From assembly GCA_026120185.1 (NCBI GenBank), contig JANUWF010003367.1:2705228-2769227 (forward strand): 64,000 nucleotides of DNA, written 5' to 3'. The position numbers and the translations under genes are program-made. A model generated the notes under the pieces. That model did no database searches, was not told where the DNA came from, and saw only the letters and a list, made by a program, of their open reading frames with translations. Shown here piece after piece: positions 1 through 64,000 of this stretch (positions are counted from its first letter, which is position 1; each line of letters opens with the position of its first letter). The stretch is from Voacanga thouarsii (Eukaryota > Streptophyta > Magnoliopsida > Gentianales > Apocynaceae).

Positions 1-237
1 TCCCGGATGATGCCGCCAATTTCTTCAGCTGCTGTTGCCAGTTGTTATTTATAACTTCTTTGTACTTCATCTTCTCATTTTCTGTAATTAATTTTTCTTT
101 TGAATTTCGGATGTATATAAAGCCAATTGAGTGATCAATGTAAAGATGAATGAAGCAGTTTTTCTTCTTAAGCAAGTGTCTTCCTTAGCTCATCTTGTGA
201 TTGTTCTTCATGCTTTGTATTTTGCTTAATTTCAACA
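1..237 (+). repeat. 5' LTR, right part only
   Basis: These bases match the last ~237 bp of the LTRs ending at 5429 and 6163. The copy ends in CA directly before the primer binding site. A TATA-like TATATAA lies near 114-120. The first ~175 bp of the ~413-bp LTR lie upstream of the window. Confidence 0.93.
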
Positions 238-249
238 TGGTATCAGAGC
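238..249 (+). other. Primer binding site of copia element 1
   Basis: TGGTATCAGAGC immediately follows the LTR. It is complementary to the 3' end of plant initiator methionine tRNA, the usual primer of many plant copia elements. The same motif recurs at 5430-5441 in the second, truncated internal region. Confidence 0.93.
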
Positions 250-479
250 GGATGATCGATCAATGTGAAGAGATTAGATCCTGATTTACTTAAGCTCATA
301 GAGGTAATCATCAAACTCAATTTCTTTATCACAGAATTGTTAATAGCATGAACTCGTTGAGTTGTGAGTTAGTTAAATCTCTTGGTCGAATTGAATTAGT
401 TGATTGGATCTGTTGTTGGAATTGATGGTTATTGAAGTAGTGAAATCTGAAGTCATAGATTTGTGAATGATTTGATGAT

Positions 480-3400
480 ATGATCATGGCTAATCAAGAG
501 ATAGCAGCCTCTAATCCTTTTTATCTGCACCCGAGTGAAAATCCATCACTCGTTTTGGTCCAGCCTTCTTTGAATGAAAGAAATTATCACCAATGGTGTA
601 GGGCAATGAGAATGGCCTTAATCTCTAAAAACAAATTAGGTTTTGTTACTGGAACAGTTAAGGCACCGGATCAAACTCACACTTCTTATCCTGCTTGGGA
701 ACAATGCAATAACATGGTTTTATCTTGGATCTTAAATTCTATCTCACCTTCTATATCACAAAGTGTGATTTGGATAGACACAGCATATGATGTATGGAAG
801 GACCTCTGTGAACGTTTTTCACAAGGAGATTCTTTCAGAATCTCTAATTTGCAGGAAGACATTTATAATTTGAAGCAAGGCTCTTCATCTGTGAATAAGT
901 ATTACACTAGTTTAAAGACCTTGTGGGAAGAACTGTTGAATTTAAGGCCATTGCCTATTTGTCATTGTAATATAAGATGTGAATGTCCAGCTTTAAATGA
1001 GGTGAAGGTTAACAATGATGCAGATTTTGTCATACGTTTTATCAAAGGTTTAAAGGAGGAGTTCAATGGAATTAAATCTCAAGTTTTACTGACTAAATCC
1101 TTTCCTTCAGTAAACCAAGCCTTCTCTATGGTTTCAACTCATGAAAGGTCTCTCAATTACAACTCAACACACTCAGATTTTCATACTTCTGCTAATCCAC
1201 AAGTGTTTGCTACAAGAAATGCTGTAGTTGAATCTCATGAGCAGAATACTAATACAGCAAGAAATGAACAAAAATTGAATGTGGTTGGAAATGTGGATAG
1301 AAGAAATCTGCAGTCAGTAGGAAATTTTGCCTATAGAAAGGGAAATGGCATGAACAGGAGAATACAATGTACTTTTTGTGGGTTGCAAGGTCATACAATT
1401 GAAAGATGTTATAGGAAACATGGATTTCCAGCTGGATATAGAAACAAGAACAAAAACTCAGGAAGTCAAGGATTTATGCCAGGAAATCAGAGTTACATGC
1501 CACAGATAAATTCTGTTGAAGGCAATGGTATAAAATCAGTTTCTAATGCTGCAAACCAAATTTCTGCTAGTTCACATATTTCAGGGGATTTTCAGACCTC
1601 AAAATTTGTAACTCAAGAACAATATCAGCAATTGTTGAACATGAGTCAGGCTCATCATCTTGTTCCCAAAACAAAGAACCTTGTTGATCCAGAACATATT
1701 CATTCTATCAACCAAGCTAGCCTCACACCAACCTTTTCACATTTATCTCAAGATGCTCAAAATACAGGTATCAATTCTTCAATTTGGATCTTAGATTCAG
1801 GAGCCACAGACCATATTTGTTCATGTCTAGAATATTTCACTGAATTTCATTCCACCAAAGATACTTCTGTTAAACTGCCTAATGGAGATATAGTTGAAGT
1901 TTCACATATAGGCAGTGTTCAGTTAACTCCTCATCTCACTTTGCATAAAGTTTTATTCATTCCACAATTTTCTATTAATCTGATTTCCATCAGTAAACTT
2001 TATCATCAAATGAACTGCATTATAATCTTCAAAAATGGTTGTTGTTTTGTCCAGGATCCTCATCTTGGTCAGATGATTGGATCAGCTAGGTTATGTGGAG
2101 GACTTTATCATTTTGATCTCCATCAGACCACTCCTTCTGCCAATACAGTTTCTGCTTTTACTCATGATGAGTTTTACAATAAATCTTTACTTTGGCATTT
2201 AAGACTTGGTCATATGTCTTTTAAGCAGTTAGCAGAAGTACATAAAAATGATTCTTCTGTTGTTTTACCTGCTGAAAATGTATTTTGTTCAGTTTGTCCT
2301 TTAGCTAAGCAGCATAAACTGCCTTTTCCTTTACATCAAGGAACTGCCAATGCTATTTTTGATCTAATTCACATGGATATTTGGGGACCTTTCAATACTG
2401 CTACTGTTCATGGACACAAATATTTTCTTACTATAGTTGATGATTTTAGCAGGTTTTGTTGGATTTTTCTTATGAAACAAAAATCAGAAGTAAAGCTTTT
2501 GATACAACACTTTGTTGCTTATGTTGAAACACAGTTTGATAAGAAAATTAAAATTCTAAGATCCGACAATGGTCTTGAGTTTCAGCTTGTTGATTTCTAT
2601 CTTGCAAAAGGTATTATTCATCAAACTTCTTGTCCATATACCCCTGAACAGAATGGCATTGTGGAAAGAAAACATCAACATATTCTCAATGTAGCTCGAG
2701 CTCTTAAGTTTCAGTCTCAATTACCATTAGCCTATTGGGGATATTGTGTTCAGCATGCAGTTTATCTCATAAACATCACTCCTACTTCTGTTCTGAATCA
2801 ACAAACTCCCTATGCAAAGTTATATAATAAGCAACCAAACTACAATGTTCTAAAGGTCTTTGGCAATCTAGCATATGCTTGCATTCAGCAGCCTCACAAG
2901 TATAAATTTTCCCCTAAAAGCAGGCCCTGTGCATTTCTTGGTTATTCACAATCTACAAAAAGGTTCATTCTTCTAGACTATTTTTCCAGAGAAATTTTTA
3001 TGTCTAGGAATGTTTCTTTCATTGAAAGCATTTTTCCCTTCATTCACAAGCTACCTTCTCTTACTTCTGATTTGAACTTACCTGTGCTAGCAATGCCTTA
3101 TACTTCACCTTACAATTTATGTCATTCTTCTTCTGATCAATTACCTATATCTGATTCTCAGCAATCTTCTGATTCTCACTCAAATCAGCCACATTCATCT
3201 TCCTTATCTTTGCCTGCCAGAAGATCTACGAGGCATATTATTCCTCCATCTTATCTTTCTGACTATATCTGCTCCAAGATTAATAGCATATCCACACCTC
3301 ATTCTTTACCAACTACTACTACTAGTTCACTTCTTTCATGTAATGTTAGTTCATATTCAGAACCTAAACACTATTTTGAGGCCATGCAATCCCAGGAATG

Positions 3401-4949
3401 GTGTGTAGCTATGCAGGATGAAATTTCAGCTTTAGAAGCTAATCATACTTGGCATTTAGTTCATTTACCTGTTGGAAAAAGGACAATTGGCTGCAAATGG
3501 GTTTATCGTATCAAATACAGATCTGATGGTACTATAGACAGATATAAGGCCAGACTTGTAGCAAAGGGGTACACACAGCAGGAAGGCATAGATTTCCTGG
3601 ACACATTTGCTCCTGTAGTTAAAATTACTACCATCAGGATAATGCTAGCCTTGGCAGCCAAATCAAATTGGTACATTCACCAATTGGACATCAACAATGC
3701 CTTTTTACATGGAGAATTATCTAAAGAAGTTTACATGGATTTACCACCTGGTTTTGATATTGTAGATAAGACTTTAGTATGCAAATTGGATAAGTCTTTA
3801 TATGGCCTTAAGCAGGCTAGTAGGCAGTGGAATACCAAACTCACTAGTTACTTAGTTTCTCTTGGCTTTCAGCAATCTAAATGTGATTACAGTTTATTCT
3901 TCAAAAGAACTGATAATGAATTTGTTGCCTTGCTTGTTTATGTGGATGATATACTGGTTTTGAGTAATCAATTGCCTGCCATTGTTAATATCAAAAGTCA
4001 GTTGCATTCTCAGTTCAAGATTAAAGATTTGGGGGATTTACATTATTTCCTTGGATTTGAGGTTTGCAGAAATTCATCAGGTATTATTCTATCTCAGAAG
4101 AAATATGTGCTTGACTTGCTTCAAACTTATTGCTACATTGGATGCAAATCAGTATCAACACCTCTTGACAGTAAAACTAAGCTTGCTACTGGAGATTCAT
4201 ATTTGTTTTATGATAGTTCTCTTTATAGAAGGCTTGTTGGGAAATTGTTATATTTGACTCATAGCAGGCCTTATATTACATTTGCTGTGCAGCAGCTTAG
4301 TCAGTTTCTAACTGCACCTACTGCTTCTCAAATGCAAGCAGTGTATCGAATTCTTAGATACCTTAAAGGTTCTATAAATTTTGGTATTAGTTTTCCAGCT
4401 GAGTCCAATTTTAATCTTCAAGTATTTTCAGATTCTGATTGGGCAGGGTGTGTTGATTCTAGGAAATCTACTACTGGTTTTTGCATTTATTTTGGTTCTG
4501 CACTTGTATCAAGGAATTCCAAGAAGCAATCTGTTGTTGCTCGAAGCTCTGCTGAGGCAGAATATAGAGCCATGGCACAGTCTGCTTGTGAACTCCAGTG
4601 GATTCTTCATTTGTTTAAGGAGCTTCAATTTCCTTATCATTGTCCAGTTCCTGTTTTTTGTGATAATAGGAGTGCTGTCTATCTCACTGAGAATCTAGTC
4701 TTCCATGAGAGAACCAAACATATAGAACTTGATTGTCACTTCATTCGTGATCTATATCAAGCTGGAATCATCAAGCCTCTTCCTATTTCTTCTACTCATC
4801 AACTTGCAGACATTTTTACCAAAGCCCTTCCACCAGCTTCCTTCCATCTTTTGTTATCTCATCTTGGAGTTTTGACTGATTCCAGCTTGCGGGGGGCTGT
4901 TGAAGCTGGAAAAATAGAAGCTGATGTCTCTGCTTCTTCTGCTTATTGA
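480..4949 (+). CDS. Ty1/copia gag-pol polyprotein, intact frame
   Basis: This 1489-residue polyprotein encodes the capsid-like Gag and the enzymes that copy and integrate the element. In order: a gag N-terminal domain (about 15-230, of the Retrotran_gag/UBN2 type); a CCHC zinc knuckle starting CTFCGLQGH near residue 297; an aspartic protease with DSGATDH near 439; a GAG-pre-integrase HHCC module; an integrase core with D near 633 and SDNG near 695; a reverse transcriptase with YVDD at about 1154-1157; and an RNase H with SDSDWAG and SSAEAEYRA. No stop or frameshift is seen. The last ~17 residues are read from the LTR start and are altered there by an inverted duplication. A second ATG lies two codons after the first, so the exact start is uncertain. 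It could be autonomous. Confidence 0.95.
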   Translation: MIMANQEIAASNPFYLHPSENPSLVLVQPSLNERNYHQWCRAMRMALISKNKLGFVTGTVKAPDQTHTSYPAWEQCNNMVLSWILNSISPSISQSVIWIDTAYDVWKDLCERFSQGDSFRISNLQEDIYNLKQGSSSVNKYYTSLKTLWEELLNLRPLPICHCNIRCECPALNEVKVNNDADFVIRFIKGLKEEFNGIKSQVLLTKSFPSVNQAFSMVSTHERSLNYNSTHSDFHTSANPQVFATRNAVVESHEQNTNTARNEQKLNVVGNVDRRNLQSVGNFAYRKGNGMNRRIQCTFCGLQGHTIERCYRKHGFPAGYRNKNKNSGSQGFMPGNQSYMPQINSVEGNGIKSVSNAANQISASSHISGDFQTSKFVTQEQYQQLLNMSQAHHLVPKTKNLVDPEHIHSINQASLTPTFSHLSQDAQNTGINSSIWILDSGATDHICSCLEYFTEFHSTKDTSVKLPNGDIVEVSHIGSVQLTPHLTLHKVLFIPQFSINLISISKLYHQMNCIIIFKNGCCFVQDPHLGQMIGSARLCGGLYHFDLHQTTPSANTVSAFTHDEFYNKSLLWHLRLGHMSFKQLAEVHKNDSSVVLPAENVFCSVCPLAKQHKLPFPLHQGTANAIFDLIHMDIWGPFNTATVHGHKYFLTIVDDFSRFCWIFLMKQKSEVKLLIQHFVAYVETQFDKKIKILRSDNGLEFQLVDFYLAKGIIHQTSCPYTPEQNGIVERKHQHILNVARALKFQSQLPLAYWGYCVQHAVYLINITPTSVLNQQTPYAKLYNKQPNYNVLKVFGNLAYACIQQPHKYKFSPKSRPCAFLGYSQSTKRFILLDYFSREIFMSRNVSFIESIFPFIHKLPSLTSDLNLPVLAMPYTSPYNLCHSSSDQLPISDSQQSSDSHSNQPHSSSLSLPARRSTRHIIPPSYLSDYICSKINSISTPHSLPTTTTSSLLSCNVSSYSEPKHYFEAMQSQEWCVAMQDEISALEANHTWHLVHLPVGKRTIGCKWVYRIKYRSDGTIDRYKARLVAKGYTQQEGIDFLDTFAPVVKITTIRIMLALAAKSNWYIHQLDINNAFLHGELSKEVYMDLPPGFDIVDKTLVCKLDKSLYGLKQASRQWNTKLTSYLVSLGFQQSKCDYSLFFKRTDNEFVALLVYVDDILVLSNQLPAIVNIKSQLHSQFKIKDLGDLHYFLGFEVCRNSSGIILSQKKYVLDLLQTYCYIGCKSVSTPLDSKTKLATGDSYLFYDSSLYRRLVGKLLYLTHSRPYITFAVQQLSQFLTAPTASQMQAVYRILRYLKGSINFGISFPAESNFNLQVFSDSDWAGCVDSRKSTTGFCIYFGSALVSRNSKKQSVVARSSAEAEYRAMAQSACELQWILHLFKELQFPYHCPVPVFCDNRSAVYLTENLVFHERTKHIELDCHFIRDLYQAGIIKPLPISSTHQLADIFTKALPPASFHLLLSHLGVLTDSSLRGAVEAGKIEADVSASSAY

Positions 4950-5429
4950 ATGACCTGGCAGACATGCTGGTAGAATTAGTTGAGGTGGCAGCTGAGTTGG
5001 AGGCTGAGGTGGACATGTTGAAGCTGGAAATTCATATGCAGATGTAGATGACAACTCAGTTGTCAAGTTATTGTCCACCTCAGCCTCCAACTCAGCTACC
5101 ACCTCAACTAATTCTACCAAGCATGTCCGCTGGGTCATTCAATAAGCGAAGAAGCGTAAGACATCGGCTTCTATTTTTCCAGTTTCCTTTGATCCCGGAT
5201 GATGCCGCCAATTTCTTCACTGCTTGTTGCCGGTTGTTATTTATAACTTCTTTGTACTTCATCTTCTCATTTTCTGTAATTAATTTTTCTTTTGAATTCT
5301 GGATGTATATAAAGCCAATTGAGTGATCAATGTAAAGATGAATGAAGCAGTTTTTCTTCTTAAGCAAGTGTCTTCCTTAGCTCATCTTGTGATTGTTCTT
5401 CATGCTTTGTATTTTGCTTAATTTCAACA
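4898..5429 (+). repeat. Middle LTR carrying an extra inverted LTR segment
   Basis: The normal LTR in this copy runs 5016-5429 (414 bp, TGTTGAAGCTGG to TTTCAACA). It is preceded at 4898-5015 by another LTR start followed by an inverted copy of an internal LTR stretch. The arms are 4906-5014 and 5073-5182, with a 58-bp spacer, and match except for about ten positions. A short G-rich tract just before 4898 is the likely polypurine tract. Confidence 0.88.
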
Positions 5430-5751
5430 TGGTATCAGAGCGGATGATCGATCAATGTGAAGAGATTAGATTCTGATTTACTTAAGCTCATAGAGGTAAT
5501 CATCAAACTCAATTTCTTTATCACAGAATTGCTGATAGCATGAACTCGTTGAGTTGTGAGTTAATTAAATCTCTTGGTCGAATTGAATTAGTTGATTGGA
5601 ATTGATGGTTATTAAAGTAGTGAAATCTGAAGTCATAGATTTGTGAATGATTTGATGATACGATCATGGCTAATCAAGAGATAGCAGCCTCTAATTCTTT
5701 TTATCTGCACCCGAGTGAAAATCCATCACTCGTTCTGGTCCAGCCTTCTTT
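5430..5751 (+). mobile_element. Truncated second internal region of copia element 1
   Basis: This repeats the primer binding site, the untranslated leader and the first ~29 codons of gag seen at 238-575. It has scattered substitutions and lacks 12 bp present in the main copy. It breaks off inside gag and runs straight into an LTR that has lost its first two bases, so most of this second internal region is deleted. Confidence 0.9.
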
Positions 5752-6163
5752 TTGAAGCTAGAAATTCAGATGCAGATGTAGATGACAACTCAGTTGTCAA
5801 GTTACTGTCCACCTCAGCCTCCAACTCAGCTGCCACCTCAACTAATTCTACTAGCATGTCTACCAGGTCATTCAATAAGCAGAAGAAGCAGAAGACATCA
5901 GCTTCTATTTTTCCAGTTTCCTTTGATCCCGGATGATGCCGCCAATTTCTTCAACTGTTGTTGCCAGTTGTTATTTATAACTTCTTTGTACTTCATCTTC
6001 TCATTTTCTGTAATTAATTTTTCTTTTGAATTCCGGATGTATATAAAGCCAATTGAGTGATCAATGTAAAGATGAATGAAGCAGTTTTTCTTCTTAAGCA
6101 AGTGTCTTCCTTAGCTCATCTTGTGATTGTTCTTCATGCTTTGTATTTTGCTTAATTTCAACA
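5752..6163 (+). repeat. Right-hand LTR of copia element 1
   Basis: It aligns base for base with the LTR at 5016-5429 but starts at TTGAAGCT instead of TGTTGAAGCT, and ends in TTTCAACA at 6163. It lacks the inverted extra segment. Unrelated host sequence begins at 6164. Confidence 0.92.
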
Positions 6164-6280
6164 AAGGTTACTCAATGGAGGTGGAGTAACATGCTGTTGG
6201 GCTTGGCCTCTCAACAGATTATAGAAAATGCAGAGCAGCAGAGAGACATAAATATGTGCAGGGACTTCTCTGAAATCTGA
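6164..6280 (+). other. Possible 3' coding exon interrupted by the retrotransposon
   Basis: Directly after the last LTR one frame is open for 38 codons with coding-like composition (starting KVTQWRWSNMLLGLASQQ) and ends in TGA. The following bases look like a 3' UTR. It could be the end of a host gene whose upstream part lies beyond the element, or chance. I do not recognise the peptide. A near-repeat (CTTAACCAT...TGAGGAAGGGA) lies just downstream at about 6292-6355. Confidence 0.2.
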
Positions 6281-7986
6281 AGAGCAGCATACTTAACCAT
6301 GTATGAGGAAGGGAGGTTATGATATCAATAGCTTAACCATTTCTGAGGAAGGGAAGTGAAAGTACATTGCCACTGGTGTTAGTGGTATCTGGTGGAAACC
6401 CGAGGGGGACCGTTACTTCATTCTGGTTGTAACAAGAAATATTAAATTAGAGGATATAATTTGCGGTTAGCAGATTCAAAAGCTTTATTTGCTCGTAGCT
6501 GTTTTGTCGGTTATCTTAGTTTTGTATATTTTTCATCCCCGAGTTTAGTACAACTAAACTGGATGAGGCATGAAAAAGGGATTTATGATAAAATTAATAT
6601 GCACCAGCAATTCTACGCCAACAACTACGCCAGAAAGTAATATATTTTGCATGGCAAACCTCAAAAGATGTATCTTCAGAGTTCTCAAAAGCATTTACTC
6701 AGACAGTCTTGCCTGAAGAAAGAAAAGCAAGTTCTATTCAGATGAAAATACATTAAAACCTAGGTACAGCCTTAACATGAAATACTAAAACAACATAATA
6801 CGTGATAAACAATTAATTTCTGGAAAGTGAAGGCCAGTTTGTTAAGTTGTACACCACAGATGTTCTTACTAATTCAGAAGAATGTTTCAAATTGTAAAAA
6901 AAGAAGAGAAATTTACCTGCAGTTGTTGCCACCCTTCACCTAGGCATAGTTTGGTTCACGGAAGAGGGAGGAGGAGACGGCGAAGTACCTCTTTTTACCT
7001 CCTTTTGTTTGGTATGAGTTCTTTGTTTTGGTGGCATAGCTTTGTTTTGTTTTGCATGAAGAGTAAGCAAGATCTTGTAGTAATGTCATACCTTTGCATG
7101 AAGAGTAAGCAAAGTCCTGTTTAGGTCATCTTAAGCTGAACCAGTTGTACAGCAACTCTCCTTTGGCAGAAAACTAGATGTTTGTAACGATAATCAAGAT
7201 TCATCAACACTCCAGCAACTGCCAAGAGGAGAGATCCCCTAAAACGGCCTAGCTTACTGAAGCAAATATACATTGATCTTATTCCATTTGCTGCATTTCT
7301 TTGAATAAACTGCTTCTTGTTTGAATTGCCATTAATGGTCAAACCGATCGGACGGGTTTCTAATCGCGATTGGATTACAATTAGTAATATTATAATTTAA
7401 AAATTAAAATAATAATTTTTCTAAAAAAGAAAAAAAATTTAAAAAATATATTTGTAGGTTTTATTACTTAAAAATATTTTATCTTTAATTAATAAGCAAG
7501 GAAAGCGTAATAAGAAGTAATATAATATGTGTATATAAAAATCTTTTGAAATACCATATTTTGAACTTAAGTAATTAACATGTTCTATTTGCAGGTTTAT
7601 CACATGAAGAATATGTATATGTAATCACCTTTTATAACAGTAAGTTTAAGGCAAATCTCTATACCAATTGTGTTAATTCATGCTTGAAAAAAAAATTCAA
7701 TGATCTTGAATATGGTTATTGCATACAATAAGAATTACGATTCTACTTGAAGATCTTGTAGTTATAGATTAAACTGTCCAAATTATCAAATCATAGTCAT
7801 TAATTATAGCTTAAGCTGTCCATTTTGACTCTAGTGATACTCAAATCCAACTAAGAAAATAGATTATATGGCAGAAATAACTCCAGATTGTATGAAATCC
7901 CTACCAATTCTCCTGATTCATCAGTTTCTCTTACATGTATGCAATGTCTGAAATCTTTATCATTAATGTTGGCATCTCCAAAACCC
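6281..7986. other. Non-coding stretch before the MADS-box gene
   Basis: No supported gene. The part to 7350 has ordinary base composition, with short direct copies of GCATGAAGAGTAAGCAA near 7056 and 7097. The part from 7370 is AT-rich and presumably includes the distal promoter of the MADS gene. Confidence 0.5.
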
Positions 7987-7996
7987 TATATATATA
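7987..7996 (+). promoter_or_regulatory. TATA box of the AGL80-like gene
   Basis: CCC followed by TATATATATA lies about 90 bp before the start codon at 8084, the usual distance for a plant TATA box plus a short leader. Inferred from position and sequence only. Confidence 0.55.
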
Positions 7997-8083
7997 GCAA
8001 TGAACATTTGGAACTAGAAACAACAACAGCTTTTACAAACTTGTTCGGTCAGTTTGAATTTTCTTTGCTTCTTTGGTTGAGCT

Positions 8084-8791
8084 ATGACAAGAAAGAAGGT
8101 GAAACTTGCCTTTATCACCAACGATTCAGCAAGAAAAGCAACGTATAAGAAAAGGAAGAAGGGCTTGATGAAGAAGGTAAGTGAACTTAGCACCCTTTGT
8201 GGAATTGATGCTTGTGCTATTATTTATAGCCCATATGATTCTCAACCTGAGGTGTGGCCAAATACCTCGGGAGTTCAACGTGTGATTGCGCAGTTCAAAA
8301 GAATGCCTGAGATGGAGCAGAGAAAGAAAATGGTGAATCAGGAGACTTTTATTAGACAAAGGATTGCCAAAGCCAACGACCAGCTCAAGAAACAACACAA
8401 GGAAAACCGTGAGAAGGAGATTACTGAGATAATGTACCAAAGCTTGACAGGGAAAGGGCTGCAGAACTTGATGTTGTCGGACTTGACTGATCTCGGGTGG
8501 TTGATTGATCAAAAGCTGAAGGAGATCTACAAAAGGATAGAGTCTATCAAGAAAATGGCTCCTCAGCAGCAAGTTACACCACCGCCTCCACCACAACCAC
8601 CAGCAGTTGCAACTGGAATGCTACCAAGAGGAGTTCAAGGGCAGGAGCAGAAGCCGATGCCACATTGGTTCACTGACTGGATGAATAATCCCTCTGAGAA
8701 TATGGGGTTTGGCCATGGAGAGGAGATGATGATGCCCTTTAATGATAATAATCAGAACACAATGTGGACTAGCGCCTTCTTTCAAAATTGA
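8084..8791 (+). CDS. AGL80: Type I (M-gamma) MADS-box transcription factor, AGL80-like
   Basis: This single-exon 235-residue DNA-binding protein starts MTRKKVKLAFITND and carries a full MADS domain (about 1-60, with RKATYKKRKKGLMKKVSELSTLCG and ACAIIYSPYD in two parts). The MTRKKV start, the lack of introns and the absence of a K-box are typical of the M-gamma group around AGL80 and PHERES. The middle is lysine/glutamate-rich and probably helical. A run of prolines and glutamines lies near 163-175, and the C terminus ends in TSAFFQN. In Arabidopsis AGL80 acts in the central cell with AGL61, and relatives act in endosperm; that role here is inference. The start is fixed by the conserved N terminus. 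No defect is seen. It may be any M-gamma paralogue. Confidence 0.93.
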   Translation: MTRKKVKLAFITNDSARKATYKKRKKGLMKKVSELSTLCGIDACAIIYSPYDSQPEVWPNTSGVQRVIAQFKRMPEMEQRKKMVNQETFIRQRIAKANDQLKKQHKENREKEITEIMYQSLTGKGLQNLMLSDLTDLGWLIDQKLKEIYKRIESIKKMAPQQQVTPPPPPQPPAVATGMLPRGVQGQEQKPMPHWFTDWMNNPSENMGFGHGEEMMMPFNDNNQNTMWTSAFFQN

Positions 8792-9372
8792 ATAATATTG
8801 CTAATCTTGATAATAATCCAGCATGTATATAGATGTGTGTTCTTTCTGAGTTTGATCCAATTTCGTTAGAATTTGTGCTTTCGTATGTACAGAAATTCTC
8901 ACGTTTAGTTTCCTTTTAGTGATTTAGAATCATGAAACTATTTTCCTTGTAATGGTTTCTTTCTACCACTGTTTTCATCCCATCAGTAAACGTATATCTC
9001 GGAAACTATTCACAGTTCATTCACCCACTAACTTTTAGGCTTTTACTCTCGTTTCTCTCCCTGCATGCTCAACTATTTGTGTTAATTTTCGGTTTGTCCT
9101 CCCCTGTCTTTCTATTGCACTTAAGTTTCCATATCTATTCACGTATTTGGTAGAAAGACTTACAATTTGAATGCATGGTGTGATACCCCAATCTCATATG
9201 GGATTGGGATGAGAGGTGTGTATGGTATATAAGGATGGATCTAAATACCTATTGTCAATTTGGAATATCTATTTTGGCCCAACAAGGATGGTGACCAAGT
9301 AGTTGACCGTGGGTGCTGCTAAACTCATAGTCGCGCTCTTGGATATGCAGGCACGGGGCGTGACACATGAGA
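8792..9372. other. MADS gene 3' region and spacer
   Basis: This holds the presumed 3' UTR of the AGL80-like gene and then unassigned sequence. No further coding signal is visible before the transporter pseudogene. Confidence 0.5.
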
Positions 9373-11443
9373 CCTTGATGCTTGGCACAACCGTTCTTAT
9401 TCCATCCATTCTGGTTCTACCTGGATTTCAACACTACCTTGTGATGCTTGGCACAACCGTTCTTATTCCATCCACTCTGGTTCCCCAAATGGGAGGAGGA
9501 AATGTAATGCTCTTGGATAATGATGTCTTAGATTTCATTATGCTTCTAAATTTCGGATTATGCAAGGTTCTTTGTCTTTCTTCTGAAAAGAAGATGATAA
9601 CTGTTGTGGCTAGGATGAGAAAGCAAAGGTGAATCAGACATCGCTCTTTGGTGCTGGTTTGAATACATTGACTCAGACACTGTTTGGAACTCGACTACCA
9701 GCAGTAATTGGTGGCTCTTTATGATATTGCAGATCCTCAGGATGTGTGCCCGTGGGATTTCACATGTGTGTGCTGGTGTGTATCTCTTGTTGAGAGTTTC
9801 GTTTAACTTCCTAATTTGCCTTGCAGAGGTTTCAGAAGATAATGCGAGGCATTCAAGGAGCCATGATTGTAGCATCTACACTTCAGATTATCATTGGGTT
9901 TAGTGGTCTTTGGCGAAATGTTATGAGGTTGATTAGTTCATGTGAAGTCAATAATCTTATTCGGATATTAGAACTGGGAAATCATTAACTGTATGAAATA
10001 GATACCATCATAACTTGTAAATTTTGGTTGCCTTGTTTCTGTGAATCTTCGAGATATCTGGAAACTGAATTCATACATGCTTGTATGTTAACTGTAGGTT
10101 CACGAGTCCACTAACTGCTTTTCCTTTGCATAAGTCTTGGATTTATTTCTGTTTATTTGTGTAAAATAGCAGCTCAATTTGCAAAGTTGTGAATCTCAAG
10201 TGAAGGAGCTTTCCAGGTTCTAACCTGATTTTTGTTGTTTTGTGCAGTATATACCTAACGTGATGAAAGGAGGAAAAAATGTCTTTGACCGCTTTGCTAT
10301 TCTATTCTCAGTCATTATAGTGTGGATTTATGCTCACCTACTCACTGTGGGGGGAGCCTATAAGAACACTCCTATGAAGCCTCAACTAAGCTTCAGAACC
10401 GATCGAGCAGGAATTATAGGTGCTGCCCCATGATAAGGCTAATATCTTGCCTCATGCAAATGCCTTGTAAGGCCTTAACATGGCTAACATTTGGTGAGTG
10501 ATGTCTAAATCTGCAATTTCTGTAAAGAACATAAGATGTAGTCTTACAGTGTGAGTTAAAGTGAAGCCATTTATTTTGAATTCCAGTTTCTTGTGATTCC
10601 TGATATTTTGAATGAAGATTCAATTGTTTAGTCAAAAGCTCTAAGATGCTTATTCATATTTTCTCTGCTTTACAACGTTTTTAACTAAAACTCATTTGCA
10701 GGATCAGAGTTCCATAACCATTCATATGGGGGGCTCCCTCGTTCAATGCTGGAGAATCATTTGCAATGATGATGACTTCATTTGTTGCTCTTGTTGAGGT
10801 GAGATTAAACTTGCATCATGAGCTGAGTGTGAAGGCTTAGTTAAAATTAACTACTAACAGGTCCCAGCTGTTTCAATTTTTACTTGGATGATTGAGTTCA
10901 TTTTTTCAAAGTTTGCAGTTTAAAGTGATGCTGCTCATCCTATTTACAATTGCTATAAGCGTTTGATTTTTACTTTCAACAGTCAACTGGTGCTTTCATA
11001 TTTGTAGCAAGATATGCCAGTGCAACTCCAGTGCCACCTTCAGTGTTTAACCGTGGTGTTGGCTGGCAGGTAATGAACTGATGAATTGTTTCTCTTCTCT
11101 TGATCTCATTCTCTGTTCTAACTCATTGTGCTGATTAATAGAACACAGAGGTAAAGTTCATCTTTGTACCTTGTGATGAAACCTTAACTCAATACTATTT
11201 ATTTGCATGTTCTTTGACCTACTGCTCAAACATGTTTCTATTTTCGAGGTTTATACTTGTTGAATGAACCTCTTGAACATGGCTTAGCCCAGTGGTTAGA
11301 GGAAGTTTCAATTGTGTAGATTCAGTATAACCATAACAGTAGTTTCTCACGCACCATACGTGAAATTTTATTTTCTGGAAATAGGGTGTTGGAATATTGT
11401 TCTCGAGATTATTTGGAACAGGAGCTGGTTCTTCAGTATCTGT
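9373..11443 (+). pseudogene. Nucleobase-ascorbate transporter (NAT/xanthine-uracil permease) pseudogene, unprocessed
   Basis: Family-typical exons are recognisable in order: GFQHYLVMLGTTVLIP to GGGN (to 9503); DEKAKV to PAVIGGS (9614-9721); RFQKIMRGIQGAMIVAS (9827-9927); YIPNVMKGGKNVFDRF to GAAP (10248-10432); an exon ending SFVALVE (10702-10798); STGAFIF to GVGWQ (10983-11069); and GVGILFSRLFGTGAGSS (11385-11443). Defects: the N-terminal part is missing; a tandem copy of the LMLGTTVLIPS segment (period about 66 bp) lies near 9373-9481; there are stops at 9722 and 10715; the donor after 10432 is ATAAGG instead of GT; at least two internal segments are lost; and everything after the GSSVSV motif is absent. 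Retained introns show a DNA-level copy, not a retrocopy. Intact relatives are plasma-membrane purine or ascorbate carriers with about 12-14 membrane segments. Confidence 0.88.
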
Positions 11444-14400
11444 GTAAGAAGCAACTAATACTTTTCATCAAAATTCCACATTCCACAAGCATGAAAATAT
11501 CATATCCAATGAGTAGAGACCTAAACCTTCTAATTATTTTTAGAACTTTTTTATTCTTGTATCTAAGTCTAAAAAAATTTAGACACTATTGGGATGGAGG
11601 AAGTAAATGTTTTCTAACACTATATACAAATTCGAAAGAATTTTTGATATTGATATTTTAATTTGCTAATATGAATTTCTAGATTAAATAACATTTTTTT
11701 TTTTACTCATTAAGAAAAGAAAACATATATATATATATATATATTTTAAAGTGTAAAATAAAAAATTTCCAACAAATTAAATTATTACATTAATAGTATT
11801 ATTCAAGTTTTAGAAGTATTTATATTTGAAAGAAAAAAAATAATAAGTAATAATAAAGAATTCCATTGATGTACTTAGACCAAGTTTGGTCGAATTGCCA
11901 TAGAGGCTAATGGGCGATGGGGACGCCAATACAAAGAAGTGTGGGAGTGAAGGAGTTTCACTAATTCCCACAATTGTCGGATTCCGAAACCTTAGACCAA
12001 CGGACGTCCATATCCCTAATCACACGGACACCTGCTGACGTTACAATTCGAGTCCCCAAGAGATTGGTTGGTTTCCAAATTTGATTTGCATACTTTCCCT
12101 AGACCTAATTTCTTTTTTAAGTTATTTAAAAATAATTATCTATTTCGTATTTACTTTTTTCAATTTTATCTCTATAATAATTTTTTATTAATTAATTAAT
12201 ATTACAATTACTCATAACGAATTTATTTTAATCAAGAATGGTAATACATTCTTTTATTAAAAAAAAGTCAAAAGTCTACTTAATTATTCTCTTCACAAAA
12301 AATAAAATGGTATAATGTAATTAATGATATTTTTTTAAAATTTAAAAAAACAGTAAAATAGATATTTTAATTCTTTTTATTATAAAATTTCATAATTACT
12401 TAATATGCATAATTTAACAATTATATCACTTATTTATGAAGGAATGGAGTATCGTCCACTCAAAGGTCTATGCATTTTCTTTTAGTTTTTCCTAGCACTA
12501 AAACGATATGCCTACTTCTATTTTCACGCAATAATATAACTAATCAAATTATTTTTTAAATATGTTTCTTATATGCACAGTCACTAAATGACTTCTGTTA
12601 TCAAATTATTCTTATAATTATATAATTATAATTATTTTTATTTAAATAAGCTCTGATATACATTAATTAAGGGAATATTAATTAAGAAATTATTACATTA
12701 ACTACTATTTAAAAAAGAAAATTCATTTATAATTTGAGAAAGATAAAAAAAATAAAATAGGACTATTTTTATAAAACGGAAGGAGTAAGTACCATTTGCT
12801 TATCAAATGCCACAAAATTCATGCAAATTTCAATGGAGATGTATGGCGGTGGGTAAAAGAAACATTCACCCTCTGTTGGAGCAACTCATTGGAGTACTAA
12901 GAGTCCTATTTCAATGTTAGGTAAGATTTGTGAAGTCCGTTGCATAGGCCGAGATGGTTGGTATTGCGAATTCAATATTGGTATCTCAAGTTTAAATTTC
13001 TCTTAGAACATGAATCATGTGTATATCTTTAAATAGTAACTGCGAATTCTCTTATAATAAAACAAAATTTGAAAAAAAAAAAGGTAAGATTTGTAAAGAA
13101 ATTTTTAAATAGTCTGAGTTATGAGATAGAAGGATTAAATTATATTTTCTTTGGTTCAATCAAAATGACTCATCAAAAGCCAAATTTATAATGCAGAATG
13201 TGGAGTGTTAATATCAGTAATATATTGGAAAAATAAAGATTTATTTAATATTGGAAAATTTTTTAATAGAAAATAGTAGTAGATTAAAAATTTAAAACTC
13301 GATTAGTATGGAATAGTTTAGTATAATAATTATTTCCATTCCAAGTCAAAACTCATTTTAATTCAAAATAATAATAATTTAAATAATTTTTATTTTTCAA
13401 AAATTGCTATACATTCATAACACATCATTTTCTTTTTTTCTTTTTACCCTCACTTTAAACCGCACCTAACCCTACATATTTTATAATTTTTTATTATATT
13501 TAAATAAATTCATATCAATCCAATCACTGTGTACTTATATCCTAACTAGTAAAAGATAGAATAATGGTATTATTAAAAAAAATAATAGATGCCTTATTAA
13601 TTTTTTCAAAATTTCTTAAAATTGATATATAATATTTTCAAATAATACTAAATACATTCGATTAAAAATATATGTCTTTTTAGATTTTACTTTTTCCTCT
13701 CAAAAAATATATATTTTTTTGTATATTCCAATAGGCATTAGTGATATTTTTCCAATATTACTCTTATCTCATTTAATCTTATTTGTCTCTTTCTCTCTCA
13801 TCTGAAACTCTCCAATCTTCTGGTTGCTTGACTAAACACCTTTTTTAAACAATCTGACTCATAAAATACAATATTTTTTGAAAAATATTATTTATTATAC
13901 ATAAATTTAAAAAGAGTTCTATTATAGAACAGATGTATTTTGAAATAGAGGGATTATGCTGTTTTTCTTTTTTATACAGTAAGTAAAGTTGACATTGAAG
14001 TCTACTTTTTGAGATGCATTATTACCTCTGAAGGTTGAAAACGTCCTCAAACTCTATGCTCCAAGTTTAGGCAAAAACCTTAGAAAAGATTAATTAGGAT
14101 AAGCTAAATAAATCGGTCATTTTCATGTATGAAAAAAGGCCAAATTAAGTTGTTAACAATGTCAAAGGTATTGGAAACTGTTGTTTGGACTAATTAAGCA
14201 ATGGAAAGGGAATAAGCTTTTGCTGTTTTTGATGCAATGGACGATAATAAGTGCCTTACACTGCAACTATAGAAACCTCAGTTTCTAAGCTGCAAGGTTT
14301 TGGTGGTCACAGCTCGTTGGATTTGTCTGAGACTCTAAATTTGCTCATAGAGTCCTGTGGAGTTTGTGATTCTTTTGCTTCTTTGTTTCTTTTCATAAGT

Positions 14401-14690
14401 TATGAACCCTTTATGGAGTTGTAAAAATTCAAAGTTTTGACTTTATGTAGTTTCCGTCTCAAATAATTAACTTAAATAATTCACTTATAAAGAATTTATA
14501 TAGATTAATGAAATTTTAACATTTATAGAATTATAAAACAAAACGATTTAGTTATTTTTATTGAAAATCATAGAACAAATTTAAAAATTGAAAACTAATT
14601 AATGTTATGGCTTATAGGAAGGGACAATTAGAAAAAAAAAATATTTTTTTTATTTTACAAAAATAATAAATAATTGGAAAAAATCTTTAA
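11444..14690. other. AT-rich gene-free stretch
   Basis: No gene is supported. It contains an AT dinucleotide run near 11727-11744, Stowaway-like edges such as GGGATGGAGGAAGTA near 11592 (no matching opposite end found), a less AT-rich island at about 11880-12080, and degenerate low-complexity sequence. Confidence 0.5.
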
Positions 14691-15508
14691 AATGATAATT
14701 ATTTGAGAATAGATAAAACACATTCTAAAGCTCAACTTCATTGCTGAAAAACTGTCTTTGCATGCATGATGCATCATCACCTAACAACATTTCAATCCTA
14801 TGAATGCAGAAGGACATTATTTTCCAGTATGCGTCTTTGTTTCTTTCTATGCATCTTTGTTTCTCTCTGTCATCAAAGTAGAGCAATTCTTATTATTCTT
14901 TCTCTACCATATTGTGTTTCCAGCTTTGTGCTTAAGCAAAAGGCAGTAAAATGAAAAGTTTAGGCAGAAATATTTCCAAGGCAAAGGCCATTTATATCAT
15001 TTGGCTTAAAATCAAACCCAATGTCTCAATCCTGAATATGCAGAAGGGCATTGTTTTCCTGCTAAAAGTAGATGCATCCTATACATGCTCGCCTCTATAT
15101 TGCTGAAGGGGTTGAAAGCACCTGTCTTCTCTCTTTCTGTCTTTGTCTTCATAATAGCTGCAAAATTTCCTCTTTCTTTGTTTCTCTTTCTCTGCTACCC
15201 TCTTCACCATTCTATTCTTTGATCACTTTTGATCTCACAAAATCTTTTCTTCTTGTACTGCAACATATCAAACTTTTAAGCTTTCTTGAAAAATCTGCAC
15301 ATTCTTCAATTTTTCCGACTAATAATTTTCTTCATCTCTCACTCTTAACAAGCTTGAGTTCTCTCGAACTCTCTTCTGGGAGACAGAGTTGGTGTCAATT
15401 CCAGAATATTTTTTCAGAATACAAAAGCCCATTTGACATCTTGATTCTCTTTCAAAAAAAAAACACAAAAACCTAGTCAAAAAACCTTGGATTATGCCAA
15501 TACAGCCT
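14691..15508. repeat. Degenerate direct duplication, pyrimidine-rich
   Basis: The stretch around 14791-14825 (TCAATCCTATGAATGCAGAA onward) recurs at about 15028-15060 with small changes, each followed by a CT/TTTG-rich tract. This indicates an old duplication with a period of about 235 bp. An open frame at 15072-15476 is dominated by S, L and F from the pyrimidine tract and is not convincing as protein. Confidence 0.4.
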
Positions 15509-15856
15509 TAAATGCATGCAAGCCTACATCTCGAAAAATAAATCATCCTCCATTTTCTCGTATTTTGATTTTTCAACAAACTTTGACTCTTCATCCTCAA
15601 ATCTAAATTTCAAAGGAAGATAGCGTTTAGTTGTAGAAGGTTGCCTGGTTCAATAGATAGTGTTTAGTTGAAGAAGTCTTGTGAGCCAGAAGCAAAAGAA
15701 TCTGTTGAACCAGAAGGAAGACAAACTTCTTCAACCGAACACTCTCTTCCTTTGAAAATTAGATTTGAGGATGAGGAATTGAAGCCTGTTGAAAAACCAG
15801 AATAGAAGAAAATGGAGGAAGACTTGTTTCCCGAGATGTATGCTTTCATGCATTTA
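15509..15856. repeat. Long imperfect inverted repeat with coding-like arms
   Basis: The left arm (about 15509-15657) is the reverse complement of the right arm (about 15701-15856). Long matched blocks include CTTCCTTTGAAA, AGATTTGAGGATGA, GAAAATGGAGGA and CGAGATGTA. The loop is about 45 bp. The right arm read on + gives LPLKIRFEDEELKP and KMEEDLFPEMYAFMHLDID with one stop between. Each arm looks like a copy of the same short coding fragment, which I do not recognise. If transcribed it would fold into a hairpin of about 150 bp. Confidence 0.75.
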
Positions 15857-16265
15857 GATATAGATAATGATACTCCGAAGGTTCGCTAACTTAATCTCTG
15901 TTTGATACCTTATTCATGAAGATTCTTGATAAGCATTATAATAATGCATTGGAATAATCCAAGGTTTCCAGCTTGCGGATTATAACCTTAGGGGAAAGAT
16001 ACGATTTAGTTGTGTATTTGTGTTACAAATGGGCAGATACATTTTATGTTGACACTTTGTCCAAGTGAAACGCCAAGTCCTTCTTCTGAAAGAGACTAAA
16101 ATTGATGTTTTCCATAGGTGCAAAGCCATGTTTGTGAACTTGTTATAAGTAAATAAAATACTTTTATCTTGACTGTTTTGTGAAGCAATGTCTTCCATTA
16201 GTGTAATTTTATAGAAGCACAAAGAATGTCGAAACATAAACTACTATAGATGCCTGAAATAGTAC

Positions 16266-16486
16266 TGTTGAAGAATGCATCTTTTGCTGAAAATTAATTT
16301 AAGAATAAGTCAACTTTTGATTTTCTATTATTTACTGATTTTAAACTAGTTAGTTTTTCAATTTTCAGAATTTTTTGGATAGGATTTTGAGCAATTCAAC
16401 TTATCCTTTTTCTTGTATAAATATGTCATCATGTCAAATGAAATGTGTGTGCTTTTTTAGCCCCATTCTACTTGTCTTTGCCAACA
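16266..16486 (+). repeat. 5' LTR of copia element 2
   Basis: 221 bp, TG...CA ends, preceded by the AGTAC target duplication. A TATAAATA box lies at 16416-16423. Confidence 0.95.
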
Positions 16487-16489
16487 AAT

Positions 16490-16501
16490 TGGTATTAGAG
16501 C
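16490..16501 (+). other. Primer binding site of copia element 2
   Basis: TGGTATTAGAGC lies three bases after the LTR. It is a one-base variant of the initiator methionine tRNA complement, common in plant copia elements. Confidence 0.85.
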
Positions 16502-16557
16502 ATCTCTTGTTCTTAAGGGCCCATGAAAGACTTATCCATACCTCATTAGTAGTTAAA

Positions 16558-19500
16558 ATGGCCTCAAGTTTCAGTACTTCACCTCCTCAGTTTTCTAGAG
16601 AGAACTATAACACTTGGGCCATAAACATGAAGGCTTATTTACAAGCCTTTGACCTATGGGAAGTGGTGGAAAGTGACTTGGATCCACCAGCATTACCAGC
16701 CAACCCAACCTTAGCCCAAATCAAATATCATATTGAGGAGAAGTCCAAAAAATTCAAAGCAAAAACCTATATTTTATCAACTCTTTCAGAAGCAGTTTTC
16801 ACAAAAATACTGTGTTGTGAAACTCCAAAGCAAATCTAGCATACACTTAGGCAGGAATACCAAGGCAATGATCAAACCAGGAGAATGCAAATATTGAATC
16901 TCAGAAGGGAGTTTGAGATTCAAAGGATGAAGGAATCTGATAATATCAAGGACTATGCAGACAAACTCAAAGTCATAGTCAACAAGATCAGATTGCTTGG
17001 GGAGGAGCTGACTGATTGGAGGATCATGGAGAAAGTTCTTGTCAATTTGCAGGAAAGATTTGAGTAAAAAATATCTTCCCTTGAGGACTCAAGAGATCTT
17101 TCGCAAATCAGCCTTACGAAGTTGACCAATGCCTTGGAAGCACAGGAACAAAGAAGGGCCATTCGAAAAGAAGTAGTGGTTGAAGGTGCATTTCAAGCTA
17201 AAGCAAAAGAAAATGCACAATCTAGTAGTTTTGGCAAAAAATAGAATGGAGATTGGAGAAGTAAGAAAGGAGTTTCAAACAATAAAAATGGAGGAAACAA
17301 AGGGAAATTTTCCCCATGTCCACACTACAAAAGGACTTCACATTCTCAGAAATATTGTTGGTACAGACCTGATATTCAATGTAGGTCATGTAAACAAATG
17401 GGGCATGTGGAGAAGGTGTGCAAGAACAAGCACCAAGGTCATCAAGTCCAAGCTATAGAAAATCAGCAAGACCAAGAGGAGCAGTTGTTTGTTGCAACCT
17501 GTTTTGTAACTAACAAAAGCAGTGATGCATGGCTCATTGACAGTGGTTGCAGTCACCACATGACTTCCGATGAGAGTATGTTCAGGCAGGTAGATAAGAC
17601 ATACATCTCAAAAGTTAGAATCGGTAATGGAGATTCTTTAGAAGTCAAAGGAAGAGGAGTTGTAGCAGTTGAGACTCCAAAAGGTTCCAAATTCATTTCA
17701 GACGTGTTATATGTACATTAAATTGATCAAAATCTTTTAAGTATGGGACAGCTACTGGAAAAGAATTATTCTGTATTTTTCAAAGATAACACATGCATGA
17801 TATGTGATTCTACTGGTTGTAAGTTATTGTCTGTAAAGATGAAAGATAAGTGCTTCTCGTTAGATTGGAAACATGTTGTTTGTGCATATTCTAGTTCAGT
17901 TGATGAATCATGACTTTGGCATAAAAGGTTGGGGCATATCCATTATTCTGCATTGTAGTTTTTGCAGAGAAAGCAACTTGTGCAGGACATGTCAGTAATT
18001 TCTCCTAAATCTGAAGTTTGTGAAGTTTGCCAATTTGGAAAGCAATTTAGATTGCCATTTCCAGCCAACAAAACTTGGAGGGCCAGTGAAAAGCTTCAGC
18101 TTGTACATACGGCTGTTTGTGGTCCAATGAAGATCCTCTATTTTAATGGTAGCAGGTATTATATTGCTTTCATAGATGATTTTAGCAGAATGTGTTGGGT
18201 TTATTTCATAAAATCAAAATCTGAAGTTGCTAATATTTTTTGGAAATTTAAGAACTGGATTGAGAATCAATTTGGTCTGAAAGTGAAAATGGTTAGATCA
18301 GACAATGGGACTGAATACACATCTAGAAAGTTTAACAAATTCTGTGAAGATGCAGGCATTGAACACCAATTTTCAGCAACTTATACTCCTCAACAAAATG
18401 GAGTCAGTGAAAGGAAGAATATGACAATTATGGAGATGTCAAGGTGTTTTCTATTTGAGAAGAAAATGCCTAAGGAGTTCTGGGCTAAAGCTGTCAATAC
18501 TTCAGTATATTTACTGAATAGACTTCCAACAAAAACTCTAAAGGGGAAGATACCATTTGAGGCTTGGCATGGTTATGCACCTTCTTTGCAAAATCTGAAG
18601 GTGTTTGGTAGTTTGTGCTACACACATATTCCAGACGTGAAAAGAGAGAAATTAGATTACAAGTCAGAGGTTGGAATTTTTGTTGGCTATAGCAGCACCA
18701 CCAAAGGTTACAGAATATATCAACCTTTAAAGCAGAAGGTAATAGTCAGTAGAGACATCAAGTTCAATAAAAATTCAGCTTGGAATTGGGAAAAAACAGA
18801 AAAGGATCCTATCCAGCCAATTTCAAGTTCTGGTCAGCCAACTTCAAGGCCTATACTCATAATACAAGATCAGCAAAGCGATGATGACATAGTTGATCAG
18901 CAAGAGGATAACATACTTGATGACGAAACATATGACCATACACCTGTTAGAGGTACAAGGTCATTTTTTTATATTTATGCTAGATGTAACCTAGCTGTTT
19001 TGGAGCTTGCAGGATATGAAAAAGCTGCAAGGGATCCAACGTGGATTGATGCAATGAAGGAGGAGTTGAGGATGATAGAGAAAAACCAAACATGGATCTT
19101 GGTGGACAAACCTAATCACAAGAAACCCGTTGGGGTAAAGTGGGTGTACAGGACTAAGCTCAACTCTGACGGATCTATCAATAAATACAAGGCAAGGCTT
19201 GTAGTAAAAGGATATGCTCAACAGTTTGGGGTGGATTTTTCAGAAACTTTTGCACCAGTTGCAACGCTTGACACTATTAGAATGCTTTTGGCATTGGCAG
19301 CTCAAAAGACTTGGAAAATATATCAACTTGATGTCAAATCAGCTTTTCTAAATGGTTATTTGGAGGAGAAAATCTTTATTGAGCAGCCAGATGGTTTTGT
19401 AGTACAAGGAAAAGAGGACAAGGTTTATCTACTTAAAAAGGGCTTGTATGGTCTAAAACAAGCTCCAAGAGCCTAGTACAGCAAAATTGATAATCATCTA

Positions 19501-20539
19501 CTCAAGATTGGTTTTCAAAAGAGTTTAAGTGAATCAACTCTGTATGTAAAAATTTCTAATGATGATCTTATCACAATTTCTTTATATGTTGATGATCTAC
19601 TTGTAATTGGTAGCAATGCAGGACTGGTGCAACAATTTAAAGATCAAATGATGCAAGTTTTTGAGATGATTGACCTTGGAGAGATGTCTTTTTTCCTTAG
19701 CATGGAAATTCAACAACAGGAGAAAGGGATATTTGTTGGACAGTTTAAGTATGCAAGAGAAGTACTTAAAAAGTTCAACATGGAAAATTGCAAGTCTGTA
19801 AGTACGCCTCTGATGCAAAATGAGAAGTTGAGTAAAGATAATGGGACAACAAAGGTGGATGAAGGCCTATACGAAGTCTCATAGGTTGTTTAATGTATTT
19901 AACAGCAACAAGGCTAGATATTTTATATTTTGTAAGTTTTTTGTCCAGATTCATGCATTGTGCAAGTGAAGTACATTTTCGAACTGCTAAAAGAGTGCTT
20001 AGATATGTTAAAAGCACAGCAAATTTTGGAGTTTGGTTTGGAAGATCTGATAGGTTAAATTTGCATGGTTTTTGTGATAGTGATTGGGGTGGATATAGTG
20101 ATATGAGGAGTACTTCTGGATATTTTTTCGAGTCTTGGTTCGGGTTTTTTTCTCGGAGTTCGAAGAAATAAGATGTCATAGCTCAATCAACTCGCTGAAG
20201 CATAATATGTTGTCATTCTTTGGAGTCGTTAATCAAGCCTTATGGCTAAGAAAGCTAATGACAGATTTAAATCATGACCAGAAGGAGCCCATAACAATAT
20301 TTGTTGATAATGAAGCTGCTATATCTATCTCTAAAGAACCAATTTTTCATGGCAAGACAAAGCATTTTAAGATTAAGTACTATTTTCTTAGAGAAGTTCA
20401 GAGAAACAAAGAAATTTTTTTGATACATTGCAGAAGTGAGGATCAATTGGCTGATATTCTTACAAAGGCTTTATCCAAAGCCAAGTTCGAAGACCTGATG
20501 ATGAGTTTGGGGATTTGCAGCAAAAGAAGTAAGGAGGAG
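16558..20539 (+). pseudogene. Degenerate copia gag-pol polyprotein
   Basis: The frame starts MASSFSTSPPQFSRENYNTW, a gag start. Further along are a zinc knuckle (CRSCKQMGHVEKVC, about 17380-17421), a protease (LIDSGCSHHM), an integrase (FIDDFSRMCWVYF and RSDNGTEY), a reverse transcriptase (KYKARLVVKGYAQQ, YVDDL) and an RNase H (CDSDWGG, FVDNEAA). It is broken by stops near 16837, 17065, 17242, 17719, 17911, 17956 and 19474, and by shifts of frame near 19880-19895 and 20100-20200. It cannot yield a functional polyprotein. Confidence 0.93.
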
Positions 20540-20760
20540 TGTTGAAGAATGCATCTTTTGTTGAAAATTAATTTAAGAATAAGTCAACTTTTGATTTTCT
20601 GTTATTTGCTGATTTTAAGCTAGTTAGTTTTTCAATTTCCAGAATTTTCTAGATAGGATTTTGAGCAATTCAATTGATCCTTTTTCTTGTATAAATATGG
20701 CATCATGTCAAATAAAATATATGTGCTTTTTCAGCCCCATTCTACTTGTCTTTGCCAACA
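20540..20760 (+). repeat. 3' LTR of copia element 2
   Basis: 221 bp, same length as the 5' LTR, directly after a purine tract and followed by AGTAC. Confidence 0.95.
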
Positions 20761-20765
20761 AGTAC

Positions 20766-22337
20766 TTATTGGGGTGTTATTTGAATATATGTATTTTTGC
20801 CCTTTGGCTAGTTGGACTAAAACAAGAAATGCTGACCATGTACATTTTCATTAGTATTAGCAACTTCACAGATCTGTTAATCTCTTGTGAGGGCTAAATA
20901 TCACAGTCAAAACTAAAACACTAAGAAATTTATTTGTTATATCTCAATGTATAGAAGAGCTTAAAGCCGACGAATACTAACTAAATAAAAATAGGAAGTA
21001 ATAATACAAATCCAAACCAATTAGAAAAATCCACTTATTTTTAGAAATATGTCTTGAAATTAAATTAGAAAACTTATCATACAGAAATGATTATTTTAGA
21101 ACAATTGGTTTTAAAATTCTGTTAAGCATCGCAAATCCCTCTATTCTAGCTAAATTAGACTAATCTCTATCCTTGCCAAATTATATCATGTGTTTTCTTA
21201 TTTTTTTTCTTTTTTCTTTTTGATTTTCTCAACAGGAAGGACATGCAACAGTTCTATAAGAGTGGAGGAGAGAGCAGAGAATGAGAGAGAGAGGATCCGA
21301 AGCAGTGATTTTGCTGGTTATCGAGTAATTAAGTCTTTGTGATCACATCCAGAAGATTCAATATTTAACACGAACTTTTATTCAGCACTGAAATGTGAAA
21401 TAATGCCATCCAATTCCCGAATAAAAGAAATGACTCTTTCCTTTTTATTGAACACTACAAAGTAGTAACTTCTCTTATGAGGATTTCACTGAGACCATTG
21501 CCGAACCTGAGGTGACAAGCAATGCCTGGGGGTCAAAAATCATGTAACGTTACCATACTCATGGCCATTATGTTGGAGCAATTAAGAAGGCGTATTGTGC
21601 TTTTTTAAGTACGTTTGTCTAAGAAGGTACTGACATTGATGTTTCTACCTATCTTTTCATCCAGACTCAAATTGAGAAATCCATCCCCAGAGCATCGGTT
21701 TGGTTCTTAGAAGGGTAGAAGTGCCGTAATACGAGCTCAGGGATTAGCATTCCTAGCTAATCTTTTTTATTTCATTATTTTCTTTAAATTTCTTTTGCAT
21801 CATAGGTATGGAAAGGGATTGAACACAACGTTATGGTTGCATTCCTTGTATGTGTGGAACCCCTAATGTTATTCTAAGTCATATATGGTACTACCCTATA
21901 GCAACGATATCAAAATGGGCAGTCCTGAGAAATGAAAAGTAAAAGAATCACTATGTTCAAATGGAGGAAAAGTAAATTACAGAACAGAGCTGCTAATCTA
22001 AAGAGTTTTCTCTCCAGAAAGTTAATCCTGATTTGCTCGGTTAGATTGAGCTTTTGTGCCAATGAGAAAATGAAAACTCCAATTTTTCTCTGGCCAAGCT
22101 CTTGCTAACGCTAAAATTTACAAGTTGAAGAATGCAATAAGATTGGTGCAACATAACATGTAAAGAGACTGGCTGATATCAACTTTCACAGCCCCAAATC
22201 TTTTTTATGCATCGCCAAGTCGTAAATCATGGCTAGAGAGAATCAGGTGGAACTTTTAAGATCAGAGAATCGTGACTCGCGCATTCCGCTAATATATAGA
22301 TTTAATGGACTTAGAGAGCAATTATCCTTACTCTAAG
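20766..22337. other. Spacer downstream of the RNase H1 gene
   Basis: No gene is supported. The part next to 22338 presumably holds the 3' UTR of the minus-strand RNase H1 gene. A purine-rich GAGAGAGAGAG tract lies near 21265-21300. Confidence 0.45.
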
Positions 22338-25300
22338 CTATTTGTCAATTTCCTCTTGAACTTGACCATCTGCAGTAGCACAAACATTGAAAATTGGTTA
22401 CAAATAGATAATAAACAATGGAAATGAAGCCGGGAGACTTACCAGCAAGTTCAGTTGCCAAGTTTGCCAGTTCATCGGCCTCAGTGTTCAAGTCCTTTCG
22501 GAAAAATGAAAATAAAAATATAAGTGCAACGTTAAAGAATGCAGGATGAGTTCGACTGAAAGAGAGATGTAATATCACCATCTAATCCATCAAAGTTTTG
22601 CCACTACACCAGAAAGATCTTATGGTAGATTTAAGTAGAAAAGTGCGTGGCATTTATTGTAGCAAGAATGGAGCCGAAAGAGAAATAAGTCGACTTACTC
22701 TCAAAACATGCATGATCTGGAAGGAAAGGAATTTATCCTTCAACTTTTTTGCCTCCTCGAACAAGATGGAGATGTTTTGGTTTTTCACCTTCCATAAACC
22801 CTGGATCTATTTGAGAAAGTAGTATTTAAATGTATATTTTGAAACAGAAAGAAAGAGCTATATATATAATAACAACAGGAAAAGGCACCGCTTACACATG
22901 AAGGATATTTGCTGGTCTAAAAGAAGGGCAAACAGCAGTAAAGAAAATTATCGCCATTCTATCTTAGTATTTACAAATAGATCTTTCACATTGCTTAATG
23001 CAAGCTGCACAAGGAAAACACGAGTTTTCAATTTTTTCTGTGAAATTTTATAATCTATACTTAGAACTTCAAAAGCATGTTCTCATCCTTATTATGACTT
23101 GAAGAAATGTTTCAATTTAGGGACATCAAAAAAGCCTTGTTTTCGCAAAATGAAAAGTAATTCTAGCCCTGCAAGAGGTTTACAAAACATGGTAAAGGAG
23201 CTTTCCCTATGTTGCATTGAAACCGAAGTTAGCCACTTCAGTCCCCGTAAGTAATCTCAAAAGAGATATTAGCTTATTCTAAGGAATAACTTGCTCAACT
23301 ATATAAATCATGAATTAAATCCTTGTTCAGATAGGGATACATAGTTCTGGTTTGTTTACATTAAAGTCTAATTGAATTCGAGAAAGGATCTCACGAACAC
23401 AATGCATTAGGTTAATCAAAAGGTTGTCTCATCCAAAATCCCAATTATAACATCCCCTCCATCCTACTTCAAATCTTGGAACACACCTCTTATAGAGTTA
23501 AATGTGCCTTCACATCTTCTTAACCTAAAATGGAAATAGCTGGGGAGAGGAAAGAGTCCCTTTTTTTTTTTCTTCTGTGGGTACTCCTGGGAACAGATAT
23601 TTGAACCTACTAGTTTCTTCATTATTTGTAATAGTTCATTACTTAGGTGATGGGAATACATATTCATTCCTGAAAATTTTTTCCATAAATAAAGTAGGAA
23701 AATGTTTTGGAACAATAATCAGCATCTTTATTACATTAGCTAAAACTTATTTATTCCCGTTCATTCCTATTGCAACAAGATGGAACTTTACCAAGGCTGC
23801 AAATGGAATGGCTGTTAAATCTTGGATGGATATATTCCGCTCCCTATTTTAAACAATTATATTATCTTACAAGTTAAAAAACAACAATCTTATGGAAGTG
23901 TATCTACAAAGTACAAAGAACTTTGACTGGCATAAAGCTAAAGGCCCACAGAACAACTTTAATACATAAATTTTCTTGTCAATTAAACGTATACCATCTT
24001 AAGCATAACTTAGTTAAAATTTTCTCTATCTGCAGAACTGAATTTTAGAATTCATACTAGTTTATGGAAAACAACAAACTAAAAGTTGCAAAAGAAGGCA
24101 AACATTTAAAAATAATGGCAGTCAAAATCTGATGAAATAAGAAGCCACATCATCAATAACCATATAGTTCCAGACAGCAAGAATCCACAATCAGATGTAC
24201 AAGTACACGGCATACCTGCATACAGACCAACTTGGAGTCACCCCGAACACGAATATTAGTAAATCCTTTTTCCAGTGCATATTTCAATCCTAAAATAATG
24301 GCTCGATATTCAGCCGCATTACATGTTGCAATGCCTAAACCTTCACGTAACCTACAAATCTATAAATTGAAAAGTTAAGATACGTATGTAAAAGAAGGAA
24401 AAGAAATACTGTATAACTCCCCATAACAGCAAAGATGTATACCAAACTTCCATCATCAGCTCGTATTACAGCTCCTGCACCAGCTTGTCCAGGATTTCCT
24501 TTTGAAGCACCATCAAATTCAAGAGTGCACGAACGCTGACAATGGTTAACGGACAGGGTTTTAATAACAGCATGTCATAAAGCATCAAACAATCAGCTTA
24601 GCCTGATGGCATTGATATACATTAATAAATTGATTTTAACTATAAGTTTAGTTACATTGAGAAAATTTTATTAGGGTATCCTTCAAACCTCAAGGTTTAC
24701 ACGCTTTTTGACTTGTTACTGTTAAAAAGTTCAAAAGTGTATAAAAAATTATTGACTTGCACCAAACGATCTAACTTGATAATTGACTTGATTGGTTAAC
24801 AAATTGTTTACTTCATTTGTAGATCCAGTGAAATATTCAGAAGCAAGGCGCGAATAAAAATAAATATCCAGCTAAAACACTCTCCCAACAACCAAGGAAC
24901 ACTTCCAAAAGTAGTTCCAATAATCACGAAATGAGAACAATCATAAAGTGGAGGTCTATGCAGCAATACCACTCATTGATGCATTCTATTTTAGAGTAAG
25001 TGCCCATTTGTGAACCAAACTTACCCCAGATCCAGTCCACAGTGCCTCCTCATGTGGCCTCTTCTTTGACAGGTGGTCACCAGATGTTTCACCTCTGGTG
25101 GCAGAAGGAAGCTGCAAACAACATGAGATATTGACTACAAAACAGCTGAGGAAGAAAAAGGATAAAAGACCAATATCTCTATAAAAATCACAATAAACAC
25201 ATTAACCAAAATGCATAATCCAGCAAGCCAGTATTGGTTTTTACGGCAAAAAACCTATCAGAATACTTGCAATATATATACACACACACACACAAACATA

Positions 25301-27807
25301 GCAAATGGACCAAACAGAATCTGCAATGAATTTGATAATCTTTTAACGAGATAAAATTTATAAAAGTATGAAATAAAGAAACATTACAAATGTCTGCAGC
25401 ATTACATCTTAATTATGATGGATACAACAAGTCACCCAATTTCAAATATTTATATTCCAAAAGGAAAAAAGAGAATATACAGACTTCCTTGAAGCCAAGC
25501 TCTCGAAATATTATTGATTAATTTCCAGATTTTGTGCTGTCTATTTCAATTAGTCATTCTATCTAAAGATTCTTGATGTTTTGAAGTAAATGAAGCTTTA
25601 ATTTATCACAACGCATAACAATGCAGTTGAATTAAACATTAGAACCTTCAAAGTTAAAAAAATGCAATACAAGCAATCAAGAAGTTATTCATTTGACTGA
25701 AACTGGTATAGTTTTTTAATCATTTTGCAAAAAGGTAGAGTTGATGGTCGTACTGGAAGGCCACAAAACTAATTTTTAAGATAAGGACATGGCTACATTT
25801 GTATAAGCAACTGAATCAAGCATAAAAGAAAAAACTTTTGAACATTCTCAGAGGATTGCCGTAGCGATCCCCTTTTTAGAAGGTTGCATGATATGATAAT
25901 TCCATAAAGCTCATCCTCAACACCACATGCACTCATTGTTTATGATTACAATTGGGTAAAAGTCAAGAATGAAGTATAAATCTCTTTACAGAATATTAAT
26001 AAATCATTATATCTCTTCTTACCTGATAAGGGCAAGGCACAAGGGTGCCAAAAAGTCCTTCAGTCAAGTCCTCAGCTTTAATAGAATAAAGTGCATTCTT
26101 AAGACCACAAGAGAGAAGATACTTTTCAGTGTCCTTAGGCATAGCATGACCTTTGTACACGCTTACAGGAGGATCACAAACCTACAAGGAAAAGGAAAAG
26201 ATAATGACCATTCAATTAATCCATTTCAAGACAAACTTCCATGAGAGGGCAATTAGTGCATTGGCCAGTTTTGGATCAGTAACAGAGCACAAACTGGTGT
26301 CCAAGATAATAATCCACACATTGGAAATATAACACTAAGAAGGGATGATATTTGCAGGTTTCCCAAATTGAACAAAATGCCAAATAAATGCAACTTGAAG
26401 ACCGAAAAGAATGCTAATACAACTAATGATATGAAGTCAAAAGGAAATCATGAATTAAATAGTCAAGGAAATAAATCTTGAGCTTTTATTCTATTAATTA
26501 TCCTCCGAAAATGGGAAAATAAGATTTTTGTTTGAGCATTGTGGCAAATAAATTTCACTAAGACAGTAAGTGAAGAGATTACACAATTCAAAAGCTAAAA
26601 TACAATTTACAATTTTCACAATTTCATTTCACATGTCATCTTGAGCAAGTGAAAGGGGGCGGAAGCAGGAAAGGAAAATGTTCTCTGAGTACCAGAAAAG
26701 ACAACCACAGTTTCTGCAGCTAGGAAAATAAAAACACGAGGATGGCCATCTTTGCTTCTCTTTTCAAACACACAGCAGAATGGAAAAAATACTGTACCAA
26801 CCAACGCTGGTCTCTCCATGAGAATTATCCCAAATGAGAACACAAAATAGAATACAATCTGTTGGAATCAATAGGATGACACGATAAATTGTTCATTTCC
26901 TCTGCATGCACAATTATTGGACATCCATCTCACTGAGACCAACCAACTCTGGTGTCCACATCTGAATTATCCCGAAGCAGAACAAAAAAGAAAACAGAAT
27001 CTGTTGGAATCAATAGAGTGCAAAGATAATTTGGTCATTTCCTCTGCATGCAAAAATACTGGAAAAGGGATGTTTGTCCTTATTCCAAGGAACGTTATAG
27101 AAAACTTAAGAGCTTCTACAGCCACACATACACAGCACATACATGGCTAAGCACACAAAACCATGCAAACGGAAGGAACAAAAAGAAGTAGTATGGTTCA
27201 GGCTGACACATGCCTCAAGGAGATAGACTGTATTTGCTCACTTTACAGAGTATGGTTTTTATGAAATTATTGAAAAAATCATATATCTGCATTATCTTTT
27301 GCACGCGCTATAAAGATTTCAAATCCACTGCACTACAAGACAAGGTTATGCATCGACATAAAACGTGGTCTGCCAGACCACATTCATTTATGAAACTATC
27401 CAAAATACAGATAAGGTCATAATGCACCAAAAAGAACAAGCATCGGTTAAAGGGAACTAGCGAAGTTTTGGGATCAGATTGGTTACCGAGGATCCAACTT
27501 GAGTCTGACAATCATTTAAACTCTTGTAAACGCCAACAATATCCCCTTTTCTAACAACAAAGAATGCTTCCTTATCTTCCTTCATTACTGGTTGTGGAGC
27601 AGATTTTTTCTTTCTACCAGACTTAGACGAATAGCAATGCACACGAAATCTTGTCAACAAAAATTTCAAATTAGCAGCCCTAGTACCAGCATGGTCAGAC
27701 GTTATATTACAGTAGGGAGTAGAAACCTCAGATGCCGCACTCCTCACAACAAGATGTCTAGCACTCGGAAATGAAGCTGAAAAACATGCACGAAACAAGT
27801 TGTTCAT
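22338..27807 (-). CDS. RNase H1-like protein with N-terminal hybrid-binding domain, probably organellar
   Basis: It cleaves RNA in RNA-DNA hybrids. Coding exons on the minus strand: 27807-27487, 26181-26023, 25111-25025, 24535-24443, 24359-24216, 22806-22699, 22494-22443 and 22369-22338. All have GT-AG junctions and join in frame to 331 residues. An apparent 5' UTR exon ends at 28489 and splices to 27838. Residues 1-65 are basic and serine-rich, ending [12 protein letters not shown], like a mitochondrial or plastid presequence. Residues 80-128 form the RNase H1 N-terminal (Cauli_VI-type) domain with [19 protein letters not shown]. The catalytic domain shows [10 protein letters not shown] (D197), NAAEYRA (E237), RGDSKLV (D261) and NTEADELA (D311), the full D-E-D-D set. 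The start at 27807 follows the 5' splice site; an upstream in-frame ATG would lie in the presumed intron. The Arabidopsis RNH1A-C family is the closest match I know. Confidence 0.9.
26796..27070. repeat. Two-copy tandem repeat in RNase H1 intron
   Basis: ACCAACCAACGCTGG at 26796 recurs as ACCAACCAACTCTGG at 26938. The match continues through CTGTTGGAATCAATAG and TCATTTCCTCTGCATGCA in both units. The period is about 142 bp and the units differ at scattered positions. It lies in the intron between 26182 and 27486. Confidence 0.8.
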
Positions 27808-28192
27808 TACCAAGTAGCTCCCTTTAAGTTCTCCAATTCTGCAACAAACCATTTTGTTACCATCAAAACAAATTAAATGCAAAATGAATCTCCTTTATAC
27901 AATTAAACAACATAATCTTCCAAAAGCCTTTATTCAGAACTCAAGAACAGACAGAAAATATAAAATGAGCACTTCGTATTTGCTGTTATGGGTTCTCATT
28001 GGATACAAAATACACCCAACATAATCAAAGTTAGACTCCAGAAAACTGAAATTCCAACTTAAACTAAGAAATTTATTCGAGCTCATCCCCAAAGTTCCAA
28101 ACTTGGTGAAAACAAGAATGACTATGTTTGACTTTCTTTTGCATTTTCTCACATCCTCTTAGCAAAAGAAGCAAATTAGCTTTTGAAAAAAA

Positions 28193-28193
28193 C

Positions 28194-28231
<38 letters not shown>

Positions 28232-28242
28232 GTATGTATATA
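28193..28242. repeat. (AT)n-(GTAT)n microsatellite
   Basis: An AT dinucleotide run of about 13 units is followed by five GTAT units. It is inside the presumed 5' UTR intron of the RNase H1 gene. Confidence 0.9.
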
Positions 28243-28488
28243 CTTTGATCGCTTAGACGATTCAACAAAACCCTTTAGACTTCTAAAAAACAGTAAAAGC
28301 ATCACAAAACTGCACCCATCCCAAAAGAAAGAGAAACAAAGAAAAAGACGTGGGTCACGAGGAAGAGTAATTCATCAAATTAGAACCCTAACAACAAAAA
28401 TTTGAGAATGATCAAATGGATATGTATGCAACAGATACCACATGAAGAAAATCCCAACTCCAGCTTCACTTATTTGATGAAGCTTTAC

Positions 28489-28645
28489 CAATCTGTGGAT
28501 GCAAAGCGTGCCTCGGTATGCAAGGGGAGGAAGATGAAAAAGGTGAGACGGGATGGGAGCGGGGGAGATGGGAGGTGGGTCGAAGTGAAGTGGTTCTGTA
28601 GTAGGAGTACTGCCGTTTATCGATGGGGTTTAGGTAAGTGATAAA
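28489..28645 (-). promoter_or_regulatory. Presumed 5' UTR exon and core promoter of the RNase H1 gene
   Basis: On the minus strand this is a pyrimidine-rich leader-like stretch ending in a GTAAAG donor (exon end 28489). It splices logically to the TTGTTGCAG acceptor before 27838. The transcription start is not defined by the sequence. Confidence 0.45.
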
Positions 28646-29800
28646 CCGGCCAGGGTTTAATCCTTTGATTCCGGTTCGACTCTTCTATATATCTTTTTCT
28701 TTTTTTTTTTAAAGGAAATTTCATATTTATCATTGTTGTGTTGACTCTTATTTTCCATTCATTTAAAAAGAATCAATTATATTTATTTCTCTCCGCACCC
28801 CCCCCCCTTCTTTTCCCCCTTTTTATACAAAGTATTAGAAGATTTTTTCGAATTTGAATTTATTAACACAAAAAGTTCTCTTGAGTCAGATATTTATATG
28901 AAAAAAAAATTTGTATTTATAAATTTGAGCTTTTTAATTATGCAAAATTACACGAGTCAAATATTTGTATAAACTATTTTGCCATTTCGATAAAATTATG
29001 CCCCTTATTTAACCCAAGAGCAAATAGCAAACATAGGCTTTTATATAAGTTTTACTTGGATTGAAAATTTTCAAACCTATCACAAATTAAAATTTTATTT
29101 TAATTTAAATATATTATTTTCGCTCCCCAAAAACTATTAATTATTCAAATACATCATAGTCTCTCTCCACATATTTAATAATTTCATATCAAATTCATAT
29201 CAAATTAATTTTTATCCACTTATCTACTGACATCACCAATATCACCAATAGAGGCCCATTACTGCTCACTCAACCATTCCACAGCTATTATATCAGATGG
29301 CATTGGTATTCTCTGAGTATCATCAAGAAAGTACTGCAAATATGGCTTGAATTAGATTAGATTGTCCAGACAACTGCTACAAATAAATGAATGGGTCAAA
29401 TAAACTATTCTTTCCCAATCAAATACTATCAGAAGTTCCATATACACATCCCACAGGATCTGCTTTGCTAATAGGCAATGCATGATGTCCACTATACAAG
29501 ATCTTAATTAAGAAAAGTATTGTAGTCCTGTCCAATTTCACCAATTTCACTTCTGTTAGCCAACATAGCACTGGATGAGACATATGCAAATGGTCCTGTA
29601 CAATTAGTTCGTAATGAAGTTCATATTTTGCTTATGAATGCTAGCTTCCACAATGTAAAGCAGTGTTGGAGCTACAATCTTTAATAAATAACGCCTAAAA
29701 GCCCCAACTAGTACAAGTTTCCTTCTACGTCTCTAATAATCCGTCTGCTACATGCTTGCAAGAACTTGAAGTTCTTCCCCAACCACAGATGCTTTATGGA
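28646..29800. other. Spacer between two tandem minus-strand genes
   Basis: This AT-rich intergenic stretch contains a C9 run near 28799. From about 29280 it is less AT-rich and probably includes the 3' UTR of the RRM gene. No other gene is supported. Confidence 0.45.
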
Positions 29801-32800
29801 TCAGCTTTGCTCTCTTGTAGCTAATGAAGCATTTGCTCCATATTTGGAGAAAACACCTGTAAGCACTTCTTTCTCCCTGGTCTTCAACCTGAAAAACAGC
29901 AAAAGGTTTTGTAACGAAAGAAGGGAAGAAGGAATAGAATTTGGAATCTGATTCTTCTGGAGAAGGTTAGTCTCAGCTCACCTATTAGCAGATCCTGGAA
30001 TATTAAATGTGGGGATATTCTTTTTCTTCCTTCTAGATGCCACCTTTTTCTTCTTCTCTTGCATTTCGTCCTCTTTCTTTAAGGCAGCTGATGATTTGAG
30101 AATGTACTCCTTTTTAGTATCGGTGTCATCATCCCATGTAGAATCTAGTTGTGTCTGAGTTTCTAAATCTTCTCCGTCATCTTCAGCTCGTGTTGATTTA
30201 TGCATCTCATCCTGATTCTCAAATTCAGCAGAGGCATCTTCTGTGGAAGAATCCAAACGATGCTCTGCTAGTTGAGCACTGTAGGTAGTTTCCTCGTCAA
30301 ATTGCCCATAACCATGATCACGCAAGCCAGTAGCCATTTCACATTTTATTTGCTTCTGAACTTTGCCAAATGTTATATTTTGTCCAGTGAAACTCTGTAC
30401 AAACCTATCATGTTGTAATGGTAAAATTACCTCAGCACTTGGAGCTCAAGGATAATCACCACCTCTTTAAACAGGCAACCAGCACAAGCATACAAAGATA
30501 GAATAGAAAAACATTATTTACAGTCCCATGTTGTTGATATATAGTCTTTTTAGAAGTCAAAATGGGGATTGATACAGATAAAATGCTTTAACTTTTGATA
30601 CCACTCAACCAGCAAAATTATAGGAGAACTCAGAAAACTTACCTATTTGCATCATTTTCAGTTCTGAAACTAATGAAGGCAACGCCCTTGCAGATGGGGT
30701 CTCTGGTCCTTCTGTTTCCAGAAACAACTGGGACTATGTCAATTATTCCAGGAACTCCATTGAAAGCCAATCGAAGATCCCTGTGGATGTTCTTTTTCTT
30801 GGGAAGATTGACCAAACGCACTCGAAATCCATCTTTACATTCTTCAGAAACTACAAAATCAAGTTATTAAAAAAACAAAAAAGGCTTCAAAATAATGTGC
30901 CACATACTTCCTTTAATACAGGATTAGGTTATTCATTAATCATTAGCTATAGCTTATTCATGAGCTTGACATAGAAGAACCAGCTAAAACAGTTGCATCA
31001 AGACCTAAACAAGCACAACAGCTTCCTCAAGTGCGTGTTTAACTGTTTCAACTCCAATGAAAACATCTCACATACTCTTTATGTTTCTTTAATTTTCCTT
31101 CTGTTTGACAGTTTCCTTAGCCATTCAGAAGATTTATAGAATAACTTCAGGTTCAAAACTTTACTGCACTTTCATAACTGTCAAAGGAAATGCAACTCAG
31201 AAGCATTGTAAGGACTCTTATTAAAAGGCTATTGAACTCTACTAACACAATCACGTAGCAAGAACCTCATTAAGCAAAGTCTACACCTAAACTGCCACGC
31301 TGGAAACTTACTAGAACTTCTTATCGTAGAAGAGGTCTTAAATGGGGCTAATTGGTGTCACAGAACCCTCAATGTGTTATAGATGACAATACACCCAAGA
31401 AGGTTCGTGCACTAAAATTCAACTACTTACAAAAGAATATGGATGGGTCCTTAAAATGTTATATCTTTTAATTTTGGAAGGAACCAATTCAATCACCATT
31501 AAAAAAAGAGCAAGAAAGTTTCACGGCAATGTCGAAGCTTAGCCTTGCTTAAAAATAGGAACAATGTGCACATCAGCCAAGAAAAGCACAGTAAAATGGC
31601 CAGATGAAGACTGATAATTTAACTATGTACACAAGTGGCTTGATTCTGAGTTCCATACAAATAGAATACGAAGTGCAGAAATGTGTGCTTGGCTGACAGC
31701 TGATATCCCACAAAGTAAAACCAAACACTTTGTATTGCACCAACTATTCTTTCACCGAAAAAAGAGTTTGTCCAAACCATCAAAGCAAGTAAGTTAACTC
31801 TTGAGCAGTAGAAAACACGAAAAGAATGGCCAACTACTTCAGTTGTGAAGCCCAACATATCTTTTATAATGCTAGCAGTGATGTCTTATAAATGTCCCTC
31901 GTATCTACAAATTTTTACTCGAATAAAATTGAGTACTTAGCTACTACTTTGCACCACAAGACAAAAGTGTAGCAGATAAAATCGAATCCTTAAATTGTGC
32001 TGCAACTAAAGATCGTGCAAAATACTAATAAATGATAAGATTTGGGTCTCAATTGTCCTAAGGTTCCAAAAAACTAAAAGAATTTTACCGATCAAACGAC
32101 CTCTTGCATCTAAGCAGCTTACTGGAACAGGAATTACTTCACACTAAGCATAACTACAAAAAGTCATCAAGACTAAGGGTTATTCAAACGGAAAACATCA
32201 TAATCTGATCCAATGCAACACTCCCCTGAATCAGCTCCTCGCCCCCCCCCCCCCCATACCTAATAGCATCTAAAGGTAGTTAACACTGGGCATGTTATCC
32301 CACTTCTGACAGACAATACTAAATAAGTAAATAGTATGCACGTGGTTGGTCTTTTCAGAGGATAGGTGGTGAGTCCATCCATATGTAGCAGCAGAAAAGC
32401 TTTCTTCTTTTGAGAATGAAAAGCCAGGTACAAAGAGTAAAAAACATGGTTCAGTAAACAAATATTTCCAAACTACATTAATCAAGTTCAATGGAATTAA
32501 GAAGAAAATGGGCTTATAATCCTATAACATGCAATGTCAAGTCATATAGAATTTCGAAAACGTAAAACCATAGCTAAATTTAAAAAAAAAAAAAAAAAAG
32601 AAGAACAAAAGAAGACCTTACCCTTCTCTTGCCGAACGCGTTCTTTCTTAGGTTTGGGTTGCACAGGATTATTCTTGAGCCTATTGATGTTAGTCAGCTG
32701 AGCTCTTCTGCTCTGCTCTATTTCCTCCATAAGCTTATCCTCAATTGAAGTATCATACACTCTGCCTTCCCCGAATCCACGAGGCTTGTTCATCAGCCAC

Positions 32801-33186
32801 TTCTTCATATTATGCAAAGGGATAAACTCCTCTTCGTCGTCGTCATCCTCACCCTCACCCTCACCCTCACCTTCACCCTCCTCCAAATATTCTTCTCCTT
32901 CTTCTTCTTCTTCCAGAAAGTCATCATTTTCATCAAAATCCTGAAGACCGTCCATTTCCAACAGGTCATTCCCACCTTTCCGTTGACTCTTTGAGGCATA
33001 TATGCAAAACCCCGTTCTTTTCCGAGCAAAAACGCCACAGCAATCAAGTTTGGCGATTCCATTTGGAGAAGAAGAAAATTGAGTTAGATGAGTTTTAGTA
33101 GGGAAAAGAAACCTCTTTGATACTGAGTTGCAATGTATAATCCAGCAGCATTGAGGCTGCGATGGGTACTTCCCAAGACTGAGCAT
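29801..33186 (-). CDS. Predicted plastid RRM-type RNA-binding protein
   Basis: Four minus-strand coding exons (33186-32622, 30850-30643, 30404-29982, 29888-29801) join in frame at GT-AG sites to 427 residues ending ATREQS. Residues 1-60 are basic and hydroxylated with almost no acid, as in a chloroplast transit peptide. Residues 82-120 are very acidic, with a Gly-Glu tandem run. Residues 196-282 form an RRM-like domain (FRVRLVNLPKKKNIHRDLR to CKGVAFISFRTENDANRFV). A charged, low-complexity part with KKKKVASRRKKKN and a short tail LKTREKEVLTGVFSKYG follow. The build resembles Arabidopsis RBD1 (At1g70200), a plastid protein needed for 23S rRNA processing; this assignment is from memory and unverified. 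Intron 1 is about 1.8 kb. Confidence 0.85.
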
Positions 33187-33300
33187 TTCCCAAGCTAAAC
33201 AGAGTCGCAGTAAGTAGTTGAGACTGAGAATTCTTGGAGGTTTTGCTGGAAGAAGAACAGATGACTGTGAGAAGCAACTGATGGGATCCTGATTGAAATT

Positions 33301-33590
33301 TTGATAGTTTATTGGGCCTTTCTAAAAAAGTTTATGCTGGGCTGCAAATAATTCAAGCTTGGGCAAGTGTTCAGTCCAAAAAAACTAGCCCAATGCTCTG
33401 GGTGAATTAATGAATTGTGCAATAAAGGTTGGGCAATGACACTCAGCCCAAGTATGTGCCCAGCTTTACATTAATTGAGGGTCAGTCCAAAAAACTGGCC
33501 CAATTCTTTGGGTGAATTCATGAACTTGATGGCATAAAGGTTGGGCCATGAGTCATGACATTGAGCCCAAGAATGTGCCTGAAATTTCTA
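33301..33590. promoter_or_regulatory. Tandemly duplicated promoter segment rich in GGCCCA/TGGGCC motifs
   Basis: Upstream of the minus-strand RRM gene, a 111-bp unit starting TCAGTCCAAAA at 33371 is repeated from 33482. The stretch holds TGGGCC/GGCCCA (33313, 33498, 33543) and several more GCCCAA/TTGGGC cores. Such site II motifs bind TCP factors and are common before plant genes for ribosomal and organellar proteins. The binding role is inferred. Confidence 0.6.
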
Positions 33591-36500
33591 AATGCACCTC
33601 AGCACTCTCATCTTCAGAATATTCTTTCTTTTTCCTAAATTTAAAAAAAAAAAATCTTCACAATATTCCTTTAGCATGCATTTTTTTTTAAATCTTAATA
33701 CCCTTACTGATCAAATTTTAGTCAAAAGTATCTAAGTCATAATTTAAAAGATTGAGAATGAACCTTATATATATATAAATATATATATAGATAAACAAAA
33801 AAAAATTGAATTTTAACATTTTGAGATTTAATTGATTGTTAGAATATTATCAATATTTGAAAATATTACAAGTGCAATGTGGATTTGCAATGATAATATA
33901 ATATGAATTAAGGTTCCATGCACATATAATCGATTCTGTCTAGTTATTTTCCAGCAAAAACGTTATATAAAAAAAAAATCTAATATAATCCTTTCTCTTT
34001 GGAGTATAGCAAATTAAGGTGGGAATATTTCACCAAAGTGGAATGAAAATGAAAATTTTATCAAATATCATAAAAACCAGTTTCAAGTGAAATTTGAAAT
34101 TCGAACCCAATAAATAGTAAGTACATGAACAGTCTAACGTAATTTTTATTTGTTAAAATGTTTGATATATTAAAAAACAATAATATAAATTGAATTAAAA
34201 AACTATAATCGAAAGAAAAAAAAAAAAGACATTTCTAAACACTTGAGTTACCATGTCCTGACCTGTAAAGCAAGCATTTGGTTGGATTAAGTTCTAACAA
34301 CTACTAGCAATTATGCTTTAATTGACCTAAAATTCATCAAACATGCATGTGTGTGACATAAAATCACTTACCATCATTACCAACTTTTGAAACAAAAAGG
34401 ATCCAAAAACATCATTTTTAAATACTTCCTTTACCCCAGCAAGATCTAAAGATAAAAGGAATGTGGATATCTTCATCTTTATTTAATGCATCCCCAAAGT
34501 TGAATTCCTTTCATCAAAGCCAAAGTATTCTCAATTGGCATAATGCCAATGTCCAATGGCTACTTTGTGCAAATTTTCAAAGACAAAGTAATGGTCCTTT
34601 TTTTTTTGTGCACGACCATAATCTATGTGAAGAGGATTTTTCTTTTGTTTCCATCATGAATATGAAATTTTAATTATTTTGCTCTATTTTGGACTCGTGA
34701 TATTGGATGCATTACCAAATACTTTTTCTTGATAGCATATTGATATGACCGAACCTATATAAGTTCCACTTAGAAAAATTGGCTTAGTAATGCAAGTCCA
34801 CATCCATCTTTTTGTTTATTTGAGATGATACTAAAAACATTTTTCCTTTTTTTGGTTATTTTTGACATCAACATGAGCCAAGCATTGGACATATGCAATA
34901 TTGTAATTTAATGGCAAAGAATAACTTCTTTTCTAAGAAATAATTTTGACTGAGAATCAAAATGTTTCATGAAAAAGTTTAAGCCTAACCGAACCAAACA
35001 TATTAAAACAATTACGATACGTTATTTTTTCTTTTCTTGAAAAAAATATAATATTGATCGAGAATATTCAACCTTATCTAATATAATCCAAATCTTAAAG
35101 ATCACGATATTTGATACTTGATCGAATTAAAGGTACTTTTACACGTTTTCTTAATAAGAGTATATAAAGTATGTAACGTATTATTTTTCTTTTTCAAAAA
35201 AGGTATGTACAATACCGACCATCAATATTGAACCCTTCCTAGAATATTCCAAACCTAACCTATTATGGCACGTACTTGATAATATTGATCGAGTTGAATG
35301 AACTTTTGATTGTTTTCTTAGGAGGGGTGTCCAAAGAAAAAGAAAGGAAACCTAAAAAAGATGATCCAAGAACAAAATTCGCACACTTGGCCAACAAGCA
35401 AGGCTGTTTCCCTATCTACATTCAAAGAACTGCTGATTTAAATTAATAGAATGGGGTCACAGTCCCATAAAATTTGGCCGTAGATGGAAATGTGTTTTCC
35501 CTTGAGAGTCTCTCTTAGACTAATCGGTTGAGTGGCGTTTCAAAAAAGGGTTGAAATTTTTCGGCCAATAAAGAGAAATTTATGAGAGTAGTTGGGAGTT
35601 CCAGTTCAAAAGTATTTGTTTGAATTTTGTGCAATTGCTTCTCTTGACTTTATCAAGCACACCAGATATTTTTAGGTTTTGAATAGCAGGAAACTGTTTC
35701 CCTCAATCAAATAGATTGTTATGAATTTTCAATTTCATTTACTTTTATATTTGAGTTTTTTTTAGAATGGAAGGGGAGGAAGACAATGAGCGAGAAAAGA
35801 ATGAGTGTAAACTACTCGAGACCTATAGTTCAAGTAACAACTCTCTTACCTCTAAAACAAGTTTATTACCGACTGTATATTTCAGTATTTGACTTTGTAG
35901 CATAAGCTGAAAAGGTAATGACCAAATATTCCAATATACATATTGTATTCGAATATTAATTTAAACTCGTGAATAATTCTGTATTTAAATTCACAATTTA
36001 GAATATTTTAAATTTGATGTATGCATTCTTTTGTCTTTACAAAATAACTACATGAACCAAAAAGTAGATCGTGATCTTATCGGAAATAATTGAGAAGATA
36101 TATCAATAGTGGATCAATGAAGACAACTAAGAACCCTAATTATTGGTTTGGGATTAGATTTAATTAAAAGTCATGAGAAAAAAGAATTGAGAGAGTTTCA
36201 AATATAGACAAGTCGGTTTGTCATTTGTATTATGTTGTCCCAAGTTTTATACGGTTTGCTAGCGAATTGTTCCAAAAGGGATTTAGAACTATAGTTGTGT
36301 AATTAAATGAAAGGGAAAAAATGGACCACAATAAATATTTTACTAAGAAAATATTAAGAATGCTTAAGTGGACATAAGACAATTCCTTAACTATAAAATA
36401 ATCACATCGTTGTCGTTGATTTTATAGAACATGTCTTCCTTCTTTCTTCTCCCCAACCCTCCCAAAACCAAAAAAGATTTAAAACAAAAAGTTTCCTAAC

Positions 36501-36730
36501 AAATTGTTTGAATGTTGATTTTCAAAATTATTGAGTTCCAACTTCTTTCGAGATTTAGAATTCACGTCGTATAACCTTTAATTTTACAAATAATGAGTTA
36601 CACATTTGCTCATTTTGTTAATGATAAATGACAGTAATGGAATTGGGGAGCGGAGATAACGTTTGTCGCTACCAAAAGTTTCATAAAATTCTTATTTTTT
36701 AAAAAAAGAAAATTTAAGATTTTTTAATTT
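33591..36730. other. AT-rich gene-free stretch
   Basis: No gene is supported. It includes a degenerate two-copy tandem repeat at 35013-35325, listed separately, and poly-A/T tracts. Confidence 0.5.
35013..35325. repeat. Degenerate two-copy tandem repeat
   Basis: ACGTTATTTTTTC... at about 35020 recurs as ACGTATTATTTTTC at about 35178. The match continues as AATATT-CAACC / AATATTGAACC, TAATATAATCCAAA / AGAATATTCCAAA and TACTTGAT...GTTTTCTTA. The period is about 160-165 bp. Confidence 0.55.
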
Positions 36731-36732
36731 TT

Positions 36733-37345
36733 AATTTTTTTTTTTTCGCTGAATTGGATAATTTATTAACAAGAAAAATAAGTTATATAAATGGACCAAA
36801 TGGTCTATAGTAACAGAATAGAATCACACCTCTAACTCTAAGTGGATAAAGTATAACACACAAAGAAACAAAATAAATACACGCCAATGGCCATTCGAAG
36901 TGCCACAACCAATCTTGACAAGAAGGTATAAGCAAAGATCCTAACTTCCCACTGGATATCTTGAGCAACAGGCCAAAAAACCCTGGGCAAAGCAACGGTC
37001 TTGAGATTTGCCTGGGAATCGGAGGAAGGCTAGGAGAAGGGCCCAAACAAATGATGGATTTGAAGAAGGGGAGCTACACAAATACCATGGTAAGAAAAGT
37101 TAGAGTAGAGAGAGAAGCCAATGGGAGTGACGGTTTTTGTAGACAAAAGAAGAAGTGAAAATCCAAAGGGAAAGCAGCAAAAGGACAAAGCTTAACCAAG
37201 ATTCAAGCACCAACAAAACCTATGTTTGGATATGGCCTAACAGTGGAAAACACAGTGAAGAAGACAATGAAAAGTGGAGAGAAAAGGGGGGAGAAAGAGT
37301 GAGAAAAAAGGGGAGAAATTATTTAAAAAAACATTTTTAATATAA
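36733..37345 (-). mobile_element. Possible retroposon 3' end with poly-A tail
   Basis: Read on the minus strand, a moderately GC-rich stretch ends in TTAATAAATTATCCAATTC followed by GCG and a run of 12 A (36731-36750 region). An 87-codon open frame at 37046-36783 is rich in hydrophobic residues. The composition differs sharply from the AT-rich flanks. It could be the 3' end of a LINE or a processed transcript. No target duplication was found and no protein family is recognised. Confidence 0.3.
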
Positions 37346-37428
37346 AAATATTATTATATATATATTTAATAAAAAATTATATAAATATACTTTTCGTCCT
37401 CAACTTTTCCTTTTTAAAATTATAATAT

Positions 37429-37824
37429 TGTTATGAATATATTAAATTAGTGAAAGGTCCACTAATTAGTGGAGGTTCCACTAATTATGAATTTATGTGA
37501 ATTATTAGAGAAGATTTTTATAAATGTCTACCATTTAGTAAAGACACCACTAATTAAGATTAGGGGAAGATGATGTATGCTATGATGTATTCCACTAATT
37601 AGAGCTCTATAAATAGAGTTATTCTCTAAATTTGTGATACACCTTTATTTTGTGAAAGAAAGATTAGTAAAAGAAAGATTAGAGAAAATTGTGAGAGAAA
37701 AGAAAGAGAGAAATTCTTGTGCAAAGATTAGTGTGTAGTGTAAATATTTTATTCTAACACTCTTGTGCAAAGATTAGTGTGTAGTGTGAAGATTTTATTC
37801 TAACACTACTTAAATTTTATAACA
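37429..37824 (+). repeat. 5' LTR of copia element 3
   Basis: 396 bp, ends TG...CA. It has a 20-bp local duplication around CACTAATTAGTGGAGGTTC that the 3' LTR lacks. Near its end is a 46-bp tandem pair (37715-37760, 37761-37806). A TATAAATA box lies near 37609-37617. Confidence 0.93.
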
Positions 37825-37842
37825 CGTTATCAGCACGAGTCT
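37825..37842 (+). other. Primer binding site of copia element 3
   Basis: CGTTATCAGCACGAGTCT directly follows the LTR. This motif is found at the same place in many plant copia elements. I do not assign the tRNA. Confidence 0.7.
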
Positions 37843-37888
37843 CTGCCGTTATTAAAGCCAGAAGACAGGTACGCATTTATTAATCTCT

Positions 37889-38550
37889 ATGGTTAACCTT
37901 GCTAAACTCAAATTTGTAACCCTTGATATTTCTGAAAAAAAATTATATGTCATTAGTTCTCAATACAGAAATACATCTAAATATTGAAAAGAAATATTGG
38001 ACCACCTGAAGATGGTCGTACTACCAAATGTACGGTATGAATGATTGCACCTGAAGTTGTAAGATTTAAAAACCATGAACTCCGCGATGTATAAAATTAC
38101 ATTTCAGTTAAAATTATGCGGAAAAAAAGTTACTGATGAAGATATCTTGGAGAAGACATTTTCCACTTTTCATACCTCGAATATTGTCATGCAGTAACAA
38201 TATCGAGAAAAAGGGTATCCAAAGTTGACAGATTTAATATGAGCTATTATTGAGAAATCATGAAGCCAGATGAACTGACTCAACAGCACTCCCAAAAGTG
38301 AATGTTGTTAACTCAAGCAGAAGCCATCGTTATAATCGTAATTGTGGCAGTGACCGTAGTTATAGTCATGGACACACTCGATATTTCCCTTATCACAGAG
38401 AAATACTGGCTACCTGATGTGGAACAGAAAGGATAATAAGGGAAAAAGATATGTCCAGTAATAAAAGGATATTTCCAATAATAATACGCATCAAATTGTT
38501 GAGATGTTACATTCGGATGTTAATATACTACATTACTATTAACAGTTCCA
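37889..38550 (+). pseudogene. Degenerate gag fragment of copia element 3
   Basis: It opens MVNLAKLKFVTLDISEKKLY, a typical gag start of this copia lineage, then breaks up with stops and frameshifts. The last resemblance to gag ends near 38550, next to a 10-A run. The zinc knuckle and protease are not found. Confidence 0.8.
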
Positions 38551-38590
38551 AAAAAAAAATCATAAGTCACTTTTATTTCCTTCATTCATC

Positions 38591-39888
38591 TCATTGGTGT
38601 TCACGTGAACTTGATGATGCATACTTGTAATTGTTCTTTTTCAATATAGCTAATAAATCTCGGGTGAATGTTTGTAGTTGTTTTGTTTCCATGTTTACAT
38701 TAGAGAAAGACAAACAATTAGGAATTATGGACTTCAGCTCCTCTTCTTCCGCATCCTTCTCATTTTCCTTCCCCTTTGAGCCAGCATCTAAACTAGCAGT
38801 AGAATTAGCCGTGAAGTTACTGTGAAATGAGTTTTGGGATTTTATGATCCCCTTAAGTTTATTATACTTAAGTTTCTCATTATATTTGGCCTTGAAGTAT
38901 GCTTGTCTCCATTTCTGTGTTTGGTCCTCCAACTGCGTATCAGGACTTTCTTCCACCAACTGCTTTTCACATTCCAATATCTCAATGGCTTCTTTCAACT
39001 TCGTTTCAGCCATATGTCCTCCTTCTTCTTTATTTTGCATCTCCTGTAAATCGAAGTGATATCATCGGTTATTTACTTATAAATCTTTCATAGTTTCATA
39101 CTTGCAAATTATAAGTGTGTGTGTGTGAGAGAACCTGAACATTCTGGATTAGGGTCTCCAAGCTCATCAACTTCCTGTGAGGCCATCGACGAATTCCTAA
39201 CTCCATACATCTGTTCTTGAGACTGGTTAAGCCAATATTCAATTCTTTGGCCGTGCTCTTGATTGGTAGGTAAAAATACTGCAAAATGGTTTCTCTTGAT
39301 AGAGTCTGGGAGTTATTGTCATTCTTCTCTCTCTGCCTCTTAATCCTCTTCTTCTCTATAGGAATTTCGTCTGAAATAATATCTTGAATTTCGATATTAT
39401 TCATGTCATAAATCCTCACTCCAAATTCGTTACCAAAATCACTCATTATTTCGCCTAAAAAAGAAAATAATATCAATAAAGATAATACCATTCAAAATCC
39501 ATGTTTGAATATATGATAACCTGGAATCATATTCTGGCCAAAATCTATTAGAGAGTATAAAGGATCATGCACAAGCATATCCTCATTCAGAGGAATAGCA
39601 TCAAAAGCAGTCTCTTGCATAGGCAGATCAAATTGGTCCCAAGCAGTATATTCACTGATTTACATCAAAACAAACCAAAAAATAGTTTAATTTCATTGTC
39701 AAGTACACTAAAAACAAATGGAAACCCTCAAAGGTATCTCACCTAAAATTAGGAAAGGAAAACATATCAAAATCTTCTGCATTAGAATTAGGAGGAAGCG
39801 ATTGGTTTGGAAAGAAAAATACATCAAAATCTGCTGCAGAAACCAAGTCAAACTTTGATCATGTCTCAAATGAATTATGAGTCTCCAT
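38591..39888 (-). CDS. RKD: RKD-type RWP-RK transcription factor gene nested antisense in a copia element
   Basis: Minus-strand exons 39888-39743, 39654-39521, 39454-39135 and 39043-38591 join in frame at GT-AG sites to 350 codons. Residues 145-196 are a full RWP-RK domain (SRETILQYFYLPIKSTAKEL to GIRRWPHRKLMSLETLI). An acidic N-terminal half precedes it and a lysine/glutamate-rich, coiled-coil-like tail follows. RKD proteins bind DNA and act in egg-cell and gametophyte identity in plants. Codon 10 of the first exon (39861-39859) is TGA, so either the copy is a pseudogene or translation starts downstream, e.g. at Met42 giving about 309 residues; a different first exon is also possible. A TATAT microsatellite lies about 65 bp upstream. 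Only about 300 bp separate the start from resumed pol sequence. Confidence 0.85.
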
Positions 39889-39948
39889 ATCTGCTTTGTG
39901 ATTTTGTTTTTTATGTTTACTAATGACTGATGACTGAGATATATATCA

Positions 39949-39951
<3 letters not shown>

Positions 39952-39994
<43 letters not shown>
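39952..39994. repeat. (TA)n microsatellite upstream of the RKD gene
   Basis: A run of TA dinucleotides with two interruptions lies in the presumed RKD promoter or 5' leader. Confidence 0.9.
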
Positions 39995-40189
39995 GAAGAA
40001 GAAGAAGTAGATGGTAGGTAGAGGGTCGAAAGAGAAGAAAAGACAAGAGAGGAAGAGGAAAAGTCGGTACCGAGAAGAGTGAAAAAAAAAAGATTTCTAT
40101 AATAGATTTCTTGGCATTTCCTATTTGTCATCATGTTCTTACATTTCCTTTTCTTTTTCATTATTCTCTTGTGAAATCATTATTCACTA

Positions 40190-42283
40190 AATTAGGGAGA
40201 GAACAGAAATAGTATAAGAAATATCTTGATTGGACAACATCATAAATTATCTTGATCCGCGTACAAACGCGTGTGAATTTGAAGTTCAACAGTATAATGC
40301 ATTTGTAAAGCATTGCAAATCAAATGTCAGACGCTTTTATTGACTCCAGAAGAGTAACAAAATCGCATATTCCAACTATAGATGCTCCTATTCAACTTGA
40401 AGTTCCAACAAAACAAAAGATTATACCTATAGCTGCTAAGCCAAAAACACGCTAGAAGTGTAGCCAACCTCTTGGTTCTAAAGATAAAAATCCTCGAAAG
40501 AAAAGAGGATTAAATGTTCCAGATGTTCATATTGATGACAAATAACCAGAAGTTAATGAAAGTAATATTGAAATTTCTATCAATTATACCACTTCCGATA
40601 GAAGTTGGAATCGGATAAAAACAATTATTGATAATAGGTTTGCATACAATATATCTCTTGATGTTATACAGGATAGTGATGATCCTGAACCAATATCAGT
40701 TGATGAATGTCGGCAAAGAAAAGATTGGCTACAATGGAAAGATGCGATTCAATCAGAGTTAAATGCACTGACACAACGTGAAGTCTTCGGACTTGCATTC
40801 CGAACACCAGAAGATGTAAAACCTATTGGCTACTAATGGATATTTGTGCGAAACCGCAATGAAAATAATGAAATCGTACTATATAAAGCACGGTTAGTAG
40901 TCTAAGATTTTTCACAAAGACCAGGTATTAATTATAATAAAACTTATTTTCCTATTGTTGATGCTATTACACTCCGATATATTATCAGTTTGGTAATACA
41001 TAAAAAGATATATATGCGCCTATTAGATGTTGTCACTGGTTACTTGTATGAAAATTTAGAAAATAATGTTTACATGAAAATCCCCGAAGGATTTCATATG
41101 TCTGCAGCATATAAATACTATCCTCGTAAAAATTACTCTATCAAATTATAGAAATCATTATATGGCCTGAAGCTATCTGAGCGCATATGGTTCAATCATC
41201 TTAGTGAATAGTGATTGAAAGCGGGATTTAAAAAATGACTAGATATGTCCATGTATTTTTATTAAGAAATCTGATTCTAAATTTGTGATATTAGATATAT
41301 ATGTTGATGATATTAATCTTATTGGAACTCCTGAAGAGCTCCAAGAAACAATGGATTATTCGACATCAAGGATGATCGTAAAATTACACTTTGCCTTAAT
41401 TTATAAATTGAATATTTGGAAAGTAGAACATTTATTCAATATATACAATAAAAGTTCTAAAAAGATTTGACATGGATAAAGCATATCCATTGAGTATTCC
41501 AATGATCGTCCGGTCATTAGATGTGAATAAAGATCTTTTCCAACCTCAAGAAGAGGATGAAGAATTTCTTGGTCCTAAAGTACCATATCTCAGTGCTATT
41601 GGTGCATTGATGTATCTTGCTAACAATACACGATCTGATATTGCTTTTGTCGTCAATTTATTAGCAATATTTAGTTCTTCACCAATACGACGACATTGGA
41701 ATGAAATTAAACAAGTCCTTGGATATCTCCAAGGTACAATTGATCTCGGATTATTTTATTCAAATAAAACCAGCCCAATATTGATAAGTTATGCAGATGC
41801 TGGTTATTTATCTGATCCACATAAAGCACGTTCTCAAACGGGCTATCTATTTACATGTGAAAATACTGCTATATTATGGCGCTCTACAAAACAATTTATA
41901 ACAGCTACTTCTTCAAATCATGCTGAAATTATAGCCATTCATGAAGCAAGTCGAGAATGTGTATGGTTAAGATCCATGATTCATTATATCCGAGAAAGTT
42001 GTGGATTATCATCGATCAAAGATATTCCAACTCCTCTTTATGAAAACAATACAGCTTGCATAGCTCAATTACGAGGAGGATATATTAAAGGAGATCGGAC
42101 ACAACATAGGTCACCAAACTCTAGAAGAAAAGTGAAATTGATGTGCTACAAATTCGATCATGTGACAACCTCGCAGATATTTTCACGAAGACTTTACCGA
42201 CTGCAACATTTGAGAAGTTGAGATATAAAATCGGTATGCGTCGGTTTAAAGATTTAAATGAGTCATCTTATCAGGAGGAGTAA
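40190..42283 (+). pseudogene. Degenerate pol fragment of copia element 3
   Basis: Copia pol resumes at the integrase C-terminal region (DPRTNACEFEV, then DSRRVTKSHIP). Reverse transcriptase follows (KDAIQSELNAL, YKARLVV, IYVDDINLIG near 41301), then RNase H (SYADAGYLSDPHKARSQTG, NNTACIAQLRGGYIKGDRT). Stops near 40453, 40543, 40836 and later, and frameshifts, inactivate it. Confidence 0.9.
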
Positions 42284-42409
42284 TAAATAGACATATAGAA
42301 TAATATACTCTTTTTTCTTTACTAGATTTTTTTTTTCCATTGAGTTTTTATCTAGTAAGATTTTAACGAGGCATATTCTTTATGTAATGGATGAACATCC
42401 AAGGGGGAG

Positions 42410-42785
42410 TGTTATGAATATATTAAATTAGTGAAAGGTTCACTAATTATGGATTTATGTGAATTATTAGAGAAGATTTTATAAATGTCCACCATTTAGT
42501 GGAGACACTACTAATTAAGATTAGTAGAAGATGATGTATGCCATGATGTATTTCAGTAATTAGAACTCTATAAATAGAGCTATTCTCTAAGTTTGTAATA
42601 CACCATTATTTTGTGAAAGAAATATTAGTGAAAGAAAGATTAGAGAAAATTGTGAAAGAAAAGAAAGAGAGAAATTCTTGTGTAAAGATTAGTGTGTAGT
42701 GTGAATATTTTATTCTAACACTCTTGTACAAAAATTAGTGTGTAGTGTGAAGATTTTATTTTAACACTACCCAAATTTTATAACA
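42410..42785 (+). repeat. 3' LTR of copia element 3
   Basis: 376 bp, preceded by the purine tract AAGGGGGAG and followed by the AATAT target duplication. It carries the same 46-bp tandem pair as the 5' LTR (42676-42721, 42722-42767). Confidence 0.93.
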
Positions 42786-42790
42786 AATAT

Positions 42791-45700
42791 GTCTTTCTAT
42801 TCTTTTCTTTCCTATGGTATTACTCCTCGACTTATTCTAATTGGCATCGGTATATGAGTGATGGTTCCTAAAATAATTTTCTTTATTGAGAACTAGTGAA
42901 TATATTGTAGACGTCTAATCTATGATTTAGGGTTAGGCATATAACGTTGAAATGGATGCATGCTGCTCCACCTCACCGACCTAGTGCAAAAGGAAGCCAA
43001 TGGGTCCCAAAAGTGGTTGTTTTGGGGGGCAATAATCCAGATAAGAACTAATCCCAAAATCCAAAGATCCCTATAATACATAATAGTACAAAGCTAGTGG
43101 ATAGATAGAGAGATAGTCATCCATCTTTCTTTCACCATCTGCCAATGTTAGTGTGTCAATTCCAATTGTTTGCCTTGCAAGAAAATGTCACCAAAATGTA
43201 ATTACATAGAAACTAGAAATTAACAAATTTATGATTTATTAAGCATTTACTGGGCAGTTTTTTATGATTATTTGAATTTTATACGCAATAGAGTAAAAAT
43301 GTATCAGTCTTATAAAGTGATTCATATATTTATAAAGAGTTTTTAATTGTTTTTGTAATTATATATATTTTTTTGGTTAAATTGATTCATGTTACGATAC
43401 TTTCCTCATTTCAACATATTTTTTTACTTTTTAAGACTTTTTTTATTTCAAATTACCTATCATTTATGAAATCAATGATGTATTTATCCTTTGTTTCTAA
43501 TTATACCTTTATTATTTATATTTTACTAAACCACAATATTAATTAATTTTAAAACTTCAAAATAATTTTATAATTTTATTCTTTTTTTTCTAAAAACTTT
43601 ATAAACGTTAAACTTTCTTAATATGTATAATCTGTATATAATAACAACAACAACAATAAATATTTTAAAACGAAAAAAGATAATATCTAAAAGACAAATA
43701 CTTTAATAATTTGTTCATAAATACCCGATCAATTATAATCTTATCCTTTTCAAGTCACAAACAAGAAAGTGATACCTATGGTAATGGTAGTCTAGTTCTC
43801 GAGTGGCAAATAATGCAAATGGTGAAATAAAACAAAAAAGAAAAGAAAACAGTGATGAAAAATGATGTCCAACTTTGGCCTCTCGTTTTTTGAGTAATAA
43901 ATGGCCATGCAATGTGACAAGCCACAGTATGGCCCTTTTGCGAGTTGCAAAAACCTGTCCAGCAAACACAAGTGCCAAATAATGAAAAACAAAGTAATAT
44001 CAAGCTTAGAAAATGGCCACACATCTCCAGCAAATCCCCATTTCTCATCCAAAGGACTCAGGAATGGGCAAAGAAGATTGCTGCCCTTCAAAGGATGTTG
44101 ACTGGGGGATATTAGTTAGTACTGTTTTCTTTGTGATACCCCGTACACACACACCTATGAATGTGGATACAATTAGTTTCGTACATTCGAGACTTGCAGT
44201 CCATGTCCATGTATATTAATAAAGAAATCAAAATAATCGTGTAATTTATATTTTATATAAGTTTTAAATTTTTTAATGTGTATGTATATTTTTTAACGCG
44301 ATTTACTTAACATAAAAGGGACTAATATATTTTCTTTAAGAATTAAGAATGTATGTGATAATGTGTAAAAGTATTTCCTCCTTACCGATTTGTGAATTGA
44401 AAAAATACTTTGAATTAAGTAGTTGGATTGTGGTAAACCATTTGTTTATTTAGAAGGAAAAATTTTATTTTGTCGTCTAAATTTTAGCCAAATTCATTTA
44501 CAGAATTAGTCGTGTTGGTTTCAAAGTTTTTTTTAAAAAATTATTTCTTTTGGAAGAATTAAGATTTTTTAAAGAAAAATTTGTATAAACTTACTTTCCA
44601 ACACCTAAAATATTTTTAAAATTATAACAATTCTCTACCATTTTATTTCCTCTGATTTTGCTCCACTAATTAATAATCAAAGTCTTTTGACTTTGTCCCT
44701 TGCCAAATCCCATTTTGCCATTTAAATTTCACTTTGAATCTTCTAATTGAAATCTCAAGTTTCAATTTGTTTCATTTTACCACCTTTATTAATATTTTCA
44801 TCAAATGTTGATTAATTTGTGTTAATTTTGATTACTTTTAGTTAACCTTTTAATAAGTTGGCTCAAATTTCTATCAAATATTAACCAATTTCTGTTAATT
44901 TTGACACCTTTTTGTTAAAGTTTTTTTAATGGATTGACTAATAGCTAAATGGACAGAAATAACAAAGTGTAACAAATTAAAAGTTAGAATGTCAATTAGA
45001 GTTGAAGTAAAATTTAAATGACAATGTGAAATTTGTATTACATATTTTAGATAATAAAATGATTTTTTTTAAGCATGAATTATGATTTTCTCGAGTTGAT
45101 ATATATTGAAAGAATAAGTAAAAATCGTGTGAAAAAATGGTAAAGAAACAATGAGAAATATCATAAAGATCGGCCAACTTTTGATTTTTGGTTTTATTAT
45201 CTAGATTTGAGGTCCACAGTGGAAGGTGATTGATCAATGTGGACTGAGTTATATAGGCATAACAACCCAATCTTGTTTCAGAATAAATATGTGCGTTTGT
45301 TGCTACATTTATTCCCAATGGGTTCTGCCCCTTCAAGAAAAGCCATAAAGGTTTCCCACGTATAATAATAGGAACAATTTTGTGGCACAAAAAACTTAGA
45401 TTTCGTATATTCTATCTGATTAAAGTGCAATCTTTTATGTCTATGGTATCATAATAAAGTGCAACATCTTATGTTTATCGCGATCCCAGTCAAATAATTA
45501 TTGGAAGCAGTAGTTCCATAACACACGACGTAATAATATAATATGAATCTATAGATAACGATATTTTCGTAAAGTTTCGAGTTTGTTTTTGATTATGTAT
45601 TATAATTTTCACGATCAAATTATTAGAAGTAGTAATATGGCTCAAGATCTTTTAATACACTTTCTATAACATTCTCTAATACACCATTAAAAATGCAATA

Positions 45701-48700
45701 CGTGTTTACATATTTATCTAATTCTTATTTAATACTTGGTGAATATCTAATATACGTATTTATTAATTTACAGAATTAAGTAAATATTTATTAAATTAGT
45801 AAACACGTATTACGTTTTTAGTAGATATTAGAGAGTGTTGCAAAAAATGTATTAAAATATCCGAAACGACAAAAATAAATTTAGGAGTTGAGAATGTCGT
45901 TCACCTTTTAACATTTCTTGAAATCTTAAATTTTCTTTTAAAAAAATTAAAATTTTAATATTTCATAAACTCAGAATATGACCTTATAAACTCAAAATGT
46001 GATGATCCCGCTTAAATAATTATTGGAAGAATATTTGACTTGTATCTATAAACTCGAATTGCGATTTTTTTTTTTTTTTATAATACTTTATAGAAGACGA
46101 TGTCTTTGTGAAGTCATAAATTCAGTTCCCAAACTCTGCTTTGCTACATATCTATGTGAGGTTTCAGTGGAAGGATTGTGGAGATACTGTTACTCTTTTA
46201 GAGCTTATTGCCATTGTTTACGGAAGTTTCAACTTTCTCCTTGAATTAGGACCGAGTTTGCTACTTATAAATCTTTACTATATGCCTTTCCAAAGGAGTA
46301 CTTGCCCTCGAGAACTCCTTTTCTTTAACCAATAAAATGGGGTGATCTGCAATAAATTGACAAGACATATACTTGAAGCATGGTTGGTTAGCAATAAACA
46401 GGGCTGACACGATGCTAACGAAATCAATAGGAAGGGAATTGGAAGGCAGGGCTTCCCTCCACTCCACATGCTGTCCCTACTTTAAGAGCATTTTCCCATC
46501 GTGGTTTCTCACTATAACCATAGCTCTCCGACTTTAACTTTGTTGGTGGAAAGGGTGCCATGGCATCCAATGCCATGCATTCTACAACCCCTTGTGAAGG
46601 ATTGAAATGAACCATGCCGTAGTTTTATCTCGTCCCTTTTTCTAACCACGATCACCTTGGATATATGAGTCCAAAGATTCTAAATCGTTCGTTAAGATTT
46701 TACAACTCCTTTCGAGATTTTTTCCTACACAAGCACATTCGATTTGATACGAGACAAAAGATTTTATATTATATAATTTTTATATTTGTTGTTATTAAAA
46801 TCATGCACGAGTTAAATTTCTATTAAATTATTTGAATTTGATAATAATTCAACATTTTTTAGTTTAATTTTAGATTCAAATGTTGTTATTATTTAAATAT
46901 TCAAGTATTCGAAGATGGAGATAGAGGAAAGGGGATGGCCTCCATCTCCCCAATACTTTTAAAAAATTTTATTTTTTATCTTAATAAAATTAAAAATTTA
47001 AAAAAAGTTCCCTTTAAATTTTATAGTTCATTCTTAAAAATTTTTGAATTATCTTTTTAATATAATTTGTTTCTTCCCTTCCAACTCTAAATTTGTAATT
47101 CCGTCTTTACAAATATTGAACTCAAAAATTTTCATATATATTTATTAATCTAAACTCGAATTTTAATTTAAAATTTAAATCAAACTCAAACATGGAGCTG
47201 AATTGGACTGGAAGTGATTATAACCCTAATCATAATCAATTAGACAATTACAAGATTATTATGAGTTCCAATTATCCTCGGCAAATGAAAGAGGTGATGA
47301 TCATGAGATAGACTTGTCAATTGTCATCGTCAAAATAAACAGGTCCCTGAGTGAATGGAAACTCCAAAGAACGGCAAAGATGCTACCTTTTTATATATAT
47401 GTGGATGTTAAAAGCTAGTGTTTATTACAGTTATATATTCCACTGTTTATTTACAGCTTTCTTTTTGAAGATTTCAACAGGTAAAATCATGTCCACGCTC
47501 CTCCCCTCCACCAAAAGCTATAAAGTTTTGGGTACTTTGATGGTTCAATTTTTTAATCATAATTTGTCTGATATGGAGCTAATGAAATTGCAGGGACTTC
47601 CCTCTTTGTCACTGCTACTTGTTCTCTCAATCACTAGCCTTTTTTTTTTGGGGGGCACATTTCTGTACTGTGTAATTTTTAGCCAGTAGACTTTTAGATG
47701 TTCTATGTGTCTTGGGGGGGTTTGGGCGAGGTCTGCAGGACTTTTTGTAGTTGAAGCAGATAGATGCAAATAAATTACTTATTTTGTTATTAAATTATTA
47801 TTACTTATAAAAAATTCACATATAGTAAGAAAATTCTAATAACAAATGATAAAAATATTTGAAAAATAATAAATTCATTATTATGACGATTCTGATATTT
47901 AAGTTTTTTTTTAACAAAACAATAATACAGATGATTTATATTATTATTTTAAAAGAATAATTGTCAAATGATATTTTTTTAAAAATAATTTTTAGGTATA
48001 TAAGAGTGCGGGGTATGAATCGAGTTCGAAATATTTTGCTTGATTAAAAAATTAATATAATCAATTGAGTTAACCTTTTTAAATACTTTTAAAGATGATA
48101 TTTGATTTCCAACCCCCCACCTTTTAAATACTTTTAAAGGCGACATTTTATTTTTGCGAACTATTATTCACTAAGCATTAATTTGCTCTTTCCTCTTGTA
48201 TTAAATATATGTAGTTGTACTATTACATTTTGCTTCTCTTTTTTTTTTTTTATTTTACAAAAATCATAAGATAGATTTGTCTAAAACAAAATTACAAAAT
48301 AACTTTTTATAATAAATTTGTTGAGTATTTGATTGATAATTCAAGAGAATTTATTAATTTTAAAGCATATATGGAATTAGAGGAGGCGGAAGGTAGCGTT
48401 CAACCTAAAAAAATTAAAATTTTATATTTTTATTAAAACTTAAAAAAATTAAAAATTATCTTTAAATTCTATCTTTTACCTATTTTCTCTCGTTTTTTAA
48501 ATTATAATATTTTTTATATAATTGACTCAATTAATTCTAAATTTCTAACTTTATCTCTTATTAATTTATAATATATATATAGATAAATAATTTTATCCCT
48601 AGTTTCATCACTATTCAAAAAATAATTTTACATGAGCGTGCATTAATTAATATCAGACAATCATTGACATAAGTTAAAAATATTATTGGAGGCCATTAAA

Positions 48701-50090
48701 AGAAAAGGCAAACAGTCCTCAAGTGCGCCTATACTAAAATAGGTCTACAAGTACAGTTTCGATAAAGAAGAAAAAGTTACCACTATATATATATATAAAA
48801 GTTTAAGGTTTTAAAACGAACAGAATCAAAACTTGAGATTAGATGAATAAATTATATAAAATATTATAGAAAGGTAAAAAGTAAAATTTAAAAAAAATAA
48901 AAAAATTTAAAAAATTTTGAGAGGCGGCTCCAAAACCCCCTCCCCCACGTCGGTCCCCCTTAGACCGTGTCTGGTTCCAGAAATAGCCACGACAAACGCG
49001 GTAAAAAACATTTCCCCCCATTTGACTACTTAAAAAATGTAAGGCTACATGTGGCATATAACGCGTCAGCAGTTCCCCCTTTCTCCCTCTTGGCTTTACT
49101 ACACACAAAATGTCCACTCACTTTTTTTTTTACTGTTCCGCTCACGTGGTTGGGAAGGAAAATTTAGGGGTGGTAATTGTATCGTGTTCGTATCGTGTTG
49201 ACGTGTCGTATTCAATATTATCGCCCTAGAAAAATTACAGCCTAATTCAGATTCGACAATTTCTTTGACCAGTGATTTATCTTTTTTTTTTCTGTGTTTT
49301 ACATTTTCTAGATATTGTCATTTTATTATTTTCCCGTACATTAATTTGCCATATAATGCTAATTACTAATAATTAATACTATTATTAGTAATTTATATAC
49401 TTAACTAAAAAAAAAATTGAGACAATTCTTCTGGCTATAGAAATAAATATAAAGTATCTAATTTGTTTATTTTTCACATTTTTTAATTTTATTATGTCTT
49501 GCGAACTAAAAAAAAAATCTAAAAAATTTTATGAAAATGTCACCCTAAAAAAAGGAAGAAAAATTCTACAAATGGACCTTACACCTATAGGGCCTATAGG
49601 CTATAGGGTCTAATTATGCGAGCTATCGACAAAAGGAAATAAATTCATTTTTCCTTTTCTCTTTGGTTTCCCGCCGTGATCAATATCACACTCTTGAGCT
49701 TACAAGTTCATCACATAATTATTTGACATTTAAATTGAGATAAAAAATCTAAATTTGTACCTAATTATCTTATCTAATTCATGAGATTTCTTTGCTATTT
49801 TTAGTAAAATCCTAAACTATGATATCATAGTTTAGGATTTCAAAATTACATTATTATCTATAATTTCATTTTATTATCTTTGAATGTATAGTTAATATGT
49901 ATATAGATTTTTTTTCTAATTTTTTATAAATTAAGAATAGTTTTATGTGTGTATAAATTGCTATCATACGTATACAATAATCTTTATTTGAAAAAAATTG
50001 AAAGTTCCTTGTTATTTATTAAGTGTGCCAAACCGTTGCCCCGGAGGATAATTAAGAATGTACAGATTACTTTTTGAAAAAAATGAAAAA
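42791..50090. other. Long gene-free stretch
   Basis: AT-rich, with islands of more balanced composition at about 43760-44220, 46100-46640 and 48900-49170. Several short open frames occur there but none shows a family signature or splice-compatible extension. A foldback element at 45647-45860 is listed separately. Confidence 0.5.
45647..45860. mobile_element. MITE-like foldback element
   Basis: The two halves are reverse complements. The left arm (about 45647-45739) has TTTTAATACA, ATTCTCTAATA, GCAATACGTGTTTAC; the right arm (about 45772-45860) has GTAAACACGTATTACG, TATTAGAGAGTGTTGC, TGTATTAAAATAT. It is about 214 bp, AT-rich and non-coding, as in non-autonomous DNA transposons. No clear target duplication was found, so the family is unassigned. 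Confidence 0.7.
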
Positions 50091-50160
50091 TAAATATTGG
50101 ATATTAGAAATGTAGTAAACGCAAACAGTCGTGTTAACTATTTATATCGAGAGACAGGAG

Positions 50161-50304
50161 ATGGACAACCAGCAAACACGAAAAACTTAACCTCTCTCCC
50201 TTCCATTCTCTCCCTAACGACACCACTCCGGCGACATCTCCGATCACTCTCCGGCAGGCGACCCACAAGCTGTTTCACTCACCAAGATGGTGACCCAAGA
50301 ATGA
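50161..50304 (+). promoter_or_regulatory. Upstream AUGs and short ORFs in the cyclin D leader
   Basis: ATG at 50161 opens a 9-codon uORF ending at 50190. ATG at 50287 opens a 5-codon uORF ending at 50304. A third ATG at 50301, out of frame with the main start, opens a long overlapping frame running past it to 50609. Whether the transcript includes all three depends on the unmapped start site. Such uORFs usually lower main-frame translation. Confidence 0.5.
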
Positions 50305-50329
50305 GGACCGACAAGGAACGACAACCATC

Positions 50330-53300
50330 ATGTCAGTCTCGTGCTCCGACTGCTTCTCCGACCTACTCTGCTGTGAGGAGTCTAGCACCATCTTCTCCAG
50401 CGATGAACCTCCGGAATGCTCATCGGACATCGATTCACTGCAGGTCCCGGATAACTGTGAGGAATCGATTACCGGACTCATTGACCATGAGAGAGAATAC
50501 ATCCCCGGCATGGATTATATACAGAAGTTTCAGTCTCATTCTCTGGATGCTTCCGCTAGAGCAGAATCCATCGCATGGATTCTCAAGGTACTCTATTCCT
50601 CTTTGCTAACCTCTCTCAGGTCATTATAGAAGTTAGAATCCAAATTCTGACTTAAAACATTAGGCGAGCATCCAACCACTGGAGTATATGATATATAGTA
50701 TTGCTTCAGTAGCTAGTACTCATATTCCGCGGCGACGGAGTCCTAAAGATGTCCATCAATATGCTTACGACTCTCCGGCGGTGAGGATATGGTTACTGGT
50801 TACTACACTAACATATAATATTCATCGACCACTAGGTTACAGTGTCAGTGCAGCCTCCAGTGCTCGTTCCTGAGACTCAGAGGCCTAAGCTATCGATAAT
50901 TAACTGCATATCTAAAAGCTGCTAATATAACTAATGGAAGATTAGATTAGATTCATTGGGTGCATGAATACGCAACTAGTGTGTATTTTGATAACTGGGG
51001 ACGGAGATAAGAAAGAGGATGGTGTGTAGCAGTAATAATAAAGGGGGCGGTGAAATGTGGCGTGAGATGAGAGGAAGTCGACGGTGACAGGAGATAAAAA
51101 GGAAGGTTGGCTGCAGTGGCGACGGCGGCAATATGGATTCCGCGGGCGCGCTTTTTGTTAGGGAGTGTTTGACTTGTGTCTGAATCGGAACGTGTTTCAT
51201 GATTGCAGGTACAACGCTACTATGGTTTCCAGCCATTGACGGCTTATCTCTCCGTCAACTATTTTGATCGGTTTCTGAACTCCCGTCGCTTACCGGTAAA
51301 ACTCACAATACCGTCGACGATATCTAGAAATATCATTATCATTTTAATAATCATAAATATATAAATAATATTGACTTTTCAAAAACACAATGAAAAGGAC
51401 CTTACTAAATAGTGTCAAAACCTATTTTCCAAAATTACAGCTTAAATGCTAATTGCACGTAACCTTTTTCTTCTTTTAATATTTTTTTTAAGATCTAAAA
51501 AACGTAACTCATAGTTTAGAATTAAATCTTTAAATTCTCATTTTTTTTTCTAAAATAGGAAAATTTTAAAGTTGTATAGTAAAAGCAAATTCGAAAGTTG
51601 TATAGTTTCTAACCATCCTAGGTATACACGTAACATGGAAAAGTAAATTCGAAAGTAGTCATATGTTATTGTGCATTTATTGTCAAATGATAACAATAAT
51701 ACAAGTATAAAATTTTGTACCTTGTCAGGATATGGATAATATAACAAAAATATAAACTTTATTATTAGTATCTCTATCTAAGTAACTAATCTTGTCTCCT
51801 ACTATATTGCATCATATTTATTTTGGGCAGATACCATCAAACATATTCTTCCTCCAAGCATAGTTTTTCATAATTCAACGAGAAATAAAAAAAATATTAT
51901 TTTAATACGTATTTGGATTCGATTGTAATTTTCTAAATTGGGTTACACATTCAATTATTGGACTATTATTTAAATATTCTTGTGTTTCTTCTTTTTCCTT
52001 ATAATCCTTGGAATTTTTGGAAAGGGATTCCATCCAAATCAATTGAAAACTTATTTAATTCTAAACGCAAACAACCTAATCACAAGATTCTTTTAGAGTC
52101 TAGGCATGCTTGGGTTGTTTTCAAATTTCAATAGTTTAATGAAGATGTCTTAGTAAAGCTAAAAGGTTCCTGTAATGGAGGTATCTTTGTCTTTTCCAAT
52201 CAACTTTTCAATATTAATAAATTTACTCAACTTTTTTTTAAAAAAAAATTTAATTACTTGCATAATTTATTTATTTTTCCTCCATGGATAATTTCAGCTG
52301 ACAAACGGGTGGCCCTTGCAACTGCTGTCTGTGGCCTGCTTGTCATTAGCTGCCAAGATGGAGGAACCTCTGGTTCCCACTCTTCTAGATATTCAGGTAC
52401 TCTTCCAACAGCACTTTTATATATCATCACTTTTATATTATCGCGTATTATTAATAAAATCGCAGGAAATGATTATTTATTTACCAATCACAATTATATT
52501 TGGCTCGGGTTTGGTTAGGTTGAAGGAGCAAAGTATGTCTTTGAACCAAGGACCGTAGGTAGAATGGAGTGTCTTGTGCTGAATGCGTTAGATTGGAGGC
52601 TTCGATCAATCACTCCGTTTAGCTTTATCAGCTTCTTTGCATATAAAGTGGATCCAACAGGAACTTATACTGGCTTCCTTATCTCAAGGGCCAGCGATAT
52701 TATTCTATCCCATATTCAAGGTACCTTCTGCTCGCGTGCTCACAGATTTTAATATATGCTTTTGTCTGTTTTGTGCCAGCTATTCATGGATGCATGCCAT
52801 GCAATACATATACACGGAATAAAGAATCATAACCCTTTTTTATATATATATTTTTGGAGATTTTAAGAAATAATTAACTTAAGTTGGTCCCTTATTGGCT
52901 TTTCGTGTCAACAGAGGTTAGCTTCCTGGAGTACAGGCCATCATGCATTGCTGCTGCAACCATACTCTGTGCTGCAAGTGACCTTCCTATTTTCTCCTTT
53001 GTTAATCCTGAGTATGCTGAATCATGGTGTCATGGACTTCACAAGGTAAGGATTCATTAATACCTTGAAGGGGTTTTTTTCTTGTGGGAAGGTGTGGATT
53101 AAGATTTGATAGTTTGTTTCCACAGGAAAAAGTGATAAGCTGCTACCAATTAGTGCAACAAATCGTGCTAAATCATAGGGCAAGGAAGGCCCCTAAATTT
53201 CTACCGCAGCTTCGAGTGATGTCGCGGATGAATCTTGTATCGGATTCATCATCGTCCTCTTCGTCGTCATCTTCCTCGTCCTCCTCATCCTCTTCTTCTT

Positions 53301-53362
53301 GTAAAAGGAGAAGATTAGAAAACCGCCTGTGGACAGATGATGACAAGGGAAGCTCTGACTGA
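50330..53362 (+). CDS. CYCD2/4: D-type cyclin, CYCD2/CYCD4 group
   Basis: This CDK-activating subunit drives G1/S entry by promoting retinoblastoma-related protein phosphorylation. The exons 50330-50587, 51209-51295, 52298-52396, 52519-52720, 52915-53045 and 53126-53362 join in frame at GT-AG sites to 337 residues. An LxCxE retinoblastoma-binding motif (LLCCE) is at 12-16. The cyclin N-box follows (RAESIAWILK, GFQPLTAYLSVNYFDRFL, LQLLSVACLSLAAKMEE) and then the C-box (VGRMECLVLNALDWRLRSIT to LVQQIVLNHR). The tail has 18 consecutive serines (300-317) followed by CKRRRLENRLW, possibly nuclear-targeting. The six-exon layout, length and FEPRTVGRMECLVL place it in the D2/D4 group. Intron 3 is about 0.9 kb. 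Upstream AUGs suggest translational control. No defect is seen. Confidence 0.95.
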
Positions 53363-55520
53363 AGTCGAAATTATGGGAATGATTAAGGAGAAGAACGAAT
53401 AATGGAGAAAAGAAGTTTGGTGGTCCAAAGTGTGTAGAGAAAGCTAGCTCAATGTTTTTTGGAGGATTTTGAGATAAAAAGAATTGACACGAGTGATGTA
53501 GATTATTAGTTTATATAGCATAGTGTATGAGTGCTTGGAGATTTGTTAATTTTATTTCTTGGTGGGCATTGCCATTCATTAATGGCTTTGCAGATTCCCA
53601 AGGGAAAGGGGTTTGGTATATACTATCATTTTGGTGTGAGAAAGTGAGGAGGAGAGAAAGAGAGAGAAGAGAGTTGTTTAATAACTAGTGGAGTCATGGA
53701 GTGTGAGAGAATGAAGTGGGGGTGATGGTCATTGAATTCAATGGCAGAATTGATTAGTGAATGAAAGGGGAAGAGAGGGTGGGACCTTTGTATAGAAACG
53801 GGGCAAGAAAAGGGCAGAAAAAATCAATGGAGGGTTAGGCAAATTTGTGGGATTCAAGATTCAAGTTTGAAGTTTAGATTGCTCATGTGTTACAAGTCAA
53901 GCTCCTCATCTAGGCCTTCATCATGGCTCCAATTCCATCTCTCCCCATTTATTATATATAGAACTGCACAAGTGGAGAAGGGCAAGCAAGAAAATCAACA
54001 ATATGGGAATAAGATGGCTCCCTCTCTCTATACTTAGATTACTACTATTATTTTTGAGTGATGTGTACGCACGCTTTTATGACGTGTTTTACACGTGTGC
54101 ATGTGTGTGTTTTTGGCGGGAAATTCCCTTTTTTTTTCAAGTCCTAACTATTCACTGGACGATTTTTTTTCATGTGACACGTGTGAGGATTACGCGTGTA
54201 TTATTCTTTTTTGTTGCTTGATGTAATTTAATTTTTGTTGTTTTGGAGGGAGTGGAAATAAATGTTCTCCCTTCTAAATGGCCTTTATTTTGGTCTAATC
54301 ATACAAAAAGGTCTTTGGGGCCTTTTTACAGGCGTGTTGTGTTTGGATTCAAGAATCAAACATAATTTCTATTAACTAGGATTTGTATTTATCTTTTTCT
54401 CTCTTTCTCTCTCACTTTGATGTGCCATGCACGTGAATGACAATGAAGACTTTGTAGCTTTGCCCTTTGTTTTTTAACCAAGAGAACTTTTCTAAGCCAG
54501 AGTTGGAGGTTTATGAAGCACAATATATCACCGATCAGTGCAGTGAAGGGACTACAGATTACCCAGTTGGTCCCTCAAGCAATAAAGATCAATTCAATCT
54601 ATGAATATGACTCTTAAACTATGCCCCTCTCGTGACTGAGACCCATCTATGTTCTCTAATCAGCCTCAGATTTCAGACAACTATGCCTCCTCTCTCCTCT
54701 CGACTCCTCTCTGCATCCAGCCCTTTCGGCATATAATTCACCAGAACATTATACATGTCTATAGCTTTCTTGGCCATGGGTCCGAAGCCTTTTTGCTTGT
54801 GATGGTGATCAGTCAATTGCTATAATGTTTGCTTGCTAATAATCTATTAAGTCTCTCTATCCAGAACGTCCAAGATTTGGTAATTTTGCCTATATATCTT
54901 AAAGACGGTTCTTTCATGGGAGAAATTTAACCATATGGCTGCCAACTTTTATCTGTACAATTTAGACTACAGCCCTTGTTTGTCTTAGATCGGGAACAAG
55001 CCTTTACAACTTTCAATAATATCTTTCACCTCATGTATCATGTAGTGCATATACGTATATGTGCCGGATTATATTTATGGATTCTTGACCAACAAAGGAT
55101 AAGCATAATATGTACTCCTCCACTTGTCAAATAATTTGAACTTTTCTATCTGTCGTTTTGTGTATCTATATATTTATTTTTTAATTCTATTATTATCATT
55201 TATTATTCTATTAAATTATAATATTAATTGATTTTAAAATTTCAAATTAAATCTATAATTTTTAATAAAGACAATTCAAATTTTTTATTTTAAAATTCTA
55301 TAAATATTATTGTTTACTTATTATTAATTTTAATAAATTCGGTGTATAAGCATTTTTTACCTCGCGGGGATATAGGGAGGAACCTTATAATATAAGCAGT
55401 ATTCCTCTTGTATTTTTGTAAAGAGACTGTTTCCATAATTAGTACTTATAATATCTATAAATTTTATAAAGTGATCGTTATTTGAAAATAAAAGGAATAT
55501 GTATTTCTCTATTTTACAAC

Positions 55521-55810
55521 ATAGTAGTATTAAAAGATTTGATCATATGAACGCGTAACAATTTTTCTCCTTTATTGACTGGCAGATACTATATTCAAAT
55601 ACAAAAATGTGTGCTCTTAATTAGTACTGAGGCATAGTATTAAATGATTTGATTATGTGGTTGATACGTGACAAAATTTCTCCTGTACATAGGGATGTGC
55701 TCTTAACTACTGAGGCATATAGCATTCAATGATCTGATTTTGTGATAGCTATGTTACAAAATTTCTCAGTTACATACAAGCACATACTAGTCAAATATAA
55801 AAAGGTGCCC
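55521..55810. repeat. Three degenerate tandem units
   Basis: The core pattern is ATAGTATTAAA-GATTTGAT, then ACAAAATTTCTC, then GTGCTCTTAA and ACTGAGGC. It occurs three times, starting near 55524, 55636 and 55719. Units are 85-110 bp and diverged. Confidence 0.6.
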
Positions 55811-55867
55811 TCTCAACTTGTACTGAGGAAATAGATACAGGACCACGGCAAGCTGGAATTAATATTT

Positions 55868-55868
<1 letters not shown>

Positions 55869-55924
<56 letters not shown>
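55869..55924. repeat. (AT)n microsatellite
   Basis: An almost uninterrupted AT dinucleotide run of about 26 units. Confidence 0.95.
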
Positions 55925-55926
<2 letters not shown>

Positions 55927-58900
55927 ATATTGTTGGGGGCATTTAGTCAGCATCTAGTGATATGAAGTTTCCTCAATGGAATGTGATCACTTTATGGAGG
56001 GCCTCCTCTTCCATTGTTTGATTCAAAAAATTTTTGGTTTGGTATGATGGATACCCCCAAGATGTTGATAATTGTGGATGCTATTGTTTTTATTATACTA
56101 TCAGTTAGCTACATAGACGTGTGGCATCTGATGTGTGTACCAGATCAAAGGGAGCCATATGGAGATTATGACCATTACGCCAATAGAATTAAGGCCATCT
56201 TTTTCCTATAGAAAAGGCTAGATTTAGCTTGAAATTTGTGGACTTGTTAGGCAATCAACAACCCACGGGCATAATTTATTTGGCTTAAGCCAAAAGGCCA
56301 ATCCCCACAAGAGTTTGATCAGACAAAGTTTTGCAATATTAGTTTAGTCTTAAGAAGACAATCACTAGGACGAGAAATGGAGGTTGACAATGTAGACATT
56401 TGGGTAGATTGGACAATATTTCATATGTGGTACCCTACATGTGCATTTCACTATGATTAAAATTTGATGGAATAAAGATGTCTAGATGAAACTCTATGTG
56501 AAATTTTGATTTGGGATCTTACTCATCTGGTTCAAAATGAGAATGAGTGCCAAAGGTCTAATTTTGATACATGTTAAAAATTTTATTGTTTAAAATTACA
56601 TGATCATAGATAAAGAAGCTCAATTAATGAATGATGCATGTATGATTAATGTAGGATTGCTGATATCAGACATAACTATTAATGATCCTCCTAATACAAG
56701 TGAATTGTGATTTGACAAATCAAGTACGTCTAAAATGGTCGGTAATAACTTGTCATAATAGAAGAGAGTTATTACTTGAGACGTAGATCTTGAGTTTGAT
56801 ATTGGGCTTTGTCTTTCCCCTTCTTTAAGAAAAAAAAAAAAATATGTCCAAAATGAGGCAAAATTAGAGGCATTTTGTGAAACTTAAAATATTTAGTATA
56901 GATCAAATGATGCAGAACAAGTCACATATGTTGATCAATTTTTTAATGCAACGATTTCATTTTGAACGATATGTATGTGATTATGATTGATGTGAATAAA
57001 CATAGGAATACAATTTTTATACTTCGGATTCAAATTTAAAGATGATCCATCATTTGCTTTTAACCAAAAAGTAAAACAAAGGAATGAGCAAGAAAACTTG
57101 ATAACTTTTATGAATTAAATGCATGCTCTCCTTTTCTCACTCAGATAATAAAATGCTTTCTAAAGGAACTACTAAAAGAGAAAACTACAAAACAAGGAGA
57201 ATCCTAAGTACTACTTTGGCCAAAAACAACAAAAATTCTTTTCTTCCCTTAGTGGAATAATGTAGGGCATTTTGAAGGGTGTAGGGAGCAGATTGCGGCT
57301 CTTCAATACCCTCTTTTTCATGGTGAGCTTCGACTTTTTTGTGGCCAAGACAAAAAATAAAGGAGCACAAACAGGCATAGGATTTCAGCTTTTTAAGCTT
57401 TCATATTTTCTTGTGATGAAAAAAATATGCTCGTACGTGGGGTTTCTGTAAAAGGGCATATATATAGGTCCTCCCCTGAGTAAAGGATTCCATTTCAAAA
57501 GTTGGAATCATTCTCACATTTTTTGGCGAATATAGCTGAGATCTTATGCTGAATGCAAGACAGCAACAACTCTCAATTCCACGGACACTTGTAGCTTTGC
57601 TCCTATTTCTTGAGTCAAAATCTCCTTTCTACACTTTGCTTATGAAAACATACTTGGTTTTTTTTTTCCCTCTTTAATGATTCATTTTTGAAGCTTGGAA
57701 GAAGTGCTTATTGCTAGTTGAAAAAAGGAAAGAACATTAGACATTGGTACACGGGAGAATACTTTGTATGTATTGTAACTTTCATTAGTTTGAATTATTC
57801 TCGATAATTTTGAAAGTAAAAATGAATTAAAAACTTGAATATTTGCTCCCGTGTATCTTTCACCATAAGATGAGCCTAAATCAACAGCATAGCATTTTCT
57901 TTTTGTCAGGAGACCAAATGGGGTGTCGAAAAAAGTCTGTTCAGAGCTGAAAATAAGCCCCATTGAAGACTTTCCAACTCACAAAAATCCTCGTTGGATG
58001 CCTTGGCGTTGCATCAAAAGAAGCTGAAAGGAGGAAATGGAAAGGGAAATGGTGAGCGTGGGTGTGGGTGTGGATGTGGGTAGGGCTCGGGGCTCTCTCG
58101 AGGGAGCGTCTCTAAGTTTTTGTTCTTTAATGCTTTGTGATAATGCCTGGACCTCCATTTCAAAGAGTGGAGACAAAAGAGTCATCCTATAATCATCAAA
58201 AAAACTATATTCCCATCTTCATTATTCATTTCTCCTTGTCATAATCAGAAAAGGAAACACAAATCTTTTCCCCTTGATCATATTGCAAAAGTTATAAACT
58301 TGATTGAATTTATAAATGGTTCTTTGGGACACGGCCTAAGCAATTTGACAGTGATTGGTGAAAGAGATACGAGTAAAATAGGGAAGAAGTGAGACTTTAG
58401 ACAAAGCCATCTGAAGAAGTTTTCCAGGCTTTGATTTGATAAGTTGGACCTATGAAAAAGGAGAGAAACTACACATGCCTTTGTTCGGCCGAAAGTGGAA
58501 TTAATTAGAAAACAGTAGTTGATAAAGGCTGTTGGATTCCAGATCTAAACAAAGAAATGACTTGCTGACTTGCCTAGTTCTGGCCAGAAGGCAATGAAAT
58601 ACATATTTAAGAGTCATTTACTTAGCCTAAATGGCATATGACACAATGATAAATGACTTACGAGTCTAAAGATGACAATGTCTTCGTGATGTCACGAATT
58701 TTATTTTTAATTCTCCATTGTAAATTTGCATTCTCCACATGTATGGACGATATTTATAAGAAATAAATGTATCAAAATAACTTTCCTTTTAAAAAAAATT
58801 AAGATATATTATTTCATTCTATGTTATTCATTAATGAAAAAAAGGTAAAATCTACCATTCAAACAAACTTAAGTAAATTAAAATTTAAAACCAAAGGATT

Positions 58901-60954
58901 TGAAAATGGCCAAAAGGAGTTCCTTAAAGAAACCCTATTTCAGTGCAATCCACATCAAAATCCCAACATAAAGCCATTTCCCAAGCTCACTAAGGAATAA
59001 ACCCTATTTATTTATACAATGGGAAATATCTTCTTAATATACCTATGCAAAATAACATTATTTGATCTTATTTGTTAAATTAATAGTTTTGCGCAGAAAA
59101 TCAAGAATTGGTAAGCAGAATATAAAAAGGAAATGACATTTTCAGTCTCAAACGAAACATACCATGAGAATAAGCAAGCAAGGAAAGTCTAATATAGCAT
59201 TGTTGAAAAATTGCTCATTTTCAATTTGCATGATTGGCAAGTTTGACAAAAAAAATATCTGGCAACTTGACCATTGCCTCTACTCTTACCTAAATGTGCA
59301 ACTCAATCAAAAGAAACAGTATTATAAACTGGTGATCAAATTGGCTTTTTGGAGTGGACAATGCTTTGAGACAATGAAAACACAACCTCTTTTTTCACAT
59401 TACTTTTGAACAAAATTATCCAACAAGACATGCTTTTTTCTCTTGTTTCCTTTAGAGATCTTTCCTTAGTACTTAACAACTTTACAATTAATTCATGTGT
59501 GTTGATTTCTTGGGCTGCTTTTTTAGGTTTAAACGTGCACTTTGCTTCTTAACAGCAGACTAAGAAGCACCAAGTTTGTATCCAAAAAGGGACATTTTCT
59601 TGAATATTTTAGACGACAATATCATTTGCTGAAAACCAGCCTTTCTTCAATGGGAATCTTGTTCTACTACCACAATGTTCATGAGAATTTTGAAGCTTAG
59701 GAGGCTTATTGCAAGGCCTAACTAACTTTCCCACAATAATTTCAGGTACATTAATTTTGAGTAGACATATCTTTGGACCTTGTCTTCTTCCCCTACATTA
59801 TGTAGGAAACGTGGATTACATACAAGTCTATGCCTCATTTGATTGGTACATGTCAACCAAAATGTTATGCAACTCTCCAACAACTATTTTGCTCAAATTG
59901 CTCATATACGTCACTTCTTTAGAGGAATTTTCGTGAATGTAAAATAGTAAAATAAATTTGATAAAAATGTTTTTATTTAATTATTGATACTACTTTTATA
60001 ATAGTTGAAAACTCTTTTTAACTGACTTTTATAGACTGATAAATCTTGATTCGAGGACATACCTATCACTTTTTCCTCTGTTAAGTGTTGGATTCCCTTC
60101 AAACAAGAAAAAAAAAAAATCTCATTCATTTTAATCTCTTATAATGATCTTGTGAGCAGGATGATATTCGGGGGACGCCATTAGTTTCAAGTACTTGAGC
60201 TCTCTGGGCTTCTTTTACCACTCCCCAACTCGAAAAGCTTAAGAAGGATCGGAAGACCTCTCAAACACACTACAATTCACAAGTTCCAATCAAACGACCA
60301 AGAACAAACTTTGTCACTCATTCATTTTTTCTAAGAAAAATTGTATAAGAATGGTTTTCTTTGGACCTTTTCTAAGTGATTCTAAGCTTAAAACTTCTCC
60401 CAATGAACTCAATTTTTAAATTGATGAAAGTTGTTGATTCCACTTTCTTTTTCTTCTTCTTCTTTTATATGTTAAAATTTATTTCAACTTTTGGAGTCTT
60501 CAATACATTGAAGAGGATGGGAATGTAAATCAAATCCATAAATTTCACCTAGTAAAAATGTTTCTATCCAAGCTCTATTTTTGCCATTTTTTCCCCAACA
60601 AAATGCACTTGAATAGAGATTATAAAACTGTATTTTAAAAAAATAAATAAGTATGATTTTTAAATTTTATAAAAAATTTATGAGCATTTATTTGTTCCCT
60701 TGAACTCTCCAAGATGGTTGGTGTTGGAATTTCCATACTTACATCTTGAGTTCAAATCTTTCATGAGACATAAGTCTTGTGCGTACCTTTGGGTGAGGTT
60801 GCTGACTTTTATTAATGAAAAAAATTAAGAAAAAATCATTTATATTAGATATATTTTTCTATTTTGGTTTTTTCAAAAAATAATTCCAATCCACGAGAAA
60901 ATATTCGAAGTGCTCTTCCAGGCTCGTCTTCATTCATGATAGCTGTACCTAAAG

Positions 60955-61030
60955 AATTAGCCCAATGTAACAATTATGCTAGCCCAAGTCCATTGGATTC
61001 GGCAATTCTGGGCCTATTAAAATCTATAGT
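60955..61030 (+). promoter_or_regulatory. Site II-like motifs before the PRIN2-like gene
   Basis: GCCCAATG, GCCCAAGT and TGGGCCTA occur within 70 bp, about 80-145 bp before the start codon. Motifs of this kind are common in promoters of organellar-protein genes. A functional role is inferred. Confidence 0.4.
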
Positions 61031-61102
61031 TTCGAGGCCGAAGTCCACAACACACCGCCGTGCTTCACCGCAGCAAATCGGCCACCGACCCGCCACCAGA
61101 AA

Positions 61103-61543
61103 ATGGCGCAGACTTCCACCCTGCTATTCCTCTCCCCTCCCCGTACAGCAATTCCCGCCAAAATTCCAGATTTTACCCGTCGCACCACCGCCAGTATCTT
61201 CTGTATTCCTTCACTTCTACTCTCTGTAGCATCGAAACCCATCGCAGCAAAGCCGCTGTCGAGCATCCTTAGAGCAATCCCGCCTCAGAAATACGTTTAT
61301 CCTGACCCAAACCCAGATTTTGCTATTGCTGTAAATCCCATATTACCTCAATTACTTAAAAGAAGATATTTTTTATACAGCGTTCAGAAGCTTTCTCGAT
61401 TGCATGAAGAAATTGATTTGTTGAATGTGTTTCTGGAAACGTAGGAGACCCAGAAGTTCAGAGGGGAGCTAAAGAAGAAGCTATTAGCGGAAAAAGAGAC
61501 CTTTGGCGATGAACTTGATGCTGTTGTAAACGTTTGCGCCGAG
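61103..61543 (+). CDS. PRIN2: PRIN2-like plastid protein, first two exons
   Basis: Exons 61103-61330 and 61445-61543 (GT-AG intron of 114 bp) give 109 in-frame residues. The first ~55 are rich in serine, threonine, proline and arginine with few acids, like a chloroplast transit peptide. Then comes YVYPDPNPDFAIAETQKFRG and LLAEKETFGDELDAVVNVCAE, which I recognise as the conserved start of PLASTID REDOX INSENSITIVE 2. That protein is linked to the plastid-encoded RNA polymerase and redox control of plastid transcription. The second exon ends at a good GTAAAT donor. No following exon (the conserved C-terminal half) is visible in the 2.4 kb to the window end, so intron 2 is long or the copy is truncated. 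Confidence 0.75.
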
Positions 61544-64000
61544 GTAAATCTTGCTTGTGAAGATTAATGAGAATGAATAGCAAGCATTTACATTGGATTA
61601 CACATACTCATAACTAGAATAGTCTGATTGAGCTCTATTTCTTCCTTTTTCATTTCACATGATTGGAATTTGACACAATTTGTGTGGAAGCATTTGATGG
61701 TTTGCATTCGTTTAGCAGAAAACAGATAAAATTTCATAGAACACGACAGCATGACCGTGTAAAGATTGATACTCGGAAATAGTAATTGCTTAGCTGTAGA
61801 TAATGCGGGGAGAAGCCTTTAGCTGAAACATTGTAGATAAAGCGGTATGGAGCATGTCACAGGAATAGGTTCAACTATAAGACGCTGAAGGAATAGCATG
61901 ATCATGTTTAGGACTTCGAAATCGCTAGTGGTGGTCCATATATGTATGAGAGAGTTGAAAATACGAAACGCTTCATTTTGATTTGTATTTACTTTGGAAG
62001 TAAAATTTATTTAGAGAAAGGTCTTAGATTTGCTATACGGACCCAATAGGCTAGGTGAAGACTTCATAACCGTGCAGTTTCGGTAGAGAGAATCATCTAT
62101 ACCCTCTTATTCATCAAGAAAGCAATGAATCTCAACTTGGTCTTTGACTTTGCAAATGTGCAATTTTGTGCTTTTTCCCCATGCTGTGGATGCTGGTTTT
62201 GGTCTTCTTGTATATATTTATGGAATTGATGAGATTCCATTTCCCCTGGAAACTGTAAATATTAAAATTTGATTCTGTGAACCCTTTAAGTGTCTTATTT
62301 GCTTTCGTCCCATTCATAGTATGATATCTTAGATGGCAGAAAATTGCTGCATCTTAAAATCCTGGGGAAATTGTGAACATTGTTTTCTAAGGTAGAACTA
62401 AAGTTCCTCCAACAAAATGATGTCTCAAATTTTCTTTCTAATTTTGAGACTTGGTCTCTGATAAAATAAAATTTCCATTTGCAAGCATTTTCTGAAGTTG
62501 TCCAAAATAGTAATTGCAATAAGAGTTTGTCGACTCTGAACTGCGGAAGTTTGATGAGAATAGAACAATCAGAAAATAAGATATAAGGAAACACCATGCA
62601 CCCCTTCATACCGGAGAACATGAAAACTTTTAATCACAACAAGCTTATCACATGGAATTGAAAGGCCCATCCTCATACGTCTTGGTCTTTTTTTTTTTTT
62701 TTAAATTAAAGACAACCTGTGTTACTGCCAATTCATACTTAAAGGGAAAATAATTCATTTACCAGAGGCAGCTTTTGGCCTGCCGAAACTGGCTAAAACT
62801 GCTTTGGGACCACATCTGACAACCAAGATAATAGCTTTCCTTGGAGGATGGTTTGAAGGTATTCTGCCAAACCCAGCCTGGATCAAATGAGTGGGGAAAT
62901 TTTTGTGGCGTATAAGCTCTGGGTTGGAGTATACTCATGGGCATGAGCACTTTGAGACAAAAATAGCTGGGAGTTAACTTTTATGTTGCTTGAACTAGTA
63001 GGTATCTTAAACTGGTATGGATATTTGCATGAATTTTTCTCTGTGAACATTTTTTTTATTTTTATTTTTTCATTTTTGAGGGAATGACTACAGTTTTTAG
63101 CATTTACTACTACTAGATACTAGAGCCTGCAGTGGGGCATCCTGGGCCAGAATAGAATGGAGGTTGCACTAGTAGTAGAAGTAATATGATGCTGACATAC
63201 AATTCACTGCCTATACAAATCTTTTTAGCTTTTATTGAAAAGGGACAAAAAGGGAATCTGAAAGGCAATAATCCTAGATTGAAAACCCTGTAGAATGCTC
63301 GTTTATTAAACAATACCATTCTTTCTGTGATCACAATGAATGGTGATATTTTCCTTCTTATCTTTTGGGATCAAACTGGAGTATTGGAAGCTGCCTATTG
63401 TCCTCTTCTTGTACTACTTTTTGATAGAGATATTTTGTAAATGAGGGGAGGAAATAGACATATCAGAAGGACGAGAAATCCTCAAGAGAGCCTTGTAAGG
63501 CTGAACTAAAATATAATTGATTCTCAATCACCCTGGAGACCCATATTTGTAAAAAAAAAAAGACTATTGCTAAGTCCAAAGAGAAAGCAGTCTCATGCCG
63601 GATCACTTTAAATTGGAGTAACTGTGATATGTGAATAAGTCATTTGAACGTTCATTCACACTTTATGTGGTGATTTTTTCTTTTCCAAATTAATTATTCG
63701 AAAGTATTAATGATATCCATCTAATTTCTGATTTTGCTTTTCATATGGATGATATTATTAGAAATAATTAACTATTTGTATATTCCACTTGGTGATCCGA
63801 CTGTTCTTTAATCTGGATATATGTTCATCCGTGATTGACTGTTGGAAGAAAGAAAATGGTCTTTCGACAGAAGAATAGTTGTTTTTAAACAGCTTTACTC
63901 CAATTGCATTTGAATTTTGTCGCTAGGTACTAGCACTTGCTTAGGCATAAAGCTAGGTACTTGATATTTAATCTGCTGAAAAATTCAAATAATGAGAATG
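61544..64000. other. Presumed intron or flank of the PRIN2-like gene
   Basis: No confident exon. A coding-like stretch at 62766-62890 (+ frame AFGLPKLAKTAL to GILPNPAWIK, then stop), after an AG acceptor-like site, is unassigned. A small hairpin with arms TTACTACTACTAG / CTAGTAGTAGAAGTAA lies at about 63104-63184. Confidence 0.4.

Follow-up and report, generated by a model that had tools for sequence, protein, structure and literature searches.

How does a plant transcription-factor gene come to lie backwards, introns included, inside a retrotransposon, and is it a passenger there or a working part of the element? The question is raised by positions 37429-42785 of the window (the whole stretch of 64,000 nucleotides of Voacanga thouarsii DNA analyzed here), for which the initial annotation had offered two readings, gene capture by a copia element or a nested DNA insertion.

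The element and its antisense gene

The interval is an old Ty1/copia insertion whose gag and pol arms enclose an antisense RKD (RWP-RK) gene. Its features, in window coordinates, are the following.

37424..37428, no strand: left target site duplication AATAT (sequence comparison)
37429..37824, + strand: 5′ LTR (LTR alignment)
37825..37840, + strand: putative primer binding site CGTTATCAGCACGAGT, directly 3′ of the 5′ LTR
37827..38464, + strand: gag arm, all three frames broken; partial match to native copies, 73-84%
38465..38590, no strand: link joining gag arm and RKD stop codon; most relatives have a shorter one, L004 one of equal length, L007 a similar one
38591..39043, − strand: RKD exon 4, stop codon included (gene model)
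39044..39134, − strand: RKD intron 3, 91 bp, GT-AG (gene model)
39135..39454, − strand: RKD exon 3, holding the RWP-RK domain (gene model and Pfam)
39455..39520, − strand: RKD intron 2, 66 bp, GT-AG (gene model)
39521..39654, − strand: RKD exon 2 (gene model)
39655..39742, − strand: RKD intron 1, 88 bp, GT-AG (gene model)
39743..39888, − strand: RKD exon 1, TGA at codon 10 (gene model)
39889..40172, − strand: 5′ flank of RKD within the element, AT microsatellite inside; possible promoter
40173..42270, + strand: pol arm (integrase-region end, reverse transcriptase, RNase H), broken in this copy
42401..42409, + strand: polypurine tract AAGGGGGAG before the 3′ LTR (read from sequence)
42410..42785, + strand: 3′ LTR (LTR alignment)
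42786..42790, no strand: right target site duplication AATAT (sequence comparison)

The insertion is called old in view of its LTR divergence (K2P 0.074, with 22 transitions, 4 transversions and 3 indels over 376 aligned sites), alongside which stands the AATAT duplication at both ends, a 5-bp match with a chance probability of about 0.2-0.3%; the matching LTRs and duplication of the initial annotation are thereby confirmed. The sequence CGTTATCAGCACGAGT also follows the 5′ LTR in L010, L011, L014, L016 and L017, and in slightly different form in L022. The pol arm contains RVT_2 (1.7e-9) and is homologous between 40687 and 42238 to another copia in the window, RNase H being assigned through alignment to an in-window copia; in L022 the reverse transcriptase frame is open and RVT_2 reaches 1.2e-59. 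The pol end described earlier is thus borne out by a domain match, whereas the gag start has no credible Pfam match in the window and is taken as the element's gag side because of its partial matches to native copies in the same genome. Gag is fragmented in both the window copy and L022.

Membership in Ty1/copia is indicated by an LTR pair with a 5-bp target duplication (window, L010, L014, L016, L017, L019 and L022) and by RVT_2 (L022) with integrase before reverse transcriptase (the RKD-free relative L030). Upstream of its pol arm, L030 presents Pol_BBD (1.3e-7), gag_pre-integrs (9.3e-8), SH3_retrovirus (4.2e-15) and rve (1.7e-6, under its Pfam cut-off). The RKD-bearing form lacks the full gag, protease and integrase set of an autonomous copia, RKD replacing the protease-integrase segment. 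Scans of viral and genome contig collections found no relatives, and a PDB sequence search returned none.

The gene itself comprises four exons with RWP-RK at 4.6e-19 (5.7e-23 in exon 3 of L022 and L019). PB1 marks the NLP branch among RWP-RK proteins; it is absent from the 350-residue window protein, where RWP-RK is the sole domain at E values up to 0.1, as in the RKD type. The four-exon antisense structure had been correctly read from the sequence, but the gene is not complete: a premature TGA at codon 10 (39859-39861), where L012 too has a stop, interrupts it, the next in-frame Met being codon 42. The window exon 1 is moreover shorter than the fully aligned exon 1 of its relatives, which have extra internal-repeat copies.

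Amplification and the three forms of the family

The window's own 1.35-Gb assembly was searched with patterns at up to 3 mismatches, and every reversed-pattern control gave 0 matches. A 40-mer from the RWP-RK exon matched 2,578 times, the RKD|pol junction (at about 40173 in the window) 2,495 times over many contigs, the RKD 3′ tail 1,653 times and a protease pattern 659 times; the RKD-bearing chimeric element is present in roughly 2,500 copies. At 21 of 23 sampled RWP-RK loci the domain lies within the same element, and one or both junctions are shared. LTRs are identical in two of the nine dated copies (L010 and L019; 0 differences, exact 5-bp duplications), so RKD-bearing elements moved recently, and exact target duplications flank 10 of 13 two-LTR copies (6 found by script, 4 by eye from printed contexts). 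Since the junction recurs about 2,495 times and identical-LTR copies carry the gene, capture followed by mass amplification, and not a one-off nested insertion, accounts for the locus. The initial annotation had suggested a search for further gag-RKD-pol copies; amplification was not foreseen in it.

Thirty-three copies span the gene (L018, L023 and L003, with stretch or gene cut, excluded). All six canonical splice dinucleotides are kept in 18 of them, which fits the earlier proposal that an antisense captive could retain its introns. RKD is fully open in a single one, L019 (381 codons), whose LTRs are identical, and L041 has a stop in exon 1. Some frame breaks among the 33 copies may be assembly errors.

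Three forms coexist. Form A is the RKD chimera, with broken gag, neither protease nor integrase in the copies examined, and reverse transcriptase kept. Form C is native: its gag has a CCHC zinc knuckle and is followed by protease and integrase. In form B, protease-integrase has been rejoined at an 8-bp microhomology and an 84-bp RKD scar is kept; the sequence at this joint, AATTGAGC, is present in both RKD exon 4 and native gag-pol. Among 20 copies picked by the gag arm, 14 have RKD (12 whole, 2 partial) and six have protease-integrase sequence instead, the RKD block occupying the place where relatives keep both domains, as had been proposed from the window alone. At the left margin, the match of most relatives to the window stops at 38464 and resumes at 38578, the intervening link being shorter than in the window. 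The longer version is also present in L004 (92.5%, gap-free) and L007 (74%); it is therefore not private to the window and is probably older.

Origin of the chimera and the fate of its reading frame

Beyond the observed anatomy, copy number, recent insertions, forms and joint, we propose a history that we hold to be probable as a whole. A Ty1/copia family would have taken one host RKD gene, with introns and 5′ flank, antisense between gag and pol, a single capture being suggested because the junctions are shared. The gene would have replaced the protease-integrase segment, giving form A, and its orientation would have protected the introns. Form A would then have been amplified to about 2,500 copies; as its gag is broken, protease and integrase are missing and reverse transcriptase is kept, it was presumably mobilized in trans by native form C members. 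Template switching of reverse transcriptase between A and C would have generated the scarred form B recombinants, and selection would have kept the RKD frame working during the spread. The founding copy could have been made by a DNA-level event. The parental host RKD, for which a search had been suggested, was not found; the two host-like RKD genes seen are 46% and 34% identical to the L019 RKD over 116 and 132 residues.

That a DNA transposon, a Helitron or double-strand-break repair put RKD into a resident copia here, as a one-off, might be read from the retained introns and 5′ flank, and plant genes are described as movable by transposon-linked double-strand-break repair in PMC3445842; this reading is nonetheless refuted for this locus and highly improbable, given the recurrence of the right junction and the identical-LTR copies that carry the block. 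In the RKD block, 49 loose inverted pairs were found (15 random region pairs gave 4-85), none with a target duplication of at least 3 bp, and Helitron-like trinucleotides formed no convincing pair of ends; the block thus shows no capture signature of MULE, CACTA, hAT or Helitron type, and the lone DNA transposon that the initial annotation named as a refuting case falls away. A MULE-like 9-bp direct repeat, GAACAGAAA (38422 and 40201), is within the 7-10 bp sampled from 200 random region pairs, and a late one-off insertion, suggested by a decay clock run on the window copy alone, in which the RKD appeared less damaged than expected, was overturned by the genome search. Odd CAG/CTG differences between copies in the assembly might hint at an artefact joining RKD gene and copia arms, but the number of junctions on many contigs and the independent insertion sites with exact duplications refute this, leaving it a negligible chance. 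It is also improbable, if somewhat less so, that form B is ancestral and its 84-bp tail native sequence to which captured RKD was fused: the tail is common to forms A and B at high identity, but in seven of seven native copies the sequence before protease lacks it and in six of these is an open gag frame with the CCHC motif, and the joint bears the microhomology that template switching would leave. Sorted by gag type, 20 protease copies comprise 11 with an A-type gag arm and RKD tail (0 of 11 with CCHC in an open frame), seven with native gag and no tail, and two unclear.

A rival that we judge less probable, though worthy of serious weight, accepts capture and amplification as described and sees the protein as idle, apparent conservation reflecting counting bias, few masters and recent spread. 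A first estimate of selection used copies drawn from RWP-RK hits, biased for that domain, and was redone on gag-arm picks, with a query taken from an RKD-bearing copy. Within the 12 picks (the partial L039 and L042, counted among the 33, left out), RKD dN/dS is 0.36 (0.26-0.48), and 0.23 (0.11-0.45) in the RWP-RK domain; between eight older copies and these 12 it is 0.40 (0.31-0.53). In each of four comparisons RKD has a lower value than RT-RNase H; two of them set the window (0.43 versus 0.79) and L015 (0.30 versus 0.47) against 12 younger copies. These values, the wrong-frame controls (0.52-1.59) and the open frame of L019 speak against an idle protein. Neutral simulation with the observed transition bias, however, gives mean Nei-Gojobori dN/dS of 0.56-0.72 rather than 1, with 2.5% points of 0.36-0.49, which overlap some RKD values; the older copies among themselves are near neutral (0.49, 0.38-0.65; 0.57 outside the domain), all but one of the 33 copies have a frame that is not fully open, and two of three bootstrap contrasts with RT-RNase H outside the domain are not significant (P 0.079, 0.016, 0.146). 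Synonymous divergence between subfamilies is 0.19-0.21 in RKD, about twice the 0.10-0.11 of RT-RNase H, which also counts against the history proposed here. Apparent coding conservation beyond the neutral expectation (mostly 0.30-0.43) suggests, but does not prove, selection, and is the weak step of the history that we favor.

Known systems and meaning for the plant

Capture of genes by LTR retrotransposons is already known. PMC13317346, PMC7264820 and PMC3726574 describe elements with transduced host genes, such as Bs1, in which, as in the RKD element, host gene sequence is carried internally and spread; the Bs1 segments have no full-length ORFs according to PMC13317346, where rice and sorghum surveys are cited for signs of selection on captured genes. 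By the account in PMC7264820, transduced sequences usually run in gag-pol sense and transduction-like ORFs occur in one or few copies. Unlike the Bs1 type, the RKD element bears an entire, intron-containing gene in antisense and has about 2,500 copies; it also departs from classical retro-transduction, whose cargo is sense and intron-less. Closer in orientation and in many family copies are maize Grande gene23, rice RIRE2 and Silene Retand, but their ORFs, according to PMC7264820, are placed after pol and before the 3′ LTR and have no clear similarity to other proteins, whereas RKD lies between the gag and pol arms and is a recognizable transcription factor. The BARE-2 and Veju TRIM chimeras are likewise attributed, in PMC13317346, to abnormal template switching; here, in contrast, what is foreign is a developmental gene of the host, and scarred recombinants stand alongside cargo-bearing and native elements. 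Citrus CitRKD1/CitRWP and mango MiRWP are RWP-RK proteins comparable in length (354 aa in CitRKD1), for which PMC6090715, PMC9671666 and PMC10709545 place an insertion in the host-gene promoter, while the RKD element carries the gene as its cargo; the exon number is six in CitRKD1 and four in the element RKD. In the literature searched, no report was found of a complete developmental regulator carried antisense and with its introns at such copy number.

A complete, intron-bearing transcription-factor gene can, then, be captured backwards into an element devoid of protease and integrase and be multiplied to about 2,500 copies, with native, cargo and recombinant forms coexisting around a readable joint. 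RKD proteins are regulators of egg-cell and embryo identity, and the family is a natural experiment on whether carrying one benefits a selfish element, and on how thousands of similar RKD copies, as sources of protein or of small RNA, affect host RKDs and reproduction. A tentative and rather unlikely extension is that the element uses RKD as an accessory gene, which might shift ovule, egg or early embryo cells toward transcription and inheritance of the element, or might bind the LTR directly. Were this true, the plant would harbor an embryo-identity regulator in thousands of mobile copies, and some of these may affect embryo formation without fertilization.

A copia insertion carrying an antisense RKD gene

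As the initial annotation had proposed, copia LTRs flanked on both sides by AATAT enclose a four-exon RWP-RK gene on the opposite strand, and both points are borne out by the aligned LTR pair, the matched duplication, three GT-AG introns (88, 66 and 91 bp) and an RWP-RK domain in the product (Pfam 4.6e-19).

37429-42785: copia insertion with 5′ and 3′ LTRs (396 and 376 bp) at its ends
Both flanks of 37429-42785: target duplication AATAT
39888-38591, minus strand: four-exon RKD gene, 1053 nt

Over 376 aligned sites the two LTRs show 26 differences, made up of 22 transitions and 4 transversions (K2P 0.074), besides three indels. The gene had also been described as complete, but the window copy has TGA at codon 10, and no in-frame Met follows before codon 42. 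Of six aligned relatives (other genomic copies), five carry TGG at codon 10 and the sixth, L009, TTG; L012 also has a stop at this codon. From 40687 to 42238 the pol arm aligns to an intact copia elsewhere in the window, with 10 stops and 4 frameshifts.

The window also holds an intact copia reading frame (471-4946; 1,492 aa, in which Pfam domains of gag, integrase and reverse transcriptase are recognised), LTR-like repeats within 1-6163 (1-571/5193-5751, 5018-5429/5752-6163, 1-237/5927-6163) suggesting a tandem LTR arrangement, a second, broken copia (16266-20761; terminal direct repeats 93.7% identical) and a MADS (SRF-TF) domain in an open frame (8081-8788; 7.7e-19).

A large family in three forms

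The window locus is one among thousands. In the assembly containing it (1.3457 Gb, 1,848 contigs), an RWP-RK family search gave 3,618 first-look candidates, and all 150 that were scored passed the curated cut-off. Twenty-three of these loci were inspected (the best 8 and 15 hand-chosen from the scored list): 21 are elements of the window type, in each of which RKD abuts one or both of the gag and pol arms, and the remaining two, L001 and L002, the top two matches, look like host RKD genes. Whole-assembly pattern counts, tolerating up to 3 mismatches and with reversed-pattern controls at 0, gave 1,301 + 1,277 = 2,578 matches for an RWP-RK exon 40-mer, 828 + 825 = 1,653 for the RKD 3′ tail, 1,236 + 1,259 = 2,495 for the junction between RKD and pol, and 352 + 307 = 659 for the protease of RKD-free relatives, counts that are per assembly, which may or may not include both haplotypes, and that more diverged copies escape. 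Four exact matches to the RWP-RK exon lie at intervals of ~617 bp at G000:C198:1602464-1604353, where part of the element's RKD may be repeated in tandem.

A sample of 20 of 40 scored matches to the gag arm, drawn ignoring RKD with a query from L022 (itself outside the 20), contained RKD in 14 copies (12 whole, 2 partial). The other six run from the gag arm through protease and integrase sequence into the pol arm at window position 40175, and in all six 84 bp of the RKD block precede the protease. This sequence is one open 462-codon frame in L030, where Pol_BBD, gag_pre-integrs and SH3_retrovirus exceed their cut-offs and rve falls slightly under, and is more or less broken in the other five. 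Twenty further copies were chosen by exact matches to the protease. In 11 of them the gag arm is of the type seen in RKD carriers and the RKD tail is present, 2 are unclear, and 7 lack the tail and have a different gag reading into protease; a CCHC motif in a 179-219-codon frame occurs in 6 of these 7 vs none of the 11. At the joint, the RKD copy L041 has TTTGT-AATTGAGC-TGACAAAT, the native copy L045 has GGAAG-AATTGAGC-ATTTGATT, and the recombinant L026 has TTTGT-AATTGAGC-ATTTGATT; AATTGAGC is an 8-bp microhomology common to the three. The simplest reading is that native gag-protease-integrase elements would act as helpers, RKD bearers without protease and integrase would be cargo carriers mobilised in trans, and copies with the 84-bp scar would be recombinants born by template switching.

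Origin and age of the captured gene

Three introns rule out a copy of spliced RKD mRNA. Introns antisense to an element go unrecognised in its RNA and can survive retrotransposition, as those of the antisense RKD would. The founding event may have been a DNA-level insertion or repair inside a resident copia, or else reverse transcription may have switched template to an antisense read-through transcript of an RKD gene; transposon ends were looked for around the RKD block and not found. Junctions common to the sampled copies argue for a single event. Three older copies (the window, L004 and L007) have a longer link between the gag arm and RKD, lost from most others. No parental host RKD was found; L002 and L001 share 46% identity over 116 residues and 34% over 132, respectively, with the RKD of L019. 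Plant rates are 0.7-1.3e-8 per site per year; at these, synonymous divergence of ~0.2 would place the subfamily split at some 8-16 million years ago, if not before, making the capture at least that old, and the window insertion would be about 3-5 million years old.

Gene capture by LTR elements is known. Passages of PMC7264820 state that transduced genes are usually in sense, that transduction-like ORFs occur in one or few copies and that antisense ORFs lying after pol and before the 3′ LTR have no known relatives, and parts of PMC13317346 describe Bs1, Rider and template-switch chimeras. As for RWP-RK genes, excerpts report six exons and 354 residues for CitRKD1 (PMC6090715) and a promoter insertion in mango MiRWP (PMC10709545). 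Within the open-licence full-text literature searched, no published account was found of an RKD/RWP-RK gene captured in an LTR retrotransposon, nor of this antisense intron-bearing form; the passages of a pearl millet pangenome paper mentioning RWP-RK and copia describe no such capture.

Recent movement and selection on RKD

RKD-bearing elements moved recently. Both LTRs are present in 13 of 15 ten-kilobase stretches. A script detected exact 5-bp target duplications in L010, L014, L016, L017, L022 and L019, and inspection of the flanking context by eye gave four more, in L011, L012, L015 and L020; by eye, L009 and L024 match at 4 of 5 bases, and L013 has none. In the nine copies whose LTR pairs were compared by script, differences number 0/367 sites (L010), 0/354 (L019), 2/367 (L022), 5/367 (L014), 7/367 (L016), 8/354 (L009), 8/341 (L011), 11/367 (L017) and 22/354 (L013).

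There is moderate evidence, drawn from codon comparisons, that RKD was under purifying selection while the family spread. Nei-Gojobori dN/dS of RKD is below that of the RT-RNase H region of the pol arm, measured in the same copies, in all four comparisons: 0.40 vs 0.675 within 12 younger copies, 0.43 vs 0.79 between the window and these, 0.30 vs 0.47 between L015 and these, and 0.32 vs 0.62 between the window and L015; shifted-frame RKD controls gave 0.52-1.59. In 12 copies chosen by gag arm, hence with no selection on RWP-RK score, it is 0.36 (0.26-0.48), with 0.23 (0.11-0.45) for the RWP-RK domain and 0.41 (0.30-0.58) for the rest, and between 8 older copies and these 12 it is 0.40 (0.31-0.53). 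That such selection was absent during the spread would nevertheless fit the values within the 8 older copies, 0.49 (0.38-0.65) and 0.57 (0.44-0.77) outside the domain, as well as neutral simulations under the observed transition bias, whose means are 0.56-0.72, and the bootstrap contrasts of RKD outside the domain with RT-RNase H (P = 0.079, 0.016, 0.146). Synonymous divergence between subfamilies, taken for the window against L009-L024, is 0.19-0.21 for RKD (39888-38594) vs 0.10-0.12 for RT-RNase H (40546-42105), an about twofold difference without explanation.

The RKD of L019 has its ATG, six of six splice dinucleotides and a 381-codon open frame. Counting the window, 33 gene-spanning copies were compared: 32 have the ATG, 18 keep all six splice dinucleotides and one is fully open. 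Part of the RKD N-terminal region grows and shrinks between copies, exon 1 differing in length among L010, L012, L014 and L043 through extra internal-repeat copies. In the alignment, CAG/CTG motifs in the RKD block of L009, L010 and L024 appear to vary unusually (CAG to CGA or CGAG; CTG to CG or TCG). These look like long-read base-calling errors at methylated CHG sites, which makes the number of frameshifts counted in any one copy an upper bound; if they are such errors, the elements would be CHG-methylated.
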